Of a stretch of DNA of 46,832 bases, positions 1 to 46,832 are shown piece after piece. The notes beneath the pieces are model-generated. The model saw nothing but the letters and a program-made list of their open reading frames with translations, ran no database searches and was not told the origin of the DNA. The DNA is from an uncultured Bacteroidales bacterium (GTDB taxonomy: Bacteria > Bacteroidota > Bacteroidia > Bacteroidales > Bacteroidaceae). The stretch lies in the NCBI GenBank assembly GCA_902791295.1, contig CADAVI010000010.1, positions 25,864 through 72,695 of the forward strand, in the 5' to 3' direction. The position numbers were made by a program, and so were the translations under genes. Numbering within the stretch: position 1 is the stretch's first letter; the number at the start of each line of letters is the position of its first letter.

Positions 1-779
1 TTCTCGTTCAAATCAGCCTTGGCTGCGTTGAGCAGATAAGCGGCCTCACCGACGAGAACCGTTTCGAGCTCAGCCACAGCAGCGTTGTATTTGGCCTTGA
101 TAGCGGTGATGGCAGCGTTTACACGAGTGTAAGCCTGCTCGTTCTGGTAGGCAGCCTCAGCGTTGTCTGCCTTCTCTTTCAGCGCGTCAATCTCCTCCTG
201 AATGGCAGACTTTTCGGCATAAAGCTTGAAGTTCTTATAATCGTCATAAGTCTCGGCAACACCCTCAGCCTTGGTCTTCAGAGCGTTGGCTGCCTCAACA
301 TCCTCAGCCTTGGCGGCGTAGTTGTAGTCGCCGATGGTGGCAGCGAGTTGTTCTGCATTGCTCACCAATGCAGACTTACGGCTTGCGAAGTCGAAAGACA
401 GGTTCACCAGAGGAGCGCCCAACTGGAAGTCCGCACCGCTCTCCGTAGGATCTGTACTCTCAAAAACAATCGTAACCTCTGTGTCAACCGTCTTGTCAGA
501 CAAATCAATAGGAATATCCAGTTCTGTGGCATAAGCCTGAGCAGCGATAGTTCCCGTCAATACACCGTCTATCGTCACCTTCACATCATACACCTTGGAT
601 AAGAGAGAACCTTTAAAAGTATAGCTGCCGGGAGCAAGCGTCACTTTTATAGGCTCCAGTTTACCCGAAGCAGACTGTAGCACGTCCGTACTAATTTGAT
701 TTGCCACAACATCGGCTGCATTTGCCACTACGGGTATTGCGCCCAATGCAATAATTGAGTAAACAAATTCAGATCTCAT
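1..779 (-). CDS. Secreted Ala-rich helical protein, C-terminal part outside window
   Basis: The frame is open from an ATG at 777-779 to the window edge (259 codons visible), so the C-terminus is missing. Residues 1-21 look like a signal peptide (hydrophobic stretch ending in VANA before AD), although the n-region is weakly basic. Residues about 25-125 are beta-type sequence (PGSYTFKG, KVTIDGVLTGT), and from about 140 on the chain is Ala/Glu/Lys-rich with heptad character (KAEDVEAANALKTKAEG and later segments), suggesting coiled coil or FIVAR-like helices. A -7 box lies at 891-898, giving a leader of about 105 nt. I do not recognise a defined family. Composition resembles the helical linkers of the giant surface protein at 23638-30600, so a cell-surface or periplasmic structural role is an inference only. 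Confidence 0.7.
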   Translation of the reverse strand, partial: MRSEFVYSIIALGAIPVVANAADVVANQISTDVLQSASGKLEPIKVTLAPGSYTFKGSLLSKVYDVKVTIDGVLTGTIAAQAYATELDIPIDLSDKTVDTEVTIVFESTDPTESGADFQLGAPLVNLSFDFASRKSALVSNAEQLAATIGDYNYAAKAEDVEAANALKTKAEGVAETYDDYKNFKLYAEKSAIQEEIDALKEKADNAEAAYQNEQAYTRVNAAITAIKAKYNAAVAELETVLVGEAAYLLNAAKADLNE

Positions 780-890
780 AACAAAACTTTTAAGTTATTA
801 ATTAAATTTATTAAATGTTTCATATATACATATATGTACGCGTGAGGTTTTTTCCACCCAAGCAGATACAATTATCTCCATTAATTTTCA

Positions 891-898
891 CAAATGTA
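891..898 (-). promoter_or_regulatory. Bacteroidetes -7 box TACATTTG
   Basis: The minus strand reads TACATTTG, matching TAnnTTTG, about 112 nt upstream of the ATG at 779. No TTTG box is found at the expected 19-nt spacing, so this is a partial match. Confidence 0.4.
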
Positions 899-967
899 TG
901 CATTTTATTGTGAAAAGAATTGGGGATAACCCTGAGATTACGCGAAACCCACAATTCTCTTCGCGAA

Positions 968-1090
968 CTATCGGGCATACCTGAACGGCCAGCGGCAAAA
1001 CTGACACAGGAAGACCTCGCCTTGCTCGTCAACTGACTGGTCTAAACGTATTTCCGTTTCCCGGCCACAACTGGGGCATTTAATTTTCAT
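968..1090 (-). CDS. 40-residue zinc-ribbon microprotein overlapping the LytTR gene
   Basis: The ATG at 1088-1090 lies inside the last codons of the LytTR gene, so the two frames overlap by 11 nt and are probably translationally coupled. The product is 40 residues: MKIKCPSCGRE at the start, then an acidic turn, then FLCQFCRWPFRYAR at the end. The four cysteines form two CxxC knuckles (C5/C8 and C29/C32), the pattern of a treble-clef or rubredoxin-like zinc ribbon, and the C-terminus is basic and aromatic. I do not recognise a named family. It may be a zinc-binding cofactor or anti-regulator of the LytTR protein, or a small nucleic-acid-binding protein. Support comes from the cysteine pattern and the overlap; expression is unproven. 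Confidence 0.6.
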   Translation of the reverse strand: MKIKCPSCGRETEIRLDQSVDEQGEVFLCQFCRWPFRYAR

Positions 1091-1451
1091 CGTCTTTGCC
1101 TTTCATGCTGTCAATAAGACCGCGTAAAACAGGTTTTGAAATGTGCAGGGAGATGTTGTTGCCCAAATCGTCCGAGAGGAAGATGCTCTCCTTCACTGTG
1201 TTGATGCGGAAAACGCGCCGAAGGTTAACGATGTATTTTCGACCCAAACGCATTAAACGGAAGCGCTCGCTGTCCACAGAAGTCAGGCGAGACTCTATCT
1301 TCACAAGACCGAAAGGCAGCAGGAAATGAGTACCCGAGGCATAATAGACGTCCGTGTAGTGGTCATCGGCCTGCATATAAAGCACTTTGTCGAGGTCAAT
1401 AACGTAGAGTTCGTCGTAGGCGCTTAAATATAGAAGCGAGTCTTGCTGCAT
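1080..1451 (-). CDS. LytTR-domain DNA-binding regulator, stand-alone
   Basis: A 123-residue protein made almost entirely of a LytTR DNA-binding domain. The recognisable core is KVLYMQADDHYTDVYY, then the turn LTSVDSERFRLMRLGRKYIVNLRRV, then the final strands with ISLHISKPVLRGLID. Response regulators of the AgrA/LytR type carry this domain after a receiver; here there is no receiver, as in small stand-alone LytTR proteins, which usually work with a membrane partner or a small inhibitor. The frame is open upstream to a TAA at 1494-1496; a TTG at 1460 would add three residues, but I chose the ATG at 1451. The zinc-ribbon gene follows with an 11-nt overlap, and a hairpin (1463-1489) sits just before the start. 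Confidence 0.85.
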   Translation of the reverse strand: MQQDSLLYLSAYDELYVIDLDKVLYMQADDHYTDVYYASGTHFLLPFGLVKIESRLTSVDSERFRLMRLGRKYIVNLRRVFRINTVKESIFLSDDLGNNISLHISKPVLRGLIDSMKGKDDEN

Positions 1452-1462
1452 CTGCTTCAAAT

Positions 1463-1489
1463 AATCTCCCCGGTGCCCTTCGGGAGATT
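1463..1489 (-). promoter_or_regulatory. Perfect 8-bp inverted repeat directly upstream of the LytTR start
   Basis: AATCTCCC (1463-1470) and GGGAGATT (1482-1489) are perfectly complementary across an 11-nt loop. The repeat ends 12 nt before the ATG at 1451, over the ribosome-loading zone. It could be an RNA hairpin limiting translation or a site bound by the LytTR protein itself. Confidence 0.4.
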
Positions 1490-1519
1490 GGCTTTAAGAA
1501 TGTAACAAACACTCAGGCA

Positions 1520-1614
1520 TAAAAACAAAAAAACGGGGCAACCATCTTTGCTCGTCCCGCAACTCAAGGCTCTCGCATGCCCGACCAAGTAGGACGAGCA
1601 ACGCAGAAGCCCCG
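1520..1614 (-). terminator. Two-stem intrinsic terminator with U-tract
   Basis: Read on the minus strand, an outer stem CGGGGC/GCCCCG (1609-1614 with 1534-1539) encloses a perfect 10-bp stem TTGCTCGTCC/GGACGAGCAA (1592-1601 with 1548-1557). It is followed at once by a T-run (1520-1533). This ends a transcript coming from the -7 box at 1846-1853, and sits about 80 nt upstream of the LytTR start. Confidence 0.6.
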
Positions 1615-1840
1615 AATATATTGACTATCCGCCACAGCGGACAACGAGTCCGCTATGCGCAAGAGACAATACATCCAAAACATCCGTCGCTGCTCTGACC
1701 TTTGACTTGGTTCTGAATTTGCGAGATTCTGAGTCGCCAAAGACAAAGCGTTTGACAAACGCTTTTTCATTAATATGCATCCCGCCCGCCATCGTTACAG
1801 GCTTCTGCATTTGCTCTGCCTTAGATAAAGTCGTTTGGGA
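1530..1840 (-). ncRNA. Candidate structured small RNA or attenuated leader
   Basis: About 310 nt on the minus strand lie between a -7 box (1846-1853) and a terminator (1520-1614), with no convincing gene. The stretch is rich in hairpins: AAAGCGTTTG/CAAACGCTTT with a single central base (1745-1765), AGCGGAC/GTCCGCT (1636-1642 with 1648-1654), and the terminator stems. A 61-codon frame (1625-1810, starting MQKPVTMAGG) lies inside; it has no recognisable motif and could be chance. It may be an independent small RNA or the 5' leader of the LytTR unit. No known RNA family was recognised. Confidence 0.35.
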
Positions 1841-1845
1841 TGATG

Positions 1846-1853
1846 CAAAAGTA
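1846..1853 (-). promoter_or_regulatory. Bacteroidetes -7 box TACTTTTG
   Basis: Minus-strand TACTTTTG matches TAnnTTTG and would start a transcript near 1839, entering the hairpin-rich region. No TTTG box is seen 19 nt upstream. Confidence 0.35.
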
Positions 1854-1961
1854 CTAAATAAAAATGATATAAGGAATATTCGAGGACGTTAAAAAAAGTT
1901 AATCAAACAATATCTGTTCGACATTTCCTTCTTAGAGAGAACAGTATGGACTTACAGTGAA

Positions 1962-1997
1962 AAATCCCCGCTGCAGTGCACGCCGTAGCAGGGATTT
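1962..1997 (-). terminator. Distal terminator hairpin of the efflux operon
   Basis: On the minus strand AAATCCCTGC (1988-1997) pairs imperfectly with the GCGGGGATTT side (1962-1971), followed by a TTTCA tract. It lies about 100 nt beyond the stop of the outer-membrane channel gene. Confidence 0.5.
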
Positions 1998-2037
1998 CTC
2001 AACCTTACTTTTAAAGTATGGTCAAATAAACAAAGAA

Positions 2038-2060
2038 GGGCGGCCGAAATCCGGCAGCCC
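2038..2060 (-). terminator. Proximal terminator hairpin of the efflux operon
   Basis: GGGCTGCCGG and CCGCCC arms (2060 to 2038 on the minus strand) form a GC-rich hairpin followed by TTCTTTGTTT. It starts 34 nt after the stop at 2094. Together with 1962-1997 it forms a double terminator. Confidence 0.55.
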
Positions 2061-2093
2061 TAATCTTTTAACCATTAACCCTTAACCGTTACC

Positions 2094-3521
2094 TCACTCC
2101 CCGCCGCCGCCGAGGGCGATGTAGAGAGCGATGACGGAACGGGCGCCGTTGTAGAGGTTGGTGGCCTCGTTGAGCTGAGCGCTCAGCAGGCGCTCCTGCG
2201 CCGAGAGCACCTCAAGATAGCTGGCCTTGCCGGCGTCCATCAGCTCGTGCGTGCCGCGGTAGGCCTCGCGCAGCACCTCCACCTGGCGGGTGTAGAAGCC
2301 GTACTTCTCGCGGGCGTCCTGACAGTCGGCCATAGCCTCGTTGACCTGGTTGCCGGCATTGACGACCGTCTGCACGTATTTCTTTCTGAGGTCTTCCTCC
2401 GTCAGCTTGGCAATCTTGTGGGCGGCGCGTATCTTGCCGCGGGCGAAGACGGGCTGCATGAGCTGCCCGGCGAAGTTGAGCAGCAGCTTGCCCGGATCCA
2501 TCACCACACCGCCGGCGGAATTGGTCCAGCCCACCGTGCCGCTGAGCGTGACGCTCGGGAAGAAGGCGGCGCGGGCGCTCTGCGTGTTGTAGAAGGCCTC
2601 CTCCATGGCGAAGTTGGCCATGCGGATGTCGGGGCGCAGTTCCAGCATCGTGGCGGGAACGCCAATCCTGAGATACTGCGTGTCGAACATACGCTGACCG
2701 GCATCGCCCAGCGCCTCGGGATGGTGGAGTGAGGTGGTGCCCCAGGAGGCCCGCTCAATGTGGCGCGGCGTGACGCCGAGCAGCACGCAGATGGCGTTCT
2801 CCACCTCGCGTATGGCACGATGCACGTCAACAATCTGCGTCTTCACATCGAGATAGGACGACTCCAGCTGGTTGACGGCCGTCGAGTAGGCCTTGCCGTT
2901 CTCCCAAAGCGCGCGTTGCGTATCCAACGAGGCACGCCAGAGGCTGTCGGTCTGGATGAGGATGTCGAGCTCGCGGTCGAGCAGCTGCAGCATATAGTAT
3001 TGCTGCGCCGTGGTGGAGATGAGGTTGACGCGGACGGCTTCCTTCTGCATCTCGGCCTGCATCTTCACGGCCTTGGCGGCGCGCTTCTTGTTGGTGATGG
3101 CGCCGAAGAAGTCGAGGTCGATGGAGAGCTGCAGCGGCAGCGCGTAGGTCTTGGACCAGGGCAGGTCGTCGAAGCGCGTGAGGCTGCCCTGCGGGGCGAG
3201 GGTGAGCGACGGCGCATAGCCCAGCCTGGCGGCCTTCAGCGAGGCCTCGCTCTTCTCCACGGCGATGCGTGCGGAGTTGAGGTCGGTGTTGCCGGCAAGC
3301 ACGGAGTCGATAAGCTGCTGAAGCAGCGGGTCGGTGAAAAACTCGCGCCACGACATGGCGGAGATGGAGGCATCGCCCGTGGCCTCCGCAATGTCGGCCG
3401 AAGTGCCGAAAGCGTCGGCGGGCGCCTCGACCTTCTGTTCGTATTTCTTGAAGAGGCCGCAGCCCGAGAGCATCAGCACGGCGGCCAGGAGAAGGATGAT
3501 ATTCTGTTTTTTCATATTCAT
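2094..3521 (-). CDS. RND efflux outer-membrane channel lipoprotein (OprM/NodT type)
   Basis: A 475-residue TolC-like outer-membrane factor. The N-terminus is a lipoprotein signal with lipobox LSGC (C21). The two TolC-like repeats follow, with typical segments such as WREFFTDPLLQQLIDSVL, STTAQQYYMLQLLDREL and VEVLREAYRGTHELMDAGK. The conserved NodT-family phrase PATMLELRPDIR is present in the middle. The length is usual for OprM relatives. It is the last gene of the operon, 23 nt after the pump gene, and forms the trimeric exit duct for the adaptor and pump. An ATG two codons inside (3515) is an alternative start. Substrates cannot be told from sequence. Confidence 0.93.
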   Translation of the reverse strand: MNMKKQNIILLLAAVLMLSGCGLFKKYEQKVEAPADAFGTSADIAEATGDASISAMSWREFFTDPLLQQLIDSVLAGNTDLNSARIAVEKSEASLKAARLGYAPSLTLAPQGSLTRFDDLPWSKTYALPLQLSIDLDFFGAITNKKRAAKAVKMQAEMQKEAVRVNLISTTAQQYYMLQLLDRELDILIQTDSLWRASLDTQRALWENGKAYSTAVNQLESSYLDVKTQIVDVHRAIREVENAICVLLGVTPRHIERASWGTTSLHHPEALGDAGQRMFDTQYLRIGVPATMLELRPDIRMANFAMEEAFYNTQSARAAFFPSVTLSGTVGWTNSAGGVVMDPGKLLLNFAGQLMQPVFARGKIRAAHKIAKLTEEDLRKKYVQTVVNAGNQVNEAMADCQDAREKYGFYTRQVEVLREAYRGTHELMDAGKASYLEVLSAQERLLSAQLNEATNLYNGARSVIALYIALGGGGE

Positions 3522-3544
3522 TGCTTCGTTATCACGTTATGACC

Positions 3545-6500
3545 TTATTCCGCTGCGGCGGCGTCTTCCGTCTTCACCGTGCGGCCCTGGAAGCGCTCGT
3601 GGAGCTTCTGGAACACGATGAAGAAGGCAGGCACACAGAAGAGCAGTGCCACTGTGCCGATGCTCATGCCGCCGATGACGCCGAGGGCCAGGGCGCGGTT
3701 GCCGTTGGCGCCGGCGCCGCCCTCAATCACGAGGGGCACCATGCCGATAATCATCGTGAGCACCGTCATGAGAATAGGGCGCAAACGCTCCTTGCAGGCC
3801 TCGAAGGCCGCCTCGGCAATCTCCATGCCCTGAGCGCGGCGCTCGCTGGCAAACTCGGTGATGAGGATGGCCGTCTTGGCCAGGAGGCCGATGAGCATGA
3901 TAACACCCGTCTGCAGATAGATGTTGTTGTCCATGCCCGGCAGGCTGAGCAGATGGCCGAAATAAGCAAACACGAAAGCACCCATCAGGCCGAAGGGCAC
4001 GCTCAGAAGCACGGCCATCGGCGTGAACCACGAATTGTAGAGCGAAGCCAGGATGAGATAGATGAGGATGGCGCAAATCACGTAGATGAAAGCCGTGGCG
4101 TTGGAGCCGGCCTGCTCCTCCAGTTCGCGCGACATGCCGCTGTACTCATAGGTGGCCGTGGCGGGCATCTCCTGGCTGAACACCTCGGTGATGGCCTTGT
4201 GGGCGTCGCCCTCGGCATAGCCGCTGCCGGGCGTCACGAAGCAGGTGATGCTCTGGAAGAGGTTGAAATGCTCGATGTTGGAGGGGCCCACAATCTCCTT
4301 GAGGCTGACAAACTCGGAGATGGGCGCCATCTTGCCGCCGCGCACCTTCACGAAGATGTTGTGGAGCGAAGAGGGATCGAGGCGATAGTCGGGCGAAGCG
4401 CACGCCATGATGCGATAGACCTTGCCGAACTGGTTGAAGTTGCCGATATAGGAACCGCCGCAGAAGGAGCCCAGCGTGGAGAGCACCTCGGAGGGCGACA
4501 CGCCGGCACGGTCGCACTGGGCAGCGTCCACATCCACCTCATACTTGGGATAGCGCTCGCTGTAGGACGACAGGGCCGAACCTATCTCGGGGCGCTCCGA
4601 CAGCTTGGCCAGGAAGTGCTCCGTGCGCTCGGCAAACTCCGAAAGGTTGCCGTCGGAGGGGTCTTCCACCACAAGGTTGACACTGTTGTTGGTGCCGTAG
4701 CCCGGAATCTGGGGCATCTGGAAGGGCAGCACCTCCACGTTCTTGATGTCCTTGCAGGCATAGTAGAAGCGGCCGATGACAAGGTCAATCATGTGGTTCA
4801 TGCCGGGGCGCTCGTCCCAGTTCTTCAGGCGGATGATGAGCGTGGCAAAGTTGGAGCCGGCACCGGAAATCATGCCGTAGCCGCAACAGGTGGCACGCGC
4901 CTCAAGTTCGGGAATCTCGTTGACCTTGGCCTCCACCTGGCGCACAATCTCGCGCGTCTGCTTGAGTGTGGTGCCCTCGGGGGTGCGCACCTCAGCCAGG
5001 ATAACGCCCTGGTCCTCCTGCGGCACAAGGCCCGAAGGCAGGCTCCGCATGAAGAACACCAGCAGCACGGCGGCAACCGCCAGCAGACCCCACGAGAATA
5101 CGGGGCGGCCGATGAACTTGTGGACGGCCTTGCTGTATTTGTTGTAAACGGCATTGTAGCTCACCTCGTAGGCCTTCTTGGTGTAGTAGGTCAGGCTGCG
5201 GCCTTCACCCTCCTCCGACACCTTCATCATGATGGCGCACAGGGCGGGACAGAGCGTCAGAGCCGACACACACGAGAGGCCCACACTGGAGGCAATCGTG
5301 ATGCCGAACTGGGTGAAGAACGTGCCCGAAGTGCCCGGCATGAAGGTGACGGGGATGAACACGGCCATGAAGACCAGCGTGCAGGAGATGACGGCCACCG
5401 TCACCTCGCTCATGGCCTGGCGCGTGGCCTCGCGGGCATCGGTGATGCCGTGCTCCATCTTGGCCATGACGGCCTCCACCACCACAATGGCGTCATCGAC
5501 CACCGTGCCGATGGCCAGCACGAGGGCGAAGAGCGTGAGGATGTTGAGCGAGAAGCCGGCCAACTGCACCACCGTGAAGGTGCCCATCAGCGAGACGATG
5601 ATGGAGATGGAGGGAATGAGCGTGGCCTTGAAGTTCTGCAGGAAGAAGAACACCACCAGAATCACAAGAATGATGGCGATGACGAGCGTCTCCACCACAT
5701 TGTGGATGGCGGCGAAGAGGAAGTCGTCGCTGGTGAGCAGCGTCTGGAACTCCAGGCCGGCGGGCATCGACTTCTTCATCTCCTCGCAGGTCCTGTTGAT
5801 GTTGGCATTGACCTCGGTGGCGTTGGCGCCGGGAGCCTGGAAAATCATGAACATGGAGCCGGGCGAGTCGCTGATGTTCGAGGTGAAGTTGTAGCTCACG
5901 GCACCGATCTGCACCTCGGCCACGTCGCTCAGATGGAGCAGATGGCCGCCGTCGGCGGTGCGCAGCACGATGTCGTTGAACTCCTCGATGCTCTTGAGCG
6001 TGCCCTTATACTGCATGGAATACTGATAGGCGTTCTCCGACTGCTCGCCCAAGGAACCCGTGGCGGCCACGAAACTCTGGCTACCGATGGCGGCGAAGAT
6101 GTCGGCGGGCGAGAGGCCGTATTGGGCCATCACGTCGGGCTTCATCCAGATGCGCAGGGCGTAGGTGTTGCCCAAGTTCTGCACATCGCCCACGCCGGAG
6201 ATACGCTGCAGGCGCGGCTTGATGTTGATGTCCACATAATTGGAGATGAAGTCCTCGCTGTATTTGCCGTCTGTGCTGCGCAGGGAGATAATCTGCAGGA
6301 TGTTGTTTTGGCGCTTCTCCGTCTTGACGCCCACCTTGACCACATCGGCCGGCAGCAGGGAGGTGGCGATGGCGACACGGTTCTGCACGTTGACGGCCGC
6401 CATGTCGGGAGAGACGCCCTGCTTGAAATAGACGGTGATGGTGACCTCACCGGTGGACGTGGCCTTGGAGGTCATGTAGGTCATGTCGGTCACACCGTTG

Positions 6501-6709
6501 ACGGCCTCCTCTATCGGCTGAATCACGGATTTCATCACCGTGTTCTGGTCGGCGCCGGAATAGGTGGTGGTGATTTGCACCGTGGGGGGCGCAATGTCGG
6601 GATACTGCTCCACGGGCAGCGTGGACATCGAGATGTAGCCCACCAGGGCTATCACGATGGAGATGGCGCACGCCATCACATATCTGTTAATGAAAATGTT
6701 ACCTTTCAT
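3545..6709 (-). CDS. RND multidrug efflux pump, HAE1 (AcrB-like) family
   Basis: A 1054-residue inner-membrane proton-driven transporter, the usual length for AcrB/MexB relatives. It starts with a short cytoplasmic end and TM1 (MKGNIFINRYVMACAIS), followed by the periplasmic porter domain with PVEQYPDIAPPTVQI, typical of HAE1 pumps. The proton-relay acids are present in TM4 as D405-D406 (GTVVDDAIVVVEAV), and the partner lysine is K945 in LLAKTAILITEFA. The second periplasmic half and TM7-12 are intact, ending in a charged tail. It lies 69 nt after the adaptor gene, across an unusual repeat spacer, and 23 nt before the channel gene. It exports hydrophobic or amphiphilic compounds, possibly bile salts or drugs (inference). 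Confidence 0.95.
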   Translation of the reverse strand: MKGNIFINRYVMACAISIVIALVGYISMSTLPVEQYPDIAPPTVQITTTYSGADQNTVMKSVIQPIEEAVNGVTDMTYMTSKATSTGEVTITVYFKQGVSPDMAAVNVQNRVAIATSLLPADVVKVGVKTEKRQNNILQIISLRSTDGKYSEDFISNYVDINIKPRLQRISGVGDVQNLGNTYALRIWMKPDVMAQYGLSPADIFAAIGSQSFVAATGSLGEQSENAYQYSMQYKGTLKSIEEFNDIVLRTADGGHLLHLSDVAEVQIGAVSYNFTSNISDSPGSMFMIFQAPGANATEVNANINRTCEEMKKSMPAGLEFQTLLTSDDFLFAAIHNVVETLVIAIILVILVVFFFLQNFKATLIPSISIIVSLMGTFTVVQLAGFSLNILTLFALVLAIGTVVDDAIVVVEAVMAKMEHGITDAREATRQAMSEVTVAVISCTLVFMAVFIPVTFMPGTSGTFFTQFGITIASSVGLSCVSALTLCPALCAIMMKVSEEGEGRSLTYYTKKAYEVSYNAVYNKYSKAVHKFIGRPVFSWGLLAVAAVLLVFFMRSLPSGLVPQEDQGVILAEVRTPEGTTLKQTREIVRQVEAKVNEIPELEARATCCGYGMISGAGSNFATLIIRLKNWDERPGMNHMIDLVIGRFYYACKDIKNVEVLPFQMPQIPGYGTNNSVNLVVEDPSDGNLSEFAERTEHFLAKLSERPEIGSALSSYSERYPKYEVDVDAAQCDRAGVSPSEVLSTLGSFCGGSYIGNFNQFGKVYRIMACASPDYRLDPSSLHNIFVKVRGGKMAPISEFVSLKEIVGPSNIEHFNLFQSITCFVTPGSGYAEGDAHKAITEVFSQEMPATATYEYSGMSRELEEQAGSNATAFIYVICAILIYLILASLYNSWFTPMAVLLSVPFGLMGAFVFAYFGHLLSLPGMDNNIYLQTGVIMLIGLLAKTAILITEFASERRAQGMEIAEAAFEACKERLRPILMTVLTMIIGMVPLVIEGGAGANGNRALALGVIGGMSIGTVALLFCVPAFFIVFQKLHERFQGRTVKTEDAAAAE

Positions 6710-6778
6710 TTCACATTCTGCATTTTACATTTAACATTTCGCATTGTTTATTCTGCATTGTGCATTATGCATTATGCA
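6710..6778 (+). repeat. Degenerate CATT-rich tandem spacer inside the efflux operon
   Basis: The whole gap between adaptor and pump genes is a string of short units of the type TGCATTATGCATTATGCAT, TTACATT, TTCGCATT, repeated with drift about every 7-10 nt. The cleanest copies are at the adaptor end (about 6750-6778). Similar ATGCATAATGCA-type strings are, to my knowledge, common between genes in Bacteroidales genomes; their function is not settled. Confidence 0.75.
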
Positions 6779-7885
6779 TCAAAACAACACCTTCTGCCCC
6801 TCGGTCACGTTGTTGGCGCCGACGGTGACAATCTTATCACCCACGTTGAGGCCGTTGCGGACGATGCAGTCCTGTCCGTTGCCGATGTCCTCCATCGTCA
6901 CACTGACGGCGGACGCCGTGCTGTCGGGCTGCACCTTATAGACCAGAGTCTTGTCCTGCAGGCGCACCACGGCGTTCAGCGGCACGACAATCACGTCCTT
7001 CTCCTCACGCTGGAGCACCACCGTGCCCTGAATGCCGGAATAGAGGTTGCCGTCGGGGTTGGGGAACAGGGCCTTGCAGGACAGCGAACCCGTGACGTCG
7101 TTGACCACGCCCGTGATGCTGCTGATGCGGCCCTTGTAGGGATACTCCGTGCCGTTCTTCATCACAAACGTCACCTCGGGCAGGTTGTCCATATAGTCCT
7201 GCTTCTCACGCTCGGAAACGCCTTCCTGCACCATTGCCTCGATGACGGATTCCGTGAGGGAAAACTCCGCTCTCATCGTGGCGTTACCGCTCAGGATGGT
7301 GAGCTCGGTGAGGGGCGACACCTGGTCGCCGGTGCGCACGGGAATCTCGCCGATGACACCCGTCACAGATGCCGTGACGGTGCAGAAGCCCAGATTCACC
7401 TTGGCGCGGTTGACCGAAGCGCGCGCCTGGGCCACAGCGGCCTGAGCACGCTTGTAAGAGTTCTCCGAATTGTCGAGCATATAGCGGCTCACAATCTTTT
7501 TCCCGAAGAGGTTTTTGTTGCTCTCATATTCGAGCTTGGCCGAAGCCTCGCTGGCCAGGGCAGCCTCCAGATTGGCCTCGGCGGCCTCCAGCTCCAACTG
7601 TGCGTTGCGCGAGTCAATGACGAAGAGCACATCGCCCTTACGCACCTGCTGGCCCTCGGTGACGGCAATCTGCATGAGCTGGCCGCTCACCTGAGGCGTG
7701 ACGGTCACGTCGGTCTCGCCCTTGAGTTTGGCGCTGAATTTCATCGGAGCCGTAACGTCCTGCTTCTTAACTGTCAGAGTCTCAAACGACGTCTGGGTTT
7801 CCTTGGGCATGTCGAGCCCGCAGGAAGACAGAGCCGCGATGGCACAAATCATCGGTGCCCACTTCGGGAAATGAATTTTTTTCAT
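6779..7885 (-). CDS. RND efflux periplasmic adaptor lipoprotein (AcrA/HlyD family)
   Basis: A 368-residue membrane fusion protein with lipobox LSSC (C22), so it is anchored to the inner membrane by lipid. The barrel-sandwich (lipoyl-like) half-motif VSGQLMQIAVTEGQQVRKGD is followed by an alpha-hairpin (AQLELEAAEANLEAALASEA onward), then the second lipoyl half (TASVTGVIGEIPVRTGDQVS), a beta-barrel and the membrane-proximal domain ending NVTEGQKVLF. It is the first gene of the operon, with a -7 box about 55 nt upstream, and bridges the pump and the outer-membrane channel. No linked regulator gene is seen. Confidence 0.93.
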   Translation of the reverse strand: MKKIHFPKWAPMICAIAALSSCGLDMPKETQTSFETLTVKKQDVTAPMKFSAKLKGETDVTVTPQVSGQLMQIAVTEGQQVRKGDVLFVIDSRNAQLELEAAEANLEAALASEASAKLEYESNKNLFGKKIVSRYMLDNSENSYKRAQAAVAQARASVNRAKVNLGFCTVTASVTGVIGEIPVRTGDQVSPLTELTILSGNATMRAEFSLTESVIEAMVQEGVSEREKQDYMDNLPEVTFVMKNGTEYPYKGRISSITGVVNDVTGSLSCKALFPNPDGNLYSGIQGTVVLQREEKDVIVVPLNAVVRLQDKTLVYKVQPDSTASAVSVTMEDIGNGQDCIVRNGLNVGDKIVTVGANNVTEGQKVLF

Positions 7886-7939
7886 ATTTTAAAAATTATA
7901 TGTTATATCAGTTAAGCCGATTTGTCACAATAATCCGCA

Positions 7940-7947
7940 CAAATTTA
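7940..7947 (-). promoter_or_regulatory. -7 box TAAATTTG for the efflux operon
   Basis: Minus-strand TAAATTTG fits TAnnTTTG and predicts a leader of about 48 nt before the adaptor ATG at 7885. No good TTTG partner is seen at 19 nt. Confidence 0.4.
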
Positions 7948-8012
7948 CGGAAAAAAAATTGATACCTCCAAGCATGCGTTCAATAAATTACGAAAAAAAA
8001 CGTCATTTCCTC

Positions 8013-8125
8013 TACTTTTGCCGCCATTCATACGACATGAAGCATCAAAATCTGCAAAAAAGGCGGTCACAGTCATAAAAAAACACCGTAAGCGAATGCC
8101 GTATGAAAACTTTTCCGTAACTTTG
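8013..8125 (+). promoter_or_regulatory. Two -7 boxes upstream of rplS
   Basis: TACTTTTG (8013-8020) and TAACTTTG (8118-8125) both fit TAnnTTTG on the plus strand, predicting starts near 8027 and 8132. The 333-nt gap 7886-8218 holds these and the divergent efflux promoter. I see no gene in it, although one frame stays open through it into rplS. Confidence 0.4.
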
Positions 8126-8218
8126 CACCCGCTTTCGCGCAGGTCGCTGACGAAAAAAGAGTGGTTCGTTATGCCTGCGTCGATCGACAACACAACCTTT
8201 AAAGTCAGTCAAAACATT

Positions 8219-8590
8219 ATGGCAGATTTCATTAAGATTGCTGAAGAAGCATTCGCTACGGGGAAGCAGCATCCCGCCTTCAAGGCCGGCGACACCATCA
8301 CCGTGGCTTACAAGATTGTCGAGGGTAACAAGGAGCGTATCCAGCTCTACCGTGGCGTGGTCATCAAGATCAGCGGTCACGGAGACAAGCGTCGCTTCAC
8401 CGTGCGCAAGATGAGCGGCACCGTGGGTGTAGAGCGTATCTTCCCCATCGATTCGCCCAACATCGACAGCATTCAGGTCAACAAAGTGGGTAAGGTGCGT
8501 CGCGCCAAGCTCTACTACCTGCGCAACCTCACAGGTAAGAAGGCCCGCATCGCTGAAAAGCGCATGAACGTGAAGGAGGAAGAGGCTTAA
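8219..8590 (+). CDS. rplS: 50S ribosomal protein L19 (bL19)
   Basis: A 123-residue protein with the full bL19 sequence: [50 protein letters not shown] and [21 protein letters not shown]19 sits at the interface of the large and small ribosomal subunits. The reading frame is open for 67 more codons upstream, but homology begins at [12 protein letters not shown], so I place the start at 8219. The C-terminus is a short charged tail. The gene stands alone, with possible promoters at 8013-8125 and a strong terminator at 8626-8652. Confidence 0.97.
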
Positions 8591-8625
8591 GCCCTTCTCC
8601 CCTTCTCTCCTTACAAAAAAGAACA

Positions 8626-8656
8626 TCAGCCTCTCCCGAGCGGAGGGGCTGACTTC
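8626..8656 (+). terminator. Intrinsic terminator after rplS
   Basis: TCAGCCTCTCC (8626-8636) pairs with GGAGGGGCTGA (8642-8652) apart from one wobble, across a 5-nt loop, followed by CTTCGTTTTAT. It separates rplS from the convergent lolD (stop at 8704) and may act in both directions. Confidence 0.7.
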
Positions 8657-8703
8657 GTTTTATATACCTCTTTATAATATACTAAATAAAAAAGTGGCGG
8701 CGT

Positions 8704-9354
8704 TCAGACCACCAGTCCGTCGGCAAGGCGGATGGTGCGGTCGGTCTGACGCGAAAGGCTCTCGTCGTGGGTGACGATGACGAAGGTCTGATGCAACTCG
8801 TCGCGAAGGCGGGCAAAGAGGGCATGGAGCTCCTCCTTGTTGCGACTGTCGAGACTGCCGGAAGGCTCGTCGGCCAGTACGACGGTGGGCCGGTTGACCA
8901 ACGCACGCGCCACAGCCACACGCTGCTTCTCGCCGCCGGAGAGCTCGTTGGGACGGTGCGCTGCACGCTCAGAGAGCCCCATGAGGTCGAGCAGTTCCGA
9001 CGCACGCGCAGCAGCAGCCTTGCGGTCGGCACCGCCGATAAGGGCGGGAATCATCACATTCTCCAAAGCGGAAAATTCGGGCAGGAGCTGATGAAACTGA
9101 AACACGAAGCCTATCCGGCTGTTGCGCAGCCGGGCCAGACGGCGCTCGGAGAAGCGGTTGACACACTCGCCGTCGATGAGCACCTCGCCGCTGGTGGGGG
9201 CATCCAGTGTGCCCATAATCTGGAGCAGCGTGGTCTTGCCGGCGCCGCTGCTGCCGACGATGCTTACGAGTTCACTCTCACCGATGGTGAGGTCGATGCC
9301 CTTGAGCACCTCAAGGGCGCCGAAACTCTTGTGAATGTCCTTCAGTTGTATCAT
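8704..9354 (-). CDS. lolD: Lipoprotein-releasing ABC transporter ATPase LolD
   Basis: A 216-residue ABC ATPase: Walker [10 protein letters not shown] (34-42), Q-loop within the LolD-typical phrase [16 protein letters not shown] (85-100), signature LSGGE (138-142), Walker B VVLADE (158-163) and switch His196. In the family, LolD powers LolCE to pull lipoproteins from the inner membrane toward LolA. No lolC/lolE gene is in the window. The frame extends upstream of the chosen ATG, but homology starts at [12 protein letters not shown]. The ATG overlaps the antiporter stop by 4 nt (ATGA), indicating coupling. It is the last gene of the glyS operon. A MacB-type ATPase is the main alternative. Confidence 0.88.
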
Positions 9355-11318
9355 TGGCCTTGGTCGGGATAAATCAACAGAATGTTGGTGTGGGAGAAAT
9401 AGCGGCGGAGCTGCAGAGGCAGACCGCTCATGGCGCCCCGGTAGGAGATGTAGCCGGGACGCGAGGCAACGAACACCATGAGGTCGTCGCGCCCCACACG
9501 CTGCTGCAGCGACATGATGCGCGTCCACATGGACATCTCGTGATACTCGGCACGCAGCGAACCGTGGTGCTGCCGCAGATAGGAGCGCAGATAGGACAAA
9601 GTGTCGGCCGGAGCGTGAAACTCCACGCGGGCATCGATGTTGGCCGCCACGCGGCAGACATGCTCCAGCCACTTGTAGAAGCCCACCTCCAGTTCCGCCT
9701 TCTGCGGCATCGCCACCACGATGTGGCGCAACGTGGAGGGAGGCACCAGACTGTAGTAGGCCACCACCTCAAGGGGAATGGCATCCACCAGTTTGGAAAG
9801 CCGGGAACTCTGGGAGTCGGCGGGATTGAAAGCCAGCAAAACCTCGCCGCACTCAAATTCACGCATCGTGTGATGGACGCCCGAAACGATGTTGTTGCTC
9901 ACGCGCGACATCACCCGCATATCGACATCGGCAGCCGAACAGATGCGACGCGCCGTGTCGAGCCGCTGGCGTGCAACACTCTGCCGCTGCTCCGTGGCCT
10001 TGTCCTCCAGCGTGACCGTGAGCCCCATCACCGGAGTGGAGATGGCATGGTTGCAGAGCATGATGGAGAGCTGGGTGAGATGAGGCATCACCGCCTCGTC
10101 GAAATAGAGCGTGAGGCAACGGCCGTGATATGCGCCGCGGTTGTCTTCCGTGCGCGCCTCCCTGATGGTCAGGCGCCGCGCGCCGCGGTCGGTGGCTATG
10201 GAGGAGACTACACAGGAGAAGAGGATAAGCATCACCGAGGCGTTCAACACGGTGTCGTCGAGCAGTCCCACCTCGGGTGCCGCAGCCGTCATGACGATGG
10301 CCAGCGCACCCGCAGAATGCGCACTGGAGAGACCGAAGGAGAGGAGCCGCGTGGCGCTGTTGCTCCGCGTCAAAGCCTGATGTATCGCCGCAGCAATCCA
10401 CTTGGAGAGGAGTCCGATGACCACCATCACCGCAGCCGCCAAAGCCGTTGCACCGGAAGCCGTGAAGACACGAATGTCTATCAGCATGCCCACGCCGATG
10501 AGGAAGTAGGGCACGAAGAGTGCATCGGAAAAGAACTCTATGCGGTTCATCATGGGCGACTTGCGCGGGATGAGCCGGTTGACCAGCAGGCCGCACAGGA
10601 AAGCGCCCAGGAGCGGAGCAATGCCCGCAATGCGCGCCAGCGCCGCAGAGAAAAACAACAGCAGGAGGATAAAGATAAACTGCGTGACGCGGTCGTCAAA
10701 ACTGCGCAGGAACCACCGCGTGAAACGGGGCACACAGAATATCATGGCAGCCATATAGCTCACTATGCTCAAGGCCAGAAACAGCAGGTCCCACCCCGAC
10801 TGCGACGCCTCCACGTCAATCATCACCGCAAATATCAGCAGCGAGAGAAACGTGGTGAACGCCGTGGCCACCACGGAGACCACCACCTTGGGATGATGCG
10901 ACAGACCGTAGCGCTGCACCACGGGATAGGTGACGAGCGTATGAGAAGAAAGGATGCAGGCCAGGAGGGTGGACGTCACCCACCCAAAGTCCAGGAGCCA
11001 ATGAGACGCCGCCAGCCCCATGGCGAACGGCACGAGAAAAGTGAGCACGCCGAACGCGATGCCCTCGCGCCCGAAGCGCTTCACACTGCCCAAATCGAGC
11101 CCCAGGCCCGCCATGAGCATGATGAGGTAGATGCCGACCTGCCCGAATATCTCGAAGCTGCGGTCACGCTCAATCAGACCCAAGCCGTGCTCCCCAAGCA
11201 CGATGCCGGCCACGATGAGTCCGATGATGCTGGGGATGCGCAGACGGCGCAACACGATGGGTGCCAGCAGGATGACTGCCAGCACCACCAGGAATATCCA
11301 TGTAGGGTCCTTAATCAA
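9351..11318 (-). CDS. CPA2-family monovalent cation:proton antiporter with C-terminal USP-like domain
   Basis: A 655-residue protein. The first ~390 residues form a Kef/NapA-type exchanger with about 12 membrane segments ([20 protein letters not shown] near the start, then [15 protein letters not shown]). The remaining ~260 residues are soluble and resemble universal-stress-protein modules, as in Bacteroidetes homologues of Na+/H+ antiporters. It exchanges Na+ or K+ for protons at the inner membrane; the ion cannot be told. It lies 19 nt after asd and overlaps lolD by 4 nt. Confidence 0.9.
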
Positions 11319-11337
11319 AAGAATGTGTTTTAGGAGG

Positions 11338-12351
11338 TTATGCGAAGCGCTTGTCGTTCTTCAGCAGCCACTCGGCAATCTGAACAGCGTTGAGCGCGGC
11401 GCCCTTGCGAATCTGGTCGCTGACAAGCCAGAAGGTGATGCCGTTGGGGTTGGCCAGGTCCTTGCGCACACGGCCGACATAGACATCGTCACAACCCTCG
11501 AGGAAGAGGGGCATGGGATACTTCTTGTCTGCGGGCTCATCCATCAGCTGAAGACCTTCGCCGTTTTTGACGGCCTCCTGGAACTCTGCCACGCTGACGG
11601 GACGCTCCGTCTCCGCCCACACAGCCTCGCTGTGGCAGCGGAGGGAAGGCACACGCACACACATGGCCGAGCAGTCGGCATCGGTGTGCATGATTTTCTT
11701 CGTCTCGTTGTACATCTTCATCTCCTCCTTGGTGTAGCCGTTGTCGGTGAAGACGTCAATCTGGGGAATCACATTGAAAGCCAGCTGATAGGCAAACTTC
11801 TCCACGGTGGGCTTCTCGCCGGCCAGCACCTGACGGTACTGCTCGTAGAGCTCGGCCATAGCGGCGGCTCCGGCACCCGAAGCGGCCTGATAGGAGGACA
11901 CGTGGATGCGCTTGATGTGGCTGATGTTCTCCAAAGCCTGCAGCGCCACCACCATCATGATAGTGGTGCAGTTGGGGTTGGCAATAACGTTACGGGGACG
12001 GTCCAGGGCATCCTTGGCGTTGCACTCGGGCACTACCAAAGGCACATCCTTGTCCATGCGGAAAGCGGAAGAGTTGTCAATCATCACACAACCGTATTTC
12101 GTGATGGTCTTCTCAAACTCCTTCGACGTGCCGGCTCCGGCAGAGGTGAAGGCAATGTCGATATCCTTGAAATCGTCGTTGTGCTGCAGGAGTTTCACAG
12201 TCAACTCCTTGCCGCGGAAAGTGTATGTGCGGCCAGCACTGCGTTCCGAACCGAAGAGCACCAGCTCGTCCATCGGGAAATTTCTCTCGGCCAACACGCG
12301 CAGAAACTCCTGTCCCACGGCACCGCTGGCCCCTACAATTGCTACTTTCAT
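11338..12351 (-). CDS. asd: Aspartate-semialdehyde dehydrogenase
   Basis: A 337-residue enzyme reducing aspartyl phosphate to aspartate semialdehyde with NADPH, the branch point to lysine/DAP, threonine and methionine. The nucleotide-binding start is [17 protein letters not shown]. The catalytic cysteine is C128 in NPNCTT, and the acid-base histidine is in [13 protein letters not shown]. Length and motifs match bacterial Asd. It sits mid-operon, 45 nt after the FKBP lipoprotein gene and 19 nt before the antiporter. No separate promoter is evident. Confidence 0.96.
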
Positions 12352-12396
12352 ATATCTTTTTCCTTAAATATTTATGTTTTCAAAAGTCACCCTGCC

Positions 12397-13032
12397 CTAC
12401 ATATCCCCGGGAATACCGCTGCGACGCCACGACTGCATCCACACGAAAAACTGCAGTGTGGAGTAAGCCGGAACGACGGTACCGGCCTCCGCTCCGTAGC
12501 CCATGCCCTGAGGTATGTAAATCATCCACATCTCACCGCTCTTCATATATTGCAATGCTGTGGAAAAACCTTCCACGTAATCGCTCACGGGCGCCTCCAC
12601 TATACCGGCAGTCTTGGGATCGAACTTGCCGAAGAAGGTCTGGGCAAACACCGTCTTGATGGACGTCAGCTCCGTGTCGCTGAAAACATAGTCCATACGC
12701 TCCATGAGCCAGCCGCGATAAGCCAGACACACGGTGTCGGTGTAGGTGGGACTCAACTGACCCACCTTTTCCATAGAGCCGACACGCTTCATGACCACGA
12801 GGTTGGAGTCGTTACCGCCGGAAGCATCGGTCTTGAGCAAAGTGCGGCGGATGCGCCACACGCTGTTGTCGCCGTTGACCGCAATGTCTGCGCGGGCGGA
12901 GTCGAGCACCTGAATAAACCAGGCCGCATTGCGCGCCTGCCAGTTGGCGTAGCCGTCGTAGCTGTCGTCCGTGTCCGAACAGGCCGCAAAGAGAACGCAG
13001 GCCAGGACTATGGTCCAAAGCGATTTCATCAA
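12397..13032 (-). CDS. FKBP-type peptidyl-prolyl isomerase lipoprotein
   Basis: A 211-residue exported lipoprotein with lipobox FAAC (C18). The C-terminal half is a divergent FKBP domain: VEGFSTALQYMKSGEMWMIYIP, then GYGAEAG and VPAYSTLQFFVWM, matching the usual GYG and IPxxSxLxF signatures. The N-terminal ~90 residues are unassigned. Several active-site aromatic positions look changed, so isomerase activity is not certain and a chaperone role is possible. The start overlaps the glyS stop by 4 nt, so it is translated from the same message. Confidence 0.8.
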   Translation of the reverse strand: MMKSLWTIVLACVLFAACSDTDDSYDGYANWQARNAAWFIQVLDSARADIAVNGDNSVWRIRRTLLKTDASGGNDSNLVVMKRVGSMEKVGQLSPTYTDTVCLAYRGWLMERMDYVFSDTELTSIKTVFAQTFFGKFDPKTAGIVEAPVSDYVEGFSTALQYMKSGEMWMIYIPQGMGYGAEAGTVVPAYSTLQFFVWMQSWRRSGIPGDM

Positions 13033-14582
13033 AGCAAACGTTTCAAGAGAGAAGTGATGCTCACCTGATCCTCGATGATGCCGCGCAACTCAGAAATCTT
13101 CACACGACGCTGCTCCATAGTGTCGCGGTCGCGCAGGGTGACGGTGTCGTCCTGCATCGTCTGCTGGTCCACCGTGACGCAATAGGGGCAGCCGATGGCG
13201 TCCATGCGGCGATAGCGCTTGCCTATCTGGTCCTTCTCCTCGTATTTGCAGTTGAAGTGGAAGCGCAGGTCGCTGATAATCTCCTGAGCCTTCTCCGGCA
13301 TGCCGTCCTTCTTGGTGAGGGGGAACACGGCCAGCTTCACGGGCGCCAGGGCGGCAGGCAGATGCAGCACGGTGCGCGTCTCGCCGTTGTCGAGCTTCTG
13401 CTCCTCGAAGCTGTGACACATGACGGAGAGGAACATACGGTCCACGCCGATGGAGGTCTCGATGACGTAGGGCGTGTAGCTCTCGTTGGTCTCCGGGTCA
13501 AAATATTCTATCTTTTTGCCGCTGTATTTGGCGTGGCTCGAGAGGTCGAAATTGGTGCGGGAGTGAATGCCTTCCACCTCCTTGAAGCCGAAGGGCATGC
13601 GGAATTCGATGTCGGTGGCAGCGTTGGCGTAGTGCGCCAGCTTGTCGTGGTCGTGGAAGCGGTAGTTCTCCGCGCCGAAGCCGAGGTTCTGATGCCACTT
13701 CATGCGTATCTCCTTCCACTTGGAGAACCACTCCAGCTCCGTGCCGGGCTTCACGAAGTACTGCATCTCCATCTGCTCGAACTCCCTCATGCGGAAGATG
13801 AACTGACGGGCCACAATCTCGTTGCGGAAGGCCTTACCTATCTGGGCGATGCCGAAAGGCAGCTTCATGCGACCGGTCTTCTGCACGTTGAGGTAGTTGA
13901 CAAAGATGCCTTGAGCCGTCTCCGGACGCAGGTAGATGGTGGAAGCGCCTTCTGCGGCAGCGCCCACCTCCGTCTTGAACATCAGGTTGAACTGACGCAC
14001 GTCGGTCCAATTGCGCGTGCCGGAAATGGGGCACACAATCCCCTCGTCGAGGATGATTTGCTTCATGCCCTCGAGATCGATGCCGCCGGGAGCGTTCATC
14101 ACCTGCTGGTAGCGCTCGTGCAGGGCGTCGCGCTTTTGCTGCGTCTCACGCACGCGCTCCGAGGTCTCGCGGTATTTGGCCTCGTCGAAGCTGTCGCCGA
14201 AACGCTTGCGGGCCTTCTCCACCTCCTTCTCAATCTTGTCGTCGTATTTGGCTATCTGCTCCTCGATGAGCACATCGGCGCGATAGCGCTTCTTGGAGTC
14301 GCGGTTGTCGATGAGGGGGTCGTTGAACGCATCCACGTGGCCGGAGGCCTTCCAGGTGGTGGGGTGCATGAAGATGGCGGCGTCGATGCCCACGATGTTC
14401 TCGTGGAGCAGCACCATGGACTGCCACCAGTACTGCTTGATGTTGTTCTTCAGCTCCACACCGTTCTGACCGTAGTCATAGACGGCGCCGAGACCGTCGT
14501 AAATATCACTCGAGGGAAAAACGAATCCGTATTCTTTACAATGCGAAACTATTTTCTTAAAAACGTCTTCTTGCTGTGCCAT
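13029..14582 (-). CDS. glyS: Glycine--tRNA ligase (single-chain class II)
   Basis: A 517-residue class II aminoacyl-tRNA synthetase of the homodimeric (eukaryote/archaeal-like) type, not the alpha2-beta2 type. It starts with FKKIVSHCKEYGFVFPSSDIYDG, and includes GPASGI-type variants such as FMHPTTWKASGHVDAF, motif 2 FRNEIVARQFIFRMREFEQME, and the C-terminal anticodon-binding domain (KLAVFPLTKKDG, RYRRMDAIGCPYCVTVD). It charges tRNA-Gly. It is the first gene of a five-gene leftward operon and is divergent from tRNA-Leu; a -7 box (14611-14618) lies about 30 nt upstream. Confidence 0.97.
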   Translation of the reverse strand: MAQQEDVFKKIVSHCKEYGFVFPSSDIYDGLGAVYDYGQNGVELKNNIKQYWWQSMVLLHENIVGIDAAIFMHPTTWKASGHVDAFNDPLIDNRDSKKRYRADVLIEEQIAKYDDKIEKEVEKARKRFGDSFDEAKYRETSERVRETQQKRDALHERYQQVMNAPGGIDLEGMKQIILDEGIVCPISGTRNWTDVRQFNLMFKTEVGAAAEGASTIYLRPETAQGIFVNYLNVQKTGRMKLPFGIAQIGKAFRNEIVARQFIFRMREFEQMEMQYFVKPGTELEWFSKWKEIRMKWHQNLGFGAENYRFHDHDKLAHYANAATDIEFRMPFGFKEVEGIHSRTNFDLSSHAKYSGKKIEYFDPETNESYTPYVIETSIGVDRMFLSVMCHSFEEQKLDNGETRTVLHLPAALAPVKLAVFPLTKKDGMPEKAQEIISDLRFHFNCKYEEKDQIGKRYRRMDAIGCPYCVTVDQQTMQDDTVTLRDRDTMEQRRVKISELRGIIEDQVSITSLLKRLL

Positions 14583-14610
14583 TTTATGAGTTTTAATAAT
14601 TATTCGGGCG

Positions 14611-14618
14611 CAAAATTA
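14611..14618 (-). promoter_or_regulatory. -7 box TAATTTTG for glyS
   Basis: Minus-strand TAATTTTG fits TAnnTTTG, predicting a short leader of about 20 nt before the glyS ATG at 14582. Confidence 0.45.
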
Positions 14619-14672
14619 CGAAAAAAAACGGAAATAGAAGGAAAAACAGCCCGACTACGACCAAGAAGTATC

Positions 14673-14690
14673 AACTTTTTTGTACCTTTG
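14673..14690 (+). promoter_or_regulatory. Promoter block of tRNA-Leu
   Basis: AACTTTTTTGTACCTTTG contains the -7 box TACCTTTG (14683-14690). The predicted start near 14697 is about 18 nt before the mature tRNA. The same 18-mer recurs at 17508-17525 (minus) and 45138-45155 (plus). Confidence 0.6.
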
Positions 14691-14714
14691 TGGAGATTTT
14701 CACGGATTGAAGCT

Positions 14715-14796
14715 GCGGTTGTGGTGGAATTGGTAGACACGCCAGACTTAGGATCTGGTGCTTTCGGGCGTGAAGGTTCGAGTCCTTTCAGCCGTA
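14715..14796 (+). tRNA. tRNA-Leu (anticodon UAG)
   Basis: An 82-nt cloverleaf. The acceptor stem GCGGTTG pairs with CAGCCGT with two G-U pairs. The anticodon stem is CCAGA/TCTGG with loop CTTAGGA, so the anticodon is TAG at 14749-14751. There is a long variable arm as expected for leucine, and the T-loop is TTCGAGT. No CCA is encoded. The symporter pseudogene begins 53 nt downstream. Confidence 0.95.
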
Positions 14797-14849
14797 CTTT
14801 TCTTTCCGCGAGTGATGTTATGGGTCAAAATTAAGAACAAAAAAAAGAC

Positions 14850-16110
14850 ATGCAAGCAGGAGAAAGAAATTCATTCAGTGGTTCTTTGGGGTTTGTGCTC
14901 GCCGCAGCCGGTTCGGCCGTGGGCCTGGGCAACATCTGGCGTTTCCCCTACCTGGCCGCGCGCGACGGCGGCGGCCTGTTTCTCATGATATACATCATAC
15001 TGGCCGTGACCTTCGGCTTCACGCTGCTCATCACGGAGGTGGCCATCGGACGCCGCACGCAGCAGGGTCCCCTCACGGCCTACCGCCAAATCAACAGAAA
15101 CTGGGGCTTCCTGGGGTGGTTTGCCTTTATCGTGCCCTACATCATCTATCCCTACTACTGCGTCATCGGCGGATGGGTGGTGAAATACTTCGCCACATAC
15201 CTCTCCCTGGAAGGGCAGGAGGCTGCAGCCGACGGTTATTTCGGCAATTTCATCACGGCCCAGTGGGAGCCCGTCATCCTCATGGCCATTTTTGCGCTGA
15301 TGTGCTTCTACATCGTGTATCGCGGCGTGGAGAAAGGCATTGAGAAATACTCCCGCATCATCATGCCCGCGCTGGTGGTGATGGTGAGCGCCATCTGCAT
15401 CTACTCCCTCTTCATCAGCCACACGGATGCCGACGGCGTGACGCGCACCGGCATGGACGGCGCCGCCGTCTATTTCATCCCCAACTTCGAGGGGCTGACC
15501 GTGCGCCGCTTCCTCATGATTTGTCTCGACGCCATGGGCCAGCTGTTCTATTCGCTGTCGATTGCCATGGGCATCATGGTGGCCTAGGTCTATGTCTTCA
15601 TGGGCACGGAGGGCATGAAGGCCGGCCCGGGCCTGATGTTCATCGCGCTGCCCAAGGTGTTTGAGAGCCTCGGCGTGTTCGGCTCCGTCGTGGGCATGGT
15701 GTTCTTCCTCATGGTGCTCTTTGCCGCATTGACCAGCGCCGTGTCCATCCTCGAAGCCATTGTGGCGAGCGTGAAGGACAAGTTCGGCTGGAGCCGCAAG
15801 AAGAGCGTCATCATCATGGCTGGCACCGGCTTCCTCTGGTCGGTGGTGGTGTGCCTGGGCTATAATATATGGTATTTTGAATATCCCCTGCCCAACGGCG
15901 CCACGGGTCAGATTTTGGACATCTTCGACTATGTCAGCAACAACGTGCTGATGCCCGTCCTCGCCATTCTCACCTGCGTGCTCATCGGCTGGGTGGCCAA
16001 GCCGCGCCTGCTGGTGGGCGAGATGCGCCTCAACGGCTACAGGTTCCGCCGCAAGGGCATGTATTTCGTGATGCTGAAATACGTGGTGCCCGTGATGCTC
16101 ACGGTGCCGC
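14850..16110 (+). pseudogene. Sodium:neurotransmitter symporter (NSS/SNF) family, broken
   Basis: The first 245 codons encode a good NSS transporter: VLAAAGSAVGLGNIWRFPYL in TM1, through TM6 (QLFYSLSIAMGIMVA). An in-frame TAG at 15585-15587 interrupts it, and the same frame continues with VYVFMGTEGMKAGPGLMFIALPKVF (TM7 onward). Compared with LeuT-type proteins, about 30-40 residues normally linking TM6 to TM7 are missing at this exact point, so the stop is best explained as the scar of an internal deletion rather than a simple nonsense change. Near 16106 homology ends abruptly, and the frame runs into unrelated sequence (stop at 16172), so the last membrane segment is lost. The 5' half could still be translated to a truncated protein. 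Confidence 0.85.
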
Positions 16111-16323
16111 AGCGGAATTTGCGGATCTCAAAAGCGAGGCAAGCAAATAAGTCATCGCAAGTTTCGACGTAAAGAAGCCGTTGCTATAATTACTGGCGAA
16201 TACGACCTTCTTCCTAATCATCAACGGGAAATCGTTGAGCAATGCGATTTGGGAGGTGACGGCAAACATTTTTGCGGCCATTCTCCTGATGAGGTGTGGT
16301 ATATCAAGTTGATGAGGAAATAG
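16107..16323 (+). pseudogene. Remnant: C-terminal ~70 codons of an unidentified gene
   Basis: Directly after the symporter homology breaks off, another frame is open to a TAG at 16321-16323. It has no start codon and so looks like a 5'-truncated gene. Its product reads convincingly like protein: SHRKFRRKEAVAIITGEYD, then a Cys/Gly/His-rich patch (CDLGGDGKHFCGHSPDE) and VWYIKLMRK at the end. I do not recognise the family. Its junction with the symporter implies a deletion or recombination that fused two gene ends. A minus-strand frame over the same interval (16099-16344) looks like a shadow. Confidence 0.4.
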
Positions 16324-16417
16324 TTTGACAGACCCGCCTTGCAAGAGCCCTTTCAGGTTTCAGGCATGGCGGTACTTTGTTTATGTAAGGAGATTAGAAG
16401 AGGCTTACGACTTATCT

Positions 16418-17428
16418 TCAAAAGCATATTTCTTCCGCCATGGCATTGAGAGCGACACAATCCGCACGGCTGATATGCCGCTTGCCGCTGTCATACGGCC
16501 AGGGGCTGAGTATCAGCAATCGTCCTGCCGCACAGGCATCGAAGAGGGCGTCTGCCGGTTTGTAATAATCACGAAAGCCGTTGTCCGTAAGGAGAATGAA
16601 CGGAGATTGCTCTTTCAGCAACACCTGCATCACCTCTTTTTCGTCGGGTGAGATGAACGGCGACACCATCACCGTCGCTTGGCGTGCCTTCAACACGCAG
16701 GCGTTCTTATAGTCACGCAACTCCTTGTCATCGCCGCCGTTAGCTTTTTCCACCATTGCACGCCGCACATGCACAGGGCAATAGGAATCCAGCATCAACA
16801 GCCCCACATTGCCCACGCCGTCATAGCTCCGATTGCCAATAGTGATATTCTTCTGTACGCGGAAGAAGCCCGGCCTCAGGCGCTTTGTCGCCAGGCGTTG
16901 CGGATTCATCTGAACATACCGAATCATCGTATGCAACTGGCCGCGTCGTGACAAGGGGCGAATGAATGGGCGCTCGGTAAAAATAGGGAAAAGATAGGCT
17001 TCTTCGTTCGTTGTTCCTTGGCGCTTAGCCCCTTCGTTCGTTGGCTCCGAATTTAATTCTGCCGCAACCGACAAAGTATATGCCCTGCCATGTTTCTTCA
17101 CCCCCTGCCAATATCCGCGGACGACAGCGCGAATGCTCGTATCCATCACATGCCTCACATGGATAATGACATGCAGATGATCGGGCATCAGGCAGAATTG
17201 GAGAATACGGATTGCCGGATAATGTTTGCACATCACATACAATTCATCAACAACGGCATTGCCCAAGGCCGTCCGCTCTATTCGCGCTTTCGACGGATCA
17301 TCATCCGAAATCACCAACGTTCCGAGCAACGGCTCACGTGACGGTACCGTCAGCGTGATATGATACACCCCGACACCTTTCCACGCTCTTCCAGGCTCCT
17401 GCCATTGCCATTTATCCCGTTCCGTCAT
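16418..17428 (-). CDS. HUH (RAYT/Y1-type) transposase with C-terminal DprA-like domain
   Basis: A 336-residue protein. Residues ~20-185 are a Y1/REP-associated tyrosine transposase domain: VYHITLTVPSREPLLG, the HUH motif MPDHLHVIIH (H84, H86), and the catalytic-tyrosine helix IRYVQMNPQRL (Y171). Stand-alone RAYTs end soon after this. Here another ~150 residues follow, with ATVMVSPFISPDEKEVM, FILLTDNGF, GRLLILSPWPYD and ADCVALNAMAEEIC. These resemble the Rossmann-like DprA/SMF fold, although the assignment is from motif feel only. A low-complexity linker (128-145) joins the halves. A promoter block lies 80-97 nt upstream. The gene sits in a decayed zone next to broken genes, consistent with a mobile or domesticated element. 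Confidence 0.8.
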   Translation of the reverse strand: MTERDKWQWQEPGRAWKGVGVYHITLTVPSREPLLGTLVISDDDPSKARIERTALGNAVVDELYVMCKHYPAIRILQFCLMPDHLHVIIHVRHVMDTSIRAVVRGYWQGVKKHGRAYTLSVAAELNSEPTNEGAKRQGTTNEEAYLFPIFTERPFIRPLSRRGQLHTMIRYVQMNPQRLATKRLRPGFFRVQKNITIGNRSYDGVGNVGLLMLDSYCPVHVRRAMVEKANGGDDKELRDYKNACVLKARQATVMVSPFISPDEKEVMQVLLKEQSPFILLTDNGFRDYYKPADALFDACAAGRLLILSPWPYDSGKRHISRADCVALNAMAEEICF

Positions 17429-17507
17429 GCTTTTGTGATTTCGACAGATATGTTTCTGTTGTTTTATAAAATACGCCTATTTCGAATTGTTTAAAATCTT
17501 TCTGGAA

Positions 17508-17525
17508 CAAAGGTACAAAAAAGTT
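17508..17525 (-). promoter_or_regulatory. Promoter block upstream of the HUH transposase
   Basis: Minus strand AACTTTTTTGTACCTTTG is identical over 18 nt to the tRNA-Leu promoter block. The -7 box is 17508-17515, with a predicted start near 17501 and a leader of about 72 nt. Confidence 0.55.
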
Positions 17526-17555
17526 TCGGCTTTAGCCCTCTGATGCTAAAAAAAA

Positions 17556-17599
17556 GACAAAAGAAAGGGGCACCCGCGCGGATGTCCCTTTCTTTTTTG
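17556..17599 (-). terminator. Bidirectional terminator between transposase and porin
   Basis: GACAAAAGAAAGGG and its complement CCCTTTCTTTTTTGTC flank a GC-rich loop, with A-runs on one side and T-runs on the other. It starts 18 nt after the porin stop (17617) on the minus strand. Confidence 0.75.
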
Positions 17600-17616
17600 T
17601 CGTATTACGCTCTGCC

Positions 17617-18783
17617 TTAATAGGCCTTGAGGCGATAGATGAGACTCAGCTCGATGCGGTCGCGGTTGAAGTCGGTGAGGGCAGGGTGGTCATACATCGT
17701 GGTCTTGCCGATGTAGGCCAGAGAGACGCGGGCGTCCTGAGTGAGGTCGGGAATCCACTGCACAGCAGCCTGATAGCCGATGTTGGTGCGATAGGCGTCG
17801 AAGTCGGGATTGTCTCCGCAGGAAGCACGCTCGTAGCGTACGCCGGCCGTCAAGTTCCAATGGGGCGTGGGCTGGTAGGCACCATCAAAGAGCACACTGT
17901 GGTAGCGCGTGTCGCGGGCAATGGTGTTCATGCCGAAGACCTGAGACATCTCGGCAGAAATAATCTTGTGATGGTCCACCTGCTCCCAGGCGCCGTAGTA
18001 GTCGAGCGTCAGCTGCCACTTCTTCATATTCAGCTTGGTACCCGTCATGAGCAGGTGGCTGTAGTTGTTCTTCACCTCACTCAGCAGGGAGTAAGAGTAG
18101 AGCGTCTGCAGCTTGCCGCCGAAGAATTTGCCCACCCAGCAGAGCGATGTGGCTGCGGGAAAATAAGAAGACTTCAGGCTGCCGTCCTCGGGAAAGTAAA
18201 GCTCGGTGCGGTCGTTGTTGGTGTTGTGCACGCCGAGTATCAGCGAGTGGTTCTTGTTCACGTTCCAGGTGCCCTGAACACCCAGATGGAAGCCGTCGAT
18301 GCCGTTCAGCCAGTCGCAGAACTCCAGCACCTGGATGGGGTTGTCGTCGTACTGATAGCCGCCGAGCGCCACACCGATCTTACCGGCGCCGATGTCGAAG
18401 CGGTCGTTGAACTTGTAGCGCACCATCATCCAGTCGATGTTGTTGCTGAAATTGTCGCTCTGCTGATAGCCGGGACGGTTGAGGCGGTAGCGGAAACGGT
18501 AGCTCCAGTGTTTCGTGATGTCGCCCAGCATCTCGAAACGCAACTGACGCCCGACAAACGAGGCGCCCTTGTCCTCACCGTTGAAGCGGTTCTGAAAGGT
18601 CAGGTGCGTGTTGAAATAAATGCTGATGGCCTCAGTCTTCTTCTCCAACTTGAAGATACGCTCTGCCAGCGAGAGCGTTTGTTCCGATTCATTACCCAAA
18701 CCGAGGTTGGTGCCCTGTGCCATCGCCTCCGTGCTCCACATCATGGCTGCGGCAACGGCCGAAAGAATAAAACTTTTTTTCAT
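17617..18783 (-). CDS. OprO/OprP-like outer-membrane porin
   Basis: A 388-residue beta-barrel protein. Residues 1-22 are a Sec signal peptide ending AMA before Q. A short helical stretch (LSLAERIFKLEKKTEAISIY) precedes the barrel, as in trimeric porins with an N-terminal coil. The remainder alternates hydrophobic and polar residues in amphipathic strands (RYKFNDRFDIGAGKIGVALGG, HWSYRFRYRLNRPG), ending in the strand IELSLIYRLKAY with a terminal aromatic residue. The family is associated with phosphate or polyphosphate uptake, but the substrate here is unknown. It stands alone with a canonical promoter (18861-18891) and terminator (17556-17599). Confidence 0.8.
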   Translation of the reverse strand: MKKSFILSAVAAAMMWSTEAMAQGTNLGLGNESEQTLSLAERIFKLEKKTEAISIYFNTHLTFQNRFNGEDKGASFVGRQLRFEMLGDITKHWSYRFRYRLNRPGYQQSDNFSNNIDWMMVRYKFNDRFDIGAGKIGVALGGYQYDDNPIQVLEFCDWLNGIDGFHLGVQGTWNVNKNHSLILGVHNTNNDRTELYFPEDGSLKSSYFPAATSLCWVGKFFGGKLQTLYSYSLLSEVKNNYSHLLMTGTKLNMKKWQLTLDYYGAWEQVDHHKIISAEMSQVFGMNTIARDTRYHSVLFDGAYQPTPHWNLTAGVRYERASCGDNPDFDAYRTNIGYQAAVQWIPDLTQDARVSLAYIGKTTMYDHPALTDFNRDRIELSLIYRLKAY

Positions 18784-18860
18784 TTCTTTTATATAATACT
18801 GTTACTTTATTTAGGGTATAAAATATCAATTCTTTGTCACCGATTTTACAAAACGGGCAA

Positions 18861-18891
18861 CAAAGATAGTTAATTTTTCTTAACCATCAAA
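18861..18891 (-). promoter_or_regulatory. Canonical TTTG-N19-TATCTTTG promoter of the porin
   Basis: On the minus strand TTTG (18888-18891) is followed after exactly 19 nt by TATCTTTG (18861-18868). The predicted start is near 18854, with a leader of about 70 nt before the ATG at 18783. Confidence 0.75.
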
Positions 18892-18950
18892 ATTTTTTAC
18901 CACCAAAAAGTCCGTTCTTCGCTTTTTTGCGCCGCCGGGGCCGAAAAAAA

Positions 18951-19994
18951 CTACTCGATAAGCGACAAGGCCGTCTCAATCATGGTGTCCACCCCGTCTT
19001 TCGCCTTCTCCGTGTCCAACGAGCAGACGACGTCGGGGTCGATGCCGTGCTCCACGACATCTCCATGAGCATCGTATTCAGGACAGGCCGAGAAGCGCAC
19101 GCCCCATCCGCAAGGCAACTCAGCATTGAAAGGCATGCCGCCTCCCCCACCCGTTCGGTCGCCGGCCACGATGACATAAGGCGCCCGCTTCATGTTGCGC
19201 ACGAAGGTGTTGGCGGCGGAATAGCAACTGCGGTTGGTCAGCACCACGACAGGACGCAGCCAGAGTATGTAGGCCGGCGGTGTGATATACTCGGGCTCCG
19301 GCGACGAGAAATCGTCCCAACCCTTGCCGGTCTTATGGGACATATAGCCCACGTGAGTCTTCTTCTCGAAGAAATGGGAGGACAGGATGTCGCAATAGTC
19401 CAAATTGCCGCCTCCGTTGCCGCGAATATCCAGGATGATGCCCTTGCAGTCGATAAAATGGTAGAAGACCTCGTTGATGCCACTGTGACTGACAGCCGAC
19501 GAGAACGACTCATAGACCACATAGCCCACGCTGTCCTTCACCGTCTTTCCCTCTTCGGTGACGCGACTCCGTTCCAGAATCGTATATTTGAGACCGCCTG
19601 CTATCTTGTATTTTGTGCCGAGATAAGCCTCGCGCACTTCAACGTCGAGATTTTTGGGATAATCCTCCTTCCATGACCAGTTGCGCCCCACATCAGCCGT
19701 AGAATAGAGGTTCACGTGGCCGTCCTTCAACTCCGACAGCATCGCGGCGCAATGGTCGAAGAGGTTGTACGCATTCATCGTGTCCAGCCTTGCAAACACG
19801 TAGCGTCCCCTCACTTCCTTCCAATCCACGCCGAGCGTCCGCTTCTTGTAAGTGAGGAAGCAATAGTGCTCGTCAATCAGCTGCCAGAGCGCCTCGACGT
19901 TACCGACATAGGTGTTTTCAAACGGCTCCTCGCTGACACAGCCCGCCAGCAGGAGCATCAGCCCCGTCATCCATATCGTCAGTCTTGCCTTCAT
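18951..19994 (-). CDS. S41-family (C-terminal processing) peptidase lipoprotein
   Basis: A 347-residue exported protein with lipobox LAGC (C19). The S41 core is clear: KGIILDIRGNGGGNLDYCDIL, then PVVVLTNRSCYSAANTFV, which holds the candidate catalytic serine, and the late segment GGGGGMPFNAELP. No PDZ domain is obvious, as in the tricorn-like/interphotoreceptor-type S41 proteins of Bacteroidetes. The start is the ATG at 19992-19994, which overlaps the upstream stop by 4 nt; a longer frame exists but would hide the signal peptide. It is the third gene of a parC operon. Substrate unknown. Confidence 0.85.
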   Translation of the reverse strand: MKARLTIWMTGLMLLLAGCVSEEPFENTYVGNVEALWQLIDEHYCFLTYKKRTLGVDWKEVRGRYVFARLDTMNAYNLFDHCAAMLSELKDGHVNLYSTADVGRNWSWKEDYPKNLDVEVREAYLGTKYKIAGGLKYTILERSRVTEEGKTVKDSVGYVVYESFSSAVSHSGINEVFYHFIDCKGIILDIRGNGGGNLDYCDILSSHFFEKKTHVGYMSHKTGKGWDDFSSPEPEYITPPAYILWLRPVVVLTNRSCYSAANTFVRNMKRAPYVIVAGDRTGGGGGMPFNAELPCGWGVRFSACPEYDAHGDVVEHGIDPDVVCSLDTEKAKDGVDTMIETALSLIE

Positions 19995-20785
19995 CTGTTT
20001 TTCACCAATGAGAACCTGCGCACGAAACCTATCATGCCTGTATGCCCCCAGTCGTGCCACTTGAGGTCGTTGACCGACTGCTGACGGATGTCGTTGACAT
20101 AAGCCACGCGCAAGTAGAAGTTCCTGAAGGGAATGTCGAGCGACAACTGCTGCCGCAGGTTAAATCCGTTGCCGAACCACAGAGGCCTGAAGCATCCGCT
20201 CATGCCGTGCTCAGACATCTCATAGTAGCTCTGTCCGTATTCGGGAGAAAAAAGCACGCCGATGACAGGCACGTCGGCCTTGTAGTCCACACGCCAGGTG
20301 CGCCCCCAAAGAGGGAACGAATAACGTGCACCGACTGTGGCGGAAAAGCGTATGTTGGCATGCGCATTGGCCGGATTGTTGGCGTTGTTCTCATTGTAGA
20401 GCACCCCGGCATACAGACCGCCCAAGGCACCGAGCGTGAGCCGCAGATTCTCCACGGGGCGCCATTTATAGTGCCATCCGGCATCCACACTCACGCCGCC
20501 CCCGAACATACGGGGCTTGGACATGACGGTGCCGACGGCGTTGGTTTTGGAGAACTGCCCCTGCACCTGACACAGGAAGCCGCTCTCGCGCTCCGTCGTC
20601 CAAAACATCGAAAGCTGCCATCCCGAATACTTGAGGGGCGAGAGATAAGTGTCCTGCACACGGATGCCGCCGAAGCCCAGCAGGAAAGTGTTCTCACGCA
20701 CCTGTGAACGGAGCGGAAGCACCGACAGTGCACACAGGGCGGAGAGCATCCCATTCTTAATCAAAGTCGAGATGCATCTGGCCAT
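19991..20785 (-). CDS. Exported outer-membrane-like protein (DUF3316-like)
   Basis: About 264 residues. I chose the ATG at 20785 because it gives a proper signal peptide with a basic n-region (MARCISTLIKNG, then a hydrophobic core ending LPLRSQ). This start overlaps the parC stop by 29 nt. An internal ATG at 20749 would leave no positive n-region. The mature part starts TFLLGFGGIRVQDTYLSPL and continues as amphipathic strands (GWHYKWRPVENLRLTLGALG), typical of a beta-barrel or periplasmic beta protein. It resembles the DUF3316 proteins of Bacteroidales (recollection, not searched). It is between parC and the S41 peptidase, overlapping both. Confidence 0.7.
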   Translation of the reverse strand: MARCISTLIKNGMLSALCALSVLPLRSQVRENTFLLGFGGIRVQDTYLSPLKYSGWQLSMFWTTERESGFLCQVQGQFSKTNAVGTVMSKPRMFGGGVSVDAGWHYKWRPVENLRLTLGALGGLYAGVLYNENNANNPANAHANIRFSATVGARYSFPLWGRTWRVDYKADVPVIGVLFSPEYGQSYYEMSEHGMSGCFRPLWFGNGFNLRQQLSLDIPFRNFYLRVAYVNDIRQQSVNDLKWHDWGHTGMIGFVRRFSLVKNR

Positions 20786-23417
20786 TGAGCTCGTCTCTGA
20801 TGTCCTCCTGACTTTCCGAGTCATCGGCATGATCTGCCTCTTCCCCGTCTTCGGCACGGAATTCTGACGCCTGCGGCGCTTCCGGCACACGCAAAGGCTC
20901 CAGCTCCTCCACACGATCCACCCTGAAGGTGGTGATGCGCTTGCCCTTGGCCTTCGTGCTCTTGACGGCGATGAAGGGCTCGGCCTCCAACTCTATAGGC
21001 TCCCGGAAGTCGTCCGGCGCGCCCATGACGACCTTCAGACGGGCGTAGGGCGTATCGGTCAGAAGCAGCAGACGGTTGCCGGGATTCTCACCCATGAATG
21101 TCTGTTTCTTCTTCGTGGCCTCCAGGGCAAAACGCTTGATGTAGCAGAATCCGTTCTGATCCTCGTCGATGAGCACCGCCGTCCACACTTTGCCCTCGTC
21201 GTATTTCTCTATGCGGAGGACATCGTCCTCAAAGTGCACGTTAAGGTCGAAGCCGGTGAGATAGTATTCGCCGTTGGAACGAATCACCAGAATCTGATCG
21301 TCGCTCTGGAATTCGCCCAGACAGACGCCCTGCTCGTCGTAGTTGAGGCGGTTCACATCCTTGTCGTACCACACCTTGCGGCCGCCCAGAGTGCTGCCGC
21401 CCTGACTCTTGAGCAGGATGCGTGCGATGTCGTTCTTCGAGAGCAGATTGCCCATGGAAGCACGTCCCTTGATGGCCAGCTGCGAGAAGTCGTAGTCGAA
21501 GAACACCTTCTTCAGGCGCGGATTGGGTTTGAGAATCACCTTGATGATTTCGGCCTCGCCGTTGGCATTGCTGGTGAAGTAGTTCACACGGCTCTTGGGC
21601 GTGCCCTTTGTCACGTCGTATTCCCTGTCGCGCGTCACGCCGGTGACGTTGAAGCGCTTCACGTAGTAGTTGCCGCCCCGGCCGTCGCGATAGACGCAGT
21701 TGTAGATGGTGCGTGCATCGTTTTTCTTGAACACGGCCACATGGATGATTTCCGCCTTGCGCCCTTCCTTCTTCGACTTCTCCGTCTCGCCCACGAAGAG
21801 CTTGTCCTGCACGCGCACCACTTTGTAGGTGCCGTCGCGGTAGAAGAGTATCACGTCGTCGATGTCGGAGCAGTTGCAGACGTATTCCTCCTTCTTCAGT
21901 CCCGTGCCGATGAAGCCCTCCTCCCGGTTGATGTAGAGCTTTTGGTTGGCCTCCACCACCTTGGCGGCAGAGATGGTGTCGAAGCTCTTGATTTCCGTCA
22001 GGCGCGGATGATCCTTGCCGTATTTCTCGCGTATGTAGTCGAACCACTCACAGGTGACGTCCACCATGTGAGCCAGCTCACTGTCTATCTTTTTTATCTC
22101 CTTCCTGATGGCGGCAATGTGCTCCTCGGCCTTGTCTTTGTTGAACTTGAGGATACGCGCCATGCGAATCTCCATCAGGCGCAGGATGTCCTCTTTCGTC
22201 ACCTCGCGCACCATCTTGGGATACCAGGGCGTCAGACGCTCGTCAATCCAGGCGCAGGCTTCGTCCATCGTCTTGGCCTGCTCAAACTGCCGGTCCTTGT
22301 AGATGCGCTCTTCGATGAAGATTTGCTCCAGGGAAGCGAAATGGAGCTGCTCCGTGAGCTCTCCCTTGCGGATGAGGCGCTCCTGCCGGAGCAGATTGAG
22401 CGTGTTGTCCACGCTGCGCCTGAGCACGTCGCTCACGGTGAGGAACATCGGCTTGCGGTCGACGATGACGCAGCAGTTGGGCGAGATGCTCTCCTCGCAG
22501 TCGGTGCAGGCATAGAGGGCGTCAATGGTCTTGTCGCTCGAGGCGCCCGGCTGCAGATGCACCAGGATTTCCACCGAAGCGGCCGTCATGTCTTCCACCT
22601 TGCGCACCTTGATCTTGCCCTTCTCCGCAGCCTTCAGTATGCTGTCGATGAAGGTGGAGGGCTTGGAGGCGGTGCCGGTGGTCTTGCCGAACGGCAGTTC
22701 GGTGATGGCCAGCGTCTTGTTGTCGCGCTTCTCTATCTTGGCACGCACCCGCACCACGCCGCCGCGCTGTCCGTCGTTGTAGCGCGACACGTCGATCGAG
22801 CCGCCCGTGGGGAAGTCGGGATAGAGATGAAACTCCTCTCCGCGCAGATATTTCACGGCGGCCTCGCAGATTTCACCCAAATTGTGGGGCAGTATCTTGC
22901 ACGACAGACCCACGGCAATACCCTCGGCGCCCTGCGCCAGCAGCAGCGGGAACTTCACCGGCAGCGCGATGGGCTCTTTGTTGCGGCCGTCGTAAGAGAG
23001 TTTCCACTCCGTCGTCTTGGGGTTGAACACCACGTCGAGTGCAAACTTAGACAGGCGGGCCTCGATATAACGTCCGGCGGCAGCATCGTCGCCGGTGAGG
23101 ATGTTGCCCCAGTTACCCTGACAGTCAATCAGCAGTTCCTTCTGCCCCAGCTGCACCAGCGCGTCCTTGATGCTGGCGTCGCCGTGGGGGTGAAACTGCA
23201 TCGTGTGTCCCACGATGTTGGCCACCTTGTTGTAGCGGCCGTCGTCCATCCTCTTCATCGAGTGGAGGATGCGGCGCTGCACGGGCTTGAATCCGTCCTG
23301 GAGATGAGGCACCGCGCGCTCCAGTATCACGTATGAAGCGTAGTCCAGAAACCAGTTCTGGTACATCTGGTTCAAGTGGTGTGTCAGTCCGTCCTGTGGT
23401 TGCACGTTGTCTGTCAT
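20757..23417 (-). CDS. parC: DNA topoisomerase IV subunit A (ParC-type)
   Basis: An 886-residue type IIA topoisomerase A subunit. The winged-helix region holds FKPVQRRILHSM and the quinolone-region phrase HPHGDASIKDALVQLGQ (76-92). The catalytic Arg-Tyr pair is R116-Y117 in AAAGRYIEARLS. A tower/coiled-coil section follows, then a beta-pinwheel C-terminal domain, and finally an acidic tail rich in Glu/Asp. The missing canonical gyrase box argues for Topo IV, the usual call for this Bacteroidetes paralogue. The ParE partner is not in the window. A textbook promoter (23437-23467) lies just upstream, and the two downstream genes overlap it in an operon. Confidence 0.9.
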   Translation of the reverse strand: MTDNVQPQDGLTHHLNQMYQNWFLDYASYVILERAVPHLQDGFKPVQRRILHSMKRMDDGRYNKVANIVGHTMQFHPHGDASIKDALVQLGQKELLIDCQGNWGNILTGDDAAAGRYIEARLSKFALDVVFNPKTTEWKLSYDGRNKEPIALPVKFPLLLAQGAEGIAVGLSCKILPHNLGEICEAAVKYLRGEEFHLYPDFPTGGSIDVSRYNDGQRGGVVRVRAKIEKRDNKTLAITELPFGKTTGTASKPSTFIDSILKAAEKGKIKVRKVEDMTAASVEILVHLQPGASSDKTIDALYACTDCEESISPNCCVIVDRKPMFLTVSDVLRRSVDNTLNLLRQERLIRKGELTEQLHFASLEQIFIEERIYKDRQFEQAKTMDEACAWIDERLTPWYPKMVREVTKEDILRLMEIRMARILKFNKDKAEEHIAAIRKEIKKIDSELAHMVDVTCEWFDYIREKYGKDHPRLTEIKSFDTISAAKVVEANQKLYINREEGFIGTGLKKEEYVCNCSDIDDVILFYRDGTYKVVRVQDKLFVGETEKSKKEGRKAEIIHVAVFKKNDARTIYNCVYRDGRGGNYYVKRFNVTGVTRDREYDVTKGTPKSRVNYFTSNANGEAEIIKVILKPNPRLKKVFFDYDFSQLAIKGRASMGNLLSKNDIARILLKSQGGSTLGGRKVWYDKDVNRLNYDEQGVCLGEFQSDDQILVIRSNGEYYLTGFDLNVHFEDDVLRIEKYDEGKVWTAVLIDEDQNGFCYIKRFALEATKKKQTFMGENPGNRLLLLTDTPYARLKVVMGAPDDFREPIELEAEPFIAVKSTKAKGKRITTFRVDRVEELEPLRVPEAPQASEFRAEDGEEADHADDSESQEDIRDELNGQMHLDFD

Positions 23418-23436
23418 AAATCTGTCCTTTTCCCCG

Positions 23437-23467
23437 CAAAGATACGAAAAATCTCTGAAACTGCAAA
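23437..23467 (-). promoter_or_regulatory. Canonical TTTG-N19-TATCTTTG promoter of parC
   Basis: Minus-strand TTTG (23464-23467) and TATCTTTG (23437-23444) are separated by exactly 19 nt. The predicted start is near 23430, giving a leader of only about 13 nt before the ATG at 23417. Confidence 0.75.
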
Positions 23468-23547
23468 ATATATCGCTGTTTTTGCTTTTCTCTTATTCCG
23501 CTTTGTTTTCTGACATCGGTTTGTACCATATATATTTATATACGGAA

Positions 23548-23572
23548 GAAGCCCCGCTTGCGGCGGGACTTC
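23548..23572 (-). terminator. Terminator after the giant surface protein gene
   Basis: Minus-strand GAAGTCCCGC (23563-23572) pairs with GCGGGGCTTC (23548-23557) with one mismatch, followed by TTCC. A second GC-rich hairpin lies nearer the stop (about 23595-23620). Confidence 0.5.
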
Positions 23573-23637
23573 CTCTTTAAAGTGTCTTTCGCTCCCCCGC
23601 TCCCGACGGAAGCGGAGGAGGAAAGTGATGAGCATGT

Positions 23638-26600
23638 TTACTTCAACTGACCTGCAGCGTTGTACTGCTTGCCGTTCTTCACGATGACAATCTTACCGTT
23701 GATGAGGTACTTGCCGTCCTTCAGAGCGCCTTCAGCACTTTCGCTTTCAATCGAACTGATGCCGGTGGGGCTGTCGTTCGAGTAACCAATCTCGGTAATC
23801 ACAACGGGAACAGCGTCGTCAGCCTGAGTCAGACCGAAGGTGGTGTTCAAACCGTCGCCACCTGCGAGATAGCTCCTGCCGGTAGCGTTGATGTTCTCAC
23901 CGATGTTGCCGCACTCGTCAATCCTCCATTCGAGGATGATGGTGCCGTCGGCTTCGGTCTTGATGTGCGTGGGAGCAACCTGAGCGCCGTTGTCGTTCTT
24001 GCCGTTCAGCCACCAGAGGTAGGACTTACCTTCTTCGGTGCTGATGCCCTTGGCCTTGATGTAGAAGTACTCGATGTTCTCCACATAGTAGGTCTTCGAG
24101 GTCTTGAAGTTGAGGTTCACGTTGTTGTCGCCGGTCTTGTTCACCGTGATGGTGCCCATGTCGTCGTCGGCAGTAACGTTTTCAGGACTGATGCGGCCGG
24201 CATCGCCTGCAACCCACTCGCTGGGAACGAACTCGTAAGCAAACTCCTCAACGGGCTCGGGAATGGACTCCTGGAAGCCGATGTAGCTGATGACTGCGGG
24301 AACAGCATCGTCAGCCAGCGTCATGCCGAAGGTGGTGCTCCAGCCGCCCAGATCGTTGAACTCAGTATCTTCGATGCCGAGCTTGCCGCCAATGGGAATG
24401 GTCACGCAATCCCAAGCGAATACGGTCTTGCCTTCTTCCTCGTAGATGCTCGTGGGAGCAATCTGCGAACCGTTGTTGGTGTTGTTCAGCCACCACAGAT
24501 AGCTTGCAGCCTCACCGGTGGAGAGACCGGTAGCCTTGATGACGAAGTAGCGCTGTTCGGCCTTCACCTCATAGGTCTTGGCAGAACGGAAGACGAGGGC
24601 CACGTTGTTGGCACCGCTCTTGTCCACGGTGATGGTGCCGGCTTCGTCGTCAGCAACCACGTTTGCAGGAGCAATGCGGCCGGCATCGCCTGCAATCCAC
24701 TCGCTGGGAACGAACTTGTAAGACAAGTCCTCAACTTCCTTGAAGAAGGCATTAACAGTCACAGCACCTGCGGGCATTGTGAATGTGCCGACATTATTCT
24801 CAACGGGAATCATCTCGCCTATCATGCCACGGCTATAGCCGAGGAAATCCAACTCATAACCTGCATCGGGAGTTACGGTAACCGTCACGGTCTCGCCCGA
24901 AGCAGCTTCGGTCTTATCGACTGAAACGGAGCCGTTTTCTGTTTCACCTACGGTGATGGCGTACATTGTAACGGGATCGCCCAGACGAGTGAGCGTCCAG
25001 GGACCAATCACGGTGTAGTCACCGGCTGCGGGCTGAGCGTCCTTCGCGATACCGATGGTCACGTCGCCGTCAGCGGTCAGGTTGAAGGTAACTTCGTTGA
25101 CATACTGACCGGCATTGAACCATGCCTGTACGGCAGCACTGCTGTTGGGCACGTACTTCTCGTTGATGACAACAGAGCCGCTACCTGCAGCGTAGTCGGT
25201 CTCGGAAGCACCGTCGTAGCGGTTCTGAACCAACGTGCTGACAGTCTTCTCACCGATGGTGGCATAGAGAGAAGCGAACTTCGTCGTCTCACCATTGGCA
25301 ATGAAGTTGGCCTCATCAGCCTCACTACCGCTGAAGCGGTAAGCAGCCTGTGCCGTCAGCTTGTACTGACCTGCGGGCAGACTGATGGTCTGCTTGAAGT
25401 CGAACTGAGCATTATTGCCAGCCTTCACGATACCGGAGCCGTCGATAAACTTCGTTCCGGCATCATCGAATCCCTTAGGATCGGTGCCGGTCAGATTGGC
25501 ATTCACGATGTAGTCCGTGTAGTCGGTCTTAGGCTCGAAGGCTGCAATCACATTGACAGCAGCTGCAGGCATTGCGAAGCTTGCGGTGTTACCGTCAATC
25601 GTGATGTCCACCTTCTCCTCGTTGAGCATGTAGTAAGCGCCGGCGAACTGATAGTTGGCAGCGGGAGTAGCGGTCAATGTCACCGTCTCACCTTCCTCAG
25701 CCTCAGCCTTGTCGGCTACAACGGTGCCGTTTTCTGCATCAGCCACAGTGATGGCATACTTTGCAGGAGCGGGAGCCGGACCGTAGTAGGTCAGACGGAA
25801 GTTGTCGAAGATAACCCACTGATGTACATTCTCGCCATTCTTGACACCTACGGTCAAAGCACCGTCCTCATTGAGTGTAAACTCGATGGGATCAATCGTG
25901 TACTTGCCTTCGGTGAACGAGTAAGAAGCATCAGTCATGCTGCCTTCATCTCCGGTCTTCACGGGAACCTCAGCAGTAGCATCACCGATATAGAATACGG
26001 GAGCAGCTTCCACTACGTTGTCGTCCTGACGATAGAAGCCCTGAGCCGTCAACTTGTAAACACCGGCAGGAGCGTTAGCGATGGTCTGGTAAATATTGAA
26101 TGCAGCATGGTAAGACTCTGCATTACCGTTACCGTTGCCGCCATCGCAACCGCCGCCCAGATTCTTGTTGTTGCCGGAAACGAACTCAACCGTCCAAGCC
26201 TCCTGGCGCTGATCGTTGCGGTTGAAGTCGGCATCCTTCAGCAAGAAGGTGGCGTCCACGCCGTTGTCGGCAGTGGCTTCGGCCATAGCAGCCAAACCGT
26301 CTGTCATGCGGCCAGCCTCCAAAGTAGCAGCATCGATAAACTGCCAAGCATAAGGCTCGCTGACAAATGCGAGGTTGTCGTTCTCGTCAACGCCGATGTA
26401 CTGAGCACCGTTGCCGATGCTGTACTCCTCAGCACCAATCTGCTCAATAGCCCATGCGAATGCTCCACCGTCCATATAGAGACCATCGCTGAGGAAGTGG
26501 CTTTCGCCACCGTTGCTTACGCGAGAGTCAATCTTTACCTTCTTGCTTTCGTCAGCAGTCAGGGTCAGGTCGAGACCTGCAGCGTTGACAATACCGCGAG

Positions 26601-29600
26601 TGCCCCAAGCGTGACCTGCGGCCATATACTTGCCGTCGGCGTTCTTCACATAGTACTTGCCGTCGAAGGCCACATAGTTGGCAGCCTTGAAGGCGTCGAT
26701 AGCAGCGTTGAGGGCTGCGATTGCGGCCTCAAACTCGGCAATGTTCAGCTTGTTGCTGGCCTGAGCGGCTTGAGCGGCCTCAATAGCGGCAGCAAACTCT
26801 TCCTTGCCATTGGTCTTGTAAGCGTCAGCGTTCAGAGCCTCAGCCTTGGTGATGGCAGCAGCCATCTCAGCCTTGTCAAGAGCGTAGAGCGCCTTGGCGC
26901 TGGTGAACCATGTGAGCTGATAAATCTGCATCGAGTGCCAGTTGGTACCAGCTTTAGCCTTACCCATACCGAGCTTGATGGTACCGTCAGTCACTTCAAC
27001 GTCGAACTGGCGGAAGTTGTTCTCTGTAGTGGAAGTAGCGATGTGAGCTACGATGAACTCCTGCTGGTCGTTAGCAAATACGTATGCAACGTCCTCTGCG
27101 CCGTCGGCCATATCACTGTCGAAACCGCGACCGCTGGTGAAGAAGGCATTGGCATAGAAGCCCACCTTATAGGTACCGTTGGTCAGGCCGGTGATATTCT
27201 GGTAGATAATCTGACCGGTAGTGGCTGCAGTACTCTCGTAGTTCTCTCTCAGGTTGACGTTGGTGCGTCCGTCGTAGGTATTGATGGCAGGAGCGTACTG
27301 CGTACCGCAAACGCCGGCAGCGTCATTACCCTCGAACTTCTTCCATCCGTCAACAGCAACCTTAGCGGTCTGATCGCTCTCCTGGTCGGCATTGTCAGCA
27401 TTGAACTGATCAATAGCGGCCTGCAGAGTGGCGACATCCTCGTCGGTGACGGTCTCAAGGGCCTTGAAGGCGTCGATGGCATCGCGCAGTTTACCTACAG
27501 CGACAGCATCGTCGTCAGCAGCCAGAGCCTCGGCAGTGGCAAGTGTAGCATAAATCACGTGAGATGCTTCCGAAGCCTCAACGGCAGTCTGGAGACCGCC
27601 TTTGACATTGGTGAGCACGTTCATGTCGAGCTCCCCGTTGTCAAGTGCCTGCTGAGCGATGGCCACAGCGTTGTCGGTGGCCTCCTTCGTTGCGGCACTC
27701 TGCTCGTCGCCCACAGCGTTGGCGCGAGCGATGAGCGCGTTGATAGCGTCGTACTCTGCCTGAATCGTGGCAGGAGAGGTCAGATAGGTCAAGCTGAAGT
27801 TGTCCACACCGGCAATCTGCTCTGCAGTAGCGGTTTCGGCGAAGGTGTAAGCAATCTCCACCGTCTTCTCTTCATTGAGGAGGAACTTGATGTCCTTGTA
27901 CCCCCAAACGGGTTCGGTGAAGTTCGCGGTCTTGCTGATCTCGTCATAGCTAACAGACAGGGTGGCCGTTGCGGATGCAGCACTCAGATAGCCTTCCGCG
28001 TTGAGCTGATATACACCTGCGGGCAGCGTCACGTTCTGCGACAGCTTGATGGAGCTTGAAGAACCCCAACGGAAGCGAGCCCAATAAACATTGTTGCCGC
28101 CGTCGGCAGGCTGCTCCTTGCTCTCAAACTGATTCCAGCTGGTGCAACTGCTGTTGAGAGACGTCATATCGTTTGATTCGCCGCTGCTCCAAACGACAGT
28201 CCAGCCTTCGGGCTGATAAATGTCGCGATCGCTCTTAGGCTGCTCCTGAGAAACATAGCTGCCCTCGAAGTCGTAGTTGGCAATCAAGGGACTCCAGTTG
28301 GCGTTGTCGGAAGTCTGAGCCTTGGTAGCGGCGACGAGAGCGGCCTTGCAAGCCGTCTTCTGCTCATCGCTGACAGCATCGAGGGTCCTGGCCTCATAGG
28401 CGGCCTTCACCTCGGCGACGGTCTCGTTGGCAGCGTAGGCAGTCTGACCGGCCTCGTCCAGGATAGAAGCAGCATTGATAACAGCTGCAGCCTCTTCGTA
28501 GTTGGCCACGCTGGTTTGGGCTGCAGCATTGGCAACATCCAGATTGGCGGCCATTGCTATCAAAGCCTCAATATCGGAGCTCTCCTCGTAGCCTGCGGTA
28601 GCAGCAACGGCATTGCTGAGGTTCTGCTCTGCGGTAGCGTTCATCACGCTGTTGAGCAAGCCCACAGCAGTAATCAGACGGGTTGCCACTTCTGCTCTGA
28701 ACTCAGAGGGATCGAGGTCGCCCGTGCGCTCGTACTTCACATTCTTGATGGCTACCCAACTGCTGTTGGCGCCGGCCACGTTGAAGTTAATGTTGAGCAC
28801 GCCGTCCACGCCGACCTTACCGATAGCCTGAACGGGGGTCACATAGAACGAACCGTAGTTGAGTTCGCCGCTGACAGCAGAAGCCTCACCGCCGTTGACG
28901 TCCAGAGACAGACCGCTCACGGGAGCCGTCTCGTTATTGGTCAGGCGCAGACGCACGAGAGCGGATACGGTGTAGATACCGTGAGGCAATCCCGTCATCT
29001 GAGCGTGGATGAGTTTGTCGGCCAGTTTGTTGCCGTCACCCGTCCAATATTCAAGGAAAGGCTCCGTCATATTCGAGCCGTCTGCATCGCCTTCTACGCT
29101 CCAGGTGTTGATGTGATAGCTGCCCCAGTTTCTCGGACCTTCATCAAAAGCCGAAATCAGGAAATCGTCGATACCGACCGTAGCACGCCATCCGCGATTA
29201 CCCAGAATGTTGTTGGTAAAGCTTGCTGCCTCCTCGTTGGCCCACGTGCCGTCGTTGTAGGCAGCCAAAGCGGTATCGTAACCAAGGTTGGCATAAGCCT
29301 CAGCGGTATAGACGTTGGTGTTGGCCAAAATCTCGGTCAACTCGTCCAAACCTGCCTTACCGGCAGCGTAAGCATTAGCAGACGTTTGGGCTGCGGTAAC
29401 AGCTGCGCTCAACACATTGTAGTTGGCAATGGTCTGAGCGGACTGGAAAGAAGAAAGAGCTTCGGTCAGAGCAGTCTGCACATCGGCCTTCATCGCACCG
29501 GAAATGGCTTCTGCCTGAGCGATGATGGCATTGGCGTCCTCTTCAGATACCTCATTGTTATAGTAAGTGTAGCTGATGCCGTTGAAAAGGAACCAGCAAC

Positions 29601-30600
29601 CACCCCAGAATGCCTCGGAAGCAGCATCAAGCACAAGCTGACCGTCATCTGCCACATAGGTGAACCCTTCGGTAGTGTAACCGCCGTTGTTCACAATGCT
29701 GACAAAATCACCGGTACTGTTGGGATTACCGTCGTTGACACGATCCTCATACCAAGCTTTGAAGCGAATCACATTGCCGTTGGCAGTCAGATAGGTGTCG
29801 CTCACGGGATAACCGGCATTGCCCATCGTGGTGCAAGTGGCATTATTGCCCAGTCGCTTCATACCGCGAGCTGACACCTTGTAGATACCGGGCTTCAGGC
29901 CGCTAATGGTGCGGGTGTAATGGCCATTGCCACACTGATACATCTCCGTACCATAACTGGCATTCCAGTTGACGTTTCCGCCCCTGTCGTTGTGTTTTGT
30001 TGCCGTCCAATTCGCAGATGTGGGCACGCCATCGTTGGTTGTCGTTGATGCCCAATTGTCAGCATCGGTGACAACATCGTTCAACGTCTTACCCTCCGGA
30101 ATTTCAATACCCTTCAACGCCGCTACCGCAGCATCCTGAGCTGTAACTTTTGCTGCCAATACTGCATCATACTGAGCTTGCGTCAGGAATTTCCAGACAC
30201 TGGCAGTAGCAGACAGGCTAATGGCTCCGGCATTAGCGGGGCAAGTGATGTAGTTGTCACCGTTCTTCAAGGTGTAGCCATCGGTGGCGTTGCCTTCGGG
30301 AGTAAAGGCTACAGGACTGCCGTTGTCGGTATAACAATTGCTGCCCAAACCGCCAGTGGAGCCTGCAACGGTGAGGTCGTACATGCGCAATGTATAGGCG
30401 CCGGCGTTGACACTCACCCTCCAAGGCAGACCCACAGGCTTTGCCACACCCTGAGTACCCCAATTCTCACCTCGGGTCAGGAAAAGACCTGCTTCCTCAT
30501 TATAGAGGTAGTAGATCCCGTCGTTCTCCGGCTCCACCTGCGCCTTGATGCCCGACACGAAGCCAAGCAACACGGCCAATAGGAATAGAAGTTTTTTCAT
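23638..30600 (-). CDS. Giant modular secreted/surface protein with FIVAR-like helices, beta-sandwich modules and InlB B-repeats
   Basis: A 2320-residue protein with a signal peptide (MKKLLFLLAVLLGFVSGIKA). Residues ~25-140 and again ~1310-1420 are related blocks (GIYYLYNEEAGLFLTRGENW; DGKYYVKNADGKYMAAGHAW). About six beta-sandwich modules follow the pattern 'LPxGxYKLxAxG' (for example LTNGTYKVGFYANAFF, ISLPAGQYKLTAQAAYRF), as in galactose-binding-like domains. They alternate with Ala-rich helical FIVAR-like segments (for example ~1240-1303). Two divergent InlB B-repeats start near 1613 and 1878 (YAITVADAENGTVVADKAEA; YAITVGETENGSVSVDKTEA). Two tandem ~160-residue modules begin near 1957 and 2118 (FVPSEWIAGDAGRIAP; FVPSEWVAGDAGRISP). 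The end, KYLINGKIVIVKNGKQYNAAG, looks like a Bacteroidetes secretion or anchoring tail. An adhesin or glycan-binding role is inferred. Confidence 0.88.
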   Translation of the reverse strand: MKKLLFLLAVLLGFVSGIKAQVEPENDGIYYLYNEEAGLFLTRGENWGTQGVAKPVGLPWRVSVNAGAYTLRMYDLTVAGSTGGLGSNCYTDNGSPVAFTPEGNATDGYTLKNGDNYITCPANAGAISLSATASVWKFLTQAQYDAVLAAKVTAQDAAVAALKGIEIPEGKTLNDVVTDADNWASTTTNDGVPTSANWTATKHNDRGGNVNWNASYGTEMYQCGNGHYTRTISGLKPGIYKVSARGMKRLGNNATCTTMGNAGYPVSDTYLTANGNVIRFKAWYEDRVNDGNPNSTGDFVSIVNNGGYTTEGFTYVADDGQLVLDAASEAFWGGCWFLFNGISYTYYNNEVSEEDANAIIAQAEAISGAMKADVQTALTEALSSFQSAQTIANYNVLSAAVTAAQTSANAYAAGKAGLDELTEILANTNVYTAEAYANLGYDTALAAYNDGTWANEEAASFTNNILGNRGWRATVGIDDFLISAFDEGPRNWGSYHINTWSVEGDADGSNMTEPFLEYWTGDGNKLADKLIHAQMTGLPHGIYTVSALVRLRLTNNETAPVSGLSLDVNGGEASAVSGELNYGSFYVTPVQAIGKVGVDGVLNINFNVAGANSSWVAIKNVKYERTGDLDPSEFRAEVATRLITAVGLLNSVMNATAEQNLSNAVAATAGYEESSDIEALIAMAANLDVANAAAQTSVANYEEAAAVINAASILDEAGQTAYAANETVAEVKAAYEARTLDAVSDEQKTACKAALVAATKAQTSDNANWSPLIANYDFEGSYVSQEQPKSDRDIYQPEGWTVVWSSGESNDMTSLNSSCTSWNQFESKEQPADGGNNVYWARFRWGSSSSIKLSQNVTLPAGVYQLNAEGYLSAASATATLSVSYDEISKTANFTEPVWGYKDIKFLLNEEKTVEIAYTFAETATAEQIAGVDNFSLTYLTSPATIQAEYDAINALIARANAVGDEQSAATKEATDNAVAIAQQALDNGELDMNVLTNVKGGLQTAVEASEASHVIYATLATAEALAADDDAVAVGKLRDAIDAFKALETVTDEDVATLQAAIDQFNADNADQESDQTAKVAVDGWKKFEGNDAAGVCGTQYAPAINTYDGRTNVNLRENYESTAATTGQIIYQNITGLTNGTYKVGFYANAFFTSGRGFDSDMADGAEDVAYVFANDQQEFIVAHIATSTTENNFRQFDVEVTDGTIKLGMGKAKAGTNWHSMQIYQLTWFTSAKALYALDKAEMAAAITKAEALNADAYKTNGKEEFAAAIEAAQAAQASNKLNIAEFEAAIAALNAAIDAFKAANYVAFDGKYYVKNADGKYMAAGHAWGTRGIVNAAGLDLTLTADESKKVKIDSRVSNGGESHFLSDGLYMDGGAFAWAIEQIGAEEYSIGNGAQYIGVDENDNLAFVSEPYAWQFIDAATLEAGRMTDGLAAMAEATADNGVDATFLLKDADFNRNDQRQEAWTVEFVSGNNKNLGGGCDGGNGNGNAESYHAAFNIYQTIANAPAGVYKLTAQGFYRQDDNVVEAAPVFYIGDATAEVPVKTGDEGSMTDASYSFTEGKYTIDPIEFTLNEDGALTVGVKNGENVHQWVIFDNFRLTYYGPAPAPAKYAITVADAENGTVVADKAEAEEGETVTLTATPAANYQFAGAYYMLNEEKVDITIDGNTASFAMPAAAVNVIAAFEPKTDYTDYIVNANLTGTDPKGFDDAGTKFIDGSGIVKAGNNAQFDFKQTISLPAGQYKLTAQAAYRFSGSEADEANFIANGETTKFASLYATIGEKTVSTLVQNRYDGASETDYAAGSGSVVINEKYVPNSSAAVQAWFNAGQYVNEVTFNLTADGDVTIGIAKDAQPAAGDYTVIGPWTLTRLGDPVTMYAITVGETENGSVSVDKTEAASGETVTVTVTPDAGYELDFLGYSRGMIGEMIPVENNVGTFTMPAGAVTVNAFFKEVEDLSYKFVPSEWIAGDAGRIAPANVVADDEAGTITVDKSGANNVALVFRSAKTYEVKAEQRYFVIKATGLSTGEAASYLWWLNNTNNGSQIAPTSIYEEEGKTVFAWDCVTIPIGGKLGIEDTEFNDLGGWSTTFGMTLADDAVPAVISYIGFQESIPEPVEEFAYEFVPSEWVAGDAGRISPENVTADDDMGTITVNKTGDNNVNLNFKTSKTYYVENIEYFYIKAKGISTEEGKSYLWWLNGKNDNGAQVAPTHIKTEADGTIILEWRIDECGNIGENINATGRSYLAGGDGLNTTFGLTQADDAVPVVITEIGYSNDSPTGISSIESESAEGALKDGKYLINGKIVIVKNGKQYNAAGQLK

Positions 30601-30797
30601 TGTTTGGTTTTGTTAGTTAATTTAAGATTCTGAATTTGAAATCTTTCATGCAGCCGACACCGCCCGGGTGCCGCTGCGCTCATCAGCCAGAAACCGAAGA
30701 GCCGGGAATGTTTTTCATGCTGTCTGTTTCGTTTGTTTTTGATTAGATTTAGAGGTTAAACTTATATTATGTTTCGCAATTTACGCATCAACGGAGG

Positions 30798-30805
30798 CAA
30801 AGTTA
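30798..30805 (-). promoter_or_regulatory. -7 box TAACTTTG for the giant protein gene
   Basis: Minus-strand TAACTTTG fits TAnnTTTG, predicting a start near 30791 and a leader of about 190 nt. The leader contains a GC-rich hairpin (30650-30677). The rest of 30601-30970 shows no gene; a small frame at 30866 is only the antisense-free run into the trp leader. Confidence 0.5.
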
Positions 30806-30974
30806 CACATTTTTTATAAATAATAGAACGCGCGAGATTGTTTTTTTTCAAAATAAGTTAATATTTTGATTAATGATGACATGATGCGGCTCAAAGAGGG
30901 AGAAGCAAAGGGGGCCGACAAACAGTTGCAGAACACAGAAATGAAAAAAATTCGAAAAAAATATGGCGTAACTG

Positions 30975-31005
30975 TTTGCAGATTACGAAAAAAGTCGTAC
31001 TTTTG
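30975..31005 (+). promoter_or_regulatory. Canonical TTTG-N19-TACTTTTG promoter of the trp operon
   Basis: TTTG (30975-30978) is followed by exactly 19 nt and then TACTTTTG (30998-31005). The predicted start is near 31012, about 40 nt before the leader peptide. Confidence 0.8.
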
Positions 31006-31051
31006 CAGTCGAAAACATACAAAACGCACGTTAAAGCACAAAACGCAAGCA

Positions 31052-31108
31052 ATGAACATGATGGCAAACTTCTGGTGGTGGCGCAACTCAAGGTTCCAAA
31101 GATCGTGA
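31052..31108 (+). CDS. trpL: trp operon leader peptide with three tandem Trp codons
   Basis: An 18-codon frame reading MNMMANFWWWRNSRFQRS, with TGG-TGG-TGG at 31073-31081 and TGA at 31106-31108. It lies between a canonical promoter and an intrinsic terminator directly upstream of trpB. Three Trp in 18 residues is very unlikely by chance, and the arrangement matches ribosome-mediated attenuation: when charged tRNA-Trp is short, the ribosome stalls at the Trp run. The Trp codons can pair with CCGCCG (31114-31119), and the end of the frame (TCGTG, 31103-31107) can pair with CACGA (31167-31171) in the terminator, a possible antiterminator. The pairing scheme is my inference. Confidence 0.85.
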   Translation: MNMMANFWWWRNSRFQRS

Positions 31109-31150
31109 GAAGACCGCCGTATGCACCTGAAAAATTGCAAGAAGAAATAA

Positions 31151-31185
31151 AAAGGCCTGTCGCTCCCACGACGGGCCTTTCTTTT
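31151..31185 (+). terminator. trp attenuator terminator
   Basis: AAAGGCCTGTCG (31151-31162) pairs with CGACGGGCCTTT (31169-31180) with one wobble across a 6-nt loop, followed by CTTTT. It lies 42 nt after the leader peptide stop and 46 nt before trpB. Confidence 0.85.
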
Positions 31186-31230
31186 GAGATAAGGAAACAT
31201 AAACAACAACACATATACACAAGAACAACG

Positions 31231-32439
31231 ATGGAAAAGACCTACAATGTGGATGAGAACGGCTACTACGGGGAGTTCGGCGGCGCCTATGTGCCCGAGA
31301 TTCTCTACGCCACCGTGGAGCAACTGCGCTCCTCGTACCGCGACATCATCGACTCGGAAGAGTTCCAAACGGAATTCCGCACCCTGCTCTGCGACTACGC
31401 CGGACGACCCTCGCCCCTCTACTTGGCCCGACGTCTGAGCGAGCGCTACGGCTGTCGCCTCTACCTCAAGCGCGAAGACCTCAACCACACCGGAGCGCAC
31501 AAAATCAACAACACCATCGGGCAAATCCTCCTGGCACGCAAGATGGGCAAGACGCGCATCATTGCCGAGACGGGCGCCGGACAGCACGGTGTGGCCACCG
31601 CCACCGTGTGCGCCCTGATGGGCATGCAGTGCGAAATCTTCATGGGCGCCACCGACGTGGAGCGTCAGCATACCAACGTGGAGAGAATGAAGATGTTGGG
31701 CGCCAAAGTGAACCCTGTGCGCACCGGCAACATGACGCTCTCCGACGCCTGCTCCGAGGCCATCCGCGACTGGTGTCAGCATCCCTCCGACACCTACTAC
31801 CTTGTGGGCTCGACGATGGGACCCCATCCCTACCCCGACCTCGTGGCCCGCATGCAGAGCGTCATCTCGGAGGAAATCAAATGGCAGTTGCAGGAGAAAG
31901 AGGGGCGCGACCGGCCCGACACACTCATCGCCTGCATCGGTGGCGGCAGCAACGCAGCCGGCACCATCTATCACTATATGGACGATGAACGCGTGAGAAT
32001 CGTGCTCGCCGAAGCCGGCGGCCACGGATGGCAGACCGACCACACCGCCGCCACCATACACCGCGGTTCCACCGGCATTTTGCACGGCGCGAAGATGCTC
32101 GTGATGCAGGACGACGACGGACAGATTGAAGAGGCCTTCACCATCTCGGCCGGACTCGACTATCCGGGCGTCGGCCCGATGCATTGCCACATGGCCAAAA
32201 GCGGACGCACCCGTGTGCTGAGCATCAACGACGACGAAGCCATCCGCGCCGGCTACGAACTGACACGCATGGAGGGCATCATCCCCGCCATCGAGTCGGC
32301 CCACGCGCTGGCGGTGCTGCCGAAACTCGAGTTCCGAAAGAACGAAGTGGTCGTGCTCACCGTGAGCGGACGCGGCGACAAAGACGTGGAAACCTATCTC
32401 AACAACAAATCAATGGCAGGAGAATATGGAAACTTTTAA
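31231..32439 (+). CDS. trpB: Tryptophan synthase beta chain
   Basis: A 402-residue PLP enzyme joining indole and serine to make tryptophan. The start MEKTYNVDENGYYGEFGGAYVPE is typical of TrpB1, and the PLP lysine is K91 in HTGAHKINN. The glycine-rich phosphate loop is CIGGGSNAAG, and the C-terminal section has ALAVLP and VVLTVSGRGDKD. The reading frame is open upstream, but through the attenuator, so I use the ATG at 31231. It is the first structural gene of the operon, ahead of trpE, an order usual in Bacteroidetes, and it overlaps trpE by 14 nt. TrpA, its partner, is the last trp gene. Confidence 0.97.
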   Translation: MEKTYNVDENGYYGEFGGAYVPEILYATVEQLRSSYRDIIDSEEFQTEFRTLLCDYAGRPSPLYLARRLSERYGCRLYLKREDLNHTGAHKINNTIGQILLARKMGKTRIIAETGAGQHGVATATVCALMGMQCEIFMGATDVERQHTNVERMKMLGAKVNPVRTGNMTLSDACSEAIRDWCQHPSDTYYLVGSTMGPHPYPDLVARMQSVISEEIKWQLQEKEGRDRPDTLIACIGGGSNAAGTIYHYMDDERVRIVLAEAGGHGWQTDHTAATIHRGSTGILHGAKMLVMQDDDGQIEEAFTISAGLDYPGVGPMHCHMAKSGRTRVLSINDDEAIRAGYELTRMEGIIPAIESAHALAVLPKLEFRKNEVVVLTVSGRGDKDVETYLNNKSMAGEYGNF

Positions 32440-33847
32440 GTTCACCACCGTGAGTCGCACCATCCTGGGCGACCTCCACACGCCCGTCGGCGTCTATCTG
32501 CGCCTGCGCGACCTCTTTCCGCAGAGTGCGCTGATGGAGTGCTCCGACTATCACGACGCCACACATTCGCGCTCGTTCATCGGCATCGACCCCATCGCCT
32601 CCGTCGCCGTGGCTCACGGAGAGGCCATAGTGAAATATCCGGACGGAACAACGAAAACACACGAAATCACCGAAGAGTTTGGTCCTGCTGACACCATCCG
32701 TGCTCTCATCAACAACATCAGCATCGAGGGGGAAGGCAGCCAGCTCTTCGGACTTTTCGGATACACCTCGTTCAACGCCGTGCGCTATCTCGAGCCCATC
32801 GACGTGAAGGACGAGAAGCAGGAGAAGAACGACGCGCCCGACATCCTCTACATCCTCTTCCGCACGGTGATTGCTTTCGACCACCACAGCAACCGCCTCA
32901 CACTGGCCACGCTGGGGACGGAAGAGACGCTCGAGGGCGTGATGCGCGCGATGAACAGGAGCAACGTGCAGACCTACGACTTCCGCCCCGTCGGCGACGT
33001 GCGCTCCACCCTCACCGATGAGGAGCACAAGGCCAACATCCGGAAGGGCATCGCCCACTGCAAGCGCGGCGACGTGTTCCAAATCGTGCTTTCGCGCCGT
33101 TTCATCCAGAAATATCAGGGCGACGACTTCAAGCTCTACCGCGCCCTCAGAAGCATCAATCCGAGTCCCTACCTCTTCTATTTCGATTTCGGCGGCTTCC
33201 GTATCTTCGGCTCGTCGCCCGAGACACACTGCCGCATCGACAAATGTTCTGCGGTCAACGGTCAACGGTCAATGTTCAAAGCCTACATCGACCCCATCGC
33301 CGGCACCACACGTCGCACGGGCGATGCCGAGGCCGATCGCAAAGGCGCCGAATTTCTGCGCAACGACCCCAAGGAGAATGCCGAACACGTGATGCTGGTG
33401 GATCTGGCCCGCAACGACCTGAGCCGCAACTGCCACGATGTAACCGTGGATTTCTACAAGGATTTACAGTATTACTCGCACGTGATTCACCTCGTCTCTC
33501 GCGTCTCCGGCACGCTCGACGACGGCGCCGATCCACTGAAGGCCTTCATGGACACCTTCCCCGCCGGCACGCTGAGCGGAGCGCCCAAGGTGCGCGCCAT
33601 GCAGTTGATTTCGGCCTACGAACCCCACAACAGAGGCGCCTACGGCGGCTGCATCGGCGTGATAGGTCTCGACGGCTCGCTCAACCAGGCCATCACCATA
33701 CGCACCTTCGTGGCCCGCGGCGGAGAACTGTGGTTCCAGGCCGGAGGCGGCATCGTGGCCCGCAGCAACGAAGAGTATGAACTGCAGGAAGTGAACAACA
33801 AACTGGGCGCTCTGCGCCGCGCCATATCGCTGGCGGAAAAGATGTGA
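32426..33847 (+). CDS. trpE: Anthranilate synthase component I
   Basis: A 473-residue enzyme converting chorismate to anthranilate with ammonia from TrpG. The allosteric Trp-binding region carries LMECSDYHD (36-44, compare LLES in other TrpE). The catalytic C-terminal half has RGDVFQIVLSRRF, GSSPETH, DPIAGTTRRTG, NAEHVMLVDLARNDL and the final GGGIVARSNEEYE. Between CRID and YIDPIAGT, where relatives have only a couple of residues, there is an extra segment of about eight residues (A276 to M283) encoded by three tandem CGGTCAA units. Feedback inhibition by Trp is expected. It overlaps trpB by 14 nt. Confidence 0.95.
   Translation: METFKFTTVSRTILGDLHTPVGVYLRLRDLFPQSALMECSDYHDATHSRSFIGIDPIASVAVAHGEAIVKYPDGTTKTHEITEEFGPADTIRALINNISIEGEGSQLFGLFGYTSFNAVRYLEPIDVKDEKQEKNDAPDILYILFRTVIAFDHHSNRLTLATLGTEETLEGVMRAMNRSNVQTYDFRPVGDVRSTLTDEEHKANIRKGIAHCKRGDVFQIVLSRRFIQKYQGDDFKLYRALRSINPSPYLFYFDFGGFRIFGSSPETHCRIDKCSAVNGQRSMFKAYIDPIAGTTRRTGDAEADRKGAEFLRNDPKENAEHVMLVDLARNDLSRNCHDVTVDFYKDLQYYSHVIHLVSRVSGTLDDGADPLKAFMDTFPAGTLSGAPKVRAMQLISAYEPHNRGAYGGCIGVIGLDGSLNQAITIRTFVARGGELWFQAGGGIVARSNEEYELQEVNNKLGALRRAISLAEKM
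33252..33272 (+). repeat. Three tandem CGGTCAA heptamers inside trpE
   Basis: CGGTCAA occurs at 33252-33258, 33259-33265 and 33266-33272, perfect and contiguous, followed by TGTTCAA. Three units keep the frame (21 nt); two or four would shift it. Such GGTCAA-type strings otherwise occur between genes in Bacteroidales (recollection). Confidence 0.9.
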
Positions 33848-33856
33848 TTTACCACT

Positions 33857-34420
33857 ATGAAAACAGTTATCATAGACAACTACGACTCCTTCACCTACAA
33901 TCTGAGCCATATGGTGAAGGAACTGGGCGCAGAAGTCAGCGTCGTGCGCAACGACCGCTTCTCCATCGGTGAAATCGAAGCTTTTGACAAGATTATCCTG
34001 AGTCCCGGTCCCGGCATTCCCTCCGAAGCCGGTCTGCTGACGGAAGTGATACGCCGCTACGCCGGCAGGAAACCCATGCTGGGCGTCTGCCTCGGACATC
34101 AGGCCATAGGCGAAGTGTTCGGCGGACGGTTGGAAAACCTCTCCGAAGTGTTTCACGGCGTGGCAACTCCATGCCACATCGTCGCTGACGACCCGCTGTT
34201 CAAAGGACTTCAAACCGACTTTGAGGTGGGGCGCTACCACTCTTGGGTGGTCTCCAAAGAAGATTTCCCCGAGTGCCTCGAAGTGACTGCCGTGAGTGAC
34301 GAGGGACAGGTGATGGCGCTGCGCCATCGCACGATGGAGATACACGGCATACAGTTTCACCCGGAGAGCGTGCTGACCCCCGAAGGGCGCACCATCATCC
34401 AAAACTTCCTGGCACTATGA
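33857..34420 (+). CDS. trpG: Anthranilate synthase component II (glutamine amidotransferase)
   Basis: A 187-residue class I amidotransferase that supplies ammonia to TrpE. The oxyanion strand is ILSPGPGIPSEAG, the nucleophile is C78 in GVCLGHQAIGE, and the His-Glu pair is in IQFHPES. It starts MKTVIIDNYDSFTYNL, as is usual. It lies 9 nt after trpE and overlaps trpD by 4 nt (ATGA). It is a stand-alone TrpG, not fused to TrpD as in enterobacteria. It might also serve folate synthesis (PabA), but the position indicates the Trp role. Confidence 0.96.
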   Translation: MKTVIIDNYDSFTYNLSHMVKELGAEVSVVRNDRFSIGEIEAFDKIILSPGPGIPSEAGLLTEVIRRYAGRKPMLGVCLGHQAIGEVFGGRLENLSEVFHGVATPCHIVADDPLFKGLQTDFEVGRYHSWVVSKEDFPECLEVTAVSDEGQVMALRHRTMEIHGIQFHPESVLTPEGRTIIQNFLAL

Positions 34421-35415
34421 AAGAACTCCTTTACAAACTGCTCAACCACGAGACGCTTTCACGCGAAGAGATGAAGCGCGTGCTCATCGGCATCACGCAG
34501 AGCGAATATCCCAACGAACAAATCACCGCCCTGCTCACGGCGCTGCAGATGCGCGGCGTGACGGTGGACGAACTGCTCGGATTCCGCGACGGCATCCTGG
34601 AGACCGGCGTGCCGGCTCTGCTCGACTGCGACCGCTACATCGACGTGGTCGGCACCGGAGGCGACCGCAAGAACACCTTCAACATCTCCACCACCGCCTG
34701 CTTCGTCATCGCCGGCGCCGGCTACAAGGTGGCCAAGCACGGCAACTACGCCGCCACCTCCGTGAGCGGAGCCAGCAACGTGATACAGCATCACGGCATC
34801 AGGTTCACCGACGATGTGGACCGCCTCAACCGCAGCCTCAACGAAGCCGGCATCGTGTATCTCCACGCCCAGCTCTTTGCCAAGGCAATGAAGTTTGTGG
34901 GCCCCATCCGCAAGGCGCTGCCCTTCCCCACCATCTTCAATCTGCTGGGACCGCTCGTGAATCCCTCGCAGCCTAAATGCCAATTGCTCGGTGTGGCCAA
35001 TCTCGACCAGATGCGCCTCTACAGCAACGTCTATCAGACGCTCGGCATCGACTACGGCATCGTCAATTCCATCGACGGATACGATGAAATATCTCTGACG
35101 GGCGACTTCAAAGTGACCACCCCGCACTACGAGCGCGTGTTCAGTCCACAGGACCTCGGATTCGACTGCGCCAAACCCGAAGAACTCGTCGGCGGCGCCA
35201 CAGAGGAAGAGGCCGCCGAAATCTTCGACGCCGTGTTGGAGAATCGTGCCCTGGAGGCGCAGAAGAACATCGTGCTGGCCAATGCCGCCTTCGGCATCCA
35301 GGTGCTTGAGCGCGGCGGGAAGAGTATCGAAGAATGTGTCGCCATCGCCCGCGAATCCATCGACAGCGGCAGCGCGTTGCGCACCTTCCGAAAATTCGTT
35401 GAACTCAACTCGTAA
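34417..35415 (+). CDS. trpD: Anthranilate phosphoribosyltransferase
   Basis: A 332-residue enzyme joining anthranilate to PRPP. The glycine-rich PRPP loop is VVGTGGDRKNTFNISTT (from residue 78), followed by KHGNYAATSVSGASNV, and the mid-section FAKAMKFVGPIRKALPF and FNLLGPLVNPSQP are diagnostic. The N-terminal helical domain begins MKELLYKLLNHETLSREEM. The start overlaps the trpG stop by 4 nt; the gap to trpC is 5 nt. Confidence 0.97.
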   Translation: MKELLYKLLNHETLSREEMKRVLIGITQSEYPNEQITALLTALQMRGVTVDELLGFRDGILETGVPALLDCDRYIDVVGTGGDRKNTFNISTTACFVIAGAGYKVAKHGNYAATSVSGASNVIQHHGIRFTDDVDRLNRSLNEAGIVYLHAQLFAKAMKFVGPIRKALPFPTIFNLLGPLVNPSQPKCQLLGVANLDQMRLYSNVYQTLGIDYGIVNSIDGYDEISLTGDFKVTTPHYERVFSPQDLGFDCAKPEELVGGATEEEAAEIFDAVLENRALEAQKNIVLANAAFGIQVLERGGKSIEECVAIARESIDSGSALRTFRKFVELNS

Positions 35416-35420
35416 GCCCT

Positions 35421-36155
35421 ATGGACATACTGCAGGAAATCACGGCGCACAAGTTCGATGAAATCGCCGCGCTCAAAGCCAAAAAGCCGTCGCTCCGGGA
35501 AGCTCTTCTGAAGTCCGACAGCGGCATCATCGCAGAATTCAAGCGACGCTCTCCCTCCAAAGGCTGGATTAAGGAGGACGGACGCGCCACAGAGATTCCC
35601 CTCTCGTATGAGCAGAACGGCGCAGCCGCCGTCAGCATCCTCACCGACCGGGACTACTTCGGCGGTTCGGATGACTTCATCCGCGAAGCGCGCAAGAGCG
35701 GCGTCACCGTGCCGATACTCTACAAGAACTTCGTCATCGACGAGTTGCAGCTCGCTGCTGCGGCGCTCTGCGGCGCTTCCGCCGTGCTGCTCATCGCGGC
35801 CTGTCTGACGAAGGACGAATGCCGGCGCCTTTTATGTAAAGCGCACGAACTGGGATTGGAGGTGCTCCTGGAAATGCACTCGGAGGCAGAATTGGAATAC
35901 GCCGATCTTCAGCCCGACCTCTGCGGCATCAACAACCGCCACCTGGGCTCGTTTGTCACCGATGTGGAGACATCGTTCCGACTGGCGGAACTGCTGCCGA
36001 AAGACGCCGTCAAGGTGAGCGAGAGCGGCATCTCGGATCCGCAGACGGTGAAGGCGCTGAAAGAGGCCGGTTTCAACGGGTTTCTCATCGGTGAGAACTT
36101 CATGAAAACCGAAGCGCCCGGATTGGCGCTGCATCAATTCATCGCCGCCCTATGA
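35421..36155 (+). CDS. trpC: Indole-3-glycerol phosphate synthase
   Basis: A 244-residue TIM-barrel enzyme. Signature EFKRRSPSKG (39-48) carries the substrate lysine; AVSILTDRDYFGGS, LYKNFVIDELQL, LGLEVLLEMHSEAEL, GINNRHLGSF and VSESGI follow in the expected order. The usual 'RKDF' is LYKNF here, with the lysine kept. It is separate from TrpF, which follows with a 4-nt overlap. Confidence 0.96.
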   Translation: MDILQEITAHKFDEIAALKAKKPSLREALLKSDSGIIAEFKRRSPSKGWIKEDGRATEIPLSYEQNGAAAVSILTDRDYFGGSDDFIREARKSGVTVPILYKNFVIDELQLAAAALCGASAVLLIAACLTKDECRRLLCKAHELGLEVLLEMHSEAELEYADLQPDLCGINNRHLGSFVTDVETSFRLAELLPKDAVKVSESGISDPQTVKALKEAGFNGFLIGENFMKTEAPGLALHQFIAAL

Positions 36156-36763
36156 TACGCAAAGTGTGCGGCATGCGCGAGGCGGAGAACATCCGCGAAG
36201 TTGAAGCCCTCGGCATCGACTGGATGGGGTTCATCTTCTGGGCGCATTCTCCGCGCAACGTCGCCGCCAAGCCAGACTATCTGCCCGCAAGGTGCAAGCG
36301 CGTCGGCGTGTTCGTAAACGCCGGCCTGCCTTTCATTAAGGAAAAGGCGCAGGAGTTCACTCTCGACATCGTCCAACTGCACGGGCACGAAGACGAAGAC
36401 TTCATCCGGCAAGTGCGCCGCGAACTGCCCGCTCTCTCCGTCGTCAAAGCTCTGAATGTGGCCCGCGAAGAGGATTTGGAACAAAGCCGGCGCTACGAAG
36501 GACTCTGCGACTGCCTCCTCTTCGACACGAAAGCGGAGAAAGTCGGCGGCAACGGCAAATCCTTCGACTGGGACATTCTCCGCAACTACCAAGGCGACAC
36601 GCCCTTTCTGCTCAGCGGCGGCATCGGCCCCGACGACAGAGAGCGTCTGCGCCGCTTTCATCACCCCAAAATGGCCGGCATCGACCTCAATTCGCGATTC
36701 GAAATCCGTCCGGCACTCAAAGACATCCACCTGTTAAAATCATTCCTCCATGAACAAGATTAA
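36152..36763 (+). CDS. trpF: Phosphoribosylanthranilate isomerase
   Basis: A 203-residue TIM-barrel enzyme performing the Amadori rearrangement. It starts IRKVCGM with the catalytic cysteine, then VQLHGHED, LLFDTK, FDWDIL, FLLSGGIGP and GIDLNSRFE, with the usual late aspartate. The start overlaps trpC by 4 nt and the end overlaps trpA by 14 nt. Confidence 0.95.
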   Translation: MIRKVCGMREAENIREVEALGIDWMGFIFWAHSPRNVAAKPDYLPARCKRVGVFVNAGLPFIKEKAQEFTLDIVQLHGHEDEDFIRQVRRELPALSVVKALNVAREEDLEQSRRYEGLCDCLLFDTKAEKVGGNGKSFDWDILRNYQGDTPFLLSGGIGPDDRERLRRFHHPKMAGIDLNSRFEIRPALKDIHLLKSFLHEQD

Positions 36764-37529
36764 CGAAGTGTTTGCCCAAAAGGGCGAACGCAAACTGCTG
36801 AGCCTTTATTTCTGCGCCGGAGCGCCCACACTCAACGGCACGGGCGACGTCATTCTCGCAATGCAGCGTCGCGGCATCGATTTCATCGAAGTGGGCATCC
36901 CCTTCAGCGACCCTCTGGCCGACGGCCCCGTGATACAGACAGCGGCCACAAAGGCGCTGCGCAACGGTATGTCGCTGCGCACACTCTTCGGACAACTGAA
37001 GGAAATCAAAGAACAAGTCAGCGTGCCCCTCATCCTGATGGGTTATCTCAACCCCATTCTCCACTACGGCATCGAAGCCTTCTGCCGGTCGTGCGTCGAG
37101 AGCGGCGTGAGCGGCATGATTATTCCCGACCTGCCCTTCAAGGACTATCTGGAAACGGTGAAGCCCGTCGCCGACCGCTACGACCTGCGCGTCATCATGC
37201 TCATCACGCCGGAAACATCGGAGGAGCGCATCCGCTTCATCGACAGTCAGACCGACGGTTTTATCTACATGGTGAGCGGCGCCTCCATCACCGGCGCCAA
37301 AGACCGCTTCGACGACGCCCAACAGGACTACTTCCGGCGCATCAACGGCATGAACCTCACGCATCCCCGCATGATTGGCTTCGGCATCAGCAACAAACGC
37401 ACGCTACAGGCAGCCCAAGCGGCCGCCGACGGCGTCATCATCGGTTCTAAATTCGTGTCGCTGCTCGAAGAGGCCGACGGCAATGCCGACGAGGCGCTCG
37501 AACGGCTGTTTACGGCACTCAACAACTAA
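36750..37529 (+). CDS. trpA: Tryptophan synthase alpha chain
   Basis: A 259-residue TIM-barrel enzyme that cleaves indole-3-glycerol phosphate and passes indole to TrpB. The catalytic acids correspond to E47 and D58 in FIEVGIPFSDPLADGP. Further motifs are LMGYLNPI, GMIIPDLPF, FIYMVSGASITGA and the phosphate-binding end FGISNKRTLQ with GVIIGSKFV. The start overlaps trpF by 14 nt. It closes the trp enzyme set; a patatin gene follows after 11 nt. Confidence 0.97.
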   Translation: MNKINEVFAQKGERKLLSLYFCAGAPTLNGTGDVILAMQRRGIDFIEVGIPFSDPLADGPVIQTAATKALRNGMSLRTLFGQLKEIKEQVSVPLILMGYLNPILHYGIEAFCRSCVESGVSGMIIPDLPFKDYLETVKPVADRYDLRVIMLITPETSEERIRFIDSQTDGFIYMVSGASITGAKDRFDDAQQDYFRRINGMNLTHPRMIGFGISNKRTLQAAQAAADGVIIGSKFVSLLEEADGNADEALERLFTALNN

Positions 37530-37540
37530 ATCATTCAGAC

Positions 37541-38404
37541 ATGAAGACGGGACTCATCTTGGAAGGAGGCGGCATGAGAGGACTTTTCACCGCCGGTGTG
37601 CTGGACGTATTTCAGGAACACGACATTCAGGTGGACGGTGTCGTGGGTGTGAGTGCAGGGGCATTGTTCGGCTGCAACTACATCTCGCGACAGGCCGGAC
37701 GCGCGCTGCGCTACAACCTGCGTTTCAAAGACGATCCGCGCTACATGGGGCTGCGTGCCCTGTGGAAGACCGGCAACATCGTGGCTCCGGAGTTTTCCTA
37801 TCATACGATGCCGCGCGAACTGGACCCCTTCGACTTCGACACCTTCAACAGCAGTCCTGTTGAGTTTCATCTTGTGGCCACCGATGCCGAGAAAGGCGTC
37901 CCTTTCTACAAACGAATCGATAAAATGGACGACACCGGGCTCGAATGGATGCGTGCCTCCGCCTCCATGCCCATCGTCTCAACACCGGTGGAGCTGGAAG
38001 GCATGAAACTCCTCGACGGCGGCGTGACGGACAGCATTCCGCTGAAATATTTCCAGGCAGAGGGTTTCGAACGCAACATCGTGGTGCTCACGCAGCCGAA
38101 AGGCTACACCAAATCACGCACCAAGCTCATGCCTCTGTTTCACCTGCTGATGCGCGACTATCCGGAAATCACGAAATGCATGGCCCGCAGGCATTTGATG
38201 TACAACAGTCAATTGGAATACATTGCCGAGCAGGAATCCGTCGGCAACATCATCATCCTCTGCCCCGAACGCCCTCTGAAAATCGGACGCACGGAACAAA
38301 ATGCCGACAAAATGATGTCGGTGCACGAAAGGGGACGCATCTGCGCCCTGCAGAATCTGCAAAGAATAAAAGATTTTCTTGCAGGAAAAAAGACGAGGGA
38401 ATAA
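37541..38404 (+). CDS. Patatin-like phospholipase (RssA/YjjU type)
   Basis: A 287-residue protein with the patatin catalytic dyad. The oxyanion loop is LILEGGGMRGLFTAGVLD, the nucleophile is S38 in GVSAG, and the aspartate is in LLDGGVTDSIPL. The length and the C-terminal helices (NSQLEYIAEQESVG, IIILCPERPL) match the YjjU-type lipid acyl hydrolases. Only 11 nt separate it from trpA and no promoter or terminator is seen between, so it probably shares the trp message. Its link to tryptophan is unknown. It ends 3 nt before the convergent membrane-protein gene. Confidence 0.88.
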   Translation: MKTGLILEGGGMRGLFTAGVLDVFQEHDIQVDGVVGVSAGALFGCNYISRQAGRALRYNLRFKDDPRYMGLRALWKTGNIVAPEFSYHTMPRELDPFDFDTFNSSPVEFHLVATDAEKGVPFYKRIDKMDDTGLEWMRASASMPIVSTPVELEGMKLLDGGVTDSIPLKYFQAEGFERNIVVLTQPKGYTKSRTKLMPLFHLLMRDYPEITKCMARRHLMYNSQLEYIAEQESVGNIIILCPERPLKIGRTEQNADKMMSVHERGRICALQNLQRIKDFLAGKKTRE

Positions 38405-38407
38405 GGG

Positions 38408-39079
38408 TCAGACGCCTTCTGACGTCTTCTCATCGGAGGAAGATTCTTCTGACGCCGTATCCGCGCTGCCCGTGGCATCTACCACCTCGAAATCCACATA
38501 AGAGGCTTCTATTTCACGCTGGCGGCGGCGCTCCTCCTCTGCCTGCTTACGCTCGAAGATGCGGTTGTAGTGGCGAAGGCGAAGTGCCAGGAACATGTCC
38601 GTGAGGGCATAAACGGAAATGGTGACACCCAAAAGCTGGAAGCACATTGCTATGGTCTCCAACGGATAGAAAATGATATAGAGTCCTACTCCGAGAAACA
38701 CCAGCGGCAGCAGAAAGCCCAGGACACTCAAAGGCGCCACGCTGCGATAGCTGACCTGCGCACCGAGTTGGGAGATACCTGCCATCACCAACAAGACACC
38801 GAAGAGGATAACCAGGTAGGACACAAACAGATGAGGTGCAACGATGGGCACAATACCCAACAGAATGCAGCCGACAGAGCCTATTGGGAAAAACGGCTTC
38901 ACGGAAGAATTCATACGGGTGAACAACCACGCCGAAACACCTACCACACCGGACAAAACAAAGAAACCGCCGATGATTTGAACAATCAGAGTGGGCATGT
39001 CTTCTGCTTTGAAAAAGAGCAAAAGGCCGATGCACAGACTCAGGAAACTGCGAAATAAAGTACTGCCTAACACTTTCAT
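38408..39079 (-). CDS. DUF308/HdeD-like small membrane protein
   Basis: A 223-residue protein with about six hydrophobic segments (MKVLGSTLFRSFLSLCIGLL, LIVQIIGGFFVLSGVVGV, VGCILLGIVPIVAPHLFV, VILFGVLLVMAGI, LLPLVFLGVGLYIIFYPL, LLGVTISVYALTDMFLA). This is the pattern of DUF308/HdeD proteins. A charged cytoplasmic tail follows (FERKQAEEERRRQ, then an acidic Ser/Glu-rich end). The frame is open far upstream, but the first membrane segment begins at the ATG at 39079. It is divergent from the GH43 gene and ends beside the patatin gene. Function unknown; acid-stress roles are described for HdeD itself. Confidence 0.75.
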   Translation of the reverse strand: MKVLGSTLFRSFLSLCIGLLLFFKAEDMPTLIVQIIGGFFVLSGVVGVSAWLFTRMNSSVKPFFPIGSVGCILLGIVPIVAPHLFVSYLVILFGVLLVMAGISQLGAQVSYRSVAPLSVLGFLLPLVFLGVGLYIIFYPLETIAMCFQLLGVTISVYALTDMFLALRLRHYNRIFERKQAEEERRRQREIEASYVDFEVVDATGSADTASEESSSDEKTSEGV

Positions 39080-39157
39080 GCTGCAAAAATACTCTTTTTC
39101 GCGTGAACAAAAGTGAAGAAGGCATCTTTTTTCTTGGGAGGAGGGATTTTTTTGTTC

Positions 39158-39173
39158 TTTTTTTGTATATTTG
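39158..39173 (+). promoter_or_regulatory. Promoter of the GH43 gene
   Basis: CTTTTTTTGTATATTTG-like sequence with the -7 box TATATTTG at 39166-39173, close to the shared 18-mer promoter block. The predicted start is near 39180, 20 nt before the ATG. Confidence 0.5.
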
Positions 39174-39199
39174 CCCACGAAAACGTAAAACATACACTT

Positions 39200-42178
39200 A
39201 TGAAACGAGTTTTTCTTGCCATATTGATGCTGTTGCCCTGCATTGTACAGGCACAGACCAAACAAGTGACTACTACGGACATCACCACGCTGAACTCCGC
39301 CACCACCATCGGCACCGTCAGCATCCACGACCCGAGCATAGTCTATAGCCCGACCGACAAGACCTACTATGTCTGGGGTTCTCATCTGGGCAACGCCAGG
39401 AGCACGGACCTCAAGTCGTGGACCGTGATGCACCACAGCATCTGGTATGATGCATATTTCATCCGTCTGGCAAACCAGGGGGCAACCGAAGGCAGTCCGT
39501 GTAACGTCCGCGATGCATTTAACATCCAGCAGGTCACCAAGACCAAAAACTATCAGGGCGTGGAAGTGAACATGCCCAACTTCGATGCCGAATCGTATGC
39601 CAACCGCTATGCGGCTGAAGGCGACGAGAAAGAATGGTTCATCGACGGCAACATGTGGGCTCCGGACATCATCTATAATCCCACAATGGGGAAGTGGTGC
39701 TTTTATCTGTCCATCAACGGCCCGCAATGGAACAGCATCATCATCCTGCTGACCTCAGACTCTGCCGAGGGCCCTTGGACCTATCAGGGCCCCGTGGTGA
39801 TGGGCGGCTTCAACGGCAACAGCGGCGCACCCGCGTTCAGCGAGACCGACCTCAATATTGCCATCGGCGCCACGTCCATCCCCTCCCGCTACACACTCAA
39901 CAACGGATGGGGCAACTATTGGCCCAACTGTATCGACCCCTGCGTGTTCTTCGATGAAGAGGGCGAACTGTGGATGGTCTACGGCTCTTGGTCGGGCGGT
40001 ATCTTCATGCTCAAACTGGACAAAGAAACGGGCCTCAACGACTATCAGTACAACTGCGCCAACAATCCGTCCGACTACAATGCTCAAGGGCGCAACGGCG
40101 TGAAGGACCCCTACTTCGGCCGTAAGATTGCCGGCGGCTACTATGTCAGCGGCGAAGGTCCGTATATCAAGCATATCGGCGACTACTATTACCTCTTTAT
40201 GAGCTACGGCGGATTTGCGCCGCGCGAAGGCTATGAGATGCGCATCTTCCGCAGCACATCCCCTCTCGGACCGTACAAAGATGCCGCCGGACGTTCTGCT
40301 GTTTACACCAACTACGTCCTTAATCACAACACCGCCTCTGCCACCATGAATGACGTCCGCGGCACCAAGCTCATGGGCGCCTACACCGGCTGGGGCGAAA
40401 TGCAGACCCAGGGGTGGAACAGTCAGGGGCACAACTCCGCCGTGGTGAATCCCACCACCAATCAGGCTTTTGTGGTCTATCACACCAAGTACAATGACGG
40501 CACGGCCGGACACTTGGTTCACATCCAGCAGCTCTTCCTCAACGAAGACGGATGGCTGGTGGCCGCTCCCTTTGCCTACAACGGCGAGAAGGAAACTTTG
40601 GATACACCCAAGACGTCGCACTACACCACCGCTGACCTGGTGGGCGACTGGCACGTGATTCGCCACTATTATAAGATGAAGCAGGACAGCACAAACATCG
40701 CCAACCGCAAGCCCTCGATGATGACGCTCAGGGAAGACGGTACGGTGAAAGGCCCCACAAGCAGCTACGACGGCACTTGGAGCGTGAAAGAAGGCACGGA
40801 CTACATCACGCTCACCTTAGGCAACGGCACCTACAAGGGCGTAATCTGCACCAACTCGATGAACGGCGACAGCCGGGGAGATAAATGGACCGGCAACAAC
40901 CACAAGACCATATCCTTCACCTGTATGGACTGTAGCGACAATTCGACTAACAGCGGCACACCTTTGTGGGGCTACAAGCTGGAGCCGCGCTCGGCCATCG
41001 CCTTCAACTTCCCCAAGTTCACCCTGCCTGTCAAAAACAGCATTTTGTCCTCTAATCAGAATGTGTATGCAGACATGACGGAGAATGTTGTGGAGACCTG
41101 GACTTCCACCAACACCGACGTGCTGACCAACACCGGCAAATTCCGTGCACCTGAGACTGCCCCCACGTCGCTCAAAGTCAATTTCACCGGACGCTTGGAG
41201 TGTGGAGATTACTATTGGACGGATTCATACGATTGGACATACAACAACAGGACAAAACGCATCAGCATCGGCTTTGCCGACGGCGACTACAGCAGCGGCC
41301 TTGCGGCCTACTACAACTTCGACGAAATCCCCGTGGTCAACCAGAAGGACGAGAGCCAGGTGGCCACCCTCGGCAGAACCGGCTCCGGCGGTACAGTGCC
41401 TACACTTGAGGAAGACAGCGCCTACCGTTGCGGCAAAGTGCTCCACCAGTATTTCGGCGCACAGCAGCTTTGCAGCTACACCCGCATGGACAATCCGCTC
41501 AAGGGGCAGAATCTCGAAGGCGCCACGGTTTCCCTTTGGGTGAAGCGCTTGGACAGCAATGTGTGGGACGCCCTCTGGAGCTTCTTCAACAGCACCTCGG
41601 CATCAGCATCGGGTGAACGACTCTTCCTGACGGGCAACTCCTATCTGGGCTACAATAACAACAGCGGCACGTGGTTTGACATCAATCAACCGGAGAGCGT
41701 CACCTCAGCGAACATTCCGGTCAACACCTGGACGCTCGTGACCTACGTCTTCACCGAAAGCGGCATCAAGCTCTACATCAATGGGAAAGCCAAGGACAAC
41801 GAGAGCTACAGCGGCAGTGCCGACGCAGAAGCCTTTGACTACGGCAAGGTGCTCGATTGGATGAGCAGCGCCAACTACTTCTGTCTGGGTATGGGCAGCT
41901 TCTGGGGCAGCGCTCCTGCCATGTTCGACGACCTGCTCATCTACAACCGCGCACTCACGGAAGAAGACATCGCCGGACTCTCGATTATGGCCAATCGCGA
42001 CTACAACTTCGCCACCGGCCACTACCCCACCGTCATATACGACCTGAGTGAAAAAGAAACGCCGGAAACACCCCAACCGGCTTCCGACATCATCTACGAC
42101 CTGAACGGCCGACGTCTGAACGGTGTACCCCAAAAGGGCATCTACATTCAGGACGGCAAGAAGAAAATCGCGTTGTAA
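39200..42178 (+). CDS. GH43-family arabinanase-like enzyme with LamG-type domain
   Basis: A 992-residue secreted enzyme with signal peptide MKRVFLAILMLLPCIVQAQ. Residues ~35-480 are a five-bladed GH43 catalytic domain: the base in SIHDPSIVYS (D44), WAPDIIYNP, YGSWSGGIFML, and VSGEGPYIKHIGDYYYLF with the likely acid. It most resembles endo-1,5-alpha-arabinanases. A GH43 C-terminal beta domain follows (LVGDWHVIRHYY, ~490-600), then a beta-sandwich (~610-690), then a LamG/concanavalin-like domain (~700-935; GLAAYYNFDEIP, WTLVTYVFTESGIKLYING). The C-terminal tail [19 protein letters not shown] is the common Bacteroidales secretion tail. No SusCD or polysaccharide-utilisation locus is nearby. The frame reaches 39113, but the signal peptide sets the start. 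The last 31 nt overlap pgeF. Confidence 0.9.
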   Translation: MKRVFLAILMLLPCIVQAQTKQVTTTDITTLNSATTIGTVSIHDPSIVYSPTDKTYYVWGSHLGNARSTDLKSWTVMHHSIWYDAYFIRLANQGATEGSPCNVRDAFNIQQVTKTKNYQGVEVNMPNFDAESYANRYAAEGDEKEWFIDGNMWAPDIIYNPTMGKWCFYLSINGPQWNSIIILLTSDSAEGPWTYQGPVVMGGFNGNSGAPAFSETDLNIAIGATSIPSRYTLNNGWGNYWPNCIDPCVFFDEEGELWMVYGSWSGGIFMLKLDKETGLNDYQYNCANNPSDYNAQGRNGVKDPYFGRKIAGGYYVSGEGPYIKHIGDYYYLFMSYGGFAPREGYEMRIFRSTSPLGPYKDAAGRSAVYTNYVLNHNTASATMNDVRGTKLMGAYTGWGEMQTQGWNSQGHNSAVVNPTTNQAFVVYHTKYNDGTAGHLVHIQQLFLNEDGWLVAAPFAYNGEKETLDTPKTSHYTTADLVGDWHVIRHYYKMKQDSTNIANRKPSMMTLREDGTVKGPTSSYDGTWSVKEGTDYITLTLGNGTYKGVICTNSMNGDSRGDKWTGNNHKTISFTCMDCSDNSTNSGTPLWGYKLEPRSAIAFNFPKFTLPVKNSILSSNQNVYADMTENVVETWTSTNTDVLTNTGKFRAPETAPTSLKVNFTGRLECGDYYWTDSYDWTYNNRTKRISIGFADGDYSSGLAAYYNFDEIPVVNQKDESQVATLGRTGSGGTVPTLEEDSAYRCGKVLHQYFGAQQLCSYTRMDNPLKGQNLEGATVSLWVKRLDSNVWDALWSFFNSTSASASGERLFLTGNSYLGYNNNSGTWFDINQPESVTSANIPVNTWTLVTYVFTESGIKLYINGKAKDNESYSGSADAEAFDYGKVLDWMSSANYFCLGMGSFWGSAPAMFDDLLIYNRALTEEDIAGLSIMANRDYNFATGHYPTVIYDLSEKETPETPQPASDIIYDLNGRRLNGVPQKGIYIQDGKKKIAL

Positions 42179-42816
42179 TTACGCCCTGTATGAATCGTCT
42201 CCCGGCGGGCGCTGTACCAGTCGGGAGACGTTTTTGTATCCACATCGGACACAAAAACATCACGGACACCGCACTCCTCCAAGAGCCAACGGTTGGCCTC
42301 ACGCAAGTCCAAGTGCCACTTATCCCGACGCTGCGCAATGAGCGGCATCGGGAAACCCTCTTTTCCGAAAGCCTCATAGACCTCGTCACCGACCTCAAAG
42401 GAGTCTTGTGATATGCCGGGTCCGATGATGGCGCAGCAATCCGAGGCAGACTTTATAAGCCCCCGAACTTTCATATTTTCCAACGTACGGCAAATTATGC
42501 GCGACACGGTGCCGCGCCATCCGGCATGAACTGCCGCCACGACAGGATGTTCCTGCTCTGCATAAAGGAGCACCGGGATGCAGTCTGCCGTCTTTACGGC
42601 CACACAAAGCCCGGGCACATCGGTGAATACGGCATCGGTGTCTGCCGGACGTCCGGCCTCTGTGACGTAAGCCACATTTGCAGAATGCACCTGACGGGGC
42701 AAAGCCACACCCCATGCACCCGAAGGAGGCAAGAAACAGCCGTCGTCTGTCAACGGGAAGTCCTCTTCTTTACCTACCGAGAAAGCCCGAAAACGTTTAG
42801 GCGTCCGATACGTCAT
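42148..42816 (-). CDS. pgeF: PgeF/YfiH-family protein (peptidoglycan editing factor)
   Basis: A 222-residue member of the DUF152/laccase-domain family, whose studied members cut mis-incorporated residues from muropeptides. The metal-site residues are present: H44 in [10 protein letters not shown]79 in TADCIPVLL and H97 in [21 protein letters not shown] and the end NAIFFLPS are also typical. The N-terminal region is about 25-30 residues shorter than usual: the conserved 'FSTRxGG...N' segment is absent or unrecognisable. The start overlaps the obgE stop by 20 nt, and the end overlaps the convergent GH43 gene by 31 nt. The last gene of the hpt-adk-obgE-pgeF operon. Confidence 0.88.
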
Positions 42817-43957
42817 CGTCCCACTCTTCCTCCGTCAGTTCGTCGTCATCTCCCTCCTCTTCCTCTACAGAGATATCCAAATCATCTTCATCGTCATGCA
42901 TGAAGGAAAAATCCTTATCCCTGTGTACCAACGTCTCATTTTGGCTGATGGCTGTCATCTTATTGCTTTCGCTGTTCAGCGCACGCCACAGCACATCTTT
43001 GAGCTCTGTCAGTCCCGTCTGTGCGACGGAAGATATGAAGACCACCGGAAGATCTCCGGGCAAATCCTCCCACAACATCTCTATCAGTTCCTCATCCAGA
43101 AGATCGCTCTTCGTCACGGCCAAAACCCTCTGCTTGTCCAGCATCTCCGGATTAAATTTGCGCAACTCACCCAAAAGCACATCATACTCCGCACGAATAT
43201 TATCCGAGTCACCGGGCACCATGAAAAGCAACAGGCTGTTACGCTCAATATGCCGCAGGAATCGCAATCCCAATCCGCGCCCCTCTGCAGCACCTTCGAT
43301 GATGCCGGGGATATCGGCCATCACAAAACTCTGATTGTCGCGATAGGAAACAATGCCCAATTGGGGCTCCATCGTGGTGAACGGATAGTCCGCAATCTTG
43401 GGCCGGGCACTGGACAACGCACTCAGCAGAGTGCTCTTGCCCGCATTGGGAAAACCGACAAGCCCCACATCGGCCAGGAGCTTCAGCTCCATCACGACGA
43501 GCAACTCCTGCATGGGTTCACCGGGCTGGGCATAGCGGGGAGCCTGATTGGTGGATGTGCGAAAATTCCAATTGCCCAGACCGCCCCGTCCGCCTTTCAA
43601 CAGTATCACCTCCTGACCGTCTTCGGTGATGTCGCAGATGTATTCTCCCGTTACAGCATTATACACCACCGTGCCGCATGGCACGTCTATGTAGCGGTCT
43701 TCTCCGTCTGCTCCCGTGCTGCGGCTCTTGCCGCCGGCCTCACCGTTGGTAGCAAAGACATGACGCTGATAGCGCAAATGGAGCAGGGTCCAATAGTTAT
43801 GGTTTCCGCGCAGGATGACATGTCCGCCTCTGCCGCCGTCACCACCGTCCGGACCGCCGTTGGGCACATACTTGGCCCGATGCATATGCATAGACCCTCT
43901 GCCGCCCTTACCGGAGCGGCAGAGAATCTTCACATAATCGACGAAGTTACTTTCCAA
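42797..43957 (-). CDS. obgE: Ribosome-assembly GTPase Obg
   Basis: A 386-residue GTPase. The glycine-rich Obg fold comes first ([28 protein letters not shown]), then the G domain with G1 GFPNAGKST (168-176), G3 DIPG (215-218) and G4 TKSD (282-285, a variant of NKxD). After ~340 the chain is strongly acidic (Asp/Glu-rich), in place of the usual OCT domain. It binds the 50S subunit and ties ribosome assembly to nucleotide state. It lies 8 nt after adk. Confidence 0.95.
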
Positions 43958-43965
43958 ACCTTTGT

Positions 43966-44535
43966 TTATTGCTTATCGAGGAAAGCGAAAATCTCAGAGA
44001 GCATCTGCTCCTTGCTGCCCTTCCAAGTGAAGGTGTGACGGATACCCTCCTTTTGAAACCATTCTGCCAAAGGCTCCGTCTGAGTGTGATAAACGGCAAA
44101 ACGCTTCTTGATGGTCTCCTCATTATCATCGGCTCTGCCCTGCTCTATCGCACGGTTGAGCAGACGCTTCAGGAGCGTATCCTCATCCACTATCAGCTCC
44201 ACCATCACGCCCATATCATCACCGCGCTCGGCCAGCATCTGCTTCAGGGCCTCTGCCTGCGCGATGGTACGGGGGAAACCGTCGAATATCACGCCTTTGC
44301 CCTTGGGCAGAGCGTCGTAAGTCTTGGCCAGGATGTCAATCATCAGAGAGTCCGGCAAAAGCTGTCCCTGATCAATGTATCCCTTGGCGGTCTTACCCAA
44401 CTCCGTGCCGTTTTTAATCTCGGCACGCAGCACGTCACCCGTGCTGATGTGTCCCATCTTGTAACGGGCAACAATTTCATCGCTGTAGGTGCCTTTGCCC
44501 GAGCCGGGAGCACCGAAAATGATAATGTTTTTCAT
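43966..44535 (-). CDS. adk: Adenylate kinase, short-lid form
   Basis: A 189-residue enzyme interconverting ATP, ADP and AMP. P-loop GAPGSGKGT (8-16), [24 protein letters not shown] and a short lid around [12 protein letters not shown] with no zinc cysteines. The gene lies 6 nt after hpt and 8 nt before obgE, in a purine/ribosome operon. Confidence 0.97.
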
Positions 44536-44541
44536 CCTGAA

Positions 44542-45078
44542 TTATTTTTCTATTACGTAAATGTCCTTGATGTTGCGCCCGTAGCCGTCGTAGTCCAAGC
44601 CGTAGCCCACGATGAAGTCGTTGGGGATGGAGAGGCAACAGTAGCGAATGTCCAACTGCACCTGCAGCTTGTCAGGCTTGGTGAGCAACGTGCAGATATC
44701 AACGCTGGCAGGATTATGACCCTTAAGCGTCTCCAGCATATGGGCCATTGTGATACCGGTGTCCACAATATCCTCCACGATGATGACATGGCGGTCGGTG
44801 ATGTCCACGTTCAGCCCGATGAGCTCACGCACCTTGCCTGTGGTGCCGGTGCCCTGATAAGAGGTCATCTTCACGAAACTGATTTCACACGGCAAATCCA
44901 CCTCACGGATAAGATCTGCGGCAAAGATAAAACTGCCGTTGAGGATACATAGGAAAAGAGGCTTTTTCCCTTGGTAGTCATGAGTAATCTCTGCGGCCAC
45001 GCGCTTCACTTCCTCTTTCAGTTTCTCTGCCTTAATAAAAGGGACAAAGTGTTTGTCCTTAACTAAAATGCTGTCCAT
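44542..45078 (-). CDS. hpt: Hypoxanthine phosphoribosyltransferase
   Basis: A 178-residue purine-salvage enzyme turning hypoxanthine or guanine and PRPP into IMP or GMP. The PRPP loop is VIIVEDIVDTGIT (98-110), preceded by ILNGSFIFAADLIRE and the mobile-loop segment SYQGTGTTG. The end, DFIVGYGLDYDGYGRNI, carries the base-binding region. It opens the hpt-adk-obgE-pgeF operon, with a -7 box (45097-45104) about 20 nt upstream. Confidence 0.96.
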   Translation of the reverse strand: MDSILVKDKHFVPFIKAEKLKEEVKRVAAEITHDYQGKKPLFLCILNGSFIFAADLIREVDLPCEISFVKMTSYQGTGTTGKVRELIGLNVDITDRHVIIVEDIVDTGITMAHMLETLKGHNPASVDICTLLTKPDKLQVQLDIRYCCLSIPNDFIVGYGLDYDGYGRNIKDIYVIEK

Positions 45079-45096
45079 TGCGCTTCAATTTGTTCA

Positions 45097-45104
45097 CAAA
45101 TGTA
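45097..45104 (-). promoter_or_regulatory. -7 box TACATTTG for hpt operon
   Basis: Minus-strand TACATTTG predicts a start near 45090, 12 nt before the hpt ATG. Confidence 0.45.
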
Positions 45105-45137
45105 CACTTTTTTTGCGGATGCCTTGGCAGGAACGCC

Positions 45138-45155
45138 AACTTTTTTGTATCTTTG
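45138..45155 (+). promoter_or_regulatory. Promoter block of the DUF4831-like gene
   Basis: AACTTTTTTGTATCTTTG contains -7 box TATCTTTG (45148-45155). It matches the tRNA-Leu block in 17 of 18 positions. The predicted start is near 45162, 18 nt before the ATG. Confidence 0.6.
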
Positions 45156-45179
45156 TCCGCAAATTGTAATTTAACGACA

Positions 45180-46256
45180 ATGAAAAGACTCTTTTTTGCA
45201 CTTGTAACACTCATGCTTTTCTGCACTCCGGACATGAATGTGACAGCCCAAACGGAAACCGAGCCCTTTGTGCCCGGCAGCACTTTGGAAGGTGTATGCT
45301 ATTACCTCCCGCGCACAGCACTGCGTGTTGTGGTCAAGGCGGAGAAGACCGTCACCCGCCCCGGTGATTTTGCAAAATACGCCTTCAAATATCTCCGCCT
45401 TCAGGATGTGCCCGACCAACTTCATACAGCCTGGACCATCAAAAGTGTGGAATTGCAGCCCTACGGAGTGCCCGACAAGAACAAAGCCTACGCCATCCGC
45501 CTGAAGAGTAAGACCGTGGCGCCTCTTGTGGGTCTCAGCCGCGACGGCATATTGCTCTCCATCAACACCGATGCCGATGAAGAGACACTGCCTCCCCTGC
45601 CCGAACGCATTCCGGCTCCCCAAGCGGTCAATCCCCGGGACTACATGAACCAGGAGATGCTCTCCGCCGGCAGCGTTGCCAAGATGGCCGAGTTGGTGGC
45701 ACAGGAAATCTATGACATTCGCGAAAGCCGCAATGCCCTGATCAGAGGAGAAGCCGACAACACCCCCAAGGACGGAGCACAACTCCAACTGATGCTCGAC
45801 CAAATGGACATCCAGACCGAGGCCCTGGAGTCGCTCTTCAAAGGCACCCGGGAGACCAGCACTGAGGTATTCTCCCTTTCGGTGATTCCATCGGCGGTAA
45901 CCCCGAAGATGCTCCTCTGCCGCTTCTCCCAGAAACTGGGACTGGTGGATGCCGACGACCTCAGCGGTGAGCCCGTCTATCTCAGCATTGAGAACCTCGA
46001 AACGTTACCGGCTCCGGTGCAGGATGAGGCGACGGCCAAAAAGCTGGCAAAAGTGGACAAGGGCGTTTTCTATAATGTGCCCGCGAGAATGAAGGCCACC
46101 ATATTTACTTCTTCACAGAAGCTGGCAGAACTGGAGACCTACATGGGCCAGTTCGGCAGCGTACAGCTGCTCTCCAATCTGCTTTTCGACAAGAAGACAA
46201 ACACCAAAGTCACCTTCTTCCAACAGACCGGAGGCACCAAAGACATTATGGAATAA
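45180..46256 (+). CDS. Exported DUF4831-like protein
   Basis: A 358-residue protein with a signal peptide (MKRLFFALVTLMLFCTP, cleavage near VTAQ). The mature part opens FVPGSTLEGVCYYLPRTALR, has YAFKYLRLQDVPDQ, GILLSINTD, a helical middle (KMAELVAQEIYDIRESRNAL) and a beta end (LLSNLLFDKKTNTKVTFFQQ). I believe this is the DUF4831 family of Bacteroidales; function is unknown. I chose the ATG at 45180 because it begins the signal peptide; the frame is open farther upstream through the promoter. It is divergent from hpt and has its own promoter and terminator. Confidence 0.78.
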   Translation: MKRLFFALVTLMLFCTPDMNVTAQTETEPFVPGSTLEGVCYYLPRTALRVVVKAEKTVTRPGDFAKYAFKYLRLQDVPDQLHTAWTIKSVELQPYGVPDKNKAYAIRLKSKTVAPLVGLSRDGILLSINTDADEETLPPLPERIPAPQAVNPRDYMNQEMLSAGSVAKMAELVAQEIYDIRESRNALIRGEADNTPKDGAQLQLMLDQMDIQTEALESLFKGTRETSTEVFSLSVIPSAVTPKMLLCRFSQKLGLVDADDLSGEPVYLSIENLETLPAPVQDEATAKKLAKVDKGVFYNVPARMKATIFTSSQKLAELETYMGQFGSVQLLSNLLFDKKTNTKVTFFQQTGGTKDIME

Positions 46257-46284
46257 CCTCCGTGAGATTTATCCTATAAAAACA

Positions 46285-46314
46285 GCCCCCGAGAGTCTTG
46301 CGACTGTCGGGGGC
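46285..46314 (+). terminator. Bidirectional terminator between DUF4831-like gene and fba
   Basis: GCCCCCGAGAGTC (46285-46297) pairs with GACTGTCGGGGGC (46302-46314) with one mismatch over a 4-nt loop, with A-rich and T-rich flanks on the two sides. Confidence 0.75.
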
Positions 46315-46352
46315 TTGCATTTTCGCTTTAATTCAAAATTCCGGACGCCGGC

Positions 46353-46832
46353 TTAGAGCTTGCCGTTAGAACCCAGCACATTCACAATCTTGTGGATGTA
46401 CATCTTCTTCATGTTCTCACGGGCGGGCTTCAAATACTGACGGGGATCGAAATCGCCCGGATGCTCAGCCAGGTGCTTGCGGATAGCAGCGGTCATAGCC
46501 AAACGGGAGTCGGAGTCGATGTTAATCTTGCAGACAGCGCTCTTGGCAGCCTTACGCAACTGCTCCTCGGGAATACCGATAGCAGCCTCGAGTTTGCCGC
46601 CGTACTTGTTGATGGTCTCAACCTCTTCCATGGGCACGGAGCTGGAGCCGTGGAGCACGATGGGGAAGCCGGGAAGCTTCTTCTCGATTTCGGCCAAAAC
46701 GTCGAAAGCCAATGGAGGAGGAACAAGAACACCGTTCACGAGCGTGCACTGCTCGGGAGTGAACTTGTGTGCACCGTGGCTGGTGCCGATAGAGATAGCC
46801 AGGCTGTCGCAACCGGTACGCTGCGAGAAGTC
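46353..46832 (-). CDS. fba: Class II fructose-bisphosphate aldolase, C-terminal part
   Basis: The last 159 codons of a zinc-dependent aldolase of glycolysis and gluconeogenesis; the start lies beyond the window. Typical segments are IGTSHGAHKF, IEKKLPGFPIVLHGSSSVP, NKYGGKLEAAIGIPEEQLRKA and KINIDSDSRLAMTA, with the C-terminal PARENMKKMYIHKI. An internal GTG at 46739 is not the true start, since the homologous frame continues unbroken to 46832. A terminator is shared with the convergent DUF4831-like gene. Confidence 0.93.
   Translation of the reverse strand, partial: DFSQRTGCDSLAISIGTSHGAHKFTPEQCTLVNGVLVPPPLAFDVLAEIEKKLPGFPIVLHGSSSVPMEEVETINKYGGKLEAAIGIPEEQLRKAAKSAVCKINIDSDSRLAMTAAIRKHLAEHPGDFDPRQYLKPARENMKKMYIHKIVNVLGSNGKL

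Follow-up and report, generated by a model that had tools for sequence, protein, structure and literature searches.

The window analyzed here, a 46,832-nucleotide stretch of DNA from an uncultured, Prevotella-like Bacteroidales bacterium, carries on its + strand the genes trpB-trpE-trpG-trpD-trpC-trpF-trpA (31231..37529), identified in this order by NCBIfam matches that exceeded the curated cut-off for trpB, trpG, trpD, trpC and trpA and that were best matches below the cut-off for trpE and trpF. These genes form the operon presumed to be regulated by the leader described below, and the ATG of trpB lies at 31231 (+ strand). The gene upstream of the leader (23638-30600) is on the - strand, divergent from the adjoining trp promoter, and encodes a 2320-residue repetitive protein with a start that appears signal-like by eye. 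The promoter, TTTG-N19-TACTTTTG (30975..31005, + strand), was read from the sequence and consists of TTTG (30975-30978), a 19-nt spacer and TACTTTTG (30998-31005), a motif known as the Bacteroidetes-type promoter. It is followed by an 18-codon leader peptide ORF, MNMMANFWWWRNSRFQRS (31052..31108, + strand; ATG at 31052, TGA at 31106-31108), containing three consecutive Trp codons, TGGTGGTGG (31073-31081, + strand); elsewhere in the window there are four further copies of TGGTGGTGG, all on the - strand. Downstream of the ORF lies an intrinsic terminator (31151..31185, + strand), which covaries in relatives and whose arms (31151-31162 and 31169-31180) form 12 bp, one of them U-G, with a loop at 31163-31168 and a T-rich run at 31178-31185. 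All the elements that the initial annotation had placed before trpB, i.e., a promoter, a Trp-Trp-Trp leader and a 12-bp terminator, were thus read from the sequence, with TACTTTTG lying just to the left of where that annotation started.

Segment 2 of the leader, UCGUGAGAAGACCGCC (31103..31118, + strand), overlaps the leader stop codon and is able to change its partner. On its upstream side the segment 1 partner CUCAAGGU (31087..31094, + strand) pairs with 31102-31109 to give a sequestering hairpin, assigned by covariation, and on its downstream side the proposed antiterminator partner (31154..31171, + strand), assigned by the pairing of own versus swapped segments, comprises the terminator 5′ arm, the loop and the first bases of the 3′ arm. 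An outer stem of the sequestered state (31064..31138, + strand) was taken from the predicted fold only; in this fold the Trp codons are paired with CGCC (31115-31118) and CACC (31124-31127), and by the Rfam alignment the stem is the counterpart of that modelled by RF01692. Two pairings proposed in the initial annotation recurred in our analysis, since GGCG (31080-31083) of the Trp codon region pairs in the predicted fold with the CGCC (31115-31118) of its CCGCCG element, and TCGTG (31103-31107) is able to pair with CACGA (31167-31171). The fold of the window leader gave a z of -1.49 relative to shuffles, and a generic terminator scan of the window listed the leader hairpin on the - strand only. 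The window by itself provides the weaker evidence, and the case made here rests on comparison with relatives. An Rfam Thr_leader candidate in the window (25.4 bits of 55) matched mainly the terminator hairpin and was rejected.

Conservation of the leader and its alternative pairings

The best 80 of 409 loci from a TrpB scan, 83-97% identical and drawn from records titled Prevotella, Prevotellaceae, Bacteroidaceae, Bacteroidales or Xylanibacter, were combined with the window to give 81 regions, for each of which 400 nt upstream of trpB, or the sequence as far as the contig end, was examined. In 79 of the 81 regions we found a short ORF that contained TGGTGG in frame, compared with a mean of 0.98 and a maximum of 4 after single-base shuffling, and the W-rich leader that the initial annotation proposed to look for upstream of related trpB genes is therefore conserved. 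TGGTGGTGG was present in 77 of the 81 regions. Of the 79 leaders, 75 carried three Trp codons, 3 carried two and 1 carried four. The promoter pattern, with a spacer of 18-22 nt, preceded 76 of the 78 leaders having 110 nt of upstream sequence (single-base shuffles, 0.02). The regions without a leader ORF were L069 and L070, the latter having the W-run in a contig that begins inside the leader. The initial annotation had named relatives with an intact trpB but neither W-run nor terminator as evidence against attenuation; such a case exists singly, in L069, whose intact trpB without the W-run leader is immediately preceded by another gene, and L003 (95% TrpB identity) has an intact leader and W-run and a terminator without its 3′ arm, owing either to a natural deletion or to an assembly fault.

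A set of 119 regions was then composed of the window, the 80 TrpB loci and 38 wider loci, the last being the best-scoring RF01692 matches from the family and class and no random sample. Leader ORFs with an ATG were unmatched in L069, L070 and L085, leaving 116 regions, and 109 were kept after the script missed the terminator in seven (L003, L011, L029, L030, L031, L050 and L051), although a hairpin was visible by eye in all of these except L003. The L085 leader (approximately 1476-1613, - strand) differs by one base from that of L084 after the WWW, with the frame shifted through segment 2. Alignment A1 contained 77 of the 79 near leaders, with L003 and L031 (a duplicate of L029) omitted.

The element UCG[U/C]G[A/G]G was found in 79/79 leaders examined; measured from the first base of the final Trp codon, its distance is 24 nt in 68 leaders and 21-25 nt in the rest. 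With respect to the leader ORF, segment 2 covered the last codon and the UGA stop in 47 of the 79, lay after the stop in 24 and inside the ORF in 8, and it was out of frame with the leader in 6; given that its sequence is kept whatever the reading-frame status, it is conserved as RNA and not as peptide. Upstream it pairs with CUC[A/G]AGA, with 99.6% of cells paired in the 77-row alignment, and the covariation score and paired cells of this sequestering hairpin were reached by 0/500 shuffles; changes on both sides occurred in 2 of 7 pairs, a number usual in shuffles (489/500). Across the 77 sequences CUCA/UGAG alternates with CUCG/CGAG in the hairpin. Columns 33/51/128 read A/U/G in 33 sequences, G/C/G in 26, A/U/A in 17 and G/U/G in 1, and in 77/77 the base in column 51 can form a standard pair in the sequestering as well as in the antiterminator alternative.

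In the terminator, 97.7% of cells were paired with changes on both sides in 8 of 12 pairs (0/500 shuffles). In the antiterminator, 83.8% of cells were paired on fixed alignment columns, above all 500 shuffles by about 1 point, and its covariation score was reached by 53/500 shuffles. The compensatory stem changes anticipated by the initial annotation are therefore evident for the leader hairpin and the terminator, but the fixed-column covariation of the antiterminator did not stand out from shuffles. The weaker result for the antiterminator on fixed columns stems from a difference in register between two groups of species, UCGUG (51 sequences) and UCGCG (26), which ruled out one fixed register for all 77 relatives. 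The sequestering hairpin and the antiterminator are mutually exclusive, as is characteristic of an attenuator.

The duplex between segment 2 and the terminator was then compared for own and swapped partners (n = 109), giving -17.99 and -15.11 kcal/mol, respectively, and 0/2000 permutations were as good over all 109 leaders and likewise within the near (72) and wider (37) sets. Two control segments showed no preference for their own terminator, their pairing being equalled or bettered by 750 and 998 of 1000 permutations. Since such permutation tests are inflated by kinship, weight was put on the agreement across unlike segment 2 sequences, and examples of segment 2 and partner from the wider set are UCGUAAG/CUUACGA, UCGUGA/UCACGA, GAACAGC/GCUGUUC and GGCAGCC/GGGUUGCC. 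Taken singly, only 21 of the 109 segment 2 sequences ranked their own terminator within the top 5% of partners, and for 30 of the 109 more than 10/200 dinucleotide-shuffled versions of segment 2 paired as well; these 30 include the window, whose duplex is unexceptional (22/200). In 96/109 leaders the stretch most complementary to the terminator 5′ arm plus loop was located at the leader stop (25.4 expected by length); the window is one of the 13 misses, and there the same terminator piece gave -15.6 with the stretch over the Trp codons and -15.4 with segment 2.

A proposed three-state switch and its alternatives

Masked folds were calculated for RNA extending to the first 4 bases of the terminator 3′ arm, with a ribosome footprint of assumed size held unpaired. 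For the window, the predicted antiterminator probability was 0.01 without a ribosome, 0.76 with a ribosome at the Trp codons and 0.00 with one at the stop, and the near set (72) had corresponding medians of 0.01, 0.96 and 0.00, compared with 0.01, 0.61 and 0.00 for the wider set (37). The antiterminator exceeded a probability of 0.5 in 55/72 near and 24/37 wider leaders with the ribosome stalled, in 8/72 and 3/37 without a ribosome, and in 0/109 with the ribosome at the stop. Sequestering of segment 2 in the absence of a ribosome was only partial in the folds, with a probability above 0.5 in 31/72 near and 25/37 wider leaders (window, 0.58). In full-length equilibrium folds the terminator was preferred in every state, and the outcome must therefore depend on timing.

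Judged from the sequence comparisons, the trp leader is very probably a ribosome-mediated transcription attenuator that senses charged tRNA-Trp via translation of its WWW leader peptide, for which we infer translation of the leader frame, stalling within it and a kinetic competition between the pairings. With no ribosome on the leader, segment 2 (31103-31118) would be held in the leader hairpin and the terminator would form. When Trp is plentiful, a ribosome at the leader stop codon would cover segment 2, and again the terminator would form. When Trp is scarce, a ribosome stalled on the Trp codons would cover the upstream partner CUCAAGG and leave segment 2 free to pair with the emerging terminator 5′ arm and loop, so that RNA polymerase would continue into trpBEGDCFA. 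The trp genes would thus probably be read mainly when tryptophan is scarce. The earlier proposal of ribosome-mediated attenuation with TCGTG as a competitor for the terminator gains support from the comparison of relatives, which suggests extending it to a longer segment (31103-31118 versus 31154-31171) and to a second partner (31087-31094) that would be able to hold segment 2 when no ribosome is present.

We consider it improbable that, beside a genuine terminator, the W-rich frame has no role as a sensor and a Trp-binding protein or a tRNA controls the leader in a TRAP-like or T-box-like manner. Nothing direct speaks for such control, although translation of the leader is itself deduced and the genome is only 85.11% complete; in that genome, at this completeness, there was no PF02081 or PF01371 match at E ≤ 0.001 that would indicate TRAP or TrpR, the window contained no T-box match at the gathering cut-off, and the spacing of 24 nt between the last Trp codon and segment 2 (68/79) suits a ribosome footprint. 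A slightly smaller chance is given to the pairings being by-products of a likeness between segment 2 and the terminator arm, in a unit that is no more than a partial terminator determining the basal level of expression. The non-significant fixed-column covariation of the antiterminator and the ordinary duplex of the window would agree with this, but the own-versus-swapped result held in the near and the wider sets with negative control segments, and the run of Trp codons is kept across both sets.

That the hairpin terminates an upstream transcription unit appears the least credible of these explanations, with a probability close to nil. Its position between two genes would allow such a role, but the long gene at 23638-30600 is on the opposite strand, so that the hairpin does not end that unit, and it is separated from this gene by the promoter motif.

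Relation to RF01692 and to other attenuators

Compared with the RF01692 (Bacteroid-trp) model, the window scored 35.8 bits (E 0.014) and did not reach the gathering cut-off of 49, for which reason it is filed as a divergent relative and not as a formal member; the cut-off was reached by 0/80 of the nearest TrpB loci (best 80 of 409). Like RF01692, the window leader lies upstream of Bacteroidetes trp genes, has a leader with tandem Trp codons and a long leader stem over these codons, and in the alignment shares AAAAAGGC(C/U)UGUC at the 3′ end, whereas the structure line of Rfam is one stem without a terminator hairpin or antiterminator. Model R1, for which only the window and its near relatives were used, matched 38/38 best-scoring RF01692 loci, 19 of which are over Rfam's cut-off, indicating common descent with recognized members. 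Opposite-strand matches of R1, over the same hairpins, scored up to 37.2 bits; 27 of the 38 loci score higher, and the 11 at or below this value may therefore rest largely on the terminator. These data suggest that the window leader is most likely a divergent relative of RF01692, and this kinship means that a Bacteroidetes trp leader RNA was already in print in 2010 and that the attenuator is less new than the title of the initial annotation suggests. What the sequence comparison adds outside the RF01692 model is the UCG[U/C]G[A/G]G element with its predicted pairing either with CUC[A/G]AGA or with the terminator loop and arm.

By script, 37 of the 38 best-scoring RF01692 loci yielded both a leader ORF and a terminator, and the gene following these loci was trpE in 17, trpB in 13, trpD in 7 and none in 1 (contig end). 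The model built here matched 110/151 genomes of the family at E ≤ 0.01, where the weaker matches may be terminators alone. RF01692 matched 64/151 family genomes at E ≤ 0.1 (29 over the cut-off) and only 34/295 genomes in the class at E ≤ 0.1 (10 over the cut-off), and a genome of the window's own genus (G095) had a match of 71.3 bits.

Related leaders were also observed at other loci. In L152 (G087:C1) and L153 (G069:C6) the trp operon is split, and distances of approximately 3.4 and 1.7 kb separate trpB-E-G from trpD-C; a WWW leader and a terminator precede both halves, those of trpD-trpC being a very similar second copy. In L157 (G078:C2) and L159 (G104:C2), a WWW leader and hairpin precede a gene 28-29% identical to the window TrpB, which suggests that these distant TrpB-type genes share the leader control. 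Upstream of pheA in the window's own genome (L121, 1304-1450; G000:C30) there is a GTG-started, Phe/Tyr-rich frame, VQNVHNFYFGFYAYFYFSNE, and its stop is immediately followed by the 10-nt GAGCGAGACC, which is perfectly complementary to the terminator arm GGTCTCGCTC; Rfam gave no significant match for this leader (Phe_leader, 17.4 bits, E 2). Of 30 pheA loci of the family, this one included (relatives L123-L151), 28 showed a Phe/Tyr-rich frame with a hairpin behind it, in a survey where frames were chosen by Phe plus Tyr content and hairpins by eye, with no shuffle control. Among ATG starts, no His-run frame was found before hisG of the same genome.

It seems to us rather likely, if well short of assured, that in many Bacteroidota lineages trp (and phe) synthesis is under three-state ribosome-mediated attenuators that are complete and move along with the genes, including the halves of split operons and distant trpB-type genes. 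Genes of Bacteroidota are mostly started without Shine-Dalgarno sequences. If the attenuator reading is true, tight timing between ribosome and polymerase would be a working and selected feature in this phylum, and the leader would offer a direct route to asking whether transcription and translation are coupled there. For this major gut phylum it would also provide a full, testable switch with all competing segments positioned; the Rfam catalogue has a single stem and passes over these relatives.

In 2010, Weinberg et al. (PMC2864571) included RF01692 in a table as a probable Bacteroidetes cis-regulatory RNA, and in the same year a survey stated that, before its own Firmicutes case, no leader-peptide system was known outside Proteobacteria and Actinobacteria (PMC2965389). 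A 2019 paper set Bacteroid-trp beside the classical trp attenuator and noted it before the trp operon of Flavobacterium psychrophilum (PMC6414381), and a 2021 transcriptome of this species reported strong indications of attenuation by leader peptides upstream of amino-acid operons, together with a conserved element before pheA without an Rfam match (PMC9723704). The F. psychrophilum leaders are like the window in that leader-peptide attenuation is suggested before amino-acid operons, and differ in belonging to another family of the phylum and in that the sections consulted give no antiterminator (PMC9723704, PMC6414381). The consulted portion of a Bacteroides thetaiotaomicron map mentions leader-peptide-like small frames, and the words ‘trp’ and ‘tryptophan’ are absent from it (PMC7366714). 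Among the open-access titles and abstracts listed on the subject, we found none describing an antiterminator for Bacteroidetes trp leaders.

The trp attenuator of E. coli is defined by a three-state logic, tandem Trp codons, a stop codon beside segment 2 and a terminator, and works by Vitreschak (2004) and Lopatovskaya (2010) reportedly deal with attenuators outside the enterobacteria. The enterobacterial Trp_leader (RF00513) resembles the window in all these respects, including the three-state logic proposed here; its model gave no significant match to the window (15.2 bits of 41, E 2.2). The window differs in its operon order, trpBEGDCFA, and in having three adjacent Trp codons where the enterobacterial trp leader has two; in addition, its proposed antiterminator spans the terminator loop and the start of the 3′ arm besides the 5′ arm, unlike that of RF00513. 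The kind of switch is already known, and the form present here is a divergent one that is missed by Rfam.
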